NCBI RefSeq assembly: GCF_018199995.1
Contig: NZ_CP073578.1
Location: forward strand, 310,001-374,000
Length of the DNA: 64,000 nucleotides
Source: Photobacterium sp. GJ3
Lineage (GTDB): Bacteria > Pseudomonadota > Gammaproteobacteria > Enterobacterales > Vibrionaceae
Direction of reading: 5' to 3'
Part shown: positions 1 through 64,000 of the stretch, in pieces
Layout: the number at the start of each line of letters is the position of its first letter
Position numbering within the stretch: position 1 is the first letter of the stretch
Notes under the pieces: generated by a model
Told to the model about the DNA's origin: nothing
The model's database searches: none
Seen by the model: the letters and a program-made list of their open reading frames with translations, nothing else
Program-made: the position numbers and the translations under genes

Positions 1-623
1 AAGTCGTCGCCTTGCTGGTGGCCTGGGGCCGTTCGCTGATTACCGGTAAATGTTGCCGGGAAGCCTCACTGGCCTGGATGATTGTACTGGCAACGATTCC
101 GGCCTGTGTGTTCGGCTTTTTCATGGCCGACATTATTGAGCATTACCTGCGTTCAGCCTGGGTGATTGCGATCACGACGATCGTTTTTGGTCTGCTGTTG
201 TGGTGGGTGGATCGCCGGGCACCGCAGAATATGGATGAATACGCAGCTGATCCGAAACGTTCCCTGTATATCGGTCTGGCGCAGGCTGCAGCCATGATTC
301 CGGGCACTTCCCGCTCTGGGGCCACCATGACGGCGGCACTGTATCTGGGCTTCACCCGTGAAGCGGCAGCCAGGTTTTCGTTCCTGATGTCGATTCCAAT
401 TATCGTGCTGGCGGGGACCTATCTGGGCACCAAGCTGGTGGAAAGCCCGGCACCGATTGATCTTGGCGGTCTGGGCATCGGTGTGGCGGCCTCTTTTGTC
501 AGTGCCTATGCCTGTATTCACGTCTTCCTGAAGCTGGTGACCCGGCTGGGTATGCTGCCGTTTGTCATTTACCGGCTGTTACTGGGCTTTGGTCTGATGG
601 CTTTCCTGCTGAGCCAGCAGTGA
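1..623 (+). CDS. uppP: undecaprenyl-diphosphatase UppP (BacA), 5' end missing
   Basis: Integral membrane phosphatase that recycles undecaprenyl pyrophosphate to the monophosphate carrier for peptidoglycan and other envelope polymers. About 207 codons are visible in a frame entering at base 3; the family is about 270 residues, so roughly 60 N-terminal residues, including the first Glu-rich active-site motif, lie outside the window. What remains shows several hydrophobic helices and the family signature PGTSRSGAT near base 300-325, which binds the pyrophosphate. The C-terminus is complete. It is followed by a strong terminator and lies convergent to cca, as in the bacA-cca neighbourhood of Enterobacteria. 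Identification is firm; only the start cannot be given. Confidence 0.95.
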
Positions 624-646
624 ATCTGATTTGACCCTTTGAGATG

Positions 647-672
647 AAAGCCGGACATGTGCCGGCTTTTTT
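647..672 (+). terminator. rho-independent terminator of uppP
   Basis: GCCGG/CCGGC stem extended by AAA/TTT pairs, 7-nt loop and a T run, 24 bases after the uppP stop. Confidence 0.8.
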
Positions 673-737
673 GTACGCGGAGATCAGGATTGGTTCATGC
701 CATCATGAGCTGGCAAACATTCAGCAGGGGAGTCTAT

Positions 738-1958
738 CTAGTGTCCCAAAACGTGTGCGGCAGCCTCGGTGCGGCGTATGGCCAGTTGTTCCTTGATGGC
801 TGCGCCCTGATATCCGGCCTCGACAATGGGCTGGACTGCCACGGCCTGAGCCGCTGCAAAGACAGCCAGCAGCACATCTGCCTGCGGGTATGGATCGTTT
901 TCAAAGCCTGTCCGGCCCCGGACATCTGCCCGACAGCACAGGGCCAGCTGTGTCACTCGTTCTGGTTTTCGCCAGGCATCGATCTGGTCGAAGATTTTGA
1001 TGAACGTGGCCGGACGCAGCTCATCGGCTTTGTGGATCTTGGTGTGCTGGGCGCAGACCATTAAGGCGGCATCCCGGTAATGATTGGGGATCCGCAGCCG
1101 CTGGCACAGATTGCGAATCACATCCAGCCCCAGCTGGCAATGCAGTTTATGACTGGGCAGTTCCTCGACCGGTGACAAGGCTTTGCCGAGATCGTGGACT
1201 TGGGCACAAAAACGAATCACCGGATCCGTGCTGAGCAAAGACGCCTGATAAGCAACCATCAGGGTGTGCACGCCGGTATCGATTTCCGGATGCCATTTGG
1301 CTGGTTGCGGGACGCCAAACAGGGCATCAATTTCTGGCATCACCACGGCCAGCGCACCACACTGGCGCAGAACCGTCAGGAAGATATCGGGCCGGGCGGT
1401 GTTCAGGGCACGCTCCCATTCCTGCCAGACACGCTCCGGGGTCAGGGCTTCCAGCTCACCCTCGGCAACCATTTCCTGCATCAGCGACAGGGTTTCCGGT
1501 GCGACCGTAAACCCCTGCGGTGCAAAGCGGGCCGCAAATCGTGCCACACGCAAGACTCGTAAAGGATCCTCAACGAATGCCGGGGAGACATGACGTAATT
1601 GACGCTTTTCCAGATCGCGCTGGCCGTGATAGGGGTCGATCAGCGTTCCGTCGTCTGCTTCAGCGATGGCGTTGATGGTTAAATCCCGGCGCATCAGATC
1701 CTGCTCTAGGGTGACTTCCGGCGCCGCATAGCATTCAAAACCTGTGTAGCCTTTGCCAGCTTTCCGCTCCGTGCGGGCTAAGGCGTATTCTTCTTTGGAT
1801 TTCGGATGCAGAAAAACGGGAAAATCACTGCCGACCTGGCTGAATCCCTGTTCCAGCATCTGCTGTGGTGTGGCGCCGACGACCACCCAGTCTTTATCTT
1901 TGACGGGCAGATTTAACAGCTTGTCCCGCACAGCGCCGCCCACAAGATATATTTCCAC
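738..1958 (-). CDS. cca: multifunctional CCA tRNA nucleotidyltransferase
   Basis: Adds or repairs the 3'-terminal CCA of tRNAs; the long enterobacterial-type enzyme also carries phosphohydrolase activity. The 406-residue protein opens with the nucleotidyltransferase core: GGAVRD at residues 7-12, catalytic aspartates D21 and D23 in KDKDW, then [10 protein letters not shown] and the [12 protein letters not shown] neck helix. An HD phosphohydrolase domain follows with HDLGK near residue 255. Length fits the 412-residue E. coli protein. The start is GTG at 1958, preceded by GGAGAG; no upstream ATG gives a better N-terminus, since [12 protein letters not shown] is the standard beginning. It diverges from the gspAB fusion with about 100 bases of shared promoter space. 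Confidence 0.96.
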
Positions 1959-2060
1959 GATTCTCTCCTCGTCTTTGTCAGTCTTGCGTCCGAAGGGTAT
2001 ACAATCGGTGTCACGAACGCTAATGTATCTCAGTTATTTTACTTCATCCCGGACGAAGAC

Positions 2061-4328
2061 ATGTACACGGCATTTTTTGGCCTGACCGAAGCCCCTTTTT
2101 CAATTGTGCCCAGTGCACGCTTTCTTTTTCTCAGTGATCGTCATCGGGAAGCACTCAATCATATGCTGGCCGGACTGGCGGACGGCGGCGGTTTCGGACT
2201 GCTGACCGGTGAAGTCGGGACGGGCAAAACCACAGTGTTGCGGGCGCTGCTCTCCAAGTTAGGTGAAGACACTCAGGTGGCTGTGGTGCTGAACCCGGCG
2301 CTGTCGGCGCACGAATTGCTGGAAAGCATCTGCGATGAACTGGGATTACCGGCTTCGCCGAAAGACAGCTATAAAGCCTTGACCGACCGCTTGTATGCGC
2401 ATCTCAAACAGAATGACCAGGCGGGCAAGCATACGCTGTTGTTGGTGGATGAGGCGCAGCACCTGCTGCCGGATGTGCTGGAGCAACTGCGGCTACTGAC
2501 CAATCTGGAAACTGATCAGCGCAAACTGCTGAAAGTGGTGCTGGTGGGTCAGCCGGAATTGCAGCAGTTGCTGCAGCAGCCGGGTTTACGGCAACTGGCA
2601 CAGCGGATCACGTCACGCTATCACCTGTTACCTCTGACAGAAACAGAAGTGGCTGCTTATGTCCGTTTCAGGCTGGAGCAGGTGGGATGCGCGCAACCTG
2701 TCTTTACGCCTGCCGCACTGAAAACGCTGGCCCGGGTGTGTCATGGCATTCCACGTCAGATCAATCTGGTGTGTGACAAAGCCATGCAGCTTGCCTGCAG
2801 GGACAGTCGTCAGCAAATCGCACCGGAGCACATCCGGCAGGCCAGTGAGCTTGCTCTGGGTTGGGCTGTCCCGCAGCCGGTGAGCGCACCAGTGGCCGGA
2901 AAGCGGCATCTGAAGTGGATCATTGCCGGATTGCTGGCGCCTGTGCTGGTGGCCAGCGGCTATTATGGTGCGGGCTGGCTGACGGAAAACAAGCTGGGCG
3001 TGGTGATTCAGGCACCGGCTGTTGTGGATCTCGAGTCCGGCGAAACGGCTCCTTCCGCGGAAGTACTTGCGGCGCGAGCGTCGGCCGAGCAGGAAAAACG
3101 CTGGCAGCAATTACTGGCGATGCAGCCGGATGAGCGGGGCGCGATGCAGCGTTTGTACCAGTTGTGGGGATATGATGTCACCCCGAATCTGGCCAATTGC
3201 CTCAGCAGTCAGCGAATCGGGCTGGTCTGTCAGGCGCGGGAAGGGGATCTGGCCGAACTGAGCCAGATTAACCGGCCTGCTGTGCTGCCGCTGACCCTTG
3301 AGGACGGCACCACCGATTACGCCGTTTTGTATGCACTGTGGCCCGGTGAAGCCGAACTGATGCTGGGTGACGAGCGGGTTCGGGTCAGCCGGGCCTGGCT
3401 TCAGGCTCGCTGGCAACAGCAATATACCCTGATGTGGCGACCCCCGATGGGCGAGAGCAGCAGTATTCGCTATGGTCAGCAGGGGTCGCGTGTCGCCTGG
3501 CTGGATCGCCAGCTCAACCGCCTTCTGGGAGAGTCCGGTGGTGTCAGCCGTCAGTTTGATCAGGATGTGCTGGAAAAACTTCGCCGGTTCCAGCGGGCAC
3601 AGGGCCTGTATCCGGACGGGATTGCCGGACCGATGACCCTGATGGTGCTGGATACCGCGCTGGCCTTGCCCGGTCCGGTCCTGCATCAGCAGTATCGTAC
3701 CGAAGCCGAGCCTGCACATGAGCTGGGGCCGGTCGCTTTCCTGCCGATGCCCAAGCTCACGACAGAGGCATTACCTGATCTGATTCAGACTGGTTATTCA
3801 CCGTCTGGCGATGCACAGCCTGAGCGAAGAGCGTCGGACAGCACCCCGGATGATCAGTGGCCTGAACTGGCTGAAACACCTGTGGAATATGACAGCGCTC
3901 GGGACAGCAGCTGGGATCTGGATAATCTGGATCTGTCGGAGTTATCGCCAGAACTGGCCAGCCGGCTCCATCAGGCGATTTCGGCCACGGAGCAGCCCAA
4001 AGGTCAGGGACCTTCCCTGATTGATTCACAAATGCTGGAAAAATCAGCCCGGGATGAAACACAAGCCCCGGTGGACGATGGGCTGATGAGTGTTGAGCAA
4101 TTACCGGTACGACTGCAAAAGCAGTTACCCGCGATTGATCTGCAAACACATATCTATTCTTCCAGCGCGAACAGCCGCTGGATTAAGGTCAATGGCCGAG
4201 AAGCTTATGAAGGGGACGAAATCGCACCGGGGTTGATTCTGGAGCAGATTGGCCCGAGAAAAGTGGTGCTGGACTTCCGAAACCAGCGCTTTGAAATGGC
4301 TGCACTGTCGCAGTGGCCTGCTGGCTAA
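2061..4328 (+). CDS. gspAB: GspA-GspB (ExeA-ExeB) fusion, type II secretion assembly ATPase
   Basis: In Aeromonas and Vibrio, GspA and GspB are separate inner-membrane proteins that together help the type II secretin assemble through the peptidoglycan. Here one 755-codon frame holds both. Visible parts: AAA+ ATPase with Walker A GEVGTGKT (50-57) and Walker B LLLVDEAQ (126-133); one membrane helix at about 285-305; a periplasmic peptidoglycan-binding domain (about 475-532, FQRAQGLYPDGIAGPMT); an acidic, low-complexity linker (about 540-660); and a C-terminal GspB domain (about 665-752) with RWIKVNGREAYEGD and FEMAALSQW. The separate GspB membrane anchor is absent, which is sensible because the GspA C-terminus is already periplasmic. 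No other gsp genes are nearby. The fused architecture is read directly from the frame; the role is from the families. Confidence 0.88.
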   Translation: MYTAFFGLTEAPFSIVPSARFLFLSDRHREALNHMLAGLADGGGFGLLTGEVGTGKTTVLRALLSKLGEDTQVAVVLNPALSAHELLESICDELGLPASPKDSYKALTDRLYAHLKQNDQAGKHTLLLVDEAQHLLPDVLEQLRLLTNLETDQRKLLKVVLVGQPELQQLLQQPGLRQLAQRITSRYHLLPLTETEVAAYVRFRLEQVGCAQPVFTPAALKTLARVCHGIPRQINLVCDKAMQLACRDSRQQIAPEHIRQASELALGWAVPQPVSAPVAGKRHLKWIIAGLLAPVLVASGYYGAGWLTENKLGVVIQAPAVVDLESGETAPSAEVLAARASAEQEKRWQQLLAMQPDERGAMQRLYQLWGYDVTPNLANCLSSQRIGLVCQAREGDLAELSQINRPAVLPLTLEDGTTDYAVLYALWPGEAELMLGDERVRVSRAWLQARWQQQYTLMWRPPMGESSSIRYGQQGSRVAWLDRQLNRLLGESGGVSRQFDQDVLEKLRRFQRAQGLYPDGIAGPMTLMVLDTALALPGPVLHQQYRTEAEPAHELGPVAFLPMPKLTTEALPDLIQTGYSPSGDAQPERRASDSTPDDQWPELAETPVEYDSARDSSWDLDNLDLSELSPELASRLHQAISATEQPKGQGPSLIDSQMLEKSARDETQAPVDDGLMSVEQLPVRLQKQLPAIDLQTHIYSSSANSRWIKVNGREAYEGDEIAPGLILEQIGPRKVVLDFRNQRFEMAALSQWPAG

Positions 4329-4356
4329 AAATTCGAGAGGCAAAACGGACAGCAAC

Positions 4357-4384
4357 AAAAATGGCAGCCTTGGCTGCCATTTTT
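4357..4384. terminator. bidirectional terminator between gspAB and the ygiM-like gene
   Basis: Near-perfect stem with GGCAGCC/GGCTGCC core, flanked by A and T runs, so it can serve both convergent genes. Confidence 0.85.
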
Positions 4385-4417
4385 CTGTGTCGGAATACGG
4401 GTTCCGTTGACGGGGGG

Positions 4418-5038
4418 TTATGCCCAGCCGTTGTTGCGCTTTTTGCGGCGCGGGATCAGGTGTGGCAGAACCAGACCAAACAGCAGGCCACCACCGGCAA
4501 CCATACCGCCGTAAGTGAACCACTTCATCAGCAGGTCGTCCGCTTGCGTATCCAGCTTGGCGCGCAGTTCACGGATTTCAGCCTGTGTGGTCGACAGTTG
4601 TTCATTCAGGCTGGAATTTCGGTTTTCCAGATCGGTGATCTGCTCTGTGCGGCTTTCCAGAGAAGACTGAAGCGTCGCATTGCGCTCGTCACTGGATTGT
4701 TTGGCATTGGCCAGTGCTTTTTTCACTTCACTCAATTCTTTTTCAAGCTTCGGCAGGCGTTCTTTCAGGCCAACCTGATTGGAAATGAAATCACTGTTCA
4801 CCCAGCCGGTACGACCACGGTCATCTAAAACCTTCGTGAAACCTGATTCTCTGTTGGTTTCCAGCACGGTGACTTTGGTGCCGGCATCGACGCTGCCTAA
4901 AATTCTGTATTGCGTACTTGGTCCGCGATGCATGTAAGTAAACAAGTCATCGGAGATGTAACGCACCTGCTGAGCGTGTACCTGAGCGACCATCAGCACG
5001 GCGACAGCGGCAAAAACTAAGCGGAAAAGTTGCTTCAC
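4418..5038 (-). CDS. ygiM: SH3-domain, coiled-coil membrane protein (YgiM / TIGR04211 type)
   Basis: 206 residues. Seen in order: a cleavable-looking signal peptide ending VHA-QQ at about residue 22; a bacterial SH3 domain (about 25-90, with RGPSTQYRILGSVDAGTKV and GRTGWV); a long heptad-rich coiled coil (about 95-165); one membrane helix (about 170-190); and a basic cytoplasmic tail RRKKRN. This is the layout of E. coli YgiM, a neighbour of cca there too. The topology implies a periplasmic SH3 domain held off the membrane by the coiled coil, possibly touching peptidoglycan, but the function is not established. It lies downstream of pit on the same strand, separated by a hairpin. Confidence 0.85.
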   Translation of the reverse strand: MKQLFRLVFAAVAVLMVAQVHAQQVRYISDDLFTYMHRGPSTQYRILGSVDAGTKVTVLETNRESGFTKVLDDRGRTGWVNSDFISNQVGLKERLPKLEKELSEVKKALANAKQSSDERNATLQSSLESRTEQITDLENRNSSLNEQLSTTQAEIRELRAKLDTQADDLLMKWFTYGGMVAGGGLLFGLVLPHLIPRRKKRNNGWA

Positions 5039-5112
5039 TCTGGGATCCTTGAAGGAGCTTGGTTAATCGTTGGAGCACAGATACTAAAAATTTTGCGTCT
5101 TTTGCGCAAGAG

Positions 5113-5139
5113 AAGAGGGAGGCATAGCCTCCCTCTTTT
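5113..5139 (-). terminator. hairpin downstream of pit
   Basis: Perfect 11-bp stem AAGAGGGAGGC/GCCTCCCTCTT with a 3-nt loop between pit and ygiM. The U tract in the pit direction is interrupted, so termination may be partial. Confidence 0.6.
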
Positions 5140-5185
5140 GACCTTGTGCTACTTTTTGGCAAAGTTGACTGAAGGTTGACTGAAA

Positions 5186-6454
5186 TCAGCCAAAAGCCGC
5201 TTGCATTACGTAGAAGAAAATGACTGACAGCAGCGCACCTGCAGGCAGGGTGATGATCCAGGATGCCACGATGTTACGGACAACGCCTAGATTCAGTGCT
5301 GCGATACCGCGGGCGAAGCCCACACCCAGAACTGCACCCACCAGTGTTTGTGTGGTGGAAATCGGCAGGCCTGTGCCCGATGCCAGCACAACGGTTGAGG
5401 CGGTTGCCAGCTGTGCAGCAAAACCACGGCTAGGCGTCAGTTCTGTAATTCCGGTACCCACGGTGGCCATCACTTTGTGGCCCATGGTCGCCAGACCGAC
5501 AACGATACCGAAGCCGCCCAGCGGCAGAATCCACCAGGCAATGGTCGCTTTCTCAGCCAGCTCGCCCATATGCTCAACAGTGGAAACAACGGCAGACAGC
5601 GGACCAATCGCATTGGCGACGTCGTTTGAACCGTGAGCGAAAGCCATCGCACAGGCCGTGACGACCATCAGCAAGCTGAATACGCGCTCAACGCCCGCAT
5701 AGCCATTGTTCCCGACAGATTGCTCTGCGTCTTTATAATTGCGCTGAATATAAAGATAACCGAAACCCATCACAATCAGAGACACCACGATTGAAGCCGC
5801 CCAGGCTTCCGTGTTGCTCAGATGCAGGCCTACGTGCTTCAGACCTTTCTTAATGGTCACCAGCGCGATCACCATCGCGGTGATAAACATATAAACAGGC
5901 ACAAAACGTTTGGCGTTGATCAGCGGATTATCTGTATCGAAAATCAATCGCTGCGCACTGATAAAGATGACATAGGCAAAAATACCCGAGATCAGTGGCG
6001 TGACGATCCAGCTGCCCACGATGCCCTGTACTGACCCCCAGTCGACAGCTTCTGTTCCGACAGACACGCAGGCAAAACCGATGATGGCACCGATGATGGA
6101 GTGTGTGGTCGAAACCGGCCAGCCCATGTAGGAGGCTAGCAACAGCCAACAGCCAGCAGCCAGCAGTGCCGACATCATGCCGTACACCAGAATTTCAGGT
6201 TGTGCCGAATAGTAAGAGGTCTCAATCACCCCTTTCCGAATCGTTTCGGTGACTTCGCCGCCTGCCAGATAAGCACCGGCGAACTCAAAGATCATCGCGA
6301 TGATGATCGCCTGTTTCACGGTCAGTGCTTTCGAGCCGACTGAGGTACCCATTGCGTTTGCGACATCGTTGGCACCGATACCAATCGCCATAAGAAAGCC
6401 AAAGAGGGCCGCCACCATGATAATCACGGTGCCATAATTAGCCAGGATTTCCAT
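5186..6454 (-). CDS. pit: PiT-family inorganic phosphate transporter
   Basis: Low-affinity, ion-coupled phosphate permease of the inner membrane. The 422-residue protein has the two inverted PiT signatures: GANDVANAMGTSVGSKAL close to the N-terminus (residues 27-44) and AHGSNDVANAIGPLS in the second half, both carrying the GANDVANA-type phosphate site. Ten or more hydrophobic helices can be counted, and there is no long cytoplasmic insert. It follows the DUF47 gene by 30 bases on the same strand, the usual two-gene arrangement in Vibrio and Pseudomonas, so the two are probably one transcript. Whether sodium or protons drive it cannot be read from the sequence. Confidence 0.94.
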   Translation of the reverse strand: MEILANYGTVIIMVAALFGFLMAIGIGANDVANAMGTSVGSKALTVKQAIIIAMIFEFAGAYLAGGEVTETIRKGVIETSYYSAQPEILVYGMMSALLAAGCWLLLASYMGWPVSTTHSIIGAIIGFACVSVGTEAVDWGSVQGIVGSWIVTPLISGIFAYVIFISAQRLIFDTDNPLINAKRFVPVYMFITAMVIALVTIKKGLKHVGLHLSNTEAWAASIVVSLIVMGFGYLYIQRNYKDAEQSVGNNGYAGVERVFSLLMVVTACAMAFAHGSNDVANAIGPLSAVVSTVEHMGELAEKATIAWWILPLGGFGIVVGLATMGHKVMATVGTGITELTPSRGFAAQLATASTVVLASGTGLPISTTQTLVGAVLGVGFARGIAALNLGVVRNIVASWIITLPAGALLSVIFFYVMQAAFG

Positions 6455-6484
6455 TGTAAAACCTTGTGTATTTACTCTTGCTCG

Positions 6485-7165
6485 TTACGAGCGGGATAGC
6501 ATAATTTCAAGTCGTGAACCGACGCGTTGCGCCTGATCCGCAATACCACCAATCCACTCGAGGATTTTGTACATAAACATCACGTCGACTGGGTTGTATT
6601 GGTCTTCGACCTTGCGTAACTGCTGCCGCAGGGTGACCTGCATGCTGTCAGTATCATCTTCGATCACATCAAGTTGGTTGATCATTTCAGCAACCAACGT
6701 GACTTCGCGGCCTTTGAAACCGGTTTCCAGCAGTTCATCCAATTCGTGAATGACACGGCTGGCCTGATTTGCGGCATCAAGGCAACGTTGAACATAGGCG
6801 AGAAAGTCTGCGTAAAGGTTCTCAGGGATGTCTAACTGGCGTCCGTAGACGCGCCCTGCGATATCCTTGGCGAGGTTGGCAAGTTTATCCTGCTGGGTCA
6901 GAAGGTCCAGCATGTCAGTCCGGTCGACTGGCATGAACAGACCGCGGGGAAGCTTCAGGCGGATTTCACGTTTCAGCACATCTGCATCTTTTTCAAGCTG
7001 CGAGATTTGCTCACGGTACTGTCCGGCTTTTTCCCACTCTTTGGCGTGGCACGCTTCAAAAAACGGGACAAGCAGTTCACAACATTCATTCACACGAGTG
7101 ACGTGGCGTTGCAACGGTTTGATTGGGGATTTCGCAAAGAGCCCCATAATTGTATTTACTGGCAT
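6485..7165 (-). CDS. DUF47 / TIGR00153 PhoU-like partner of Pit
   Basis: 226 residues, all-helical, rich in charged heptads. DUF47 proteins resemble half of PhoU and are nearly always encoded directly upstream of pit, as here (30-base gap). They are thought to regulate or gate the transporter at the cytoplasmic face of the membrane; the mechanism is inferred from the family. Recognisable stretches are LFAKSPIKPLQRHV at the N-terminus, DADVLKREIRLKLPRGLFMP, and the C-terminal IGGIADQAQRVGSRLEIML. I take the first ATG (7165), giving the MPVNTIMGLFAKSP beginning; MGLF six codons later is possible, and neither has a strong ribosome-binding site. Confidence 0.88.
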   Translation of the reverse strand: MPVNTIMGLFAKSPIKPLQRHVTRVNECCELLVPFFEACHAKEWEKAGQYREQISQLEKDADVLKREIRLKLPRGLFMPVDRTDMLDLLTQQDKLANLAKDIAGRVYGRQLDIPENLYADFLAYVQRCLDAANQASRVIHELDELLETGFKGREVTLVAEMINQLDVIEDDTDSMQVTLRQQLRKVEDQYNPVDVMFMYKILEWIGGIADQAQRVGSRLEIMLSRS

Positions 7166-7615
7166 AGCCGATCAACCTAAAGATACCTGTGATAAAGGCG
7201 AAATCTTGAGCGATGAATCTGAGCTTGTTACACGTTGGAGACTTGTTCGGGACATCAGCAATAAGCCGATGTGGCAGCAGAAAGCAGGAGGGGTGTCGCA
7301 AAACAAAAGCCTGAATGACGTCGAAGAAGCGATCATAGTCGTCACAGTTCAGGTCCTGAACTGAACGAGCGCTTCACTGCGTTACTCATCATTTATTTAG
7401 ACGCACTAAACTCCATGATTCGTGCCTTGATTAGCGCTTTATCCAGCACTGAACAGAACAAATAGTCCAAAGGTCAACAGGCCCTATGGCGCGCATGTTA
7501 ACGTATAACTTAGTACAGGGAAACACATTTTGTAGGGCGATTTCGGGAGATTTCCTGCTTGCTCCCGGCAGGATAAGCAAATATCCTTGGCTGGCTACCG
7601 TTTATAGGGACAATT
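7166..7615. promoter_or_regulatory. 450-base divergent control region, DUF47-pit / ygiF-like
   Basis: No convincing gene. It must hold promoters for both directions. A perfect 17-base palindrome (AGTTCAGGTCCTGAACT, 7346-7362) is the one clear element; no Pho-box repeats of the CTGTCAT type are visible. Confidence 0.5.
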
Positions 7616-9133
7616 ATGGAAACCGAGATAGAACTGAAGTTTTTCGTCTCAGCGGACTTTTCGAGTCATTTATTGCGGAAAATTGCGCAAGCCAAGATTT
7701 TGCAGCAAAGCAGTAAACGACTGGGTAACATTTACTTTGACACCCCTGAGCAAATTCTTCGTCAGCATGATATCGGCCTTCGGGTGCGCCGGATTGATGA
7801 TGTCTACATACAGACCCTCAAAACAGCAGGACGCGTTGTTGCCGGTCTGCACCAGCGCCCGGAGTACAATGCTGAACTCAATGGCTCTCAGCCGGACTTA
7901 TCCTTACATCCTGCAGATGCCTGGCCGGAGCATTTCGACATTGCTTCTATATCCAGCCAGATCGCCCCTCTCTTTTCGACTGATTTTGAACGCCAGCAGT
8001 GGCTGATTGCCATGCCGGACGGCAGCCAGATTGAACTGGCTTTTGATCAGGGAGAAGTGCGTGCAGGCGAGCGGAGCGAGCCGATTTGCGAAGTGGAGCT
8101 GGAACTGAAATCCGGACAGACCGATGCGCTGTTTACACTGGCTCGCGATCTCTGTGATGAAGGCGGTATGCGGCTTGGAAACCTGAGCAAAGCTGCCCGC
8201 GGTTATCGCCTGGCGGCTGACTATCCCGGAGATAATGTCCATCCGTTGTCTGATGTGATGCTGCCTGGGGATGCGTCTGCGGAACGCGCCCTGATGGTCT
8301 CGCTTGAATATGCCCTGGCTCACTGGCACGACCATGAGCAGATTTATGTTGAGCGACAGCCATTAGAAGCCCTGATTGAAATTCGTCATGCCATTTCCCT
8401 GATCCGTCAGACTTTGGTGGTCTTCGGGGCCATGATTCCACGCCGGGCCAGCGCGCAGTTGCGTCAGGAACTGACATGGCTGGAAGGCGAGCTGGACTGG
8501 CTGGAAGAGGCAGGAGCGCTGGATCGCTGGCTGGCTGAAAAAGGCCACGCCCTGAAAAAACTCAATGCCCGCAAACCGCTGGTGAAAATGCTGAAAGCGC
8601 AGCACAAAGATTTGCCGGATAGCGAGGCAGTGCTGCGTTTATTCAATTCCAGCCGCTACTGTAATTTGCTGCTGAATCTCAGTAATTGGCTGTTAAGTCG
8701 TGGCTGGCAGCCATTTCTGGATGAGAAAGCACGGGACAAGCTGGCGGCGTCGGCCAAGTCGTTTGCGGATAACTCTCTGGCCAAAGCCTGGGAAGAACTC
8801 GGTGAAGCGTTCAGTGAAAAGCGTAGCCTGAGCCGGGCCGATTATTTGGATCAACAACCGCGCCTGTTACGAAATCTGGTCGGTGGTTTGTGTTTTGCGT
8901 CGCTGTATGACGCGGAGCGCCGCGAAGCATTCCGCAGTCCCTGGCTGGATATTCTGCAGGGGATGGAAGATCTGAAACAGCTGGAACCGATCCGCGTACT
9001 TCAGCCTGAATTTGACGATGAAGATGATCGGAAACAAATCGATAAATGGTTGCACCGCAAGGAAGATTCTCTGCTGCACGCCATGGATCAAAGCCGTCAG
9101 ATTGGACTGACGCAACAACCTTACTGGCCTTAA
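7616..9133 (+). CDS. ygiF: CYTH-CHAD inorganic triphosphatase (YgiF type)
   Basis: E. coli YgiF hydrolyses inorganic tripolyphosphate. The 505-residue protein starts METEIELKF, the ExExK signature of the CYTH tunnel fold; the CYTH domain fills about residues 1-200, with the matching acidic and basic strands FDQGEVRAGER and CEVELELKSG. A CHAD domain of charged helices (about 215-500) follows, a module associated with polyphosphate binding. E. coli YgiF is about 433 residues, so the CHAD half is longer here. In E. coli the gene directly precedes glnE-hldE; here a channel gene and a chemoreceptor lie between. The start has GGGA seven bases upstream. Confidence 0.9.
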   Translation: METEIELKFFVSADFSSHLLRKIAQAKILQQSSKRLGNIYFDTPEQILRQHDIGLRVRRIDDVYIQTLKTAGRVVAGLHQRPEYNAELNGSQPDLSLHPADAWPEHFDIASISSQIAPLFSTDFERQQWLIAMPDGSQIELAFDQGEVRAGERSEPICEVELELKSGQTDALFTLARDLCDEGGMRLGNLSKAARGYRLAADYPGDNVHPLSDVMLPGDASAERALMVSLEYALAHWHDHEQIYVERQPLEALIEIRHAISLIRQTLVVFGAMIPRRASAQLRQELTWLEGELDWLEEAGALDRWLAEKGHALKKLNARKPLVKMLKAQHKDLPDSEAVLRLFNSSRYCNLLLNLSNWLLSRGWQPFLDEKARDKLAASAKSFADNSLAKAWEELGEAFSEKRSLSRADYLDQQPRLLRNLVGGLCFASLYDAERREAFRSPWLDILQGMEDLKQLEPIRVLQPEFDDEDDRKQIDKWLHRKEDSLLHAMDQSRQIGLTQQPYWP

Positions 9134-9149
9134 GCCAACGTCGGTATGA

Positions 9150-10001
9150 TTAATCCGGCTCTGAATCTGAACGCCCTGTCTGCGTTGTCCCGGAATCCGA
9201 GGACGATGTGGCGGGCGTTTTTTGTTGCTGTTTTTCGCGTGCCGCTCTGTCCAGTTTGCGCTCCAGCGCATCGATTCGAGTCAGTAGCTTTTGCTGGCTC
9301 TGAAGCAGTTGTTCGAAATGCTGCTGATCGGCCACGGGGGTCGCCTGTTTATGTTTACCCGGCTCAGAAATAAAAGAACTAATCAGGCCCGCGACCATAC
9401 CAAACAGGCCCACACCACAGGTAATAATGACCGCTGCCAGTAATTTCCCCAGCGTGGTTACCGGATAATGATCGCCGTAACCCACGGTTGAAATCGTCAC
9501 AAAAACCCACCACAGCGCATCATCCGCACTGTGAATATTTGCCGCCGGATCTTTACTTTCAATGATAAGGATCAAGGAGGAGCCGACGGTAACCAGTACA
9601 GTGAGCAGCAACACAATGGTGGCGATCGTCGCTTCCCGGCGGTAGGTGAGTACATGCTGCAGCACCTGCTGACCGGATCGGAGCAACCGGATCACCCGGA
9701 AGATCTGAACGACTCGCATAAACCGTAATGGCTCAATAATGGGGATGCTGGCCAGATAATCCGGCCAGTGGGTTTTCAGGAAGGCGCGCTTGTCCTGACT
9801 CCGAATCAGATCCGCTGTCAGCTGTAGCCAGAACACCAGACAGATCAGGGTATCGATGGTGATAAAAAGCGAATAAACCCGGTCGTCGCGTGGGATAAAG
9901 AACAAACTGGTGACCAGCGCCAGCGAGATAAACGAAAGCACGAGTGCAACCAGACTCATCGGGTTTAGTTCATGTTTGACACCGTCGATATTTTTCATCA
10001 T
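9150..10001 (-). CDS. voltage-gated-type potassium channel
   Basis: 283 residues. The layout is that of a six-helix Kv-like subunit: hydrophobic helices from about residue 15; an S4-like segment with regularly spaced arginines (RFMRVVQIFRVIRLLRS, about 94-110); then a pore loop with selectivity filter TVGYGD; and a final helix ending near residue 220. A cytoplasmic tail follows, with a short coiled coil (FEQLLQSQQKLLTRIDALERK) and a Ser/Thr/Asp-rich, probably disordered end. The tail lacks an RCK or cyclic-nucleotide domain, so the gating stimulus may be voltage alone. Convergent with the ygiF-like gene, only 16 bases between their stops. Confidence 0.87.
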   Translation of the reverse strand: MMKNIDGVKHELNPMSLVALVLSFISLALVTSLFFIPRDDRVYSLFITIDTLICLVFWLQLTADLIRSQDKRAFLKTHWPDYLASIPIIEPLRFMRVVQIFRVIRLLRSGQQVLQHVLTYRREATIATIVLLLTVLVTVGSSLILIIESKDPAANIHSADDALWWVFVTISTVGYGDHYPVTTLGKLLAAVIITCGVGLFGMVAGLISSFISEPGKHKQATPVADQQHFEQLLQSQQKLLTRIDALERKLDRAAREKQQQKTPATSSSDSGTTQTGRSDSEPD

Positions 10002-10209
10002 TCCATTTTAGTTATTCATGACAGGCATATAAGATACAAAATTACTGCGAGCTCTCTGAATTTACTGGTGTTACTCAGGAAAATGCAAGTGTGTTGTTGC
10101 GTGTGAATGCACACTTTCGGGTACCGTTGCAGTGCAGAGACTGTGCCATCGCAGCAGACTCCAGGCGTTCGAGGATCGAACTGCTGACTCAGACAAAGGG
10201 GATTCATCC

Positions 10210-11811
10210 ATGATGGTCGAAATGACGTTTAAACCTTGGGAGCGCGGAGTGAGTAATCTCCGGCTGGTCCCCAAGCTGGTCTTGCTGATGGTGTTCAGTA
10301 CGGTGTTATTGATTGGTAAGCAATTGTGGGATGCCCGTACCTTTTATCATGCCGTGGTTGATATTCAGCAGGCGCAAGCCAGAGAGCAAGCGATCAGTCA
10401 GGCCGAGATGTATCGGTCTTTGCTGACTCAGGGTGAATCCGGTGTTCGTCTGATGCAGTCTGCACTGGCGTCACAGCAGGTACAGGACGGTGCTTATCTG
10501 TATCTGATTCAAACAGAAAATGGACAGGTTTTGGGTCACCCCGCGGCGCAGCGTCTGAATGATTTATCGGCGGCCACGCAAACCGATCAGCAACTTGGGC
10601 AGGTTTTGAAATCATTGTCGTCTGCTCAGGCATTCATTCTGGGCGACAACCAGCGGTTTGAATACGCTGTGCCGCTGGACGGCAACAGTAGCTGGGTGCT
10701 GGTGGCGTCACAATCCGGCGCGGAAGCCGACAATTATTATCAGGCTTATCTGGTGCAGATGGCCTGGCAAACCGCCGGGATGATCGTGGCTTTCATGGTG
10801 CTGCTTCTGGGCGCTGCCAGTCTGATGCTGCGTCAGACCAATTATCTGGCCGATGCGATTCAGCGCATGGCCAACCGGGACTTTTCTCAACCTGTCGTGA
10901 TGCACTGCCGCGACGAATACGGCGATCTGGCCCGTGAGCTGGAACGCACCCGGTTGCAACTGAGCGATGTTATCCGGAATCAGCGTAGCGCCTCCACAGA
11001 GCTGGCTGAGCTGGCCGATATCATGTCGCTGAGTATGCAGGAAACCAAAGCGTCGGCGCAGGAAGAATTCCACGAGATCGATCAACTGGCGTCTGCAATG
11101 GGTGAAATGACGTCGACGGTTCAAACGGTGGCTGAAAATGCCCGTGAAGCGTCCGGTGCCACCGAAGGAACTGCGGCGCAGGCGCATCAGGGACAAGAGT
11201 TCGTCGCGAAAACCATCACCACAATTCATCAGTTATCGACCGATATCCGGGCTTCGGCTGAAGTTGTCAGTCAGGTGGAAAGCCGGGTGGAGCAAATTGG
11301 CTCGGTGATTGTGACCATTCAGGGTATCTCCGAACAAACCAATCTGCTGGCACTGAATGCGGCAATTGAAGCGGCCCGTGCCGGTGATGCCGGTCGGGGA
11401 TTTGCTGTGGTTGCAGATGAGGTCCGCAATCTGGCCCAGCGAACTCAGACAGCAACGGTGGAAATTCAGGACATGATTGGCCAGTTGCAGGGGAGTGCCA
11501 AGCAGGCGGTCAGCCTGATGGAACAAAGTGTGGTTGAAGCGGCGGAAGGCGTGGATCTGGTCACCAGCGCGGGTGGCGAGCTTGATAAGATTGTCGAGCA
11601 GGTTCAGCGGATTAATGACATGAACTTCCAGATCGCGTCAGCATCGGAGCAGCAAAGTACAGTCGCGGAAGAAATGAACCAGAACCTGAACAATGTCAGG
11701 GAACTGGTGGAGGCGTCTGTTGTGGTCGTGACGGAGCTGACGGAAACGGCTGACACCATGAAAGGCCACGCTGCCGATCTGGAGCAGAAAATACAGGCCT
11801 TCAGCGTCTGA
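10210..11811 (+). CDS. methyl-accepting chemotaxis protein
   Basis: Chemoreceptor of 534 codons. A first membrane helix (about 20-38), a roughly 160-residue periplasmic sensor without a recognisable ligand fold, a second helix (about 200-220), a HAMP linker, and a cytoplasmic signalling bundle follow in order. The bundle contains the hairpin tip core EQTNLLALNAAIEAARAGD and GRGFAVVADEVRNLAQR, which binds CheW and CheA. There is no CheR-binding pentapeptide at the C-terminus. I start at ATG 10210 because AGGGGA lies about seven bases upstream; the open frame extends 26 codons further back without a site. Monocistronic, ending at a strong terminator. The ligand is unknown. Confidence 0.93.
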   Translation: MMVEMTFKPWERGVSNLRLVPKLVLLMVFSTVLLIGKQLWDARTFYHAVVDIQQAQAREQAISQAEMYRSLLTQGESGVRLMQSALASQQVQDGAYLYLIQTENGQVLGHPAAQRLNDLSAATQTDQQLGQVLKSLSSAQAFILGDNQRFEYAVPLDGNSSWVLVASQSGAEADNYYQAYLVQMAWQTAGMIVAFMVLLLGAASLMLRQTNYLADAIQRMANRDFSQPVVMHCRDEYGDLARELERTRLQLSDVIRNQRSASTELAELADIMSLSMQETKASAQEEFHEIDQLASAMGEMTSTVQTVAENAREASGATEGTAAQAHQGQEFVAKTITTIHQLSTDIRASAEVVSQVESRVEQIGSVIVTIQGISEQTNLLALNAAIEAARAGDAGRGFAVVADEVRNLAQRTQTATVEIQDMIGQLQGSAKQAVSLMEQSVVEAAEGVDLVTSAGGELDKIVEQVQRINDMNFQIASASEQQSTVAEEMNQNLNNVRELVEASVVVVTELTETADTMKGHAADLEQKIQAFSV

Positions 11812-11836
11812 TTCATCTCAAATTGACACGGTAGAC

Positions 11837-11866
11837 ACAACGCCCGCCTTTTGGTGGGCGTTGTTG
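11837..11866 (+). terminator. terminator of the chemoreceptor gene
   Basis: ACAACGCCC/GGGCGTTGT stem with a TTTT-containing loop and a U-rich 3' side, 25 bases after the stop. Confidence 0.8.
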
Positions 11867-11884
11867 TCCTGATCCGTTATCTTA

Positions 11885-12045
11885 TACCAATCGCAGTCAA
11901 TCACTGGTCATCCTAGCTTGTTCAAATGTTCGATCACTGTGTTAGATTTTTTGATTGTAGAATAACTACTTATCTAAAAAAATCTGCCTTGTTCTCAAAC
12001 ATTTCCCCTGCGCTATTTCTGACAATTGACTGACTTTGATTGGTA
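11885..12045 (+). mobile_element. MITE-like 160-bp hairpin element, copy A
   Basis: 161 bp from TACCAATC to GATTGGTA, flanked on both sides by TTA (11882-11884 and 12046-12048), which fits a 3-bp target duplication. The element is a long imperfect inverted repeat with a central tip GTAG-AATAA-CTAC and internal arms built on AGATTTTTTGA and TCTAAAAAATCT. It has no coding capacity. Copies B (27860-28019) and C (41703-41862) are near-identical and point the same way. It begins 16 bases after the chemoreceptor terminator and ends 85 bases before glnE, whose promoter it may therefore affect. Confidence 0.85.
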
Positions 12046-12130
12046 TTATTGGCGCTGCCTGGCACTTCTGACGACCGGGCAACACAGCGATGTTGGGTGG
12101 ACAGCCCCTATGAATTGCCAAGGAACCGAT

Positions 12131-14989
12131 ATGACACATGCACTGCTGAAACATGCCGCCGAACGCGCTCTGGAAACGTTGCAAAACACCCATCCGGAGC
12201 ATTTAGAACAATGGCCGTCATCTTTACAGGACGAGCTTGTTCAGGTGCTGGGATACAGCGATTTTATTCAGGACTCCCTGGTTCAGGATGCGGCTCTGCT
12301 GCCCTGGCTGGCAACGCAACTGAATGAGCATGAGCGTGGAGCCCTGTATCGCAGTGAGCTGAAAACATGGCTGTCCACAGTGACGGATGAAGCAGCGTTC
12401 ATGCGCGTGCTGCGGTCGTTCCGGCGCCGCGAAATGGTGTGGATTGCCTGGCGGGATTTCACCGGCCGGGCCACGCTGTCGCAAAGCCTCTCTCATTTGT
12501 CATTACTGGCTGAAGCCCTGATCATGGAAGCCTATCACTGGCTGTACGCGCAATGCTGTGCGGAATATGGCACGCCATGTAATGCCGAGGGTGAGCCTCA
12601 GCCAATGCTGATCCTGGGGATGGGGAAACTCGGCGGCGGCGAGCTGAATTTCTCTTCTGACATCGATTTAATTTTTACCTATCCGGAAAACGGGGAAACT
12701 CAGGGCGGACGCCGTAGTCTGGCCAATGCGCAGTTCTTTACCCGGCTGGGACAGCGGCTGATCAAAGCACTGGATCAGCAAACCGTGGATGGATTTTGCT
12801 ACCGGGTGGACATGCGTCTGCGTCCGTTTGGGGACAGTGGTCCCTTAGTCATGAGCTACGCTGCGCTGGAAGATTATTATCAGGAGCAGGGCCGGGACTG
12901 GGAACGTTACGCCATGATTAAAGCCAAAGTCATGGGGGATGAAAGTGCCGGGCATTATCAGGCACTGCGCCAGATGCTGCGGCCTTTCGTGTTTCGCCGT
13001 TACATTGATTTCAGTGCGATACAGTCGTTGCGCCGGATGAAATCCATGATCAGCTCGGAAGTCCGCCGCCGGGGCCTGACCCATAACATCAAGCTGGGGG
13101 CGGGTGGCATCCGTGAAGTCGAGTTCATTGCACAATCCTTCCAGCTGATTCGGGGGGGCCGCGAGCCCAGTCTGCGTCAGCGTGGCTTGCAGCCAACGCT
13201 GGATGCGGTGAATACACTGGGACTATTGCCGTCGTCGCAGGTCGCGCAGCTTCATGATGGTTATGCTTTCCTGCGCCGGCTGGAAAATCTGTTGCAGGCG
13301 CTGAGTGATAAGCAAACGCAAACGCTGCCGGATACTGCACTGGATCAGATTCGCCTTGCCAAGGCGATGGGTTATGAAGACTGGGCCGCGCTGTCTGCGG
13401 CGGTGAATCAGCATATGTCTGCGATTCATCAGGTGTTTGAGGACATTATCGGTGCCGATGACGAAGACACGCATGACACCGCCGCACAATCTTATCAGGA
13501 ACTCTGGACGCTGATTGACGATAATGAAATGCTGGCATCGATTCTGACCGATGTTGGTGCGCCCGCCACAGACATTCAGATCACAGTGCTGGGCCGGATA
13601 CGCGATGAGCTGGCGAAACGGACAATTGGCCCGCGTGGACGGGAAGTCCTGGCCCGGCTGATGCCGGAAGTGTTCTCCCGGATCGTCACCCGGGAAGATG
13701 CCGCGTTGGTGCTGGAACGCGTCGGGCGTCTGATTGTTCGTATTGCCACGCGGACCACCTACCTTGAGTTGCTGAGTGAGCATCCGGGGGCGCTGGATCA
13801 TCTGGTCCGGTTGTGTGCCGCCAGTTCTATGGTTGCCGAACAGCTGGCGCAGTATCCGATCCTGCTCGATGAACTGCTGGATCCGCAACATCTGTATCAT
13901 CCGGTGCCGCTGGATCAGTATCAGGCCGAATTACAGGAATATCTTGCCCGGATCCCGGAAGAAGATATGGAACAGCAGATGGAAGCCATCCGCCAGTTCA
14001 AACAGGCCCAGTTGCTGCGCATCGCCGCGGCAGATATTGCCGGTGTGCTGCCTTTGATGAAGGTCAGCGATCATCTGACCTATCTGGCAGAAGCCATTAT
14101 CGGTGCCGTGGTCAAACAGGCCTGGCATCAGATGGTGGCCAAGTATGGCGAGCCGTCGCATCTGGCGGAGCGGAACAGTACCGGATTCGGGGTCATTGGC
14201 TACGGAAAACTCGGCGGGATTGAGCTGGGCTACGGATCTGATCTTGATCTGGTGTTTTTGCATGACTGCCCGGCAGACGTGTACACCACGGGCGATAAAA
14301 GTATTGATGGCCGACAGTTTTATCTGCGCCTGACTCAGCGGATTGTGCATCTGTTCTCGACCCGCACGGCGTCTGGGGTGCTGTATGAAGTCGATGTGCG
14401 GCTGCGTCCTTCCGGAGCTTCGGGCTTGCTGGTCAGCCCGCTGGATGCCTTTGCAGATTATCAGGCGAAAGAGGCCTGGACCTGGGAGCATCAGGCACTG
14501 GTCCGTGCCCGGATGGTCTATGGTGATGCCGTGCTCCGGCCCGGCTTTGATCAGGTGCGGGCTGCGATCCTGTCGCAAACCCGCGATCCCGAGACCTTGC
14601 GTCAGGCTGTGGTAGAAATGCGGGAGAAAATGCGCCAGCACCTGGGGCAGAAAAAGGCCGGTCAGTTTGGCCTGAAGCAGGATCCGGGCGGGATCACTGA
14701 CATTGAATTTATGGCGCAGTATCTGGTACTGCGCCATTGTGCGCGCCAGCCGAAACTGTCGCGCTGGTCTGACAATATTCGTCTGTTCGAAACCATGGCA
14801 GCCAGTGGCGTGCTGGAAGAAGCACAGGCGATGGCACTGATTCAGGCCTATTGTACGCTGCGCGATGAAATTCACCGTCTGAATCTGCTGGGTCAGGATG
14901 CCTATGTGGACGAGCAGGCTTTTTCGGCCGAGCGTGATGTGGTGACGCATCTGTGGCAGCAAATCTTCGAGATCGAAGTTGACTGTTAA
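12131..14989 (+). CDS. glnE: bifunctional glutamine synthetase adenylyltransferase/deadenylylase
   Basis: Covalently switches glutamine synthetase: adenylylation lowers and deadenylylation restores activity, under PII control. The 952-residue protein contains two nucleotidyltransferase domains in tandem: an N-terminal one with [19 protein letters not shown] (removal of AMP) and a C-terminal one with [20 protein letters not shown] (addition of AMP), each with its own helical GlnD-type linker. Length matches E. coli (946). The frame is open further upstream into the MITE, but ATG 12131 has AAGGA ten bases ahead and gives the expected N-terminus. hldE follows after 86 bases, as in E. coli. Confidence 0.97.
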
Positions 14990-15075
14990 CTCGGTGCCAG
15001 CGGCATGCCCCCAAGTGTATGCCGTCCCGGCTTTTATGATAAGATTCTGCTGTTTTTACCGTTCCGGAGAGAAGA

Positions 15076-16506
15076 ATGAAACTGACACTGCCTGATTATG
15101 ACCATGCCAGTGTGCTGGTTGTGGGTGATGTGATGCTAGATCGCTACTGGACTGGCCCGACAGGACGCATTTCACCGGAAGCGCCTGTGCCTGTTGTGAA
15201 AGTAGACCAGATTGAAGAACGCCCGGGCGGTGCAGCCAACGTGGCAATGAACATTGCGGCTTTGGGCGGCCATGCGCGCCTGGTTGGTCTGACCGGAATT
15301 GACGATGCGGCCCGAGCGCTGAATGAAAAGCTGGCGTCGCTGAAAGTCCGTTGTGATTTTGTCTCCCTGCCGGATTATCCAACGATCACGAAACTGCGTG
15401 TGATGAGCCGGGGCCAGCAACTGATCCGTCTGGATTTTGAAGAAGGATTCCATGATGTCGACGTCGATTTGATTCTGCCGCGTCTGGAGCAGTCGCTGCC
15501 GAATGTCAAAGCGATGATCCTGTCTGATTATGCCAAAGGTGCACTGGAACACGTGCGTGCGATGATCGAACTGGGTCGTCGGCACGGCGTTGCAGTCTTG
15601 ATTGATCCGAAAGGGACGGATTTTGAGCGTTACCGTGGTGCGACCATGCTGACGCCGAACCTGTCTGAATTCGAAGCGGTGGCAGGCAAAGCGAAAACCG
15701 ATGAAGAACTGGTTGAGAAAGGCCTGGCGCTGATAGACCAGTTTGAACTGGAAGCCTTACTGGTGACTCGCAGTGAGCATGGCATGACGCTGTTGCAAAA
15801 AGGCCAGGAGCCATTGCACATGCCGACTCAGGCGAAAGAAGTCTATGACGTGACAGGTGCGGGCGATACGGTGATTTCGGTGCTGGCTGCTTCTCTGGCT
15901 GCCGGGAAATCCCTGTCTGATGCCTGCAAACTGGCGAATGCTGCGGCTGGCGTTGTGGTTGGGAAGCTGGGAACTTCGACCCTGTCGACGATCGAGCTGA
16001 CCAATGCCGTCCACGGCAGTCAGGACAGTGGCTTTGGCGTGATGGCGGAAAGCCAGCTCAAACAAGCGGTTCTGGCAGCAAAAGCCCGTGGTGAGAAAGT
16101 CGTGATGACCAACGGGTGTTTCGACATTCTGCATGCCGGTCATGTGGCCTATCTGACGGAAGCGGCGAAACTGGGCGATCGCCTGATTGTTGCCGTGAAC
16201 TCCGACCGTTCCGTGCGTGGCCTGAAAGGGCCGGGGCGTCCGGTCAATCCGGAAGATCGCCGTATGGCGGTACTTGCCGGACTGGGCGCAGTGGACTGGG
16301 TGGTTCCTTTTGCTGAAGAGACCCCACAGCGGTTGATCAGCGAAATTCTGCCGGATTTACTGGTGAAGGGCGGTGACTACAAGCCAGAGCAGATTGCGGG
16401 CGGCAAGGAAGTGATTGCCAATGGCGGGGAAGTGCGTGTGCTGAATTTTGAAGACGGCTGCTCTACTACCGAAATCATTGAAGCCATTCGTGGCGGCAAA
16501 GGTTAA
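15076..16506 (+). CDS. hldE: bifunctional heptose kinase/adenylyltransferase HldE
   Basis: Makes ADP-D-glycero-beta-D-manno-heptose for lipopolysaccharide inner core in two of its steps. The 476 residues hold an N-terminal PfkB-type kinase (about 1-320; [15 protein letters not shown] and the catalytic VTGAGDTVI) and a C-terminal nucleotidyltransferase (about 340-476; [16 protein letters not shown] with the HxGH motif, and a late CSTTEII that holds the ISSTT-like element). E. coli HldE is 477 residues. The start has GGAGAG seven bases upstream. The glnE-hldE pairing is conserved and the gene ends at its own terminator. Confidence 0.97.
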
Positions 16507-16513
16507 GACACCT

Positions 16514-16550
16514 GCCCGGTTGGCCGCCATCGTGTGGCTGACCGGGCTTT
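16514..16550 (+). terminator. terminator of hldE
   Basis: GCCCGGT/ACCGGGC stem with an extra GGCC/GGCT inner part, then TTTGAT. Confidence 0.65.
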
Positions 16551-17011
16551 GATCAGATCGGCTCAGGTGCTGTCACCTGGGATTGATTTTCCTCCGACGA
16601 TCTCGCCTGTTTTTACAGGACTTCTGCTGTGTGATGCAGGTTTTATACATCTAGCACACCATTGTAGCGCCTAATCGCACGATATTTTGATGCGTTCATA
16701 TCGCTCCCTGTTGAATCAACAGAGAGATTGACTGCTTATCCTCATGCGCTGAATCGATTTCTATTTTGTTAAGATTATCTCTATTTTTTTATTTTGATTA
16801 CTTTTGATTTCAAAAAACATTGATTCCGTGTCGCTTTTTTCACTTTTCTTCGTGTTTTCATTGATGTGATTCGATGGGGTGACTACTCTCCAACATCTTC
16901 AATTTACATTTATCAATCATTCAATCAAATTGAAGGTGAGTCAAAACCCTCTTTAAATTGATTTTCGGCACTGCCATCAATCAATATCAAATTATGCCAA
17001 TCAATAATCAT
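16551..17011. other. AT-rich intergenic stretch upstream of the GNAT gene
   Basis: Noticeably AT-rich from about 16,740 with long T and A tracts, unlike the flanking core genes. It contains a small CAGGTG/CACCTG hairpin at 16564-16579 and no gene that I can support. The composition suggests acquired DNA and a possible H-NS target; that is inference. Confidence 0.5.
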
Positions 17012-17521
17012 ATGAAAACGCAACTGAAAAAAATTGAACCGATAGACATCAAAGAAGTCGCAAACCTCCATTTAAGATCATGGTTACTGGCATATAAAGC
17101 GCTTCTACCGAAGGCAATGTTGGATCATCTGACGGTCGAAAAGAAGATTCAGTCTTGGGAGTCAATTCTTGATAATAATCAGATCCATGCAATAGCTTCT
17201 GTTACAGAAGGAAAAATTTCTGGCTTTGTTTGTTTTGGTATGAGCAGAGATAGCGATAAGAATCGAGAAGAGGGTGAGTTAATTGCGATTTATATTGATC
17301 CACTTTTTCTTCGGCAGGGAATCGGGTCTATTTTAATCGATCATGTGAAGCATGAAATGCGCAGTTTAGGCTATAGAAGCATTTCTTTATGGGTTCTGAA
17401 AGGGAATATATCTGCAAAGTTGTTTTATCATCAGCATGGATTCAACTGTGTTCATACCTCAAGAGAATTAACTTTCTGGGGACATGAAATCAGCGAGTTT
17501 AGAATGAAGGTTACGATCTAG
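17012..17521 (+). CDS. GNAT-family N-acetyltransferase
   Basis: Acetyl-CoA-dependent acyltransferase of unknown substrate, 169 residues from ATG 17012. The GNAT core is clear: GELIAIYIDPLFLRQGIGS carries motif A with the acetyl-CoA pyrophosphate loop (R/Q-x-x-G-x-G/A written RQGIGS), then the SLWVLKGNISAKLFYHQHGF strand and helix of motif B. The beginning resembles the WLLAYKALLP stretch of the RimI-like subgroup. Codon use is AT-rich, unlike its neighbours hldE and tolC. An ATG at 16994 is also possible; neither has a good ribosome-binding site. It breaks the hldE-tolC interval and is likely acquired. Confidence 0.8.
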   Translation: MKTQLKKIEPIDIKEVANLHLRSWLLAYKALLPKAMLDHLTVEKKIQSWESILDNNQIHAIASVTEGKISGFVCFGMSRDSDKNREEGELIAIYIDPLFLRQGIGSILIDHVKHEMRSLGYRSISLWVLKGNISAKLFYHQHGFNCVHTSRELTFWGHEISEFRMKVTI

Positions 17522-17666
17522 ATTGGTATATTCTGGCGTAATGCATTAGCCATGGGGTAAAGCGTACGCTGAAGTGAAATAAGCGGCGGACTCATCAATT
17601 CAAGAAGCATGTATCACGAACAGTGCCACGATGTCGATATGGAACTCGAGGTGATTGCGTTTGCTT

Positions 17667-17728
17667 AAAGCTGGTTCTTTGACAATCAATCTTTCCGGAT
17701 GAAAGATCTGCTCGCAGAACCAGCTTTT
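17667..17728 (-). terminator. inverted repeat downstream of tolC
   Basis: AAAGCTGGTTCT and AGAACCAGCTTT separated by a loop of about 38 bases. The perfect 12-bp arms lie just past the tolC stop; the large loop makes termination less certain. Confidence 0.5.
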
Positions 17729-17761
17729 ATGTCTCACCTGTTTATCCTGAACTCAGGTGAC

Positions 17762-19057
17762 TTATTTCTTCTTCGCTGGGATCAGGCCCTGGTTGACATC
17801 CAGCACATCCTGCTCGTTCAGAGAGCCCACCGCTTGTCTCAGCTGTAGCTGGCTGAGAATGTATTCATAACGCGCATTCGCCAGCTGGCGGTTGGCATCA
17901 TACAGACGACGGGTTGCATCCAGCACATCGACAATGGTCCGGGTGCCGACATCAAAACCAGCTTCAGTCGCTTCCAGTGCGGAACGTGCAGAAATCACGG
18001 ACTGCTCGTAGGCTTTCAGTGCACCGATGGACGCATTGATGTTGTTATAAAAGGCACGGACATTTTTCACCACACCCCGATACGTTTCTTCCAGAGACTC
18101 GCTGGCGGAAACATAAGCGTATTGAGCCTGTTTCACTTCAGAAGTTACGCGACCCCCGGTATAGACCGGCAATTTGAGGTTGATACCGGCTGAAATCGTC
18201 CCTTCATCACTGCTCTGGCCTTGCTGCATATCGTTGTACTGATAACCCGCATCAAAGCTCAGTGTTGGCAGGTGACCGGTCTCCGCCAGTGAGATTCTGT
18301 CACGGGAGATGTCTTGTGAAATGCGTTGGCTGAGGAGTGACAGGTTTTCACTTTCAGCATTTTCCAGCAAGGTTCTGACCTGATTTTTCGGGCTGCTGGC
18401 AGAAAAACGTTTTGTATCCAGCACGGCCAGATCTTTATGCGCCTGACCCGTAATTTCACGCAGGTTCTCGTAGCTGTTGGTCAGTGCGTTTTCTTTCAGA
18501 ATTTCATCAGCCAGCACGCTGTCGTACTGCGCTTGTGCATCATGGACATCAGTAATGGCAGACAGGCCGACTTCAAAGCGCTGTTTGGTTTGCTCTAACT
18601 GGCGACCCACGGCGGCTTTTTCTGCCCGCACGAACTCCAGATCATCCATTGCGCGCAGGACAGAGAAATAGGCGTTCGCGACCCGAAGGATCAGATCCTG
18701 CTGAGCAACCGCGTAGCTGGCGTCGCTCTGACGAGCCAGTTTTTCACTGATATCCAGATTCACCCAGCTGGCACGGTCGTATAGCGATTGGCTCAGCGTC
18801 AGGCCACCGGTGAAGCCTTCGTCATCATAATCCAGACGGCTGGCTTGCAGTCCCGCACTCAGATTGATTTGAGGCAACAGATTACTGCGGGATGAATTAA
18901 TCGCTTCGAAAGCGGTATCTTTATCAGCCGCGGCCCGGAGCAGCTGAGGGTCGTTTTGTTTGGCTTGTTCGTAGATATCGGCAAGATCGTCGGCAAAAGC
19001 AAATGGGGTAAGACCGCCCAAAGCTAGACCGAGATAAAGCGGAAGCAATTTTTTCAT
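17762..19057 (-). CDS. tolC: outer membrane channel protein TolC
   Basis: Outer-membrane trimeric exit duct used by multidrug efflux pumps and type I secretion systems. 431 residues including a signal peptide (MKKLLPLYLGLALGG through FAFA, cut near residue 22). Two OEP repeats of long helices and short beta strands can be followed, with conserved DIYEQAKQNDPQL and the second-repeat GTRTIVDVLDATRRLYDANR. The start at 19057 is fixed by the signal peptide and by AGGAAA eight bases upstream; the frame is open 12 codons further. tolC divergent to nudF is the E. coli arrangement. It is shorter than the E. coli pre-protein (about 493), mostly at the C-terminus, as is normal in Vibrio. Confidence 0.95.
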   Translation of the reverse strand: MKKLLPLYLGLALGGLTPFAFADDLADIYEQAKQNDPQLLRAAADKDTAFEAINSSRSNLLPQINLSAGLQASRLDYDDEGFTGGLTLSQSLYDRASWVNLDISEKLARQSDASYAVAQQDLILRVANAYFSVLRAMDDLEFVRAEKAAVGRQLEQTKQRFEVGLSAITDVHDAQAQYDSVLADEILKENALTNSYENLREITGQAHKDLAVLDTKRFSASSPKNQVRTLLENAESENLSLLSQRISQDISRDRISLAETGHLPTLSFDAGYQYNDMQQGQSSDEGTISAGINLKLPVYTGGRVTSEVKQAQYAYVSASESLEETYRGVVKNVRAFYNNINASIGALKAYEQSVISARSALEATEAGFDVGTRTIVDVLDATRRLYDANRQLANARYEYILSQLQLRQAVGSLNEQDVLDVNQGLIPAKKK

Positions 19058-19451
19058 GAATGCTTTTCCTGAGTCCTGACAAATTATGTGCAACGTTCAG
19101 TTTACCTGATGATACCTTGCTTGAAACTGATCAATTGTGATTTTTTTGCGCAATTTTAACCTGATCGGCTGCTTTTACTTGATTGTAATTGCAAACTTTT
19201 TGTACAGATGTCGAAATGATAGCGAATATTTAACATCATAGCCCAGCAAAATTTCACATCTATCTTTTCCTGTTTAACATTTGATTCATGCCACCAATCA
19301 GCATGATTGAGCGTGGTAATGAAAAATTACTGCAACATTTATCAAAAAAGTTGAGTTTACCCATTGCCACATTGTGGGGATGAATGGAAGAATGGTGCAT
19401 TGCTCAAAGAGCTTCAGACCAGTCATTCGGGTGTCTGCAAGGAGAGGAAAG
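19058..19451. promoter_or_regulatory. divergent tolC / nudF promoter region
   Basis: About 390 AT-rich bases with no gene. Promoters for both directions must lie here, but no regulator box is recognisable. Confidence 0.5.
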
Positions 19452-20096
19452 ATGACTGAACCACAATCGGATTTGGCGGGAACGTTTGGACAGAGTGATG
19501 TCGAAGTGACTGCTGAAACGGTGCTTTATCAGGGATTTTTTCGTTTAAAAGCGTTTCAGTTTCGCCATCGCCTGTTTGCTGGTGGCTGGAGCCCGTCCCT
19601 GAACCGGGAAATGCTGGACCGCGGTCATGCCGCAGCGTTGCTGCCTTATGATCCGGTGCGGGATGAAGTGGTCCTGATTGAGCAGTTTCGGATTGGTGCG
19701 CTGGCCGGCGACTGCCAGCCCTGGCAGCTGGAGATCGTTGCCGGCATGATTGAACCGGGCGAGACGGCGGAAGCCGTGGTCAGCCGCGAGGCGGTTGAAG
19801 AAGCGGGGGTGACGGTGGACCAAATGACCTTCATCACCCGGTACTTGTCCAGCTCGGGTGGCTGCTCAGAAACGCTGAGTGTGTATGCCGGTTGTGTTGA
19901 CGGTCGGCTGGCTCAGGGCATTCACGGTCTTGAAGATGAAGGCGAGGATATTCGTGTCCACGTCGTCAGTCGTGAACAAGCCTATGCGTGGGTGGTGTCT
20001 GGTAAAATAGAAAATGCAGCCAGCATCATTGCGCTACAATGGTTGCAGCTACACTATCAGCAATTACAGGCTAAATGGGGTAAGGAAGGGTTGTGA
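19452..20096 (+). CDS. nudF: ADP-ribose diphosphatase NudF
   Basis: Nudix hydrolase that splits ADP-ribose to AMP and ribose 5-phosphate. The Nudix box is complete: G-M-I-E-P-G-E then AVVSREAVEEAGV, keeping the metal-binding REAVEE glutamates. 214 residues, as in E. coli (209). I start at ATG 19452 because AAGGAGAGG precedes it; 26 further codons upstream are open. First gene of a tight four-gene unit nudF-yqiB-cpdA-yqiA with overlapping or near-touching ends, in the E. coli order. With the nrtR-nadV unit at 33-36 kb, it makes NAD and ADP-ribose turnover a second theme of the window. Confidence 0.95.
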   Translation: MTEPQSDLAGTFGQSDVEVTAETVLYQGFFRLKAFQFRHRLFAGGWSPSLNREMLDRGHAAALLPYDPVRDEVVLIEQFRIGALAGDCQPWQLEIVAGMIEPGETAEAVVSREAVEEAGVTVDQMTFITRYLSSSGGCSETLSVYAGCVDGRLAQGIHGLEDEGEDIRVHVVSREQAYAWVVSGKIENAASIIALQWLQLHYQQLQAKWGKEGL

Positions 20097-20524
20097 ACAA
20101 CAGAAGGTACACCGTCGATCTCGCAGGTATCATGCGTTTATATGAAACCAATTATGCGAAGTTGCTTCCATTGCTGCCAAAAAGTGAAGTGGTGGGGGAT
20201 GAGTGTGCCTATCAGGTTGGCAACCATGACTATAAGCTTCGTATTCTGGAATCAACCCGCTACACCACGCTGATTCAGCTGCAAATGGAGACCGATACCG
20301 GCTTACCGGAATACCTGATCCCGACCTTCAAAGTACGTTTGTACCATGATGCCAGGGTGGCAGAAGTGTGTTCCATTCAGCAGATTTCGCGTTTGAAGCC
20401 AAGGTATGATTACCCCAATATGCGGATGCACCAGAAAGATGAAAAACATCAGGTCAATCGCTTTTTGGGAGATTGGCTGGCTTACTGCCTGAAGAACGGT
20501 CTCAGTAAGCAATCGGTTTATTAA
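20093..20524 (+). CDS. yqiB: DUF1249 family protein YqiB
   Basis: 143 residues, function unknown. Family features are visible: LYETNYAKLLPLLP near the N-terminus, YKLRILESTRYTTLIQL, and a C-terminal MHQKDEKHQVNRFLGDWL. The GTG start overlaps the nudF stop by four bases and has AAGGAAGG upstream, which implies translational coupling. The order nudF-yqiB-cpdA is conserved across Enterobacteria and Vibrionaceae, but no activity is known. Confidence 0.9.
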   Translation: MNNRRYTVDLAGIMRLYETNYAKLLPLLPKSEVVGDECAYQVGNHDYKLRILESTRYTTLIQLQMETDTGLPEYLIPTFKVRLYHDARVAEVCSIQQISRLKPRYDYPNMRMHQKDEKHQVNRFLGDWLAYCLKNGLSKQSVY

Positions 20525-20552
20525 CGACTTCATTCAACAAGGTTTTGACGTT

Positions 20553-21377
20553 TTGCAGACCTACTCTCTGCCGCAAAAAAATTCAGATAGTGTGCTGTTA
20601 CTTCAGCTGACCGATACTCATTTATTTTCGGATGAGACGGGCAGTCTGCTGGGAGTTGCAACCAGAGACAGCTTCCATGCCGTACTTGAAGAGGTGGCGG
20701 CCCAGTCACGTCCGTTTGATGCAATCATCGCAACCGGCGATATTTCACAGGATCATACGCCGGAATCCTATCAGCGCTTTGCAGATGGGATCCAACGCTG
20801 GACGCAGCCGTGTTTCTGGTTGCCGGGTAATCACGATGATCAGCCGAGCATGAAAACTGTGCTGCCTTCACCACAGATCAAATCTTGTGATCAGGTGCTG
20901 GCAGGCGAACACTGGCAGGTGATTTTGCTGGACAGCCAAGTCGTCGGGGTGCCGCACGGGGAACTCAGTCCGGTGCAGCTGGACATGCTGGATCAGGCGC
21001 TGTCTGGTGAACCGGACCGTCATGCGCTGGTGCTACTGCACCATCATCCGTTACCGGCCGGCAGCCGCTGGTTGGATCAGCATCAGTTGAAAAACAATGA
21101 TGCGTTCTGGCAAGTCGTGTCCCGCTATCCACAGGTCAAAGCCGTGTTGTGCGGTCATATTCATCAGGAACTGGATGTGCTGCATCAGGGTGTTCGCGTT
21201 CTGGCAACGCCATCGACCTGTATTCAGTTTAAACCGGACTCTCAGGATTTCGCGCTGGATAAGTGCAACCCGGGCTGGCGCTGGTTATCGCTTCTGCCGG
21301 ACGGTGCCATCGAGACTCAGGTTGAGCGCGTGTGTCGCCGGACGTTTTCACCTCAGTTTGATGCGGCAGGTTACTGA
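20553..21377 (+). CDS. cpdA: 3',5'-cyclic-AMP phosphodiesterase CpdA
   Basis: Hydrolyses cAMP to AMP and so tunes the CRP regulon. A class III metallophosphoesterase of 274 residues; all metal-binding blocks are present in order: TDTHLF, GDISQD, GNHDD, LHHHPLPAGSRWLDQH and GHIHQEL. The start appears to be TTG 20553 with AAGG about 10 bases upstream; the MQTYSLPQ N-terminus aligns with the E. coli protein before its LQLTDTHLF. Third gene of the nudF unit. Confidence 0.94.
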   Translation: MQTYSLPQKNSDSVLLLQLTDTHLFSDETGSLLGVATRDSFHAVLEEVAAQSRPFDAIIATGDISQDHTPESYQRFADGIQRWTQPCFWLPGNHDDQPSMKTVLPSPQIKSCDQVLAGEHWQVILLDSQVVGVPHGELSPVQLDMLDQALSGEPDRHALVLLHHHPLPAGSRWLDQHQLKNNDAFWQVVSRYPQVKAVLCGHIHQELDVLHQGVRVLATPSTCIQFKPDSQDFALDKCNPGWRWLSLLPDGAIETQVERVCRRTFSPQFDAAGY

Positions 21378-21955
21378 TGAAATCACTGCTGCTCTATCTT
21401 CACGGTTTTAACAGTTCCCCCAAGTCCCTGAAAGCCCAGCAAATGGCAGCGTACTGCCAGTTGGAACGCCCGGACATCAGAGTCGAAATCCCGCAACTGC
21501 CTTGTTATCCGGCGCAGGTGGCTGATTTCATTGATGCACTGGTCACTCAACTGAAATCCACCCATCACATCGGGCTGGTGGGCAGCTCGCTCGGGGGCTA
21601 TCTGGCCACCTGGCTGAGCCAGCGTCATCAGTTGCCGGCAGTGCTTGTGAATCCTGCGGTCCGGCCGTTTGAATTACTGATGGATTATCTGGGGGAGCAG
21701 GTGAACCCATATACGGGGGAAACCTATGTTCTGATGCCGCATCATATGGATGAACTGAAAGCACTGGACATTGCCGGATTGAATCATCCTGAACTGCTGT
21801 GGCTTTTGCAGCAGGAAGGGGATGAAGTGCTGGACTACCGTCAGGCGGTTGAAAAATACGCAGCCTGTCTGAAGATGGTAGAACCGGAAGGGGATCACAG
21901 TTTCATCGGATTTAATCGTTATCCCGCCGATATTGTCCGCTTTTTAGGTTTATAA
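21377..21955 (+). CDS. yqiA: alpha/beta-hydrolase esterase YqiA
   Basis: 192 residues. Small serine esterase of the UPF0227 type: oxyanion segment LYLHGFNSSPKSLKA, nucleophile elbow GSSLGG (about residues 73-78) and the probable catalytic histidine in EGDHSF near the C-terminus. E. coli YqiA cleaves short-chain acyl esters in vitro; the cellular substrate is not known. Its ATG overlaps the cpdA stop by one base (TGATG), so the two are translationally coupled. A small UUCG-capped hairpin (about 21967-21984) may end the operon. Confidence 0.92.
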   Translation: MKSLLLYLHGFNSSPKSLKAQQMAAYCQLERPDIRVEIPQLPCYPAQVADFIDALVTQLKSTHHIGLVGSSLGGYLATWLSQRHQLPAVLVNPAVRPFELLMDYLGEQVNPYTGETYVLMPHHMDELKALDIAGLNHPELLWLLQQEGDEVLDYRQAVEKYAACLKMVEPEGDHSFIGFNRYPADIVRFLGL

Positions 21956-22006
21956 CTGTTTTTCAGTGTGTGCTTCGGCACACTTTGTTTATCTGGTCTC
22001 AGCGAG

Positions 22007-22031
22007 CCTCAGCTTGACATCAAGGCTGAGG
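22007..22031 (+). other. hairpin in the parE upstream region
   Basis: CCTCAGC-TTGA pairs with TCAA-G-GCTGAGG, a strong stem with one bulged G. There is no T run behind it, so it is not an obvious terminator. It ends 44 bases before the parE start, which itself lacks a good Shine-Dalgarno sequence. Confidence 0.45.
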
Positions 22032-22075
22032 TTACTGACTATTGTGGCAACATTTTCTCGTAACTTTCCGAATCT

Positions 22076-23965
22076 ATGACAGACCAAAGCTATAACGCCG
22101 GAGCCATTGAGGTTCTGAACGGCCTTGAGCCGGTTCGCCGTCGTCCCGGCATGTACACCGATACGGCACGGCCTAACCACCTGGGTCAGGAAGTGATCGA
22201 CAACAGTGTCGATGAAGCCCTGGCTGGCCATGCCAGGAAAGTCGAAGTCATCCTGCACGCAGATCAGTCACTGGAAGTGATTGATGACGGGCGGGGGATG
22301 CCGGTCGATATTCACCCTGAAGAAGGGGTTTCCGGGGTTGAACTGATCCTGTGTAAACTGCATGCCGGCGGTAAATTCTCCAATAAAAACTACCAGTTTT
22401 CCGGGGGTCTGCACGGGGTCGGTATCTCCGTGGTGAACGCCCTGTCGAAGCGGGTGGAAGTCACCGTGAAACGTGACGGCCAGGTTTATCAGATTGCTTT
22501 TGAGCATGGCGATAAAGTCAGCGAGCTGGAGGTGATTGACACCTGCGGCCGTCGCGCCAAAGGCACCCGTGTGCATTTCTGGCCGGATGGTCAGTACTTT
22601 GACAGCCCGAAATTCTCGCTCAGCCGCCTGAAAAGCGTGCTGAAAGCCAAAGCTGTCCTTTGTCCCGGGCTTGAAATCGTCTTCACAGACAAAAACACCG
22701 ATGAAACACTGCGCTGGTGCTACGAAGATGGCCTGAACGATTATTTGTATGAAGGCGTCAAAGATTATCCGCTGGTGCCTGAAGCTCCCTTTACCGGTGT
22801 GTTTTCCGGTCAGACGGAAGCGGCAGACTGGGCGGTGGTGTGGCTGCCGGAAGGCGGTGAGCTCATCACTGAAAGCTACGTGAACCTGATCCCAACGGCG
22901 CAGGGCGGTACCCACGTGAACGGCTTACGTCAGGGTCTGCTTGATGCCATGCGTGAATTCTGCGAATTCCGGAGCCTGCTGCCGCGTGGCGTGAAGCTGA
23001 CGGCTGAGGATATCTGGGAACGCTGTGCTTACGTGCTGTCGGTGAAAATGCAGGATCCGCAGTTTGCCGGTCAGACCAAAGAACGCCTGTCGTCGCGTCA
23101 GTGCGCGGCCTTTGTTTCGGGTGTGGTGAAAGATGCCTTCAGCCTGTGGTTGAATGAGCGTCCGCAAATTGCCGAGCAACTGGCGGAAATCTGTATTGCG
23201 AACGCCCATCGCCGGATGCGTGCCAGCAAAAAAGTGGTGCGGAAGAAAGTCACCAGCGGCCCGGCACTGCCCGGCAAACTGGCAGACTGTTCGCAGCAGG
23301 ACCTCAGCAGAACCGAACTCTTCCTGGTCGAGGGTGACTCGGCAGGCGGCTCGGCCAAGCAAGCCCGTGACCGTGATTTTCAGGCTATCATGCCGCTGCG
23401 CGGTAAGATCCTGAATACCTGGGAAGTGTCTGCCGATCAGGTGCTGGCTTCTCAGGAAGTGCATGATATTTCGGTTGCGCTGGGCATTGACCCGGACAGC
23501 GACGATCTCAGCGGCCTGCGTTACGGTAAAATCTGCGTTCTGGCCGATGCGGACTCCGATGGTCTGCACATTGCCACCCTGCTGTGCGCCTTGTTCATGA
23601 AGCACTTCGAATCGCTGGTCCGTGCCGGACATGTCTACATTGCAATGCCGCCGCTGTACCGGATCGATTTGGGGAAAGAGGTGTATTACGCCCTCGATGA
23701 AGCCGAGAAAGAAGGCATTCTGGATCGTCTCAGCAACAAGCGCGGCAAAGTGAATGTGCAGCGCTTTAAAGGTTTGGGCGAGATGAACCCGATGCAGTTG
23801 CGTGAAACCACCATGGATCCGAATACCCGGCGTCTGGTTCAGCTCACCATTGATGATGATGAGCAGACCACCCAGATGATGGATATGCTGCTGTGTAAGA
23901 AGCGTTCAGAAGACCGCCGTAGCTGGCTGCAGAGCAAAGGTGATCTGGCCGACGTAGAAGTCTGA
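22076..23965 (+). CDS. parE: DNA topoisomerase IV subunit B
   Basis: ATPase subunit of topoisomerase IV, which decatenates daughter chromosomes. 629 residues (E. coli 630). GHKL ATP site: EVIDNSVDEALAG, VIDDGRGMPVDIHP and GGLHGVGISVVNALS; TOPRIM domain: EGDSAGGSAKQARDR and the acidic pair in LADADSDGLHIATL; then the C-terminal IQRFKGLGEMN-like block (VQRFKGLGEMNPMQL). The MTDQSYNAGAIEVL beginning matches the family, so the start is right despite a weak ribosome-binding site. parC follows after 69 bases. Confidence 0.98.
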   Translation: MTDQSYNAGAIEVLNGLEPVRRRPGMYTDTARPNHLGQEVIDNSVDEALAGHARKVEVILHADQSLEVIDDGRGMPVDIHPEEGVSGVELILCKLHAGGKFSNKNYQFSGGLHGVGISVVNALSKRVEVTVKRDGQVYQIAFEHGDKVSELEVIDTCGRRAKGTRVHFWPDGQYFDSPKFSLSRLKSVLKAKAVLCPGLEIVFTDKNTDETLRWCYEDGLNDYLYEGVKDYPLVPEAPFTGVFSGQTEAADWAVVWLPEGGELITESYVNLIPTAQGGTHVNGLRQGLLDAMREFCEFRSLLPRGVKLTAEDIWERCAYVLSVKMQDPQFAGQTKERLSSRQCAAFVSGVVKDAFSLWLNERPQIAEQLAEICIANAHRRMRASKKVVRKKVTSGPALPGKLADCSQQDLSRTELFLVEGDSAGGSAKQARDRDFQAIMPLRGKILNTWEVSADQVLASQEVHDISVALGIDPDSDDLSGLRYGKICVLADADSDGLHIATLLCALFMKHFESLVRAGHVYIAMPPLYRIDLGKEVYYALDEAEKEGILDRLSNKRGKVNVQRFKGLGEMNPMQLRETTMDPNTRRLVQLTIDDDEQTTQMMDMLLCKKRSEDRRSWLQSKGDLADVEV

Positions 23966-24034
23966 GCCTCGCCCATTCAAGATTGATCTCTGCCGGGCGA
24001 TCCCGGCAGAGCAAAGACACGGATTTTAGCCACC

Positions 24035-26302
24035 ATGACTGATGTCTCAATGGAAGGTATCGAACAGCTCCCGCTGCGTAAGTTTACGGAAGATGCCTAT
24101 CTGAATTACTCCATGTACGTAATCATGGACCGGGCCCTGCCATTTATTGGTGACGGCCTGAAACCGGTTCAGCGCCGGATTATTTACGCGATGTCAGAGC
24201 TGGGCCTGAGTGCCACAGCCAAGTATAAAAAATCGGCCCGGACCGTGGGTGACGTGCTGGGTAAATACCACCCGCATGGCGACTCGGCCTGTTATGAAGC
24301 CATGGTTCTGATGGCGCAGCCGTTTTCTTACCGCTATCCGCTGGTCGATGGTCAGGGGAACTGGGGTGCGCCGGATGATCCGAAATCGTTCGCAGCGATG
24401 CGTTATACCGAATCGCGCCTGTCCCGATTCTCTGAAGTGCTGCTCAGTGAGCTGGGTCAGGGTACTGTGGAGTGGGGGCCGAACTTCGATGGCACCATGA
24501 AAGAGCCCCTGACGTTGCCTGCACGTCTGCCGCATATTCTGCTCAATGGTGTGACGGGGATTGCTGTGGGCATGGCGACGGACATTCCGCCGCATAATGC
24601 CCGTGAAGTGGCCGATGCTGTGGTGCATCTGATTGAAAATCCACAGGCTGAGCTGGATGATCTGATGGGCTTTGTGAAAGGTCCGGATTATCCGACAGAA
24701 GCTGAGATCACATCCGCCAAAGATGATCTGAAAAAGATCTACCGCACCGGGAAAGGCAGCGTGAAAATGCGTGCCGTGTGGAGCAAAGACAATGGTGAAA
24801 TCATCATTACTGCGCTGCCACATCAGGTGTCCGGTTCGAAATTGCTGGAACAGATCGCCGGACTGATGCGGGCCAAGAAACTGCCGCTGGTCGATGACCT
24901 GCGGGATGAGTCGGATCATGAGAACCCGACCCGAATCGTCATTGTGCCGAAATCAAACCGGGTGGATTGTGAACAGCTGATGGCGCATCTGTTTGCGTCT
25001 ACGGATCTGGAAAAAAGCTACCGTGTGAACCTGAACATGCTGGGGCTGGATGGTCGTCCGCAGGTGAAAGGTCTGGTGACCATTCTGTCTGAATGGCTGA
25101 CGTTCCGTCGCGACACGGTTCGCCGTCGTCTGCAGCATCGTCTGGACAAAGTGCTGGCCCGTCTGCACATTCTGGAAGGTTTGCTGGTGGCCTATCTCAA
25201 CATTGATGAAGTGATTGAGATTATCCGCACCGAGGACGAGCCGAAAGCCGTACTGATGAGCCGTTTTGGTCTGAGTGCGACCCAGGCGGAAGCGATTCTT
25301 GAGATCAAATTACGCCAGTTAGCCAAACTGGAAGAAATCAAGATTCGCGGCGAACAGGATGAGCTGAACAAAGAGCGTGAGAAGCTGGAGCAACTGCTGG
25401 GCTCCGAGCGCCGGATGAACACGCTGCTGAAGAAAGAAATTCTGGCGGATGCCGAGAAATACGGGGACGAGCGTCGCTCACCACTGGTAGAGCGTGCAGA
25501 AGCCAAAGCCATGACAGAACGCGAACTGATCCCAAGTGAAGCGATTACTGTCGTGCTGTCTGACAAAGGCTGGATCCGTCATGCCAAAGGGCATGAAGTG
25601 GATCCGAGCAGCCTGAACTACAAGTCTGGCGACAGTTATCTGAGCCATGCACGGGGCAAGAGCAATCAGCCTGCGGTCTTCATTGGCAGCGATGGGCGCA
25701 GCTATGCGCTGGAGTCGCATACACTGCCATCGGCCCGGAGCCAGGGTGAACCGATCACCGGACGCCTGAATATCACTGCAGGCAGCAGTGTTCGTCAGGT
25801 GTTGATGTCAGAAGAAGAGCAATACTGGCTGATGGCGTCGGATGCGGGTTATGGTTTCGTCTGCAAAGGCAGCGACATGATTTCCAAAAATCGTAACGGT
25901 AAAGCCCTGCTGACCGTACCTGCGGAATGCGAAGTGATGCCGCCGCAGCCGATTACGGATCTGAAACATGATCTGGTGCTGGCGATCACCAATGAAGGTC
26001 GGATGCTGATCTTCCCGATTCAGGATCTGCCGCAGTTGGGTAAAGGGAAAGGAAACAAGATTATCAATATTCCTTCCGCTCGTGCCAAAGCAAGGGAAGA
26101 GTTCCTGTCGCACCTGCTGGTGCTGCCTGCGGGCTGTGAGCTGACGCTGTATGCCGGGAAGCGCAAGCTGGGGCTGAAGCCAGCCGATCTGGAGAACTTC
26201 TACGGTGAGCGCGGTCGCCGTGGCGCCATGCTGCCACGTGGTCTGCAGCGTGTGACCAGCTATGAGATGGCACGACCGGCCCAGGACAGCGACGACAGTT
26301 GA
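24035..26302 (+). CDS. parC: DNA topoisomerase IV subunit A
   Basis: DNA-cleaving subunit partner of ParE. 755 residues (E. coli 752). Active-site tyrosine Y124 sits in [11 protein letters not shown]. The quinolone-resistance region reads [12 protein letters not shown] with S84 and E88 (E. coli Ser80 and Glu84), the susceptible-type residues. The C-terminal half carries the beta-pinwheel repeats, e.g. [13 protein letters not shown] and [14 protein letters not shown]. Ends in a near-perfect terminator. Confidence 0.98.
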
Positions 26303-26324
26303 TCGCTTCAGTCACATCCATTGA

Positions 26325-26352
26325 ACAGGCCTCAAATTTGAGGCCTGTTTTG
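26325..26352 (+). terminator. terminator of parC
   Basis: Perfect palindrome ACAGGCCTCAAATTTGAGGC continuing CTGT, then a T-rich run. Confidence 0.85.
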
Positions 26353-26464
26353 TTTTTCGGGGTGTTTGAACTGGTGTCAGAATCGGATAAAAAAGCGGTT
26401 TTTTGGGTGTAATTTCCTATTGACTGAGTATACTAGCGCACGCTTGTACGCTGAGGAGAGTTTG

Positions 26465-27184
26465 ATGATTGCTGTATTTCGACTGGTGGCCATTGCGTTG
26501 TTTGCCATCGTCATGTTTGTATTCGGGTGCGGTTATTGCCTGCTGAGTCCGAGAAACCCAAAACATGTTCACACGTTTGCCCTGTTATTCGCTAAAATGT
26601 CGCGGATCCTCGGTATCAAGCTGGAATTACGTGTGGCCGACTCGGCCAGAGAAGTGGGTCCGAGCATTCATATCGGTAACCATCAGAACAATTATGATCT
26701 GTTCACGATTTCCGGGGCTGTCTTGCCGCGTACCGTGACGGTTGGTAAGAAAAGCCTGCTGTGGATGCCATTGTTCGGCCAGCTGTACTGGCTGACAGGG
26801 AACATTCTGATTGACCGCGCCAATCGCAGCAAAGCGATGGGGACGATCAGCCAGGTCGTTGAAAAAATTAAAGATCGCAATGTATCGGTGTGGATGTTCC
26901 CGGAAGGCACCCGCTCTCGTGGTCGTGGCTTGCTGCCGTTCAAAACCGGTGCATTTCATGCTGCGATCAGTGCTGGCGTGCCCGTGGTGCCGATTGTGTG
27001 CAGCAGCACGGAACATGTGAAGCTGAATCGCTGGAACAATGGTGTGGTCATTGTTGAGGTGATGCCGCCGGTTCAGACGGAAGGCATGACCAAAGAGGAT
27101 GTCCGTGATTTGTCTGTACGCTGCCGGGATCTGATGGTCGCAAAGCTGGATGACTTGAATGCCGAGGCTGCGTCACGTTCATAA
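26465..27184 (+). CDS. plsC: 1-acyl-sn-glycerol-3-phosphate acyltransferase (PlsC)
   Basis: Converts lysophosphatidate to phosphatidate in phospholipid synthesis at the inner membrane. 239 residues with an N-terminal membrane helix (1-25), the acyltransferase HX4D motif NHQNNYD (H73, D78), a glycerol-phosphate-binding block, and FPEGTRSRGRG. Length equals E. coli PlsC (245). ATG 26465 has GAGGAG ten bases upstream; the frame is open 33 codons further without one. The parC-plsC order is the same as in E. coli. Confidence 0.94.
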   Translation: MIAVFRLVAIALFAIVMFVFGCGYCLLSPRNPKHVHTFALLFAKMSRILGIKLELRVADSAREVGPSIHIGNHQNNYDLFTISGAVLPRTVTVGKKSLLWMPLFGQLYWLTGNILIDRANRSKAMGTISQVVEKIKDRNVSVWMFPEGTRSRGRGLLPFKTGAFHAAISAGVPVVPIVCSSTEHVKLNRWNNGVVIVEVMPPVQTEGMTKEDVRDLSVRCRDLMVAKLDDLNAEAASRS

Positions 27185-27216
27185 TCAGGGATACACTGAA
27201 ACCAGATTGTCAGGAA

Positions 27217-27246
27217 GACAGGCCGTTATGGCCTGTCTTTGTTTTT
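27217..27246 (+). terminator. terminator of plsC
   Basis: GACAGGCC/GGCCTGTC stem, 5-nt loop, then TTTGTTTTT. Confidence 0.85.
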
Positions 27247-27279
27247 AGCGCACAGCAGTGCGTGGTCGGAGGGTAAGCG

Positions 27280-27807
27280 ATGAGCCGGGAATATGTGATA
27301 TTAGTCAATCAGGACGGTGAACCGCGTGGCCTGGCTGAAAAAATGCAGGCACACCGTGATGGCGCACTTCATCTGGCCTTTTCGGTGCTGTTGTATCGTG
27401 AGACCCCGTCAGGTCGCGAATTTCTGTTGCATCAGCGGGCGCTGGGGAAGTACCACAGCGGCGGGCTGTGGACCAATACCTGTTGTTCGCATCCGCGTGA
27501 AGGCGAAAGCCTGCAACAGGCTGCGACACGCAGACTGGGTGAGGAAATGGGGATCACCAGCGTGCGTGAGTTTGATGAGATCGCCCGTTTTATCTATCGG
27601 GCAGCGCTGGATAATGATCTGGTCGAGCATGAGCTGGATCATGTGCTGGTGGCGCATGCCGATCCGGCTATTGTGCCTAATCCCAATGAAGTGATGGCGT
27701 ATCGCTGGTGGCCGGAAGCAGAATTGTCGGCCCGGTTAACTCAAACGCCAGAGGTATTTACGGCCTGGTTTGCAGAAGTCTTTCGCAGGACACTGGCCTC
27801 ATTCTGA
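27280..27807 (+). CDS. idi: isopentenyl-diphosphate delta-isomerase, type I
   Basis: Interconverts isopentenyl and dimethylallyl diphosphate; auxiliary in organisms using the MEP pathway, which makes both. 175 residues of the Nudix superfamily: LHLAFSVLLY, the catalytic cysteine in TNTCCSHP, the Nudix-like block AATRRLGEEMGI, and the second catalytic glutamate in EHELDHVL. E. coli Idi is 182 residues. Single gene between plsC and ridA; its downstream space is taken by a hairpin and a MITE-like element. Confidence 0.94.
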   Translation: MSREYVILVNQDGEPRGLAEKMQAHRDGALHLAFSVLLYRETPSGREFLLHQRALGKYHSGGLWTNTCCSHPREGESLQQAATRRLGEEMGITSVREFDEIARFIYRAALDNDLVEHELDHVLVAHADPAIVPNPNEVMAYRWWPEAELSARLTQTPEVFTAWFAEVFRRTLASF

Positions 27808-27829
27808 GGTGCTGGCCATGGCGGGTGAT

Positions 27830-27850
27830 GAAGGCGGGAAACCCGCCTTC
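27830..27850 (+). terminator. hairpin downstream of idi
   Basis: Perfect 9-bp stem GAAGGCGGG/CCCGCCTTC with an AAA loop, but no T tract. MITE copy B starts 10 bases later. Confidence 0.55.
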
Positions 27851-27859
27851 AGGAAGTGA

Positions 27860-28019
27860 TACCAATCGCAGTCAATAACTGGTCATCCTAGCTTGTTAAA
27901 ATGTTCGATCACTGCGTTAAATTTTTTGATTGTAAAATAACTACTTATCTAAAAAATCTGCCTTGTTCTCAAACATTTTTTCTGCGCTATTTTTGATCAC
28001 TGACTTACTTTGATTGGTA
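27860..28019 (+). mobile_element. MITE-like 160-bp hairpin element, copy B
   Basis: 160 bp from TACCAATC to GATTGGTA, flanked by TGA on each side (27857-27859, 28020-28022). Same orientation and nearly the same sequence as copies A and C. It fills the gap between the convergent genes idi and ridA and ends within five bases of the ridA stop codon, so it probably forms the 3' end of the ridA transcript. Confidence 0.87.
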
Positions 28020-28023
28020 TGAA

Positions 28024-28413
28024 TCAGGCTTTACGCACTGCAATCGCTTCAATTTCAATTTTCACATCTTTTGGCAGACGTGCCACTTCAACACAAGAGC
28101 GTGCCGGATATGGCGCATGGTTCTCGTCAAAGAACTGGCCATACACTTCGTTCACAGTGCCAAAATCATTCAGATCTTTCACAAACACCGTCATTTTGAC
28201 GATATCAGAGACTTTCAGGCCTGAAGATTCAACCACAGCCTTCACGTTTTCCAGCGACTGACGTGCCTGCGCGGCGATATCTTCCGGCACTTCACCTGTG
28301 GCCGGATTCACTGGGATCTGGCCTGAAGTCAGAACCATGTTGCCCAGATCTACGCCCTGTACGTAAGGGCCAATGGCAGCAGGAGCTTTGTCGGTGTGCA
28401 GTACTTGAGTCAT
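28024..28413 (-). CDS. ridA: RidA family enamine/imine deaminase
   Basis: 129 residues. RidA hydrolyses reactive enamine/imine intermediates such as 2-aminoacrylate made by PLP enzymes. Family markers: GPYVQGVDLGNMVLTSGQIP, the carboxylate-binding arginine in PARSCVEVARLP, and the C-terminal EIEAIAVRK. ATG 28413 has AAGGAT six bases upstream. In E. coli ridA follows pyrBI; here a protease gene is inserted between pyrI and ridA on the same strand. Confidence 0.95.
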   Translation of the reverse strand: MTQVLHTDKAPAAIGPYVQGVDLGNMVLTSGQIPVNPATGEVPEDIAAQARQSLENVKAVVESSGLKVSDIVKMTVFVKDLNDFGTVNEVYGQFFDENHAPYPARSCVEVARLPKDVKIEIEAIAVRKA

Positions 28414-28518
28414 CTTCGATCCTTATTGGCTTTATTCGGGAAGAAAGACCCTAGTTTGCAACGGCTTTTCGGGCAGGTCAAAAGGTTTGCGGACCCGAGT
28501 GGAAAAGGCCCGCTGACG

Positions 28519-29484
28519 CTAACGAAATGCCGGGTCATTATTCATGTTCTGAATCATCTCCGGAGGTGACTGGCTCTGATAAATAACGGGCTGGGTCTGC
28601 TTCAGGGCTATGTCATTCTGCTCTTCTTCCGTGGCGGGAAAAGTGCCAGACACCGGGGTCTGGAAACTCCCCAATGGCGATGGCGTATTGTGCGTGCCTG
28701 CAAATGGTGCGACGCCCGTGACGTTTTGCCGTGCCTGTGTATCGCGGGGCAGGCCCAGCTTGTCCGGGACATCCGTATGCCGGTTGATCTGGCGGACATA
28801 ATTCGACACTTGGATACCCGCCAGTGCGTCATTGGCTGCGGTCGGACTGATCCCCAGCTCTGCCAGCCAGTCGAAGATCAGGGTGGCAGGAACAAACTGG
28901 CTGTAGCGGTCTGCTGCCCTTAAGTTACGCAGATCTTCCGGATTATTGACGATGGCCACGGTGATCCCAACCACTTCGCCTGCCTGATTGAAAACCGGGC
29001 CGCCGCTCATGCCGGACATCACTGGCGCATCACTCAGCGAATACAGACATTTGGTGTTGGTATCAATCACATCCTGCAGATATTTCCCCTGTCCCTGAAT
29101 GCTGGTGCCCAGCAAAGAGTGACCCAGATGGGTAACCGGCTGATCGGGATAAATCAGCCCCCAGGTCGGGATGGTGGCTGAATCGGCTCGGATCAGGGCC
29201 AGATCGCAGAGCGGGTGATAAATCACATCCCGGTTCCAGGCATACCGAGCGACGTGCTTGGCCGTGACCTGAAGCTGGGGCGTAATGGGTACGGCAGAGC
29301 CAAAACCACCCAGTAAAACCGGTACGCCAATGACCACTTGCCGGTTGGCGGCGTGGGACGGCGCCTGCGTGACGTCGCCATTGGCCGTGATACAACTGGT
29401 CAGGAAGATGACCAGTCCCACGACCAGAGATTGACCGGCCTGAAATTTCAGCAACCGGCGACAAAACTGCGCATTCAAACTCAT
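28519..29484 (-). CDS. lipoprotein trypsin-like serine protease
   Basis: 321 residues from ATG 29484, which has GGGGA seven bases upstream. The N-terminus is a lipoprotein signal with lipobox LTSC (Cys31). The S1 trypsin-fold triad can be placed: His77 in TAKHVAR, Asp94 in CDLALIR, Ser160 in SGMSGGPVF. There is no PDZ domain; the last 100 residues are Pro, Gln and Asn rich and look disordered. So it is a membrane-anchored periplasmic or surface protease, simpler than DegP. It lies between pyrBI and ridA, adjacent in E. coli. Substrate unknown. Confidence 0.82.
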   Translation of the reverse strand: MSLNAQFCRRLLKFQAGQSLVVGLVIFLTSCITANGDVTQAPSHAANRQVVIGVPVLLGGFGSAVPITPQLQVTAKHVARYAWNRDVIYHPLCDLALIRADSATIPTWGLIYPDQPVTHLGHSLLGTSIQGQGKYLQDVIDTNTKCLYSLSDAPVMSGMSGGPVFNQAGEVVGITVAIVNNPEDLRNLRAADRYSQFVPATLIFDWLAELGISPTAANDALAGIQVSNYVRQINRHTDVPDKLGLPRDTQARQNVTGVAPFAGTHNTPSPLGSFQTPVSGTFPATEEEQNDIALKQTQPVIYQSQSPPEMIQNMNNDPAFR

Positions 29485-29609
29485 GCAATGTCCCCGAAAC
29501 GAGCTTTTGATGAAAACAGGACGAATCACGTGCTGTTTTCCTGAGTCTAGTGAGCGGGGACAGGCGCAATTGTTGTTGAACTGAGAACGGCGGGCGTGTG
29601 CGGGAGAAA

Positions 29610-29648
29610 GCTTGAAAAACAATAAAGCCGACTCAGGGCTGAGTCGGC
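29610..29648 (-). terminator. terminator of pyrBI
   Basis: Perfect GCCGACTCAG/CTGAGTCGGC stem; on the minus strand it is followed by TTTATTGTTTTT. Confidence 0.85.
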
Positions 29649-29681
29649 ATTCTCAGTTTTGCCATCCGGGAAACCGGGGGA

Positions 29682-30146
29682 TTAGTGGTAATCGGTCACG
29701 ATATCGCGGGCAAAGACTTTCTCGCAGTATTTACATTTCAGGCGAACTTCTTCACGCTTCGTCAGTACTTTGAAGCTACTGTCGACGGGTTCGTTATGGG
29801 TAATACAGTTGGAGTTCGGGCATTTGAAAATGGCATGGATTTGATCGGGCAGCGACAGCGTCAGTTTCTTCACAACCTGATAGTCTTCAATCTGATTGAC
29901 GGTCGCATTCGGCGCATATAACGCCAGCTGATTGGCCAGTTCCTCATTCAGGAACACGTTTTCAATTTTGATCAGATCTTTGGTGCCCTGCGCGGAAGAC
30001 GGCAGATTCAAACCAATGGTGACGCGTTCTGAAGCTTCGTGCAGTTGAAATAACCGCAGCACTTTGATGCCGATGTTGGCAGGAATGTGGTCAATGACAG
30101 TGCCATTTTTAATGGCTTCGACCTGAAGCTGAGTATCTTTTGTCAT
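29682..30146 (-). CDS. pyrI: aspartate carbamoyltransferase regulatory subunit
   Basis: Binds CTP and ATP and transmits allosteric control to PyrB. 154 residues, with the structural zinc site formed by Cys109, Cys114, Cys138 and Cys141 (CPNSNC and CKYC), identical in spacing to E. coli. The N-terminal nucleotide-binding domain carries [16 protein letters not shown]. Fourteen bases downstream of pyrB, so co-transcribed and controlled by the upstream attenuator. Confidence 0.97.
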
Positions 30147-30160
30147 GATGGGTCTCCTGC

Positions 30161-31090
30161 TTAAATTGTTTCGTTCAGGACCAGGGCCAGCAGCGCCTGG
30201 CGGGCATAGACGCCGTTCTCCGCCTGCTGGAAGTAGTATGCGTGCGGGGTTTTATCCACATCTGTCGTGATCTCATCCACCCGTGGCAGCGGATGCAGGA
30301 CTTTGAGATTGGCACGCGCATTGGCCAGCATGTCCGCATTCAGAATATAAGCCGCTTTCATATGGGCATACTCGGATTCATCGAAGCGTTCTTTCTGCAC
30401 GCGGGTCATGTACAACACGTCCAGCTCCGGGATCACATCTTCCATTTGGGTGTGCAGGCTGTACTGAATCCCGGCATCGTCCAGTTCTTCGCAGATATAA
30501 TCCGGCATCGCCAGCGCTTCCGGGGCGATGAAGAAAAAGCGGATGTTGTTGAATTTTGACAGAGCCTGCGTCAGCGAGTGCACGGTGCGGCCATATTTCA
30601 AATCACCGACAAAGGCGACATTGAGGTTATCCAGACGGCCTTGTGTTTCGGCAATACTGAACAGATCCAGCAAAGTCTGCGTCGGATGCTGATTGGCACC
30701 ATCACCGGCATTGATCACCGGCACTTTACCGGAAAACTCGGAGGCCAGACGGGCCGCACCTTCCTGCGGGTGGCGCATAACGAAGGCATCCACATAAGAG
30801 GTGATGACCTGCACAGAGTCAATCAGGGTTTCGCCTTTCTTGGCCAGTGAGGTATTACCGCCGCTGTCAAAGCCAATCACGCTGCCGCCCAGCCGCTGAA
30901 TGGCGGTTTCGAAAGACAGACGGGTCCGGGTTGATGGCTCGAAGAAGCAACTGGCAATGACCTTGTGTTTCAACAGCTCAGGATTCGGGCTTTTCTTCAG
31001 CTGGGTTGCCGTTTCCACGATAAGCTCGAGTTCGCTGCGACTAAGCTCGGGGATTGAAATAATGTGCTTATGGTATAGCGAATTCGCCAT
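30161..31090 (-). CDS. pyrB: aspartate carbamoyltransferase catalytic subunit
   Basis: First committed pyrimidine step: carbamoyl phosphate plus aspartate to carbamoyl aspartate. 309 residues (E. coli 310 or 311). Carbamoyl-phosphate loop in [12 protein letters not shown]; the 80s loop SLAKKGET with the lysine reaching the neighbouring active site; HPLPRVDEI near the C-terminus. Start at 31090, about 80 bases after the attenuator. Its expression should follow UTP level through the leader described at 31153-31271. Confidence 0.97.
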
Positions 31091-31152
31091 GACGCTTTCC
31101 CTCTTTTAGGCTGGAACGAGTTGCTGCAAATCTGTCTCACCTGACGTGCAGG

Positions 31153-31184
31153 CAAAAAAAAGCCCCCTGAGATCAGGAGGCTTC
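31153..31184 (-). terminator. pyrBI attenuator
   Basis: On the minus strand AAGCCTCCTGA pairs with TCAGGGGGCTT and is followed by eight or more T residues. It lies between the leader promoter and pyrB and contains the leader-peptide stop codon. This is the layout of the UTP-sensitive E. coli pyrBI attenuator. Confidence 0.82.
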
Positions 31185-31271
31185 TGGATTCAGATCCGGA
31201 GAAACAAAAACGGCATCGCTCGCCGTCAACCGGCGGCATCGCAACGGATTGTGCAGTGCGTTTGGGGCCAT
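31173..31271 (-). CDS. pyrL: pyrBI leader peptide (PyrL-like)
   Basis: A 32-codon ORF on the minus strand from ATG 31271, with GAGAG six bases upstream. It begins MAPNALHNPL and ends NPEAS, and its TGA falls inside the 5' arm of the attenuator. Midway the mRNA runs GCCGUUUUUGUUUC, a U-rich tract preceded by a GC-rich hairpin, as expected for the UTP-sensitive pause site. When UTP is low, polymerase should pause there, the trailing ribosome should catch up and disrupt the terminator, and pyrBI is read. The peptide itself differs from E. coli PyrL; the mechanism is inferred by layout. Confidence 0.72.
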   Translation of the reverse strand: MAPNALHNPLRCRRLTASDAVFVSPDLNPEAS

Positions 31272-31301
31272 TTTTTGCTCTCGCTGGACAAATTGCGGAG
31301 G

Positions 31302-31330
31302 ATTATACCGTCATTTACCCGGGGCGCAAG
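31302..31330 (-). promoter_or_regulatory. pyrBI promoter
   Basis: Minus strand: consensus -10 TATAAT (31302-31307) with TTGCGC 16 bases upstream as -35. It is about 30 bases ahead of the leader ATG. Confidence 0.7.
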
Positions 31331-31353
31331 CGTTTGCCTGCTGGCTTGGCGGA

Positions 31354-32358
31354 TTAACTGCCCAGCGTGGCGACCATCACAGCTTTGATCGTGTGCATCC
31401 GGTTTTCTGCCTGATCAAAGACAATCGAGTGTTCCGACTCAAACACGTCTTCTGTCACTTCCAGACCGGAAAGCCCATACTTCTCGGCGACTTCCTTACC
31501 GACACTGGTTTCGTCGTTATGAAAAGCAGGCAGGCAGTGCATGAATTTCACTTTAGGATTACCGGTGGCCTGAAGCACCTGAGTGTTGATCTGGTAAGGC
31601 AGCATGGTTTTGACCCGTTGATCCCAGGCTGAAGCTGCTTCGCCCATAGAAACCCACACATCGGTATACAGGAAATCACAGCCATGAACGCCTTCCTCAA
31701 CGGATTCGGTCAGGGTGATTTGGGCGCCGGTCTCTTTGGCAATCGCCTGACACTGACTGACCAGCTCGGCTTCAGGCCAGTAATCTTTCGGCGCCACCAG
31801 ACGGATATCCATCCCCATTTTGGCGGCGCCGACCATCAGAGAGTTGCCCATATTGTTTCGCGCATCGCCCAGATAGGCGAACTTGATGTCCTGTAAATTT
31901 TTTCCGGTGCTGTGCTCTTGCATGGTCAGAAAATCGGCCAGAATCTGGGTGGGATGAAACTCATCGGTCAGACCATTCCAGACCGGTACACCCGCGTATT
32001 TCCCCAGTTCTTCCACAACCGACTGACCAAAACCACGGTACTGGATGCCGTCATACATGCGACCCAGCACGCGTGCGGTATCTTTCATTGATTCCTTGTG
32101 CCCGATCTGACTGCCCGAAGGGCCCAGGTAAGACACGCGTGCGCCCTGATCAAAAGCTGCAACTTCAAAGGCGCATCGGGTCCGGGTGGAGGACTTCTCA
32201 AAAATCAGCGCGATGTTTTTACCCGTCAGCTGGGGTTGCTCGAAACCACCGTACTTGGCTTTTTTCAGCTCTGCGGAAAGAGACAGCAGATACCCGATTT
32301 CTTGTGAAGTGAAATCCAGCAGCTTGAGAAAATTCCGGTTGCGCAGATTAAATGCCAT
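31354..32358 (-). CDS. argF: ornithine carbamoyltransferase
   Basis: Makes citrulline from ornithine and carbamoyl phosphate in arginine synthesis. 334 residues. Carbamoyl-phosphate loop [10 protein letters not shown], ornithine loop and the catalytic HCLPAFH. Start at 32358 with GAGGA ahead. Two ARG boxes lie 70-107 bases upstream, so ArgR repression is expected. The argF-rraB divergent pair and nearness to pyrBI repeat the E. coli argI neighbourhood; both carbamoyltransferases of the cell compete for the same substrate and sit side by side. Confidence 0.97.
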
Positions 32359-32426
32359 AGCTTGTCCTCGTGTTCATGACTTCAGCGAACACTGAATCGC
32401 AGTGTTATGTGTGAAAATGTGCAATT

Positions 32427-32465
32427 TATGAATAATTATCCATAAAATATGAAATTATATATGGT
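32427..32465 (-). promoter_or_regulatory. tandem ARG boxes (ArgR operator) of argF
   Basis: Two 18-bp boxes separated by 3 bp: TATGAATAATTATCCATA (32427-32444) and TATGAAATTATATATGGT (32448-32465). The first matches the E. coli ARG-box consensus very closely, and the 3-bp spacing is the canonical one. Confidence 0.85.
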
Positions 32466-32617
32466 TGTGTCAATCGAAAAAACAACCTGAAAATTGGTGC
32501 GGTTCATCCCGTGTTGAACCGGCCTGTATTGAGGATGGAAATCCGCGAGAATCCATGCCATATTGGCGGCCAATTTCGTACATACTTTGGTCGGCAGACC
32601 TTACTTGGAGAGACCCC

Positions 32618-33007
32618 ATGTCTTATGCAGAATTGATTGAAGAGCAGAAGGAAGAGACTCGCGAGATTATTGAGTCCCTGCTGGAAGATGGCAGTGATCC
32701 TGATGCGCTGTATTCGATTGAGCACCACTTCTCTGCAGATACCTTTGCGCAGCTGGAAGGCGCGGCTGCAGAAGCCTTTAAAATGGGCTTTGAAGTCATG
32801 GATGCAGAAGAGCTTGAGCTGGATCCGGAAGACGGTGGCGGTAAAGTTGTCTGTTTTGATGCCGTGATGGAATCTGCACTGGATGCCGAACTGATCGACG
32901 CTCAGGTGCTGAAGCTGGTTGAGCTGGCGCAGAAATACAATATTGACTACGACGGCTGGGGCACTTACTTCGAGTCCGGCGAAGACGATGAAGGCGAAGA
33001 CGCTTAA
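32618..33007 (+). CDS. rraB: ribonuclease E inhibitor RraB
   Basis: Binds RNase E and modulates degradosome action. 129 residues, strongly acidic. Starts [14 protein letters not shown] from ATG 32618 with TTGGAGAG upstream; ends in an Asp/Glu run (EDDEGEDA). The central [21 protein letters not shown] and [14 protein letters not shown] are family-typical. E. coli RraB (YjgD, 138 residues) is also next to the ornithine carbamoyltransferase gene argI. Ends at a strong bidirectional terminator. Confidence 0.94.
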
Positions 33008-33070
33008 TTTTCTTCGGTGATGGGATAGGTTTCACCTGCCATCAGGGGCCGCAAAGACTGGCCATGATTC

Positions 33071-33103
33071 AAAAAATCCCCCGACCCGTCGGGGGATTTT
33101 TTT
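33071..33103. terminator. bidirectional terminator between rraB and nrtR
   Basis: ATCCCCCGAC/GTCGGGGGAT stem with A and T runs at both sides. Confidence 0.88.
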
Positions 33104-33163
33104 ATCTGTTGTTTCAGTTTTTCCGGGAAACATCAGACAGTAAAGGTTGTATTGGAACCATCT

Positions 33164-33862
33164 TTACAGGCTGAGGTTACGCTCGAAAAGAACGATATCC
33201 ACATCGGGTTTTAAGGTATAGAGCTGCGCCAGTCGGCCACCGGATTTCACTTTTTCATCCAGCGCTTCAAACATGCCGCTGGCCTCGATGCGTCTGACCA
33301 GGCTCTTACGCTGAATGGGCTTGGCAATGATCGCTTCAATGGCGGACTTGAGCTGTCCGATGGTGAACTGCTCGGGCAGGCAGTAGACCGGGATCATCGA
33401 ATACAGGGCCTTCTGCTGTAAGCGCTCTTTGGCTTTTTCGATGATGTGTTTGTGATCAAATGCGACGGCAAGATCAGGTAAGTCACTCAGATCGACCCAT
33501 TGAACGTCATCTACGGCGTCGATTTGTGTTGCAATCTGCTGTGGAGAAATTAAAGCGTAATACACCAGCGTCACGCTGAACCCTCTTGGATCGCGGTTGA
33601 TCCCAGAGAAGGCTTGCAACTGTTCCAGATATTGAGGTGCTACGCTGGTTTTCTCTTTGATCTTCCTGAGCGCACTCATCTCTGTATTGTCGTCTGAATC
33701 GACATCCACAAAGCCGCCAGGCAATCCCCACCGACCTTGAAAAGGCGCATTGGCTCGTTTAACCAGCAGCACTTTCAGGCTGCCCTGCAAAATTGTAAAC
33801 AGCACACTGTCCACCGTGAACAGTGGTTTTTTGTATTGATTTAAATCGTAATCAAGCGCCAT
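33164..33862 (-). CDS. nrtR: NrtR-type Nudix-related transcriptional regulator of NAD metabolism
   Basis: 232 residues: an N-terminal Nudix-fold domain (about 12-145) and a C-terminal winged helix (about 155-228). The Nudix box is degenerate, with the catalytic REUxEE replaced by RKIKEK after GGFVDVDSDDNTEMSAL, which is typical of NrtR repressors that sense ADP-ribose or related NAD products instead of hydrolysing them. The gene diverges from prs2-nadV and three palindromic GTGTC-N5-GACAC-like sites lie between them. Regulation of both directions is therefore expected. The family role is known; the ligand for this protein is inferred. Confidence 0.88.
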   Translation of the reverse strand: MALDYDLNQYKKPLFTVDSVLFTILQGSLKVLLVKRANAPFQGRWGLPGGFVDVDSDDNTEMSALRKIKEKTSVAPQYLEQLQAFSGINRDPRGFSVTLVYYALISPQQIATQIDAVDDVQWVDLSDLPDLAVAFDHKHIIEKAKERLQQKALYSMIPVYCLPEQFTIGQLKSAIEAIIAKPIQRKSLVRRIEASGMFEALDEKVKSGGRLAQLYTLKPDVDIVLFERNLSL

Positions 33863-33874
33863 GAGAGTCTTATT

Positions 33875-33893
33875 TTGTGTCTTTTCGACACAA
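33875..33893. promoter_or_regulatory. NrtR-like operator, site 1
   Basis: Perfect palindrome TTGTGTC-TTTTC-GACACAA, 12 bases upstream of the nrtR start; probably autoregulatory. Confidence 0.72.
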
Positions 33894-33951
33894 TAACGAA
33901 TTCTGACTGCTCATTCAAACAAAGCGGGAGAAGGATAAAAAACTGAATCAA

Positions 33952-33970
33952 TAGTGTCTTTGGGACGTAA
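33952..33970. promoter_or_regulatory. NrtR-like operator, site 2 (degenerate)
   Basis: TAGTGTC-TTTGG-GACGTAA, with four of five core positions matching on the right half. It lies midway between nrtR and prs2. Confidence 0.5.
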
Positions 33971-34006
33971 AGATGTTGATCCACCGAATCTTGTTTGTTA
34001 CTTTAT

Positions 34007-34025
34007 TTGTGTCTTAGGGACATTA
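34007..34025. promoter_or_regulatory. NrtR-like operator, site 3
   Basis: TTGTGTC-TTAGG-GACATTA, 13 bases upstream of the prs2 start. Confidence 0.65.
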
Positions 34026-34038
34026 TCTGTGAGGGGTT

Positions 34039-34893
34039 ATGAAAATCATCAGTTTTGATGGTGCTGGCAACACCAAAGAAGTGGCATATGAAGCATTTAC
34101 ATTCTCCGGTGGGGAGGAGCACATTCGTTTCGAGCCATCAGATTTTGCTCAAAGTGAGAAGATACGGCTGATTGTCAGAGCCTCGGATGCCTCACAGATC
34201 ATGCGACTCTTCATGGCTGTTGATGCATTAAAAAGGTTGCGTATGGAACGAACATCAATTGAGTTGCTCTTGCCCTATTTTCCTTATGCACGTCAGGACC
34301 GGGTCTGTGTTGCGGGTGAAGCGCTGGGCGCAAAAGTCATGGCCTCACTGATCAACTCGCTTCACCTCAATCAAGTCACCGTGTGGGATGCCCATAGCGA
34401 TGTCGTCCCGGCGTTATTGGACCGGGTTGAAAATGTTTCGCAGGTCACACTGATTGAGCAGTTTCCAGCTTTGCGAGCGCAACTGAGCCGCGGTGAGCTC
34501 GTTCTGGTGTCGCCGGATGCTGGCGCCAGCAAAAAAACGATCAAAATTGCGGAGCACTTTGGCGGTGAGCCAGAAGTGGTTCAGGCACAGAAAGTCCGTG
34601 ATCTGAAAACCGGAGATATCCTGCAAACTCAGGTACTGGGCGAGGTCAGGGGAAAAGACGTGCTGATCGCCGATGATATCTGTGACGGAGGCCGAACCTT
34701 CACCGAGCTGGCGAAAGTGCTGAAGGCACAAGGGGCCAAGTCGGTTGCCCTCTATGTCACTCACGGCATCTTTTCTCAGGGGCTGGCTGTTTTTGCTGGT
34801 CTGATCGACACCATTTACACCACGAATTCTTGCCGCGACAAAGCGGACTTTATCCAGCACAGCGATGTGCAACTTGAAATGATTGAACTTTAA
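34039..34893 (+). CDS. ribose-phosphate pyrophosphokinase paralogue of the NadV operon
   Basis: Short PRPP synthetase-like protein, 284 residues versus about 315 for housekeeping Prs. It keeps the ATP-side LLPYFPYARQDRV with its arginine and the PRPP loop VLIADDICDGGRTF, and the flexible-loop region. It would make PRPP from ribose 5-phosphate and ATP, the co-substrate of the next gene. Together with nrtR and nadV this is the recognised Vibrio/Shewanella NAD-salvage unit; the housekeeping prs should be elsewhere on the chromosome. Stop and the nadV start are 10 bases apart. Confidence 0.88.
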   Translation: MKIISFDGAGNTKEVAYEAFTFSGGEEHIRFEPSDFAQSEKIRLIVRASDASQIMRLFMAVDALKRLRMERTSIELLLPYFPYARQDRVCVAGEALGAKVMASLINSLHLNQVTVWDAHSDVVPALLDRVENVSQVTLIEQFPALRAQLSRGELVLVSPDAGASKKTIKIAEHFGGEPEVVQAQKVRDLKTGDILQTQVLGEVRGKDVLIADDICDGGRTFTELAKVLKAQGAKSVALYVTHGIFSQGLAVFAGLIDTIYTTNSCRDKADFIQHSDVQLEMIEL

Positions 34894-34903
34894 GGAGCAC
34901 CTC

Positions 34904-36499
34904 ATGACCATTACCGCAGCCAGCATGCAGAAAGATGTGTATAAAGAGTTTCACAGCCGTGCCTATCACCCGGATGTCACGGAGGTGTATGCGAACTATA
35001 CGTCCCGCAGTGGCAAGTTAAGCAATGTCGAAAATAACGACAAAGTAGCCTTTGTCGGCCTGCAATACTTTATCAAAAGTTACCTGCAGGAAGAGTGGCA
35101 GGCCTTCTTTGCGGCAGACAAAGAGAGCGCAGTAGCAAACCACAGACGGATTATGAGTGCCATGCTGGGCTACCCTGTGGATGTCAGCTATCTGGAAGCT
35201 TTGCATGATCTGGGCTATTTGCCGTTAAGGGTGAAAGCGTTACCGGAAGGCACGCTGGTGCCTTATCAGGTGCCGCCAATCACCATTGTGAACACCAAAC
35301 CAGGCTTTGAGTGGCTCACAAACATGATTGAGACCGTCCTCAGCTGTGAAAACTGGCCGATTCAAACCAGCGCCACCACGTCTGTGGCATACCTGAAAGT
35401 CTTCCGGGAGTTTGCGGAAAAAACAGGACTGCCAGCCGAGATCGTCCCTTTTCAGGGCCATGATTTCAGCTTTCGCGGCATGTTCGGTAAACACGCCGCG
35501 GCGATGAGTGGTTTCGGGCATCTGGCATCGGGGCTGGTGGGAACCGACACCATTCCTGCGGTGCTCTTTGCCGAAAAATATTATGGTTCAAATGTGGATG
35601 AGGAGCTGGTGGGATGCTCAGTCGATGCGACGGAACACTCGGTCACCTGTTCCTGGATACTCGAAGGCGAAATTGAGTTTTTCCGTTATCTGATGCGGGA
35701 ACAGTCACCGACGGGCATTCTCAGCGTGGTATCAGACACCTGGGATTTCTGGAAACTGGTGACGGACTATCTGCCACAACTGAAAGAAGAGATCATGGCC
35801 CGCGAGGGGACTGTGGTGATTCGCCCGGATTCCGGCGATCCGGTGAAAATTCTGACGGGTTATCGGATGTCGCCCGTGTCTGATTACAGTGAACTGGTCA
35901 ACACACAGCAAGAGGCAGAAAAAGCGGCTGTGCGTGAAGGGTACGAAGCCTATCGTTGGCAGGGGGAATACTTCGGGGTGGTCGAAGGCGACACGCAACG
36001 GCTTGAGCACTGTGAAATCAAGGGACTTATTGAGTGCTTGTGGGACACCTTTGGTGGCACATTCACCGACAAAGGCTATAAATTGCTGGATGATCATATC
36101 GGTGCCATTTATGGGGATGCGATTACCCTGACTCGCCAGCGTCAGATTCTGCAGCGGCTCATGGACAAAGGGTTCGCCTCCAAAGTGGTACTGGGAATTG
36201 GCTCATTCAGCTATCAGTATGTCACGCGGGATACCCATGGTTCAGCGGTGAAAGCAACCAGCGTTGTGAAAGGCAACCAGCGGGTTGCGATTTTCAAAGA
36301 ACCTAAAACTGACAGTAAAAAACGATCGGCAAAAGGCTTACTCAAAGTGGATCGTGTCGATGGCGAACTGGTGTGCTTTGACAACGTGACCGAAGCCGAG
36401 GAGCAGCAAGGATTATTGCAGGTTGTTTTTGAAGACGGACAACTGGTGAAAGAGACGACGCTTCGCGATATCCGGGGGCTGATCAGCACGCAGATTTAA
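34904..36499 (+). CDS. nadV: nicotinamide phosphoribosyltransferase NadV
   Basis: Condenses nicotinamide with PRPP to give NMN, a direct non-deamidating route back to NAD. 531 residues from ATG 34904 with AAGGAG eight bases ahead. The NAMPT fold shows FQGHDFSFRGMFG (substrate arginine and phenylalanine region), VIRPDSGDP with the PRPP-binding residues, and GDAITLTRQRQIL near the C-terminus. It resembles Haemophilus, phage and animal NAMPT. It works with the PRPP synthetase encoded immediately upstream, and both should be repressed by NrtR. Confidence 0.95.
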   Translation: MTITAASMQKDVYKEFHSRAYHPDVTEVYANYTSRSGKLSNVENNDKVAFVGLQYFIKSYLQEEWQAFFAADKESAVANHRRIMSAMLGYPVDVSYLEALHDLGYLPLRVKALPEGTLVPYQVPPITIVNTKPGFEWLTNMIETVLSCENWPIQTSATTSVAYLKVFREFAEKTGLPAEIVPFQGHDFSFRGMFGKHAAAMSGFGHLASGLVGTDTIPAVLFAEKYYGSNVDEELVGCSVDATEHSVTCSWILEGEIEFFRYLMREQSPTGILSVVSDTWDFWKLVTDYLPQLKEEIMAREGTVVIRPDSGDPVKILTGYRMSPVSDYSELVNTQQEAEKAAVREGYEAYRWQGEYFGVVEGDTQRLEHCEIKGLIECLWDTFGGTFTDKGYKLLDDHIGAIYGDAITLTRQRQILQRLMDKGFASKVVLGIGSFSYQYVTRDTHGSAVKATSVVKGNQRVAIFKEPKTDSKKRSAKGLLKVDRVDGELVCFDNVTEAEEQQGLLQVVFEDGQLVKETTLRDIRGLISTQI

Positions 36500-36526
36500 A
36501 GGACGTTTATTTTTATCTCTGATTGA

Positions 36527-36551
36527 AAAGCTGGCATGGCCAGCTTTTATT
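36527..36551 (+). terminator. terminator of prs2-nadV
   Basis: AAAAGCTGGC/GCCAGCTTTT stem with a short loop, then ATTTAAT. Confidence 0.75.
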
Positions 36552-36724
36552 TAATAAAGATACTACGTGAATCCGAGGTTATTTTTGAGCAGGAAATGGA
36601 ATCAAGGTTTGAAAAAAAGAGTTAAAGTCATTTGAATTCAGTCAAACAAGTTGCACTGAACTTTCAGACCCGATTATCTTGTGGATTTTTATTTTTACAA
36701 AATAATCGATAAGGGCTGCAGTTC

Positions 36725-37780
36725 ATGAATCATAAAATAACATGTGACATTGAGCTAAGGAAATTTCTGAAAATATTATTAAAAAATATTATTTTTATTT
36801 TTATATCTTCTGGTGCTTACTGGGTATGGGCAATGCCCCAAATCATGCAATATACTTATTCTCAGACAAAAATTGGTTCACTTAAGTTTGATTATCATGT
36901 GACACCCTATGAACTATTACAATATGCGTTGGGTCTTGGGGGTGTTCTTTTCGTTTTGTTCGCTATTGCTGTTCAATCGATTGAGTCGTTTATGATTTCA
37001 TTAATTACATTTATTTTGTGCATTCCACTTTTTTATTATAAATGTGTGCAGGTTAGTGTAGGTGGTAAGAGTTTAAACTCTTTGAGGTTTAATTTTTCTG
37101 GACCTAAATTAGGTGCATATTTTCTCTTTTTCCATCCGAAGGTAGTTTTCTTTTTAATTCTTGTGTGTGGGTTCATTTACTCGGGCTTTCAAGTTCAACG
37201 AACAAATGAAACTCTCAGCTATAGTCTTTATGGTTGTGCTTTCCTGTCTATGGTTCTTCTGACTATTGTTTTTGTTGTTGGAAAAGCACGTTATATTATT
37301 AATCATTACACGTACGGTAATTATTGCCTGAAAACGACAATATCTGAAAGAGAAATTTTTCAATCAATGCTCAGTGCATTCGTATCAGTAAAATATTTTT
37401 TTGTGGCGATTTCCCTGAGTGGGCTGATTTATTGGATGTCTGGCGATTATTTTTGGAAGAGCTTAGCATTAGTATTATCGTTCACTACAATGCTATTATT
37501 TATTATTTCATATGCAGCAGAGTACCGATATCATTATTTTGATAAAATACAAGTGGAAGGAATTGATGAATTTAAATTTGTTTCGACGGCAAGTGGATGG
37601 CATATTTTTCTTCATTGGTTCAGTTGTTTATATACTTTCATTTTTACATTAGGGCTTGCAATGCCCTGGGTGTTCGTGAGCAGGCATAAGTTTTACTTCG
37701 AACACATTATGATCGTCGGAGATTTAAGGCCGATTGAAAGCGCTTGTGTATCCGCACTTCAGGTTGAAAAGGCAGGCTGA
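36725..37780 (+). CDS. divergent DUF898 (YjgN-like) membrane protein, AT-rich
   Basis: 351 residues with eight or so hydrophobic helices. DUF898 hallmarks are present but diverged: KIGSLKFDYHVTPYELL, LRFNFSGPKLGAYF, NHYTYGNYCLKTTIS and a C-terminal MPWVFVSRHKFYFEHIMIVGDL. The same landmarks occur in the 39508-40656 protein (ELAGDRFDYHATPQQIL, VRFNFTGSVKGAYW), so the two are distant paralogues. The gene is strikingly AT-rich against its surroundings, so it was probably imported rather than duplicated in place. Unlike the other copy it has no M48 peptidase gene behind it. Function unknown. Confidence 0.75.
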   Translation: MNHKITCDIELRKFLKILLKNIIFIFISSGAYWVWAMPQIMQYTYSQTKIGSLKFDYHVTPYELLQYALGLGGVLFVLFAIAVQSIESFMISLITFILCIPLFYYKCVQVSVGGKSLNSLRFNFSGPKLGAYFLFFHPKVVFFLILVCGFIYSGFQVQRTNETLSYSLYGCAFLSMVLLTIVFVVGKARYIINHYTYGNYCLKTTISEREIFQSMLSAFVSVKYFFVAISLSGLIYWMSGDYFWKSLALVLSFTTMLLFIISYAAEYRYHYFDKIQVEGIDEFKFVSTASGWHIFLHWFSCLYTFIFTLGLAMPWVFVSRHKFYFEHIMIVGDLRPIESACVSALQVEKAG

Positions 37781-37861
37781 GGAAAAAAATCGGATGTCTG
37801 CGCAATGTTAATGCTGCCGCTTCTTGGCAGCATTGGCTGAAAGTGTGTCTCACCTGCCGGG

Positions 37862-38767
37862 TCAAAACCACTTCACCATCCGGATTTCACAGGCATCATG
37901 TCCGGTGTTGCCCATGGGTTCCTCAATATGGTGAAATCCTAAAGACTCGTAAAGCGCGATGGCTTCGACCAGATTAGCGGTGGTTTCCAGATAGCAGGCA
38001 CGGTAACCCTGTTCCCGGGCAAAACGCAGGGCTTTCACCGCAAGCTTTCGCGCCAGACCTAAACCGCGTAGCTCTGGCAGGAAATACATTTTCTGCAATT
38101 CGCAGACATCTGCCTCCCCAGCCAGTGCGGCAATACCACCGCCGCCCAGCACCCGGTGATGATGTTCGATCACCCAGTACTCATGCCTGTCCGCCTGATA
38201 GACTTCACTCATGCTGTCGAGCGTCGGATCGGCGACACCATAGCCTTTGTCTGCGGTCAGGCCATATTCAGCCGAGACTTTTCGGATCACGGCGGCAATG
38301 GATGCGTTATCCAGCGGCGTTAACGGCCGGATGGCGTAACCCTGCTGACGGCTGGCCATGACCATGGATTTTTTGTATCTGGCCAGACTGGCACCCAGCG
38401 CTTTAATCTCATCCAGATCCATCTGAGCCAGAAAACCTTCCACCTGAGTATTCAGACTGTAGTGCAGTGCTGTCAGTTTTGTCTGCCCGGCAGGAGTCAG
38501 GGTGGCAATCTGGCTTCGCTTATCGTCGGGGTGCGGATGAAAGCGGATCAGGCCAAGATTGCTCAGAACCGCAAGGGTACGGCTGGCATTGGACTTATCG
38601 ACCTTGAGCAGAGTGGCCATATCGCTGACAGTGCAGGGTGCAGCTTCCAGTTCGATCAGTGTGTGGGCCTGAACCGGAGTGAGGTCTATATTGCCGCACT
38701 GATTGTCCAGCATGCCGAGCTGGCGAACTAACTGGCGGGAAAGGTGACGCAGGGTTTGTGCATCCAT
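37862..38767 (-). CDS. MarR-type regulator fused to a GNAT acetyltransferase
   Basis: 301 residues from ATG 38767. N-terminal MarR winged helix (about 1-140): [21 protein letters not shown] is the recognition-helix region and [17 protein letters not shown] the wing. C-terminal GNAT (about 150-301) with [19 protein letters not shown] as the acetyl-CoA loop and [14 protein letters not shown]. MarR-GNAT fusions are a known class, but substrates are generally unknown. E. coli has a lone GNAT gene (yjgM) at the same place between rraB and yjgN, so this may be its regulatory variant. A near-palindrome just upstream is a candidate operator. Confidence 0.85.
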
Positions 38768-38793
38768 GTCTGTGTTCCATTCGGTTGTTTTTC

Positions 38794-38811
38794 GCAACTG
38801 AATTTAGTTGC
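38794..38811. promoter_or_regulatory. candidate MarR-type operator
   Basis: GCAACTGAATTTAGTTGC: 8 of 9 base pairs symmetric, 26 bases before the MarR-GNAT start. Its size fits a MarR dimer site. Confidence 0.5.
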
Positions 38812-38825
38812 GAGTAACAACAATG

Positions 38826-39239
38826 TCAATGAAAAACAGAATGATGATGGCAGTGAAACGCTGAATGTTGTGCCTCACGTTTTTCACGACGTTGCCACAG
38901 GGTTTCATGCGCCAGATATGCCAGCGTATTAATTGAGGGCTCAATCAGCGCCATAATGCCGCCAATCATCCAGCTGCCACTGAGCAGAGAAGCCACACTG
39001 AATGCGACACTGAAATGGACCACGGCAAATGTCATGGTCTTGTTTGACGGTTTCCCGAACCGGGATGTTTTCAGAGATGGCCACTGCCAGACTTTCTCGT
39101 GAAAGTAGAAGGCGACTGTGTTGACCATGGGCTCAATCATGGCGATCAGGCTGCCCAGAATCATATCGCCGGTCAGTAGGTAAGCGACGGTGAAGGCAAC
39201 GGTAAAGTGAATCACGGCGAAACTGATTGTTTTTTTCAT
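38826..39239 (-). CDS. DUF2061 tandem-repeat membrane protein
   Basis: 137 residues from ATG 39239, with AGAGGG seven bases upstream. It is two copies of one DUF2061 unit: KTISFAVIHFTVAFTVAYLL to IAMIEPMVNTVAFYFHEKVW (about 2-53), and KTMTFAVVHFSVAFSVASLL to MALIEPSINTLAYLAHETLW (about 66-118). Each unit has two membrane helices and an invariant (A/L)IEP plus HE motif. A His-rich tail (HCHHHSVFH) follows. Function unknown. Confidence 0.82.
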   Translation of the reverse strand: MKKTISFAVIHFTVAFTVAYLLTGDMILGSLIAMIEPMVNTVAFYFHEKVWQWPSLKTSRFGKPSNKTMTFAVVHFSVAFSVASLLSGSWMIGGIMALIEPSINTLAYLAHETLWQRREKREAQHSAFHCHHHSVFH

Positions 39240-39507
39240 GGCAAAACCCTCTGTTGATGGTTTCAGTTTGGGGGGATCCGGTAAATAAGTAAAAACGATT
39301 GGTTCTATCATATCAATCGTCATTAGCTATTGTTTTCTGCGAATCAACATGAATAATCTTCCCGGGTCGCCTTATCTTTTCTGGCTTCGATAAAAAATGG
39401 AGACGGTACGCTTTATTATGCTTTATGTTGCATTATGATGGCGTCGAATTGACGACCTGCATCCTCAGGTTGATGTGATTGCTTGCGAACAGCTAGGAAC
39501 GATAAGA

Positions 39508-40656
39508 ATGAATAATAAGGTTATATTTTACGGGAAAGGTGGCGAGTTTTTCGGCATCTGGATTGTTAATATTCTGCTCAGTATTGTAACGCTCGGAATT
39601 TACTCTGCATGGGCAAAGGTCCGGACAAAGAAGTATTTTTACGGTAACACGGAGCTTGCAGGTGACCGCTTTGATTATCATGCAACCCCGCAGCAGATTC
39701 TGATTGGCCGGATCATCGCTTTTGTGTGTGTCTTGATCTGGGCAATCGCAAATGCAATTTTCCCATTGGCTGCTTCATTACTGATGCTGATTTTTGTGGG
39801 TTTCACCCCCATTCTGGCCCGAAATAATGCCCGATTCGATGCGCGGATGAGTAGTTACAGAAATGTCCGTTTTAACTTTACGGGAAGCGTGAAAGGTGCT
39901 TACTGGGCGATGATGGGGGCTGGTCTGATCGGGATGATTCCGCTTGTGTTCTTGGCGATCGTCACGGCGCTTGTCGCAGAGCACTCTGTCGTTTTGGGTA
40001 TCATTTGTAGCATTTTGACTGTTGCAGCCTATCTCTTTCTATTTGCTTATGTGAGTGCAGCAATGACCCGTTATTTCGCAAACGGGTATCAATATGGAGA
40101 TCGGCCCTTCCGTGCAGAAATCAGCACTGAGTTTTTTATAAAAACCATCTTGCTGGGGGTATTACTGGGCGCTGGCCTGACTATCGTGATGATTGCTGTC
40201 GTCGCCATTATCGCTTTAGTGATTGCTTTCATGACGATGAGTTCGGGTGAAATGGGCTCTGTGATTGATCAATTCTGGTTTATGGTGGGCGGTATGTCTG
40301 GCATGGTGTTTGTCATTTTACTGATGGTCTTTATTGCCGTGTTTGTGCAGGTGCGTGTCCGGAACTACACCTTTGCGCAACTGGTCGTCTCGGGAGCACC
40401 GGAATACGGTTTTACGTCGACCGTCCGTACGCGCAGCTTCGTTTGGCTGATGATCACCAACTTCCTGGCGCAGGCTTTTTCTCTGGGTCTGGCACGGGCA
40501 TGGGTGATGGTTCGCACAACGCGCTTCCTGTGTGAGCATACGTCTGTGGTCGGGGATCTCTCGCTGCTGACGGCCAAAGGTGAGGTCATGGATGAGGGTG
40601 CAGCCATTGCGGATGAAGTCGCGTCTGCCTTTGATATTGAAATGGGGCTGGGATGA
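39508..40656 (+). CDS. yjgN: DUF898 membrane protein YjgN
   Basis: 382 residues with about eight membrane helices; family of unknown function. Markers: IYSAWAKVRTKKYFYGNTELAGD in the first third, RFNFTGSVKGAYW, and the duplicated AWVMVRTTRFLCEH near the end. ATG 39508 is preceded by GGAACG. The stop overlaps the start of the M48 peptidase gene by four bases, a pairing seen in many Proteobacteria, which suggests joint function at the membrane. yjgN lies between rraB and valS in E. coli as well. Confidence 0.88.
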   Translation: MNNKVIFYGKGGEFFGIWIVNILLSIVTLGIYSAWAKVRTKKYFYGNTELAGDRFDYHATPQQILIGRIIAFVCVLIWAIANAIFPLAASLLMLIFVGFTPILARNNARFDARMSSYRNVRFNFTGSVKGAYWAMMGAGLIGMIPLVFLAIVTALVAEHSVVLGIICSILTVAAYLFLFAYVSAAMTRYFANGYQYGDRPFRAEISTEFFIKTILLGVLLGAGLTIVMIAVVAIIALVIAFMTMSSGEMGSVIDQFWFMVGGMSGMVFVILLMVFIAVFVQVRVRNYTFAQLVVSGAPEYGFTSTVRTRSFVWLMITNFLAQAFSLGLARAWVMVRTTRFLCEHTSVVGDLSLLTAKGEVMDEGAAIADEVASAFDIEMGLG

Positions 40657-41669
40657 TCATCTCTGGCTTTTGTTATCCGCCGCTCAGTGCTGAGCGGCAG
40701 GATGCAGAATTGGCATTGGGAGCTTCGGGTGAACTGACGTTGCGTTGCGGGGAATACACCACACAATGTGCGGCCTCGCGTGCGCAGCTGACTGAGCCGT
40801 TAGGAAATCTGCCTGCATCGGTGACATTTCCGGATGGCTGGTTGTTTAAACCCAGCGATGATCGGGTTCTGAAGAGATGGATCGCGCAGCATGCGCCACA
40901 ACGGAACCGTTGGGTGCACCGGCTGGAGCGCCACTGGCTGGCGATCCTGCTCAGTATCATGCTGACGGTACTGGCGGGTCTGGGAGGGTTCCGTTATGGC
41001 ATTCCTGCGGCGAGTCATTATTTTGCCCGGATGTTGCCACAAGCAGTGCCTGTCTATCTTGGTGAAAATGTCCTTGAGATCTTAGATGCGCATCTTTTCG
41101 AGCCGTCGGATCTGACGGAACCGGAGCAATGGGAGATTCGTGACCGGTTTGCTTTGTTGCAGGACAATTTGCCCGCTTTACCGGTTGAGCCGAAGATCGT
41201 GTTTCGCACTTGGGAGCATGGCCCCAACGCCTTTGCATTGAGTGACGGGACCATTGTCGTGATGGATTCGCTGGTTGAGCTGGCAACGACACCTGCTGAA
41301 CTGGACAGTGTGCTGCTGCATGAAGTCGGCCATGTGTACCACCAGCATGTGATGGAAGCAGTGGTTCAGTCGGCCCTGTTATCTGTCTCGGTTGCGCTCC
41401 TGACCGGGGAAAGTTCAGGTCTGGTGGATAACCTGACCGGTACCGGCGTTTTTATTGCGTCTTCCGGTTACTCCCGGAATGCCGAGCGCGAGGCGGACCG
41501 TTTCGCTGCCGAGCAGATGATCCGGCAGTATGGTTCAACAGCGCCCATGGTGGCGATGTTCAATCGTTTCATGGAGCACGATGGTGACAGCGAGCTGCCG
41601 GCGTGGTTGCAAAGTCACCCGGAGCTCTCTGAGCGTATTCAGAGCCTTCAGCAAACATCCCGCGATTAA
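40653..41669 (+). CDS. M48-family zinc metallopeptidase, membrane-anchored
   Basis: 338 residues. One membrane helix (about 95-115) precedes a gluzincin domain with HEVGH (223-227) and the downstream zinc ligand in EREAD (E278). The soluble N-terminal 90 residues are Cys-poor and of unknown fold. It is translationally coupled to yjgN (ATGA overlap). By analogy with HtpX and LoiP it may act in envelope quality control; substrate unknown. Its terminator at 41676-41701 has been invaded by MITE copy C. Confidence 0.87.
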   Translation: MIISGFCYPPLSAERQDAELALGASGELTLRCGEYTTQCAASRAQLTEPLGNLPASVTFPDGWLFKPSDDRVLKRWIAQHAPQRNRWVHRLERHWLAILLSIMLTVLAGLGGFRYGIPAASHYFARMLPQAVPVYLGENVLEILDAHLFEPSDLTEPEQWEIRDRFALLQDNLPALPVEPKIVFRTWEHGPNAFALSDGTIVVMDSLVELATTPAELDSVLLHEVGHVYHQHVMEAVVQSALLSVSVALLTGESSGLVDNLTGTGVFIASSGYSRNAEREADRFAAEQMIRQYGSTAPMVAMFNRFMEHDGDSELPAWLQSHPELSERIQSLQQTSRD

Positions 41670-41675
41670 CAAAAC

Positions 41676-41701
41676 AAGCTATCCGGTGGTTCGGGTAGCT
41701 T
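41676..41701 (+). terminator. terminator hairpin of the M48 gene, T tract separated by a MITE
   Basis: AAGCTATCCG/CGGGTAGCTT (one G-U pair), loop GTGGTT. The T run that would complete it (TTTTT) appears on the far side of MITE copy C at 41863. Confidence 0.65.
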
Positions 41702-41702
41702 A

Positions 41703-41862
41703 TACCAATCGCAGTAAATAACTGATCATCCTAGCTTGTTAAAATGTTCGATAACTGCGTTAGATTTTTTGATTGTAGAATAACTACTTATCTAAAAAAT
41801 CTGCCTTGTTCTCAAACATTTTTCCTGCGCTATTTTTGATCACTGACTTACTTTGATTGGTA
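41703..41862 (+). mobile_element. MITE-like 160-bp hairpin element, copy C
   Basis: 160 bp from TACCAATC to GATTGGTA, same orientation as copies A and B. Flanks are TTA (41700-41702) and TTT (41863-41865), so the target duplication is imperfect here. It sits between the M48 gene and the candidate RiPP operon. Confidence 0.86.
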
Positions 41863-42015
41863 TTTTTGATTCCTTTCTATTTTCGTCTTCCTGCTTTTCA
41901 GCTCAAATCTAATTTCTTGTGCAATGACATGAGGAAAAACATTTCAACCTGTGAAAACGGTCAAAAGCAATTTATTGCATCGTTGTTTCTATCGGTTTGA
42001 AAGTTAGTCTCCGGT

Positions 42016-42044
42016 GGTTCACGCGGATGAACCCGATGTTCGGG
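42016..42044 (+). promoter_or_regulatory. inverted repeats in the leader of the candidate RiPP operon
   Basis: GGTTCA-CGCGGA-TGAACC (42016-42033) followed directly by CCCG-ATGTT-CGGG (42032-42044). They end 20 bases before the precursor start. They could be an operator or an mRNA structure; no regulator gene is adjacent. Confidence 0.4.
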
Positions 42045-42064
42045 AATCACAGGAAGAACGCTCA

Positions 42065-42514
42065 ATGAAAAAACAAATGACACTGGCCTCAATGCTGTCC
42101 ACTTTTGCTGCCGCTGAAGCACAGGCAAGCTTGCAGCAGGAAGCTGAAAGCCGAGGTGCAGATTTCCATGACACGGCGGTTTTGGACAAGACGGTGATTG
42201 TGTCCAACGAAGCCTTGCTGGCGACCTTACTCAAAATTCGCGATGCGAAACGAGAAGGGACGCATCACGGCATTGTGATCCCGGGGTTACCGGGGGGCAA
42301 TGGCTGTGAAGCTTGTGGTACTTACTCTCAGGGAGGAACCTATACCCAGACCGCAAATACAGATCATTACATTCAGCACGATCATTACGATCCGGACGGA
42401 CGGATCCTGGACCATGACTTTCACCGTATTAACGAAGTTGCCCTCCGGGAAATACTGGAAGCCCGGGTCGGCCTTAATCTGGAAGCCTTATTTGAAGCGC
42501 CCAAAATGCAGTAA
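42065..42514 (+). CDS. candidate RiPP precursor / modification substrate
   Basis: 149 residues, ATG 42065 with AGGAAG about eight bases ahead. I do not recognise a known family. The first 65 residues are helical and polar, leader-like. Then comes Gly-rich IPGLPGGNGCEACGTYSQ with Cys81 and Cys84. Three Tyr-x-Gln motifs follow: Y87-S-Q89, Y93-T-Q95 and Y102-I-Q104. Next is a His/Asp/Tyr-rich run, HDHYDPDGRILDHDFHR (105-121), and a final amphipathic helix. Its TAA overlaps the ATG of the radical SAM gene by one base. Position, leader-like N-terminus and repeated aromatic-x-polar triads suggest it is the substrate of the next two enzymes. It is long for a precursor, so an accessory protein is the alternative. 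Confidence 0.55.
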   Translation: MKKQMTLASMLSTFAAAEAQASLQQEAESRGADFHDTAVLDKTVIVSNEALLATLLKIRDAKREGTHHGIVIPGLPGGNGCEACGTYSQGGTYTQTANTDHYIQHDHYDPDGRILDHDFHRINEVALREILEARVGLNLEALFEAPKMQ

Positions 42515-43632
42515 TGACCATGCATTTGAAGCGTTTAGATATCATTGTGAAGGTTGCATCCCGGTGCAACCTTGATTGTACGTATTGTCATTGGTTCCGC
42601 GATCCGGAAGTGCTCCGGTTGCCGAAAACATTGTCTCCGGCACTGGAAGAGATGCTGTTTGAAAAACTCGCGGCCTTGATTGCATCCCATCAACTGGAAC
42701 ACCTGAATCTGATTTTGCACGGGGGAGAGCCGTTACTGTTTGGATACCGGCGATTGGCGGCCTTTTTGCAAAAGGCGCAGCAACTGGCGACTCGCAGCGG
42801 GTGCCGGATTCGCTGCAATATCACCACCAATGGCGTGTTATTGAATGACCGTTTACTGAGTCTTTTCCGGCAGTTTCAGGTCGGGATTGCGATCAGTGTT
42901 GATGGCCCGAAGTCCGTGCATGACAAATACCGCATCACGGTGAATGGCAAAGGTTCTTACGACAAAGTGATAGAGGCCATTGACCGTTGCCGATCCGCAG
43001 GCATCGAACCGGCATTGCTGTGTGTGGCTGATCCTTCTGCGAGCGGAAAAGCGCTGGTGAAGTTTTTTGCCGACGAACTGGGCTCGAAGCGATTTGATTT
43101 TCTGATCCCCAATTTTACACGGGATGATGAAGGCGTCGCTTCGATCGCCCAATTTCATATCGAGGCTTTTGAGACCTGGTTTCATCATTATTGGCCAAAA
43201 GGCGTGGTTATCCGCCATTTGGAAGGGATGGTCGAAGGGCTGCTTGGGTTAACACCACAGATAGAAACGTTCGGGACCTCGAATGTTGCAGCAGTTGTGA
43301 TTCAGCCGGATGGCGCGATTGAACCGCATGATGTGCTGAGAATCTGCGGCCATGATGCCGTAGATACCGGGTTAAATCTGATGGATGATGCCATTGAAGC
43401 GATTTTTCAGCATCCGTTGTGGCTTACGCCTTTTCAGGCCAAGCGTCATTTGCCGGAGAACTGCAGGCAATGTGAGTTTTCGGCGTCTTGTGCCGGGGGC
43501 TATGTCATGCACCGTTACTCCAAAACCAATGGTTTTCATAACAGCAGCCTTTACTGTGAAGATATTCAACAGATCAGTCGGCATATCTATGACACGCTCT
43601 TATCCAGCATGTACGTTGAGGTGGAAGGATAA
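42514..43632 (+). CDS. radical SAM/SPASM peptide-modifying enzyme, FxsB-like
   Basis: 372 residues. Radical SAM cluster motif Cys18-x3-Cys22-x2-Cys25 (SRCNLDCTYCHWF), then LILHGGEPLLFG and ITTNGVLL, the SAM-binding blocks. The C-terminus has a SPASM-type auxiliary-cluster region: Cys317, Cys320, Cys326 (CRQCEFSASCAGGY) and Cys348 (FHNSSLYC), plus an earlier RICGHD. This arrangement resembles FxsB-type maturases, several of which make carbon-carbon crosslinks (cyclophanes) in ribosomal peptides. No separate RRE domain is seen. Start ATG 42514 (or 42520) overlaps the upstream stop, so expression is coupled to the candidate substrate. The reaction is inferred from the family. Confidence 0.85.
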   Translation: MTMHLKRLDIIVKVASRCNLDCTYCHWFRDPEVLRLPKTLSPALEEMLFEKLAALIASHQLEHLNLILHGGEPLLFGYRRLAAFLQKAQQLATRSGCRIRCNITTNGVLLNDRLLSLFRQFQVGIAISVDGPKSVHDKYRITVNGKGSYDKVIEAIDRCRSAGIEPALLCVADPSASGKALVKFFADELGSKRFDFLIPNFTRDDEGVASIAQFHIEAFETWFHHYWPKGVVIRHLEGMVEGLLGLTPQIETFGTSNVAAVVIQPDGAIEPHDVLRICGHDAVDTGLNLMDDAIEAIFQHPLWLTPFQAKRHLPENCRQCEFSASCAGGYVMHRYSKTNGFHNSSLYCEDIQQISRHIYDTLLSSMYVEVEG

Positions 43633-44935
43633 ATGACGCTTCGAAAAAATATGATTCGTGCATTCAGAAACACGATGAACCCGCCTCAGTTACCGGGTTC
43701 TTTTTTTGTCGACCTGTCCGGCAATGCAGAGATGCTGGACACTTTACTGCACTGGCATGAAAGAAAAACCGATTTTATGCTGAATTTTTTGTGTCAGCTG
43801 GCGGGGTATGAAAAGCACTGGATCCCGCAGCTGTTCAGCAACCAGAAAGCAGACGTTTATCGCGCCATGCCTTTTATTGCCTGGCTGGGGACACCCTGAA
43901 GCTGCTCGACGATCTGGAAGCGCAGCAAGTGCAATCCGACGTCATTCAACGGGCGGTACAACAGAGAATTGCGGTGTTGTTGCCCTTATTGCTGAAAGTG
44001 TTCGATCTGAACGTCCCGATTGAAGACATGCCAGTGGTGATTGAGCCAATCTTTTTACCCATCGGCAGCCGGTGGGGGCTGAAATTTCCGCAAGAACAGT
44101 CACTGACGATGACCATTCACGCCAATCAGGTGGTATTGAAAACACAAAGCGACGTCGTCTGTGTTTATCATGCAGAGACCGACTCGTTTGAGCTGTGTGA
44201 TGATCGTCTGGAGCGTTTCGAACGATTTTATCTTCTGGGTCAGATTGAAGTGATTCATCATCAGCACTGTCACATCCATGCGATGTCGAATAAAACGGGG
44301 GAAGATGACCTCAGTGTTGATCTGGCGACGATCCGGGATGAGCTCAATCACAGCTTTCAATTGCTTGCTTGTCTGTATGGCTCGGAAGGCATTCAAAAGT
44401 TAGTCGCGCTGAACAGAACGCTCGTAGTGAAGGTGCCTCAGGAATCGGGGTGGTTTAACAGTTCAAGTGGGTATCAATACCCTTTCTCCTGTTTTTTAAC
44501 AACCTATCCCAAGACCTGGATTAAATCTGCGGAGTCTATTTTGCATGAGACCATGCATATTCTGCTGGGCCTGTATCTGGAGTTTGAAGATTTATATCTC
44601 AACCCAGATGAGCAGCGGATTTATCGACATCCGTGGATGGATATTCCAAGGCCGATGCGGGGGTATTTCTCGGTGCCCATGCGTTCACCAATGTCTGTGA
44701 TTTTTATCGGCGGATTTTAGCCGACGAAGCGCTGTCTCAGACGCAAGCCTGGTGCAAAGATCAACTGTCCCTTCGGGTCAGCGAAGTTGCCCGCGCACTG
44801 GGTGAAATTCACGATCATGCTGATCTCACGGCTTCGGGGCTTCAATTCGTTTCCGGGTTAGATGCACTGTGGCTGCACGCCAGTCAAAGTCTGCCACAGC
44901 CTCATGCGCAGGTGCCGGCATTGACCGAGCGTTAA
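43633..44935 (+). pseudogene. HExxH-type putative peptide hydroxylase, two frameshifts
   Basis: Three overlapping frames read as one protein if one base is restored at each of two G runs: GGGG at 43887-43890 (frame MPFIAWLG joins DTLKLLDDL) and GGGGG at 44659-44663 (IPRPMRG joins VFLGAHAF). The restored product is 434 residues. It carries HETMH at 305-309 (44544-44558), followed by HPWMDIPRPMRG-VFLGAHAF. These are features of the HEXXH peptide-modification family found beside FxsB-like enzymes, later described as 2-oxoglutarate-dependent beta-hydroxylases. As given, the reading stops at codon 88, before the motif. Either it is a decaying gene, or both G runs were under-called. Start at 43633 is one base after the radical SAM stop. 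Confidence 0.72.
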
Positions 44936-45315
44936 GAATATTCTGATCAATGCTCTGAACGGGGTTCAGGGCGTTCATCGAATCAAGCCACTGGCCCAGT
45001 CAATCATCAAGCAATCCTCAACCCATCGAAAAGTGGCGATGCCTGTCACTTTTCGATGAGATGCAACTCAGCTTTCAATCCGTTGAGCTGATGCTGCCGT
45101 TTGTCGTCAATCCTGCCGAGCCTCATGAATGATATCCGTGTCGCAATGCGTGATGTTCGTGGGTGAATGTACGGGCTGAAACGAGTCACCATGTTGTAAC
45201 CAATTGATTAACATTTAAAATTCACCGGATTATACACCTTGTTGGTTATGCGCTTGCTGTGTTGGGATTGGCGCAGACCGGTTTATCCAATCATGTCACC
45301 TCATGGAAGATAGTG
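44936..45315. other. 380-base intergenic region
   Basis: No gene. It holds a CTGAAC/GTTCAG hairpin (about 44956-44970) that may end the RiPP-like operon. It also holds a perfect 11-bp hairpin, ATCGAAAAGTG/CACTTTTCGAT (45026-45058), without a T tract. An AT-rich promoter-like stretch precedes the lipoprotein gene. Confidence 0.45.
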
Positions 45316-48300
45316 ATGATCTCATTTTCAAATATCAGACAAGTTTTGATGCTCATGTCTGTGATTACTCTGGCTGCCTGTAAGGGTGGAGACAGGCAGT
45401 CAGAGCAGTCTCCTGCTGTCACCGCATCCACTCAGATTCAGGGACAGGTTTTTAAAGGGCCAGTGGCATATGCGACGGTACGCGCTTTTGATGCCATCGG
45501 AAATACGCTTGGTGAAACCGTAACCGAAGATAAAGGTTTTTATCGGCTGTCTCTGGATATGTCTTATCAGGGGGTGATCCGGATTACTGCCACCGGGGGA
45601 AATTACATTGATGAAGCAACCGGCGAACTCACGTCATTGACGGAAAGCATGAGCGCAGTGACCGTGCTGTCGGAAAGCGAAGCGGTGATGAACGTGACCT
45701 TGCTGACCGAGTTGGCGGCCCGTGAAGCCAATCTGGGGCTGTCGACGGATCGGGTCGCATGGGCAAATCGTCATATTGCGGAATCCATGGCATTGGATCT
45801 GGATATTGTGAGTGAAGCCCCCGTTGATTTGCTGGATACCGCACATCAGGGACAAGCCGGTCCTCATGTTGATTATGCGCTGGTTATTGCCGGGATGACG
45901 AAAATTGCACAGACTGAAGGCATCGGTCTTGGAGAAGTATTGAATGGTTTTCGTCAGGACTTTGCAGATAATGGCAATCTGGATGACCCTCAAGTGCTGA
46001 ATCGACTGCATGCGGGTATCAATAATTTTCTCGATTCTCCACTCAACCGGGTTGTACTGGACCGGAGTCAAACATCCAAAGACAAGGCGTTTTACCGCAA
46101 TACACCGCCAGTGGTAGAAAAACTCGCAGCGTCAACGCTGATAGAGGGGGCGTCTATGAAATTGCGCCTGAGATTACGGATAATGATAATCAAGGTGCAT
46201 TGCGGTATCAGTGGCAGCAAATCAGCGGTCCTGAGGTGCTCATGCAAGGGACTGAAACCGCTGCGGTTTCCATCAAAGTACCGGCACCAGAGACAAGTCA
46301 ATTCTTCGTGCTCAAATTAACGGTCACAGACGCTGAAGGCTTATCAACGGAACAGCACTATTCTTTTCGCATCTCTCCGGTTCCGGTGATTTCAGGCATC
46401 GCTTTTAAAGGTCCGTTAGCGGGTGCAAGGGTGATCATTTATCAGCCAGATGGGACGGTCATCGGAGAAGCGATCACCGCAACTGACGGTCGCTATCGCA
46501 TCAAGAATTATCAATTTTATGAAGGCATTATTATTGCTGAAGTGACGGGTGGCACATATGAAAGTGAGGCGACAGGTCAGTCCGTCACTCTGGAGCAGCC
46601 TCTCCAGGCTGCAACCGATACGTCTGCGGCCAGAATGACGACATTGAATATTACGCCGTTGACTGAACTCGCTGTTCGCCGGGCAAAAATGCTCGGGACA
46701 ATGCTGACGAAAAATACTATTGAGCAAGCGAATCGGGATATTGCGTTCGCCTTTGGTCTGCGTCGCAGCCTTGTTTTTTACCCGCCCACGAATTTGCTGG
46801 ATCCGTCGGGCATCTTCAGGAAAGGGGATAACACTGAGCATGCTTTAGCGATTGCAGCCATGATGGTTGCGATCAATACAAACGCGTACAGTTTAACCGA
46901 CTGGCTGGAAATGGTTTCCAGAGACTTGTCGGACGATGGCCGGCTGGATGATGTCAATCTGCAGAAAGTGCTGTACCAAGGGTTGAACGACTTTATCCGA
47001 TCGCCGTTGAATGTGCTTGGTGTGACCCCTGAAGACACACAGCTGGATGAGCGGTTTAGCGGGATCGCGCCGCCAGAAATTATTTCAGTGACGGGGAGCG
47101 ATGGTTTTGAGCGGCAACTGACTTCCGCGACGGTTCAGGTCAAAGACACTTCGGGTGTGAGCTATGACTGGTATCAGACTGAGGGTCCTCACGTCACGCT
47201 CTTTAATCGTGATAGCAGCCGTGTCACATTCAAACTTCCGAACATTGAAGAAAACTCGCCAGAAACGATCACATTGGCTGTCACGGTGGAAAACAGAGAC
47301 GGGCTGATGAGTTCATCGCAAATCACGCTACAGATCCAGCCCTATTCTGAGGTTGCGTTCGATAAAATTATCGATTCACAACTGCGTCGCTGTGTTGAGG
47401 ATCTTGCCCCGAAAGTTCGTGATATCGGGGATTTAAACCAGCTTGAATGTGGTCCTGATTATGCGGGGATCAGTCAGTTCGATGGCTTGGCACAATTTAC
47501 CCATCTGAATCATATCGGGGTGCTGGCGAAAAACCAGATCACGGATGTTTCCGCTTTGGTGTCATTGAGCACACTGAAAAGTCTGGCGCTTCAGCAAACG
47601 GTCATGACTGATTTGACTGTGCTGAAAGCGCTGACCAGCCTGACGGAGCTGGCTTTGACTCATAGTCCATGGCTGACCGATTTCAGTGCGCTGCCTCAAC
47701 TCACGCAACTGATCGGAATCAACTTGTATGGCACAGGCATCAGTGATGGTCATATTTTTCTGCAAATGAATGAGCTACAGAAAATTGCGATAGGGAACAC
47801 TCAGATCAGCGACTTCAGCTTTTTCAGGGAAAAGCCCAACCTGATTTCCCTCGAGCTTGCTGATTCAGGATTGACCCAGCTTGATCCCATCGGACTGGCG
47901 TATCAAACCGAATTAAAAACACTGGATATTTCGGGCAATCCACTGACAGATATTTCGGCCCTGTCAGGGTTGACGAAGTTGCAATGGGTGAACTTATCAG
48001 ACACCAATATCTCAATGTTGCCATCGCTGGAACAGTTGAGTGCATTAAGAAATGTGTATCTGAATCATACCCATGTCACCGATCTGTCTGCTTTGCGCGT
48101 GTTACCGGAACTCATGCAAATTTCTTTACAGGGCTTCAAGGGGACAGATATCAGCCCGTTGATTGACCTGAAGCAAAAGAGACGGTTCAGTGCTCTGTCA
48201 CGGGTTGATCTCACCGGTGCGGTTCATGTGCCTTGCTCGCAGATGACAACGCTCAAGCAATTGAATGTGAATATTTTTGTCGACGTGAACCCCGGCGTGA

Positions 48301-48317
48301 CTTGTACTGCGGATTAA
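45316..48317 (+). pseudogene. internalin-like leucine-rich-repeat lipoprotein, one frameshift
   Basis: If one base is restored in GGGGG (46146-46150), 1000 codons are read without interruption; as given, the frame ends at 46320 and resumes in another frame. Start ATG 45316 has GGAAGA upstream. Order of parts: lipoprotein signal with lipobox LAAC (Cys about 23); a carboxypeptidase-regulatory-like domain (GQVFKGPVAYATVRAF); a helical segment; an Ig/PKD-like stretch (RYQWQQISGPEV); a second copy of the same two modules (AFKGPLAGARVIIYQ); another Ig-like domain; then about ten 22-residue leucine-rich repeats of the internalin type (L-x-x-L-x-L-x-x-T-x-I-x-D). Likely a surface adhesin or binding protein; a ligand cannot be named. 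Confidence 0.78.
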
Positions 48318-48335
48318 GGGGCGATGTCTGAGCAC

Positions 48336-48366
48336 AAAAAAAGAGGCCATTCGGCCTCTTTTTTCA
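48336..48366. terminator. bidirectional terminator between the LRR gene and valS
   Basis: AAGAGGCC/GGCCTCTT stem, ATTC loop, A run before and T run after. Confidence 0.85.
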
Positions 48367-48390
48367 TGTCTTGCTGTGAACTGAAATCGC

Positions 48391-51252
48391 TTACAGCGCC
48401 GCGATGGTCGCTTTCTGCTCTTCCAGTTTAATCAGGGTTTCTTTGTAACCTTCCAGCTTCTCGCGCTCTTTGGCCACCACGGCTTCCGGCGCTTTTGCGA
48501 CGAAACCTTCGTTACCCAGTTTGCCTGCGATGCGTTTGATCTCGCCCTGAGTCTTGGCCATTTCTTTGTCCAGACGTGCCAGCTCAGCGTCTTTGTCGAT
48601 CAGACCGGCCATCGGAATCATCAGCGTCGACTTACCGACCAGTGCTGTGGCGCAAGCTGGTGTTTCTTCACCGGCAGCCAGCACACGCAGACTTTCCAGT
48701 TTCGCCAGCGCAACCAGAACAGCCTGGTTTTGCTGCAAACGGGCAGCGTCTTTGTCGTCGGCGGCTTTGAGCATCACATCCAGGCCTTTGCTTGGTGCAA
48801 TGTCATATTCGGCGCGCAGGTTACGAATGCTGGTGATAAAGTTCTTCACCCATTCGATGTCAGCCAGTGCATCGGCATTGAAGTTCGCGTCATCATACTG
48901 AGGCAGTGCCTGTGTCATGATGGTGTCGCCTTCGACGCCTTTCACCAGTGGCTTCACGCTCTGCCAGATAGTTTCTGTGATGTACGGGATCACCGGATGG
49001 GCCAGACGCAGGGTCTTCTCCAGCACAGTAATCAGGGTACGGCGGGTCGCGCGTTGCTGCGCTTCAGTGCCTTTCCACAGAACCGGTTTGGTCAGTTCCA
49101 GATACCAGTCACAGAACTGGTTCCAGATGAACTCATAGATACTGTTGGCTGCCATATCCAGACGGAAGTTCTCAATGTGGCCGTTGAATTCTTTCGCGGC
49201 CAGCTCGAACTGAGATTCGATCCACTTGTCTGCCAGAGAGTATTCCAGCTCAGCACCTTCGGCAAAGCCGCAATCCTGATCTTCGGTGTTCATCAGCACG
49301 TAACGGCTGGCGTTCCACAGCTTGTTACAGAAGTTCCGGTAACCTTCCAGACGCTTCATGTCCCAGTTGATGTCACGGCCGGTAGATGCCATGGCAGCCA
49401 GGGTGAAGCGCAGGGCGTCAGTACCATAAGGTTCAATGCCGTTTTCGAATGTTTTACGGGTGTTTTTCTCGATCTTCGCGGCCAGTTGCGGCTGCATCAT
49501 GTTGCCAGTCCGTTTCTGAACCAGAGACTCCAGATCAATCCCGTCGATCATATCGATTGGATCCAGCACGTTCCCTTTCGACTTCGACATTTTGTCGCCG
49601 TTTTCGTCACGGATCAGGCCGGTCACGTAGACGGTTTTGAATGGAACCTGTGCTTTACCGTCTTCATCTTTACAGAAGTGCATGGTCATCATGATCATGC
49701 GGGCAACCCAGAAGAAGATGATATCGAAGCCGGTCACCAGCACATCAGACGGGTGGAAGACTTTCAGATCATCGGTTTTCTCCGGCCAGCCTTGAGTCCC
49801 GAATGTCCACAGGGCAGAGGAGAACCAGGTGTCCAGCACGTCGTCGTCTTGTTTCAGCACGATCACTGGCGCCAGGCCGTATTTTTCACGGACTTCTTCT
49901 TCAGTGCGGCCAACATAGACGTTGCCGTCATTGTCGTACCAGGCCGGGATGCGGTGACCCCACCACAGCTGACGGGAAATACACCAGTCCTGTACGTCGC
50001 GCATCCAGGAGAAGTACATGTTCTCGTACTGCTTCGGCACGAATTTGATGTCGCCGTCTTCAACCGCTTTCACCGCTGGTGCGGCAAGCGGGGCGGTGCG
50101 CACGTACCATTGGTCGGTCAGCATCGGCTCGATCACCACACCGCCACGGTCGCCGTAAGGGACGGTCAGGTCGTGATCTTTGATTTCGTCCAGCAGGCCC
50201 AGGGCATCAAATTCAGCGACAATGGCTTTCCGCGCTTCAAAACGCTCCATGCCCTGATAGGCTGCAGGCATGTCGGTTGCGTAAACGTCCGAGGGTTCGC
50301 CGTTGCTGTTGAATACTTCAGCCGCATCACGGATGTTGGCGTCGAAAGTCAGGATGTTGATCATCGGCAGGCTGTGACGCTTGCCTACTTCGTAGTCGTT
50401 GAAATCGTGCGCCGGGGTGATTTTCACACAACCGGTGCCTTTTTCCATGTCTGCGTGCTCATCGCCCACGATAGGAATCCGGCGGTTCACGATTGGCAGC
50501 AGGATGTGTTTGCCAATCAGATCCTGATAACGCGGATCTTCCGGATTCACCGCAACGCCGGTATCACCCAGCATGGTTTCCGGACGCGTGGTGGCAACCA
50601 CGATGTAATCTTTGCCATCCGCAGTTTTTACGCCATCGGCCAGCGGATAGCGGAAGTGCCACATGTGGCCCTTCTTGTCTTTGTTTTCAACTTCCAGATC
50701 TGAAATGGCGGTGTGCAGTTTCGGATCCCAGTTGACCAGGCGCTTGCCACGGTAGATCAGATCGTCTTCGTACAGACGGACAAAGACTTCACGCACGGCA
50801 TTGGACAGGCCGTCGTCCATAGTGAAACGCTCACGATCCCAGTCGACGGATGCACCCAGGCGGCGCAGCTGTTTGGTGATGGTGCCGCCGGATTCGCCTT
50901 TCCATTCCCAGATCTTGTCAATGAAAGCTTCACGGCCGTAATCGTGCTTGGTTTTGCCTTCTTCAGCAGCGATTTTACGCTCCACAACCATTTGGGTGGC
51001 GATGCCCGCGTGGTCTGTACCGACCTGCCACAGGGTGTTTTTGCCTTTCATACGCTCACAACGGATCAGGGTATCCATGATGGAATCCTGGAACGCGTGG
51101 CCCATGTGCAGGCTGCCTGTGACGTTCGGCGGTGGGATCATGATGCTGTAGGCATCTTTCGTCGTGTCACCGTGAGGCTTGAAGTAACCAGCCTCTTCCC
51201 AGCGCTGATACAGCGCTTGTTCAATCGATTGTGGGTTGTATGTCTTTTCCAT
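48391..51252 (-). CDS. valS: valyl-tRNA synthetase
   Basis: Charges tRNA-Val; class Ia synthetase of 953 residues (E. coli 951). HIGH-type motif in [14 protein letters not shown], the editing domain with [20 protein letters not shown]-type [13 protein letters not shown], and the valine-specific C-terminal coiled coil of about 70 residues ([16 protein letters not shown]). Last gene of the pepA-holC-valS group, as in E. coli; 26 bases after holC. Confidence 0.98.
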
Positions 51253-51278
51253 AGCGCTCTTGATGGATCTCGGTGGAA

Positions 51279-51719
51279 TTAGGGCGACTCAGGCGCAGCG
51301 GCGGTCTGTAATTGGATGCCAGCCAGGCGATACGCTTTAAAACGTTCGCGGGCCTGCTGCTTGAGTTGTTCATCGCAAGGAACGAAGTCTACCACTTGTG
51401 CAAAGGTCACGGCAAAATTTGGTGCGTCTTGTCCCAAATTTATCAGCACGGCCCGTCGGCCACTGTGGCGCATGCCGGGCCAGCCGATTTCGACCGGTGA
51501 ACCCTGACGCGGACCTTCCCCAATGAGATTATGGGGGACAAAGTGATCCGGTTCCTGTTGCCAGAGGTATTCGTCCAGCCATTCGGCCTGTTCGCGGCTT
51601 TCAGCGAGCAGATAAACGGTCTGGCCTTGCTGGTAGCGCCATGCGGCCTGCTGACAGGCCAGTTTCAGCCTTGCCTCGGGGGCGGCGTCATCAATGATAT
51701 AAAAGGTCGCATGGCTCAT
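51279..51719 (-). CDS. holC: DNA polymerase III subunit chi
   Basis: Clamp-loader accessory subunit that links the replisome to SSB. 146 residues (E. coli 147). Recognisable [11 protein letters not shown] beginning, [26 protein letters not shown] and the RRAVLINLG strand. Located between pepA and valS in the E. coli order. Confidence 0.94.
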
Positions 51720-51768
51720 AAATTACTATCCGAAAAAAGGGGCCTGCTGGCCCCTCTGTCGATGATGA

Positions 51769-53277
51769 TTAATCGAGGTTTTCCAGCCCGGCTCTGTTGA
51801 GCAGGAACTGGACCAGCAGCGGCACCGGACGGCCGGTCGCACCTTTGTCTTTGCCTCCGGTCCAGGCGGTACCGGCGATATCCAGGTGTGCCCAGTTGTA
51901 CTTCTTGGTGAAGCGCGACAGGAAGCAACCGGCAGTGATGGTGCCGGCACCCGGACTGCCCAGGTTGGCCAGATCCGCAAACGGGCTGGCCAGTTGCTCC
52001 TGGTACTCATCTGTCATTGGCAGACGCCAAGCGCGGTCACCGGCCTGCTCAGAGGCATTCACCAGCTCATGCGCCAACGGATTGTGGTTCGCAATCAGGC
52101 CACTGATGTGATGACCCAGTGCCACAACACAGGCGCCGGTCAGGGTGGCAACATCCACCACACATTCAGGCTCATAACGCTCGACATAAGTCAGGGCGTC
52201 ACACAGTACCAGACGACCTTCGGCATCGGTGTTCAGCACTTCAACCGTTTGGCCGGACATGGTGGTCAGAATATCACCCGGACGGTACGCACTGCCGCCA
52301 GGCATGTTCTCACAACCCGCCAGTACGCCAATGACGTTGACCGGCAGATTCAGTTTCGCCAGAGAGCGCATGGCGCCGAAGACCGTCGCGGCACCACACA
52401 TGTCGTATTTCATTTCGTCCATGTTGGCAGACGGCTTAATTGAAATACCGCCGGAGTCGAAGGTCAGACCTTTCCCCACCAGCACAATCGGCTTGGCGTT
52501 CGGGTCCGGATGACCTTTGTACTCAATGATGGACATCATGGCTTCGTTCTTTGAGCCCTGACCAACCGCCAGATAGGACGTCATGCCCAGCTCTTTCATT
52601 TCCTGCTCGCCAATGATCTTGGTGCTGACGGTTTCAAAATCGTCTGCCAGACGGCGTGCCTGAGAAGCCAGATAAGCCGGGTTGGCCACGTTCGGTGGCA
52701 TGTTGCCCAGATCTTTTGCAGCACGGACACCGGAGGCAACAGCCAGACCATGACTGATTGCACGCTCACCCAGCGACAGTTCGCGACGGGTCGGAACATT
52801 AAAGACCAGCTTGCGCAGCGGACGGCGTGTCTCCGGCTTCGTGCTCTTGAACTGGTTGAAGGTGTAGAGGCTGTCTTTGGTGGTCTCTACTGCCTGACGA
52901 ACTTTCCAGTAGGTATCACGGCCTTTGACATGCAGTTCAGTCAGAAAACACACGGCTTCCATCGACCCGGTTTCATTCAGGGTACTGATGGTTTTCTTGA
53001 TGATTTGCTTGTACTGGCGCTCATCCAGCTCGCGTTCTTTTCCGCAGCCAACCAGCAGGACGCGCTCTGACAGCACATTAGGCACGTGATGCAGCAACAG
53101 CATCTGTCCCGGCTTTCCTTCCAGATCACCGCGACGCAGCAGGGAACTAATGTAGCCCTCGCTGATCTTATCCAGTTGTTCAGCAATTGGAGAGAGGCGG
53201 CGTGGTTCGAAGACGCCAACGACGATACAGGCACTGCGCTGTTTCTCGGGGCTACCACTTTTAACACTGAACTCCAT
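51769..53277 (-). CDS. pepA: cytosol leucyl aminopeptidase PepA
   Basis: Hexameric M17 di-zinc aminopeptidase; in E. coli it also binds DNA at carAB and at plasmid resolution sites. 502 residues (E. coli 503). Metal and catalytic blocks: [16 protein letters not shown] and the family signature [13 protein letters not shown] 53277 has TAGGAGT seven bases upstream; the open frame runs 19 codons further. pepA diverges from lptF with about 195 bases between, the arrangement found in E. coli. Confidence 0.97.
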
Positions 53278-53471
53278 GCGTACTCCTAACATCCTATAAA
53301 GACAATGAGGGCTAAATGATAGATAATGCCGCACTTACTTGTTGTCTCTTGAATTCAGTTTAAGATCGAAGTGCAGGCTGACAGTTAGCCGAAAGATAAA
53401 AAAATAACTGATTTACCGGAAAATTATAGTGATTCCAGCAAAAAAACAAGTTTTCTATGGGTATGTAACGC

Positions 53472-54572
53472 GTGATTATTGTTCGTTATTTGACACGTGA
53501 GACAATAAAGAGCCAGGTTGCAGTGCTTTTTGTACTGTTTCTTATCTTTATTAGTCAGAAGTTTATCCGCATCCTGGCCGATGCGACAGAAGGATCCATT
53601 CCCGGCGACCTGGTACTGACCCTGATGGGGTTATACATGCCGTCGATGGCGATGTTGATGCTCCCACTCAGTCTGTATATCGGGATCTTGCTCACATTTG
53701 GGCGATTATATGCGGAAAGTGAAATAACTGTGATGAATGCCACAGGGATTGGAAATACTTTCCTCATTCGCGCAGCATTGTGGCTGGCAATCATCACGGG
53801 GTCAGTGGCAGGCTTTAATGCCTTGTGGCTGGCACCCTGGAGTGCCGAGAAAGAAACCCAGGTGATGGAGCAGGTGGAAGCTGATTCCGGCCTTGATCTG
53901 CTGGTCAAAGGGCAGTTTCAGGGCGCGCCGGATGGTCGGGGGGTCGTTTTTGTCGATGACATTACAGATAAAGGTGGCACGCTGAATCGTGTCTTTGTGG
54001 CACAGCCGACGGCCAGTGACACCCTGCGTCCGAGCGTGATGTTTGCCAACAGCGGCACGATCAGTGAGCTGAAAGACGGCCGGCAGGTACTCGATCTGCA
54101 AGATGGGGTGCGCTACGAAGGGTTACCGACGCGTCTGGATTACAGCATCACCTCGTTTGATAACTATCAGGCGGTGATCGGGCAGCGGGCCATCAAAGAA
54201 AAAAACCGGGATTGGGATGCACTGCCGACTCTGGCGCTGATGCAGCGACCGGAGCTGGCTGCGCAGGCTGAATTCCAGTGGCGGATGTCGCTGGTGCTCT
54301 GTATTCCGTTGCTGACCATGGTGGTGGTGCCTTTATCTGCGGTGAACCCGCGACAGGGCCGTTTTGCCAAACTGGTGCCTGCGGTGCTCATCTATCTGAC
54401 CTATTTCCTGGCAATCAGTGCTGCGAAATCTGCCGTCGAAGACGGTGCGTTACCGGTCGGGATCGGACTTTGGGGGATCAATATCATCATGCTTCTGGTC
54501 GCCATTGGCCTCAATAGCTGGGATACCTTACCGATGCGACTATTCAGAGAAAAATTCCGGAGACGCGGCTGA
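53472..54572 (+). CDS. lptF: LPS export permease LptF
   Basis: Inner-membrane half of the LptB2FG ABC transporter, which pulls lipopolysaccharide out of the membrane. 366 residues from a GTG start: one N-terminal coupling segment (VRYLTRETIKSQVAVLF), three membrane helices, a periplasmic beta-jellyroll (about 130-260), and three more helices. LptG overlaps its stop by one base. Typical length is 366. Confidence 0.96.
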   Translation: MIIVRYLTRETIKSQVAVLFVLFLIFISQKFIRILADATEGSIPGDLVLTLMGLYMPSMAMLMLPLSLYIGILLTFGRLYAESEITVMNATGIGNTFLIRAALWLAIITGSVAGFNALWLAPWSAEKETQVMEQVEADSGLDLLVKGQFQGAPDGRGVVFVDDITDKGGTLNRVFVAQPTASDTLRPSVMFANSGTISELKDGRQVLDLQDGVRYEGLPTRLDYSITSFDNYQAVIGQRAIKEKNRDWDALPTLALMQRPELAAQAEFQWRMSLVLCIPLLTMVVVPLSAVNPRQGRFAKLVPAVLIYLTYFLAISAAKSAVEDGALPVGIGLWGINIIMLLVAIGLNSWDTLPMRLFREKFRRRG

Positions 54573-55642
54573 TGTTTAAGATTCTCGACTGGTACATTGG
54601 CCGGACCATTATTGCGACTTCTGCATTGACTCTGTCGACGCTGGTGGGGCTGTCGGCCATCATTAAATATGTGGAACAGCTGCGTAAAGTCGGCGATGGT
54701 AGCTATGATTTGTGGAAAGCATTAATTTACGTGTTACTCAGTGTGCCGCGTGATATTGAAATGTTTTTTCCCATGGCAGTCCTGCTCGGGGCCCTGATTG
54801 GTCTGGGAACACTGGCCTCCAGTTCGGAGCTGGTGGTCATGCAGGCGGCAGGGTTCTCGAAACTGGATATCGGCATATCCGTGCTGAAAACGGCGGTGCC
54901 GCTGATGCTGCTGGTGATGGTGCTGGGGCAATGGGGGGCGCCACAGGCGCAAAAGGCAGCCCGTGAACTCCGGGCGGTCTGGACCTCTGGGGGGAACGTT
55001 TTCTCAGTACAGCGAGGAGTCTGGGCCAAAGATGACAATGACTTCATCTATATTGGCCGGATCCATGAACAAACCACGCTCAATGCCATCAACATCTGGG
55101 AATTCGATGAGAATGACGTCTTAAAGGAAAACCTGTTTGCCCGTACGGCAACCTTTGTCGAGGATAAAGGCTGGGAGCTGAAAGATGTCACCGTGACCCG
55201 GATCGGTGAGGTGAAACAGGAAAATACGCATTTTGATACGAAAATCTGGCAAACCAGTCTGACGCCGGACAAGCTGGCCGTGGTTACGGTGAAACCGGAA
55301 GAACTGGCACTAACCGGTGTCTATGACTATGTGAGTTATCTGAAAGATACCAAGCAAGATGCGTCCCGGTATGAGCTGGCTTTCTGGCGTAAAGCGCTCC
55401 AACCGGTTTCGATCGCCGTCATGATGTTGCTGGCTCTGTCGTTCGTGTTCGGGCCGCTGCGTTCGGTGACGATGGGCGCCAGGGTATTGTCCGGGGTGAT
55501 TTTCGGATTTGCCTTCTATATCTCCAACGAAGTTTTCGGTCCGCTGAGTATTGTCTATCGGCTGCATCCGGTGATTGGGGCATTGGGGCCAAGCCTGGTG
55601 TTCCTTGGCATTACACTGTATCTGCTGAAGCGAAAACTCTGA
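54572..55642 (+). CDS. lptG: LPS export permease LptG
   Basis: Second permease of LptB2FG. 356 residues with the same six-helix and beta-jellyroll plan as LptF: FKILDWYIGRTIIATSALT start, SSELVVMQAAGFSK cytoplasmic coupling helix, and GPLRSVTMGARVLSG near the end. Its ATG overlaps the lptF stop (TGATG), so the two halves should be made in equal amounts. Followed by a strong bidirectional terminator. Confidence 0.96.
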   Translation: MFKILDWYIGRTIIATSALTLSTLVGLSAIIKYVEQLRKVGDGSYDLWKALIYVLLSVPRDIEMFFPMAVLLGALIGLGTLASSSELVVMQAAGFSKLDIGISVLKTAVPLMLLVMVLGQWGAPQAQKAARELRAVWTSGGNVFSVQRGVWAKDDNDFIYIGRIHEQTTLNAINIWEFDENDVLKENLFARTATFVEDKGWELKDVTVTRIGEVKQENTHFDTKIWQTSLTPDKLAVVTVKPEELALTGVYDYVSYLKDTKQDASRYELAFWRKALQPVSIAVMMLLALSFVFGPLRSVTMGARVLSGVIFGFAFYISNEVFGPLSIVYRLHPVIGALGPSLVFLGITLYLLKRKL

Positions 55643-55658
55643 GACAGAATCCACAAAG

Positions 55659-55687
55659 AAAAATGGCGCCGATCAGGCGCCATTTTT
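55659..55687. terminator. bidirectional terminator between lptG and the RDD gene
   Basis: AAAAATGGCGCC/GGCGCCATTTTT perfect stem with loop GATCA. Confidence 0.88.
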
Positions 55688-55701
55688 GTATCCGTGAGCA
55701 C

Positions 55702-56196
55702 TTAATTCGGTTTCGGCAGTAAGACCATTTCGCACTCTGCCATCAGATCCTGGAAAGACTGTTTGGTGGTGCTGAAGGGAACCATCAGATTGCCTAAACC
55801 AAAAGCTGACGTTGCCATCCGGATCAGGGCCTGCGTCAGGCGAATGTTGGAACCGTCCGCATTTTGGATCCGCAGTTTCCAGGCCCGCATGCCCAGCGTC
55901 TGTCCGGCTTTACACCAGAAATAAGCATAAAAACCAATCACACTCAAAGCCAGATACATCGAATACAGCGGGGCTGCCACCGGATGTTTGCTGAGGTATT
56001 CACTGGCATCGATATAAGGTGCCAACGTCAGTATGCCGGCATTGAGCAGGATGGCGACGACTGCCATTGCCAGTCCGCCCGCGAGCATGAGTACAGCCGC
56101 AACGACCAGCGCATCATAAATCCAGGCGCCGATCCGGCGGAAAAGCCCCGGATATTGTTTGGTGTGCGTTGTGTCCTGATTCACTTTCGTTGTCAT
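55702..56196 (-). CDS. RDD-family membrane protein
   Basis: 164 residues with three membrane helices (about 28-60, 75-98, 130-150). The RDD-defining residues are visible: Arg and Asp in GLFRRIGAWIYDALV, and a second Asp in a late helix. TLGMRAWKLRIQNADGS is the family's conserved loop. I start at ATG 56196 (GGTGG upstream). Some RDD proteins are sodium-proton antiporters, but this cannot be assigned here. It separates lptG from the tRNA-Leu gene. Confidence 0.83.
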   Translation of the reverse strand: MTTKVNQDTTHTKQYPGLFRRIGAWIYDALVVAAVLMLAGGLAMAVVAILLNAGILTLAPYIDASEYLSKHPVAAPLYSMYLALSVIGFYAYFWCKAGQTLGMRAWKLRIQNADGSNIRLTQALIRMATSAFGLGNLMVPFSTTKQSFQDLMAECEMVLLPKPN

Positions 56197-56408
56197 GGTT
56201 CCACCAGAAAATGTGAGCGACCGGCCAAACCGGCCTGCCAGAAAAATCTGGCGCACAGTGTAGCAATACTTCTTTCGCAGGGGTACATACCCAAGGTATC
56301 TCCCCACTTTTATTCGCTGAATTGAAAGCCTTGATGTGTCAATTGGCTGATGTGATCGCATCATGTTGAAAAAAGCAGCAAACGGTTCGTGAGGCCAGAT
56401 AAAGTTTC

Positions 56409-56436
56409 TTGCACATCAACACGGTATACGTATAAT
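56409..56436 (+). promoter_or_regulatory. promoter of tRNA-Leu
   Basis: TTGCAC, 16-bp spacer, TATAAT; the -10 ends 11 bases before the mature tRNA. Confidence 0.8.
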
Positions 56437-56447
56437 GACCCCCATCT

Positions 56448-56534
56448 GCCCGGGTGGCGAAATTGGTAGACGCAGCGGATTCAAAATCCGCCGGTGGCAA
56501 CACTGTGCCGGTTCAAGTCCGGCCCCGGGCACCA
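56448..56534 (+). tRNA. leuX: tRNA-Leu (CAA)
   Basis: 87 nt with encoded CCA. Acceptor stem GCCCGGG/CCCGGGC; anticodon loop TTCAAAA gives anticodon CAA, reading UUG; long variable arm as in leucine tRNAs; T-loop GGTTCAAGTCC. It matches the position of E. coli leuX near valS-lptFG. leuX is a common island integration site, but no integrase gene or duplicated 3' end is present here. Confidence 0.96.
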
Positions 56535-56540
56535 ATTTCA

Positions 56541-56576
56541 ACAATAAAGCCTCGACGAAAGTCGGGGCTTTGTTGT
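56541..56576 (+). terminator. terminator of tRNA-Leu
   Basis: ACAA-AAAGCC-CGAC paired with GTCG-GGCTTT-TTGT, GAAA loop, then a T-rich end. Confidence 0.8.
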
Positions 56577-56750
56577 TTCTGCGTTCTGAAACGGACGCCC
56601 GCTTTTCTCTTGTCATCAAACGCAGGAAAGCGGGCTGATGTTTTCTGTCCTCTTCTCTAAAAACATTCCTCAGACTTGAAGTATGAAACCCCGAAAATGT
56701 CTGCATATACTGGATGTTCAGGGACGCTTTGTTCATTCAGGGAAAATCAT

Positions 56751-57398
56751 TTGAAGACTCAATTGATCAGCCTGTTCCTCGGGCTCGGGCTCGCGGGATG
56801 TGGCTTGCAGATGCATCATGGTCGCCCGGATATCCTGACGGAACATGCCAGATATCGCATTGAAGATCGATCCGATGACGCTGGCAGACAAATCCGGTTT
56901 GCCGATTTCCAGGGAGTGATCCGAAAGCGTTGGGTGAATCTTCATGAAGCGGGTGATTTTCCGGACGAGTACCATGCGCCATTCAATGTGCAGGAAGTGC
57001 AACTGACGTTGTCGGGATTAAGCGGTGTACAGGCTGCCATGAATTACCGGCACGCCTGCGTTCAAAAACAGCCTGTCTTTGGGGCAGGGGTGTCACTGTT
57101 TGGGGATGATCCGGTGTTGCTCAGTGGCGCAGCGCAGGTGAAACAAGCGTTGTGGACCGTGCAAAATACGGCCCTGCTTGAAAATGAAGCCAAAGACGCC
57201 ATTGAGGTTGGCGGCAACCGCGTGCGGCTCAATCAGCGTGTGATCGCAGAATATCATTTCTCGTCAGGGCAACCTTTAGGCGCTCGCGGCGATTATGTCT
57301 GGCTGGATGAATCACTGCCGGATGAACGTCGTGTTCTGGCGGCCTTGATGGTTGTCTATGCGATGACGTATGAGGCAGTTTCCTGTGCATTGAATTAG
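56751..57398 (+). CDS. lipoprotein of unknown function
   Basis: 215 residues from TTG 56751 (AGGGA eight bases upstream). The N-terminus is a lipoprotein signal with lipobox LAGC and Cys at about residue 17. The mature part has no family I recognise; it is mixed in composition, with motifs QGVIRKRWVNLHEAGDF and RGDYVWLDESLPDERRV. Two further cysteines (about 103 and 212) could form a disulfide. Upstream ATG starts would remove the signal-peptide position, so the TTG is preferred. It stands alone between leuX and the frameshifted small gene. Confidence 0.7.
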   Translation: MKTQLISLFLGLGLAGCGLQMHHGRPDILTEHARYRIEDRSDDAGRQIRFADFQGVIRKRWVNLHEAGDFPDEYHAPFNVQEVQLTLSGLSGVQAAMNYRHACVQKQPVFGAGVSLFGDDPVLLSGAAQVKQALWTVQNTALLENEAKDAIEVGGNRVRLNQRVIAEYHFSSGQPLGARGDYVWLDESLPDERRVLAALMVVYAMTYEAVSCALN

Positions 57399-57458
57399 TT
57401 TAACATCCATCTTCATGTATGCTCTCTGTTTCTTAATGAGGACAGGTTGGAGCTATTG

Positions 57459-57799
57459 ATGAAATATGTTTTAACGGCGGCGATGATAGCAGCCAGTGGG
57501 TTGGTTCAGGCTGCTGAGACAATCGACTGTGGTGAGGTGGATTTGAAAACTGTTTATGTGCAGGCTGATCGCGGAGATGGGTCTTTCCATGCCAACAAAA
57601 TGCTGATCTTGATGGGGCGGGGAAGAATGCCGCTTGCAATGATATTACGTTTGCCTATCTGGAAAATAATGATGACGCTTATGACAGTACGTTATCGATG
57701 GCGATTTCGGCTTATATGGCAGGCAAAAAGCTCCGGGTTGTTGTTGAAGATGCGCCAGCTCAGGCTGATGCGAAAAGGATTGCCTGGATAAACTTTTGA
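57459..57799 (+). pseudogene. small secreted protein of unknown function, one frameshift
   Basis: ATG 57459 with GGAG seven bases ahead. As given, the frame leads to an implausible Met- and Arg-rich tail. If one A is restored in AAAA (57597-57600) it becomes a sensible 113-residue protein: signal peptide to about residue 22, CGEVDLKTVYVQADRGDGS, NADLDGAGKNAACNDITFAY, and a C-terminus AKRIAWINF. It has two cysteines and looks like a small periplasmic or secreted protein of the sort common in Vibrionaceae; no function is known. It may be truly broken, or a sequencing slip. Confidence 0.65.
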
Positions 57800-57950
57800 A
57801 TCAGAGACTGAACGGCATGTATGCTGTTCGATTTTAACTGACTGAACAGTCATGTTATCACTCGCAACACCTGTATTCGGGCAACCGGTTCCGCAAACCA
57901 TTGCCTGGTGGCGGGAGTCGCCTGCCGCAGGTTAACCGCACGATTGGTCA

Positions 57951-57978
57951 CAGGCTTCGGAACGATTTCCGAAGCCTG
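57951..57978. terminator. perfect hairpin, possible terminator
   Basis: CAGGCTTCGGAA/TTCCGAAGCCTG, 12-bp perfect stem with CGAT loop, followed by TATTCTC. The rest of the 57800-58271 gap holds the PurR-like box but no gene. Confidence 0.55.
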
Positions 57979-58004
57979 TATTCTCAGCGTCTTGCTTTTT
58001 TCTC

Positions 58005-58020
58005 AGGCAAACGTTTTCTT
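58005..58020. promoter_or_regulatory. PurR-like operator upstream of the nucleoside transporter
   Basis: AGGCAAACGTTTTCTT matches the E. coli PurR consensus (ANGCAANCGNTTNCNT) at every fixed position. It lies 250 bases ahead of the transporter start. Confidence 0.65.
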
Positions 58021-58271
58021 TTTCCTGACCGGAGATCGGTACTGGAAATTAGATGCATGTCACATTAATATGCGCTCCCGGCTTGCGTGTTCAACCTGAA
58101 TTCAGATTGAACTCTGCAGTTGCCAGCTATCAGTCGCCGCGTTTGCCCATGGATGCCAGGTGTTGCACTGAGATGCTTCTTGGCACACACGCATGACGGA
58201 ATTTCTCGCCTTCGGCAGCTTTGCGTGCGCCAGTCCACACTCACCGGACTTCGACATCGCAAGGTAGTTTT

Positions 58272-59495
58272 ATGCAGCTTCTCTTCAGCGCGGCAGGTAT
58301 CGTCGCAATATTTTTATGTGCGTATGCACTTTCCACCAATCGACAGGCCATTCGCTGGCGAACCGTATGCGGCGCATTCGGATTGCAGTTTGCGCTGGCA
58401 GCCTTTGTGCTGTATCTGCCGTGGGGGCAATCTCTGCTCGGTAAGATGAGCCAGGGCGTCTCGACCATTATCGGATTCGCCAACGAAGGGATTGGATTTG
58501 TCTTCGGCCCGCTTGCAGACAGTGGGGCTGTGGGGTTTGTGTTCGCTGTCAAAGTTTTACCGCTCATCATTTTTATCAGTGCACTCATTTCTCTGCTCTA
58601 TTATCTGGGTGTCATGGGCGTGGTGATCCGGGTGATCGGCGGTGGTCTGGAACGTTTGCTGGGAACAACCCGTGCTGAATCTCTGGTCGCGACCAGTAAT
58701 ATTTTTCTGTCTCAGGGCGAATCGCCTCTGGTCGTGCGGCCATTTCTGGCATCGATGACGCGTTCAGAGCTGTTCGCTGTGATGGTGGGCGGCATGGCTT
58801 CCGTTGCTGGCAGTGTTTTGGGCGGTTATGCAGCTATGGGCGTGGATCTGCAGTACCTGATTGCAGCCAGCTTTATGGCGGCTCCGGGCGGATTGCTGAT
58901 GGCGAAAATCATGGTGCCGGAAACCCAGCAACCCGTTGATCAGTCAGAGATTGATCTCTCTGGCAGTGAGCAAAGTAATGCAATTGATGCGCTGGCATCC
59001 GGTGCCATGAACGGGATGAAAGTTGCCGTCGCGGTCGGCACCATGCTGATTGCCTTTATCAGTGTGATTGCCATGGTGAACCACGGGCTGGATCTTCTGG
59101 GCCAGGAACTGGAGATTCAGGGGTTGTCTCTGCAGCGTCTCTTCGGCTACCTGTTTGCGCCACTGGCTTTTGTTACGGGTGTCCCGATGGATGAAGTGAT
59201 GGCTGTTGGCAGCCTGCTGGGCCAGAAGATCGCCATGAATGAATTTGTTGCTTTCATGGATTTCGCGACCATGAAAGACACTTTGTCGGCACACAGCCAG
59301 ATCATCGTGGTGTTTGCTCTGTGTGGGTTTGCGAATATCGGTTCGATTGCCATTCAGCTGGGCTCAATTGGTGCCATGGTGCCGGAGCGTCGTAAAGATG
59401 TTGCCAGCCTGGGAATCCGTGCCGTGATTGCCGCGACGTTTGCCAACCTGATGAGTGCTTCACTGGCAGGCTTCTTTACGCAATTGTCTTTGTAA
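58272..59495 (+). CDS. concentrative nucleoside transporter (CNT/NupC family)
   Basis: 407 residues, about ten membrane helices. CNT landmarks: GFVFGPLADSGAVGFVFAVKVLP, the NIFLSQGESPLVVRPFL substrate and cation loop (QxExPL), and FVAFMDFATMKDTLSAHSQ in the second half. Carries nucleosides into the cell with a proton or sodium ion. Start ATG 58272 with AAGG ahead. A PurR-like box upstream suggests purine-linked control. Closest in plan to NupC or NupX of E. coli; the specificity cannot be set from the sequence. Confidence 0.9.
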   Translation: MQLLFSAAGIVAIFLCAYALSTNRQAIRWRTVCGAFGLQFALAAFVLYLPWGQSLLGKMSQGVSTIIGFANEGIGFVFGPLADSGAVGFVFAVKVLPLIIFISALISLLYYLGVMGVVIRVIGGGLERLLGTTRAESLVATSNIFLSQGESPLVVRPFLASMTRSELFAVMVGGMASVAGSVLGGYAAMGVDLQYLIAASFMAAPGGLLMAKIMVPETQQPVDQSEIDLSGSEQSNAIDALASGAMNGMKVAVAVGTMLIAFISVIAMVNHGLDLLGQELEIQGLSLQRLFGYLFAPLAFVTGVPMDEVMAVGSLLGQKIAMNEFVAFMDFATMKDTLSAHSQIIVVFALCGFANIGSIAIQLGSIGAMVPERRKDVASLGIRAVIAATFANLMSASLAGFFTQLSL

Positions 59496-59525
59496 TCACC
59501 GACCTCCGGGGCATATTCAGAGAAA

Positions 59526-59576
59526 AGCAGCACTGTGGCTGATGCGATCCGGCATCAGAGCCCAGTGCTGTTTTTT
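59526..59576 (+). terminator. terminator of the nucleoside transporter
   Basis: AGCACTG/CAGTGCT outer stem with a nested CTGATGC/GCATCAG stem, then seven T. Confidence 0.75.
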
Positions 59577-59693
59577 TATGTCTGACAGCGGGCTGAAGGG
59601 GAGAAAAGGGGCGCCAGATTGGACTGAAGGCATCTGTGAGGGCGAAAAGCATCTAAACTCAGTGCATTACGATGAACGTCGCAGGAGGGACGG

Positions 59694-60329
59694 ATGATTG
59701 ATCTGGTGACTTTGGGCGTTACGGTTTTTATGGGCTTTTTCGCCATCATGAACCCCATTGCCAATACCGCGGTGTTTACGGGTCTGACGGCACACCAGTC
59801 CAGTGCCGAAAAAAGACAAACCGCCATCAAAGCGCTGACGGCTGCATTTTTTATTGTCGCGGCGTTCAGTTTGCTGGGAAAAGGGATTTTCCAGTTATTT
59901 GGCATTACCTTGCCAGCGCTGCGTCTGGCAGGAGGCATTCTGGTCTTTTTAGTCGGCTTTCATATGTTGCAGGGGAGCAGTTCTGCAATGCACTCTCAAA
60001 GTCCCAGTCGTGATGCCGAGGATATCTCGATTTCGCCGCTCGCCATTCCGATTCTGGCCGGTCCGGGCACCATCGCGACCGCGATGAATTATTCTGCGGC
60101 AGCGAGTCTGCTGCATATTCTGATCACCATCTCGGCATTTGCGGTGTTGTGCCTGCTCACCCTGATCTGCTTTTTATACGCGCAGAAGCTGGTAGATTTT
60201 CTGGGGAAAGACGGGGTGAATGTGATCACCCGGATTATGGGGTTATTGCTGACGGTGATTGCCATGCAGATGCTGATTCAGGGCGTGCATGATGCCCGGC
60301 AACTCTTTACTGCTGCGGGTGCCTCCTGA
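59694..60329 (+). CDS. MarC/YchE-family membrane protein
   Basis: 211 residues, six membrane helices, with a polar loop between helices 3 and 4 (about 95-112). Family markers: FFAIMNPIANTAVF near the N-terminus and SPLAIPILAGPGTIAT after the loop. The MarC family was once linked to multidrug resistance, but that role was withdrawn; transport is assumed and the substrate is unknown. The start has a very strong AGGAGGGA eight bases upstream. Confidence 0.87.
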   Translation: MIDLVTLGVTVFMGFFAIMNPIANTAVFTGLTAHQSSAEKRQTAIKALTAAFFIVAAFSLLGKGIFQLFGITLPALRLAGGILVFLVGFHMLQGSSSAMHSQSPSRDAEDISISPLAIPILAGPGTIATAMNYSAAASLLHILITISAFAVLCLLTLICFLYAQKLVDFLGKDGVNVITRIMGLLLTVIAMQMLIQGVHDARQLFTAAGAS

Positions 60330-60521
60330 GTGATTTCACCTCACAGGATTATGGTCTGTTTTAGCAAGAAGCTGCTTTTGGGAACAACGCAGAAATCCCC
60401 GTCATCAGGTCCAGAATCTGCTTTACAACACGGATGACTATGGGCGAGACTTCTCCCTGAATTTTTTAAGGTCAATGCGTCCGATCGTTTTGGCTAAACG
60501 AGCAGTACGGGTTGTGTGCAA

Positions 60522-61424
60522 ATGATGTGGGATTCTTTTTTGGAAAATATTGAACAGGTTGTCACGTACTTTCTGACACACAAGCTCTTACTCAGTGCCT
60601 GTATTGTCCTGATTGCGATCCTGATCCGTCGGCTGACCATTACCCGGATTCGCGGTGAGGCGAATTTTCTCAGCGAAGATCAGCGCAAGTGGATTTCCCG
60701 TACCAAAAATGGCGCATTCACACTGGTGTTGCTGACGCTGTTCCTGCTGTGGGAATCGGAAATCAGCAAATTTGCCTTGTCGCTGACAGCGATCGCGGTG
60801 GCACTGGTGGTGGCATCCAAGGAGATTATCCTGTGCTTTACCGGATCCCTGCAGCGTGCCAGCTCGCGTTCATTCAGAATCGGTGACTGGATTGAGGTCG
60901 GGCCGGTTTGTGGCGAGGTGATTGAGCACAATCTGATGGCGACCGTGATTCAGGAAATTGCTTTGCATCAGGGCCAGTATCACTACACCGGAAAGACCAT
61001 CACACTGCCAAACAGTATGTTTTTCACGGTTGCCGTCAAAAATCTGAATTTCATGAAACGTTATGTTTACCATGGCTTTACGATCACTGTGAAAGAAACG
61101 GTGAATCTGTATCCGATGGTGCCGATCATGCTGCAGAAAATTGACGCGCATATTGTTGAGTTTTTTGATGTGGCACAGCGCTACAACCATATGATTGAGC
61201 GGCATGCCGGTGTCGACTTGCCTGGGGCAGATCCGCACATTTATATCACCACCACCCCGACGGGGGAGCAGCAGGTTCACTTTAAGCTGTTTTGTCCCAC
61301 TATTCAGGCAGCAGAGCTGGAAGCGATCATCCGGGAAGAATTTATGACCATGTATTGCCGGGATTTTCTGCCTAAGCCGACTCAGGAAGCCTGTACGCCG
61401 GATCCTGTTGAATCCGTTCTGTAA
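60522..61424 (+). CDS. small mechanosensitive channel (MscS family)
   Basis: 300 residues. Three membrane helices; the third (about 70-105) is the pore-lining TM3 type, SLTAIAVALVVASKEIILC, followed by the MscS beta domain (SFRIGDWIEVGPVCGEVIEHNL) and a C-terminal alpha-beta domain. The usual Gly/Ala packing pattern of TM3 is partly replaced. Releases solutes on osmotic downshock if it acts as MscS does. Start ATG 60522; GTG 60516 is also possible. Confidence 0.8.
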   Translation: MMWDSFLENIEQVVTYFLTHKLLLSACIVLIAILIRRLTITRIRGEANFLSEDQRKWISRTKNGAFTLVLLTLFLLWESEISKFALSLTAIAVALVVASKEIILCFTGSLQRASSRSFRIGDWIEVGPVCGEVIEHNLMATVIQEIALHQGQYHYTGKTITLPNSMFFTVAVKNLNFMKRYVYHGFTITVKETVNLYPMVPIMLQKIDAHIVEFFDVAQRYNHMIERHAGVDLPGADPHIYITTTPTGEQQVHFKLFCPTIQAAELEAIIREEFMTMYCRDFLPKPTQEACTPDPVESVL

Positions 61425-61433
61425 TTCAACATG

Positions 61434-61463
61434 AAAGCAGCGTCCGAAGACGCTGCTTTTTTT
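61434..61463 (+). terminator. terminator of the MscS-like gene
   Basis: AAAGCAGCGTC/GACGCTGCTTT with CGAA loop and a T run. Confidence 0.88.
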
Positions 61464-61812
61464 ATGCGAACAGTTTAACAACACGAACTCACCTGAACGA
61501 CCGTCCCTGTCACTCAGGGTAACTTCCCTGTGGGATTTCCATTGCGTACAACATGCATTGAGGTTGGTGTATCTGCACCATCCATATCACTGCAATGCTT
61601 GTGCCATTTTATATTCCTTGGTAAGCGACTGATTTTATTTACAACAGTCGCAGCCAACGGTTCTCGTTATCATCCCGTTTTGCAAAATGCATGTGTATGT
61701 CTTGAAGTTGCTGTGTGCAATTGCATTTTAGGAAACTTCCCGGCATTGTGCATGGGGTTGAGTAGAGGGGTCACGATTGAAAACTGTCGTTAGAGCGATA
61801 AACGGAGGCTTA
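61464..61812. other. 350-base intergenic region
   Basis: No gene that I can support; an 87-codon ORF here has no recognisable content or ribosome-binding site. It must include the GFA-gene promoter. Confidence 0.45.
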
Positions 61813-62241
61813 ATGCGCGAAGTAACTTATCCGATTCGGGGCGCCTGTCAGTGTGGCGGGGTCACTTATTCTTTGCTGGCACCACCGAAAATGGTGGTGG
61901 CCTGTCATTGTAGGGAATGCCAGAAATTATCCACCAGCGCCTTCAGTATTACTGCGATGGTCGATGCTGAGAATCTGGTATTCGAAGGCGTGATGTCGGA
62001 CTGGTCCCGTCCGGCGGACAGCGGCAACACCAGCGCTGCAAAATTTTGTCCGACCTGCGGGAATCGGATTTACCATTATGATCCGACCCAGCCCAATGCC
62101 ATTAAACTCAAGCCCAGCAATCTGGAAGATACCCGCATTATTGAGCCGACATTGCATGTCTGGACCAGTGAAAAGCAAGCCTGGTATCAAATCCCGGAAG
62201 GGGTGAAACAGTTTGAGAAACAGTTTGAGAAACAGCCTTAA
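61813..62241 (+). CDS. GFA-domain (CENP-V type) zinc protein
   Basis: 142 residues. The GFA zinc-binding cysteines are complete: CQCGG near residue 14, CHCRECQKL near 35-42, and FCPTCGNR near 85-90. The family includes glutathione-dependent formaldehyde-activating enzyme, though most members have no known substrate. Start ATG 61813 with GGAGG six bases ahead. The C-terminus ends in a small tandem repeat, KQFEKQFEKQP, encoded by a 15-base duplication. Confidence 0.88.
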   Translation: MREVTYPIRGACQCGGVTYSLLAPPKMVVACHCRECQKLSTSAFSITAMVDAENLVFEGVMSDWSRPADSGNTSAAKFCPTCGNRIYHYDPTQPNAIKLKPSNLEDTRIIEPTLHVWTSEKQAWYQIPEGVKQFEKQFEKQP

Positions 62242-62263
62242 CCGACTCGCCCTGAATGAACAA

Positions 62264-62288
62264 CCACCTGCGTGCAGGTGGTTTTTTT
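62264..62288 (+). terminator. terminator of the GFA gene
   Basis: ACCACCTGC/GCAGGTGGT stem, GT loop, then a T run. Confidence 0.88.
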
Positions 62289-62441
62289 GTCGGTTTCATG
62301 GACATGAATGCATGCGGCGTTCCCACGTTGCGAAAAAGGATACGCTTCCGGCCGAATCGTCACCGAACCCGTTCGGGTGAGTTTTTGTTCTACACTCTGA
62401 TTGTGCAGTCGTAAGATAAATAACAAGAATTGGGTGTACTG

Positions 62442-63110
62442 ATGAGCATAAGTCGAAAACGAAAGGCCGTCCGTTTCTGCTGGCTGGCGGGCTTTACCCT
62501 GGTGAGTGTTTCGGGGGGCATACAGGCTAAAACTGAAGCAGAAGCCAAAGCACAAATCAAACAGGATTTGATTGGCTTCTGTGCCGATTGTCATGGCCGG
62601 CAAGGGATATCCGAGCTGAAAAATGTGCCCAATCTCAGAGCACAGCCGCCAGCTTATCTGAAGGCGCAACTGGAAGCGTTTCGTAGTAAGACCAGAAGCA
62701 CCTCTTTCATGGATGCTTTCATCTATCAGATTTCAGATGCCCAGGTCGAACAGGCTGTCGCGCATTTCTCCTCTCAACCTGCAAGTTTAAAAGCGCAACC
62801 TGTGTGGCGTGGTGAAAAGTGGCCGGGAGATATGTCGCCTGGAGAGCAATTGGCGTATGTCGGTAAACTCTCCCCGCACGTGCCAGCCTGTGTCGCCTGT
62901 CATGGTCCGAGCGGGATTGGCGTTGAGCCGTCGTTCCCCCGGCTGGAAGGCCAGAAATCTGATTATATGGTGAATCAGCTGAAGGCCTGGAAAGCCGATA
63001 AACGGCCCCCCGGCCCACTGGGTGTGATGGCTGCCATTGCAAAATCCCTCACTGATGATGAAATCCTCGCCGTCTCCGAATACTTTGCGCAACTGGGAGG
63101 TGAGCAATGA
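62442..63110 (+). CDS. periplasmic dihaem cytochrome c (c4/TsdB type)
   Basis: 222 residues with a basic-hydrophobic signal peptide (cut near residue 29, GIQA-K). Two haem-attachment sites: Cys47-Cys50-His51 (CADCH) and Cys150-Cys153-His154 (CVACH), one per repeated domain, as in cytochrome c4. The distal methionine candidates are in FMDAF and GVMAAI. Its stop overlaps the start of the TsdA-like gene by four bases, as for TsdB, the electron acceptor of thiosulfate dehydrogenase. The start at 62442 is preferred to TTG 62430. Confidence 0.85.
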   Translation: MSISRKRKAVRFCWLAGFTLVSVSGGIQAKTEAEAKAQIKQDLIGFCADCHGRQGISELKNVPNLRAQPPAYLKAQLEAFRSKTRSTSFMDAFIYQISDAQVEQAVAHFSSQPASLKAQPVWRGEKWPGDMSPGEQLAYVGKLSPHVPACVACHGPSGIGVEPSFPRLEGQKSDYMVNQLKAWKADKRPPGPLGVMAAIAKSLTDDEILAVSEYFAQLGGEQ

Positions 63111-64000
63111 AAACGTTCAACGTGTTCACGCTGTGTCTTCTGAGTACAGCCGTTTCAGCGGCAACCGAATTTGAACAGGAATACCGGCATCTGGGAGAGA
63201 TTGAAGCGGGCCAGCGTCTGCCGGACGGGGAAAGCTATCATGCCACGCCGGACTGGAACAACTTACCGGAGGCACACTTTGGGGATGTGGTGAAGCAGGG
63301 CTACCAGGTCTTCACCAACACCCAGGCGTTGAAGTCTCAGGGGGTGATCAAAGGGGGGCTGAATTGTGTGAACTGCCACCTGAATGCTGGCCGCCTTGCC
63401 GGTAGTGCGCCTTTGTGGGCGGCTTATGTTGCTTACCCGGCTTATCGTTCAAAGAATCAGCGGGTGAATAATTACGAAGATCGCTTGCAGGGGTGTTTCC
63501 GCTATTCGATGAATGGCGGCGATAAGGTGCCTGCGCTCGACAGTGATGAAATCCGCGCATTAACGGCTTATTCCTATTGGCTGGCAACCAATGCGCCCGT
63601 GAACAGCCAGTTGCCCGGGCGGGGATTTTTCAGTGTAGAGAAACCCAAAGAAGCGCCGGATTATGGTCGGGGAGAAGCGGTCTATCAGGAAAAATGTGCG
63701 TTTTGTCATGCGGAAAACGGGGAAGGCCGTAAAGCAGCGGATCGTTATGTTTTCCCGCCGCTGTGGGGGGAGGACAGTTATAACTGGGGTGCAGGCATGC
63801 ATCAGATCAATACCGCGGCTGCCTTTATTAAAGCCAACATGCCCCTGGGAATGGGGAATACGCTGACGGATCAGGAAGCCTGGGATGTGGCTATGTATAT
63901 CGACAGCCAGGATCGTCCGCAGGATCCACGCTTTACCGGTAATGTGAAAGAAACGGCTGAAAAATACCACAGTCATCAGGGGATGTACGGTAAACCTTCA
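63107..64000 (+). CDS. tsdA: TsdA-like thiosulfate dehydrogenase / tetrathionate reductase, 3' end missing
   Basis: 298 codons to the window edge. Signal peptide (VSAA-T near residue 19). Two haem sites: CVNCH (87-91) and CAFCH (197-201). Cys130 in GCFRYSMNG aligns with the unusual axial cysteine of TsdA haem 1, and K242 and M245 (KANMPLGMG) offer the haem 2 ligand. These residues mark the TsdA family, which joins two thiosulfates into tetrathionate or runs the reverse reaction. Direction cannot be told from the sequence. Electrons would pass to the upstream dihaem cytochrome. Confidence 0.83.
   Translation, partial: MKTFNVFTLCLLSTAVSAATEFEQEYRHLGEIEAGQRLPDGESYHATPDWNNLPEAHFGDVVKQGYQVFTNTQALKSQGVIKGGLNCVNCHLNAGRLAGSAPLWAAYVAYPAYRSKNQRVNNYEDRLQGCFRYSMNGGDKVPALDSDEIRALTAYSYWLATNAPVNSQLPGRGFFSVEKPKEAPDYGRGEAVYQEKCAFCHAENGEGRKAADRYVFPPLWGEDSYNWGAGMHQINTAAAFIKANMPLGMGNTLTDQEAWDVAMYIDSQDRPQDPRFTGNVKETAEKYHSHQGMYGKPS

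Follow-up and report, generated by a model that had tools for sequence, protein, structure and literature searches.

The window, that is, the whole stretch of 64,000 nucleotides of Photobacterium sp. GJ3 DNA analysed here, comes from a genome of 5.31 Mb assembled in three contigs and rated 99.99% complete. It contains a compact set of three genes running in the same direction, encoding a 149-aa protein, a radical SAM protein of 372 aa and an HExxH protein (Table 1). The 149-aa frame opens with an ATG, its stop codon overlaps the radical SAM frame by one base (at 42514), and the ATG of the HExxH gene directly abuts the radical SAM stop codon (a zero-base junction at 43633). The three genes are, as an earlier note on this DNA had described them, co-directional and touching or overlapping; they are translationally coupled, and junctions of this kind point to joint production of the three proteins. 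Promoter and terminator scans gave about as many sites as shuffled sequences do, or fewer. The same note reported that neither a transporter nor a protease gene lay next to the operon. No transporter gene adjoins it, but an M48 peptidase gene ends at position 41669, about 400 bp upstream. This peptidase is probably unrelated to the operon, because relatives of the same genus retain the M48 gene without it; the DUF898/M48 gene pair was considered for membership of the operon and dropped, since relatives retain the pair in the absence of the operon.

Table 1. Features of the operon and its upstream flank (positions in the window).
Feature	Position	Strand	Basis or remark
MITE-like imperfect palindrome, about 162 bp	41702..41863		own-genome copies; folding z -4.67
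Likely ribosome-binding site, AGGAAG	42051..42056	+	read from sequence
Putative precursor, 149 aa, orphan	42065..42514	+	open frame, coding-like codon use
Putative core, residues 85-121	42317..42427	+	motifs YSQ, YTQ, YIQ, HYD, FHR; proposed role
Radical SAM protein with four-Cys C-terminal set, cyclophane-synthase group (YhhB/FxsB/ChlB)	42514..43632	+	profiles, ChlB alignment
HExxH gene, first piece (88 aa)	43633..43899	+	up to first frame break, at G run; no family match alone
HExxH gene, second piece, with HETMH	43929..44720	+	TIGR04267 profile 2-110
HExxH gene, third piece	44633..44935	+	TIGR04267 profile 108-177

The radical SAM protein carries the CxxxCxxC motif in the form CNLDCTYC and, towards its C terminus, a CxxC-x5-C set followed by a later YC; both the motif and these four cysteines have aligned counterparts in ChlB, and the cysteine content recorded in the earlier note was thus accurate. 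A CxxxCxxC core combined with the SPASM-like C-terminal cysteines of the YhhB/FxsB/XyeB/ChlB group is the pattern of triceptide-type enzymes. The best NCBIfam model is that of YhhB (266.7 bits, cut-off 445), ahead of FxsB (248.4 bits, cut-off 370), XyeB (182.6 bits, cut-off 450) and a sulfatase-maturase model (154.6 bits), and the best solved relative is ChlB (183.6 bits), two sulfatase maturases scoring 80.6 and 80.3 bits. No cut-off was exceeded among the 25 best families listed, and the protein is not filed as YhhB, FxsB or XyeB because it scores below all three curated cut-offs. The label "FxsB-like" given to it previously therefore names the right group but not its closest member, YhhB scoring higher and both cut-offs being missed. 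Given the cysteines aligned with ChlB and the best-scoring models, the protein is assigned by sequence to the cyclophane-forming YhhB/FxsB/ChlB group.

Its nearest relatives, 38 and 36% identical to it, come from two genomes of a single genus that belongs to the same phylum; a tree of 19 rows, with long branches, groups them with it at 93/93 support. The search that yielded them found 7 of 398 genomes, own included, at E 1e-40 or better; at E 1e-20 or better, the family search found 143 of 296, with 6.5e-42 as the best value besides the genome itself. No nearer relative was found in the family (296 genomes), the class (3 of 369, own included) or the order (4 of 187, own included), all of these sets being samples of larger groups. 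A contig scan retrieved only three distant radical SAM proteins, and a scan of viral contigs with two radical SAM proteins found none.

The 149-aa protein has no credible family in Pfam, NCBIfam or PHROGs, and searches of 295 other Vibrionaceae genomes (from a set holding one genome per species) brought up no credible relative. Nothing usable was found in 98 other relatives, and there was no relative in plasmid records, in viral contigs or among PDB sequences. A few low-scoring matches were taken as chance: two in Vibrionaceae besides the genome itself (E 0.013 and 0.096), one to an FEA1-related NCBIfam model (E 0.0066, 15.2 bits against a cut-off of 250) and several in PHROGs (best E 0.028). 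Compared with the precursors of eight relatives, the protein gave p values from 0.0055 (HaaA, leader part) to 0.84, a weak signal for eight tests. The database search thus upholds the earlier statement that this protein belongs to no known family, without turning up a known non-substrate family, and on these searches the putative precursor is new to every set searched.

The composition of the 149-aa protein draws attention to its middle part, which includes a His/Asp-rich stretch and in which residues 85-121, the putative core, contain all four tyrosines and five of the eight histidines. All of the tyrosines fall between residues 87 and 108, with YSQ, YTQ and YIQ accounting for three of them, and the five histidines lie within residues 101-120. 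A YxQ motif occurring three times was reached by 0.04% of shuffles, but it can be considered only suggestive because some aromatic-x-residue pair recurs three times in 19% of shuffles. Together with HYD and FHR, these are the aromatic-x-x motifs beside the enzyme gene; they come from a single sequence that has no homologues, so that no conservation of the motifs is shown. The C terminus is EAPKMQ, and the earlier remark that the substrate lacks an FxSxx ending is correct. A structure model built from the single sequence is too poor to rely on, its mean pLDDT being 47.8 and 85 of the 149 residues falling below 50; in it, residues 48-64 and 124-135 appear as helices and residues 87-91, 101-108 and 114-122 as strands. 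If real, the modelled strands might form a hairpin in the proposed core, which would speak somewhat against a loose core. Residues 108-114 (42386-42406) read YDPDGRI, resembling the YDxxGRL core of RHS/YD repeats, and no Pfam family matches this segment at E 1.

The third gene belongs, by its profile match, to the alpha-ketoglutarate peptide beta-hydroxylase family (TIGR04267). Its second piece, which holds the HExxH motif, scores 56.2 bits (cut-off 40), and its third piece, taken alone, 30.6 bits, below the cut-off. The second piece matches the solved radical SAM/HExxH protein 22nu weakly (E 0.003), with alignment of HETMH and of the PW and RP-G residues. The histidine after RP-x-x-G was tried as a third metal ligand and set aside, being inconstant across the family. 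As assembled, the gene is not intact, two frame breaks dividing it into three frames, so that the HExxH protein of the earlier note is confirmed as to family but not as a single open frame. According to the codon-use model, coding shifts into another frame near 43887 and again near 44647, each time across a gap of just a few bases; codon use is gene-like across both breaks, and the nearby G runs, GGGG and GGGGG, are no more than 12 bases away.

Similar breaks occur elsewhere in the same genome. In 20 stretches (400 kb) of it, the codon-use model flagged 53 frame changes on the same strand, many of them resembling the usual passage from one gene to its neighbour; 11 of the 53 were picked from the list without sight of the sequence, and inspection of their junctions led to the acceptance of eight as breaks within a gene. 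The three dropped were a junction of two genes, a case with an antisense-looking 21-aa piece and an unclear case. The accepted breaks fall in genes named by eye as those for a TonB receptor, an NtrC-type regulator, alanine dehydrogenase, a peptide synthetase, a DnaK-like chaperone, a purine permease, PTS EIIC and filamentous haemagglutinin. All eight have the same shift sense, as do three breaks in the window (two in the HExxH gene, one in an LRR gene). Seven of the eight lie within 12 bases of a G/C run of at least four and the remaining one within 13, distances that cover 9.9 and 10.5% of bases, respectively; the count rests on 11 of 53 sampled changes plus 2 of 11 changes listed in the window, and the remainder could alter it. 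The LRR gene (45316-48317) is split at a G run and corresponds to one frame of 995 aa in a relative (G103); 264 of 344 alignment columns are identical, and a second gap, of six bases, keeps the frame. The breaks in the HExxH gene are read as assembly errors because they occur at G runs with the same shift sense as the eight accepted breaks. It seems that G/C runs tend to be called one base short in this assembly, and the HExxH gene is probably intact in life. Homopolymer errors can make a working biosynthetic gene look dead in a genome rated as nearly complete; if the breaks were real, the hydroxylase would be dead.

The site of the operon differs between relatives. Six same-genus loci were compared; L109 stops short of valS, and the gene order of L113 is different. 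In the other four (L108, L110, L111 and L112), there is no RiPP operon from the M48 gene to valS, and this interval holds no LRR gene (L110 and L112), one (L111) or two (L108). Neither the 149-aa protein, nor the radical SAM protein, nor the second HExxH piece matched anything in any of the six loci. As none of the relatives compared has the operon at this position, it seems to have been added recently or sporadically to a site that varies, adjoining a repeat element. The latter, a MITE-like palindrome that is probably not part of the pathway, has at least 40 matches of 91-100% identity in the Photobacterium genome, counting itself; of 74 candidates from a first look, 40 were scored.

Radical SAM relatives elsewhere are also preceded by short frames, which were picked by eye as precursor-like and range from 37 to 100 aa. 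In the two nearest relatives (L064 and L065), these end in repeats of the FRRGGF type (repeated aromatic-x-Arg); the corresponding frame has HGS/HAS/HLS repeats in L066 and reads SYPQCGWTLFSRCP in L107. A plasmid search with one relative's precursor gave no match. Nineteen loci were scanned for the HExxH family, amounting to 18 distinct ones because L042 and L103 share the same stretch of one plasmid. A HExxH gene or domain accompanies the radical SAM relative in 4 of the 18, with TIGR04267 scores (cut-off 40) of 70.7 bits in L041, 132.3 in L102, 73.3 in L066 and 60.2 in L068, L041 and L102 being in the training set of the profile used for the scan. None was found in the nearest relatives, L064 and L065, within the stretch examined. 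Vibrio echinoideorum has an annotated yhhA-yhhB-yhhC set, Rhizobium etli a YhhB-annotated protein with a C-terminal TIGR04267 domain (132.3 bits), and another genome of the same genus as V. echinoideorum (G243) a trio of short candidate precursor, radical SAM and HExxH genes. The pairing, fused or separate, is therefore not peculiar to the Photobacterium locus, and on sequence evidence it is found in other Proteobacteria, beyond the Actinobacteria from which, according to the earlier note, FxsB-like systems are mostly described. The same neighbours do recur in other genomes as far as the two enzymes are concerned, but not for the 149-aa protein.

Several characterized systems resemble the operon in part. 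FxsA precursors end in FxSxx-COOH. The likeness to the FxsA/FxsB and HaaA systems lies in the FxsB score of the radical SAM protein, but the FxsB cut-off is missed and the 149-aa protein lacks the FxSxx end. In YhhA/YhhB triceptide systems, annotated in R. etli and V. echinoideorum, the enzyme likewise comes directly after the precursor and is followed by an oxygenase gene or domain; the Photobacterium enzyme differs in scoring well below the YhhB cut-off. The YhhA peptides of L102 and L103 have 59 and 47 aa with C-terminal YDR/HxR motifs, in contrast to the 149 aa and mid-protein YxQ motifs of the Photobacterium precursor; a C-terminal core of the YDRxHxRHNR kind is present in L102 and L103 and absent from the 149-aa protein. 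The comparison with ChlB/ChlBH covers the two enzymes, which belong to the same families, ChlBH being fused whereas the radical SAM and HExxH genes are separate in Photobacterium. The HExxH part of ChlBH is described as acting after a cyclophane has been installed in the peptide, where it hydroxylates Asp and His (PMC12636437). In Pseudomonas, PflC/PosC belong to the same HExxH family and act on a RiPP precursor (PMC12636437). No protease gene is reported near the pfl cluster either, and the gene list given for it differs in having an MNIO-nitroreductase and no radical SAM enzyme (PMC12636437). The cross-links named in the cited passages of a review include those joining Trp to Arg, Asn or Asp and Phe to Asn or Ser, as well as Tyr-Asp (YxdB), His-Ala (HaaB), and Tyr-Arg and His-Arg (YhhB); a Tyr-Gln pair is absent from them (PMC11002830). 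A literature search found no paper on the Photobacterium locus, which is no proof of absence in print.

Taken together, these observations are probably best explained by a RiPP operon of the triceptide kind, acquired horizontally, with the 149-aa protein as its precursor. Residues 1 to about 84 of this protein would serve as the leader. The radical SAM enzyme would abstract a hydrogen from the C-beta of the residue two positions past an aromatic residue and bond that carbon to the ring, forming three-residue cyclophanes in the central segment, most likely at Y87-Q89, Y93-Q95 and Y102-Q104, or at the His motifs. The HExxH protein would then beta-hydroxylate the cross-linked region, probably at Asp or His within residues 100-120, and the C-terminal 28 residues may act as a follower or be trimmed by a housekeeping protease.

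A maturase of the sulfatase type, activating the active site of an enzyme instead of making a peptide product, would belong to the same superfamily, and the radical SAM protein does score on the corresponding model. This is nonetheless highly improbable, as the YhhB and FxsB models score more than 90 bits better, ChlB scores about 100 bits better than a solved sulfatase maturase, and no sulfatase was found among the nine frames and pieces scanned. The 149-aa protein could instead act as a partner, or be a small folded protein without relation to the pathway, in which case the precursor proper would be encoded elsewhere or in an unlisted short frame. Its length, greater than that of the candidate precursors seen beside relatives, its lack of homologues and the strands drawn in its middle by the poor structure model would fit such a role, which is nevertheless quite unlikely for a gene that sits where annotated relatives have their precursor, is translationally coupled to the enzyme gene and encodes clustered Tyr/His motifs.

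The operon might also be decaying, with a HExxH gene that is truly broken and the radical SAM step alone, or none, still working. The two breaks in the assembled gene, the adjoining repeat element, the lack of a precursor relative in the 295 other Vibrionaceae genomes and the lack of a close radical SAM relative in the family sample are all compatible with decay. Set against this are the gene-like codon use across both breaks, the common shift sense of the eight accepted breaks and their position near G/C runs, and the neighbouring LRR gene, which is split at a G run yet forms a single frame in G103; decay appears unlikely.

The reading of the locus as a triceptide-type operon places the novelty in the precursor, the enzymes being, by their profiles, of known kind, and the 149-aa protein is best read as a new triceptide-like RiPP precursor family. 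Of the undescribed peptide class proposed in the earlier note, the orphan substrate and the RiPP-type operon hold as the best reading, but the pairing of the two enzymes is not in itself peculiar. A more specific proposal, that of a new triceptide class with a long precursor whose core is flanked by a leader and a C-terminal follower, and with Tyr-x-Gln cyclophanes followed by stand-alone HExxH beta-hydroxylation, is tentative and rather doubtful. If modified as proposed, the 149-aa protein would provide cyclophane-forming radical SAM enzymes with a new substrate family and possibly with Gln as a new partner residue. The locus would also represent a gammaproteobacterial system with a separate HExxH hydroxylase, in which cross-linking and hydroxylation could be studied separately, unlike in the fused ChlBH.

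Other loci with TIGR04267 proteins were observed. The Photobacterium genome has a second HExxH locus (L045, 5133-7717; about 1664132-1666716 of contig C2), consisting of a 25-aa frame, MKKLDEKKVFSLRKKSTPCLKNVSN, a 419-aa MFS-type transporter and a 341-aa TIGR04267 protein, with no recognised radical SAM gene beside it; the arrangement resembles that of a very small RiPP precursor served by a single hydroxylase and an exporter. A related 25-aa stretch occurs in frames of 45, 25 and 37 aa in L044, L050 and L051, which also hold a TIGR04267 protein and a transporter-like gene (the transporter was tested in L044 and L050). In a genome of the same genus as V. echinoideorum (G188; L053, 6310-8658), a 74-aa frame that contains FFS-ENRSMMGGWTIDRD twice, in near-identical copies, is followed by a TIGR04267 protein of 277 aa and a transporter-like protein of 407 aa.
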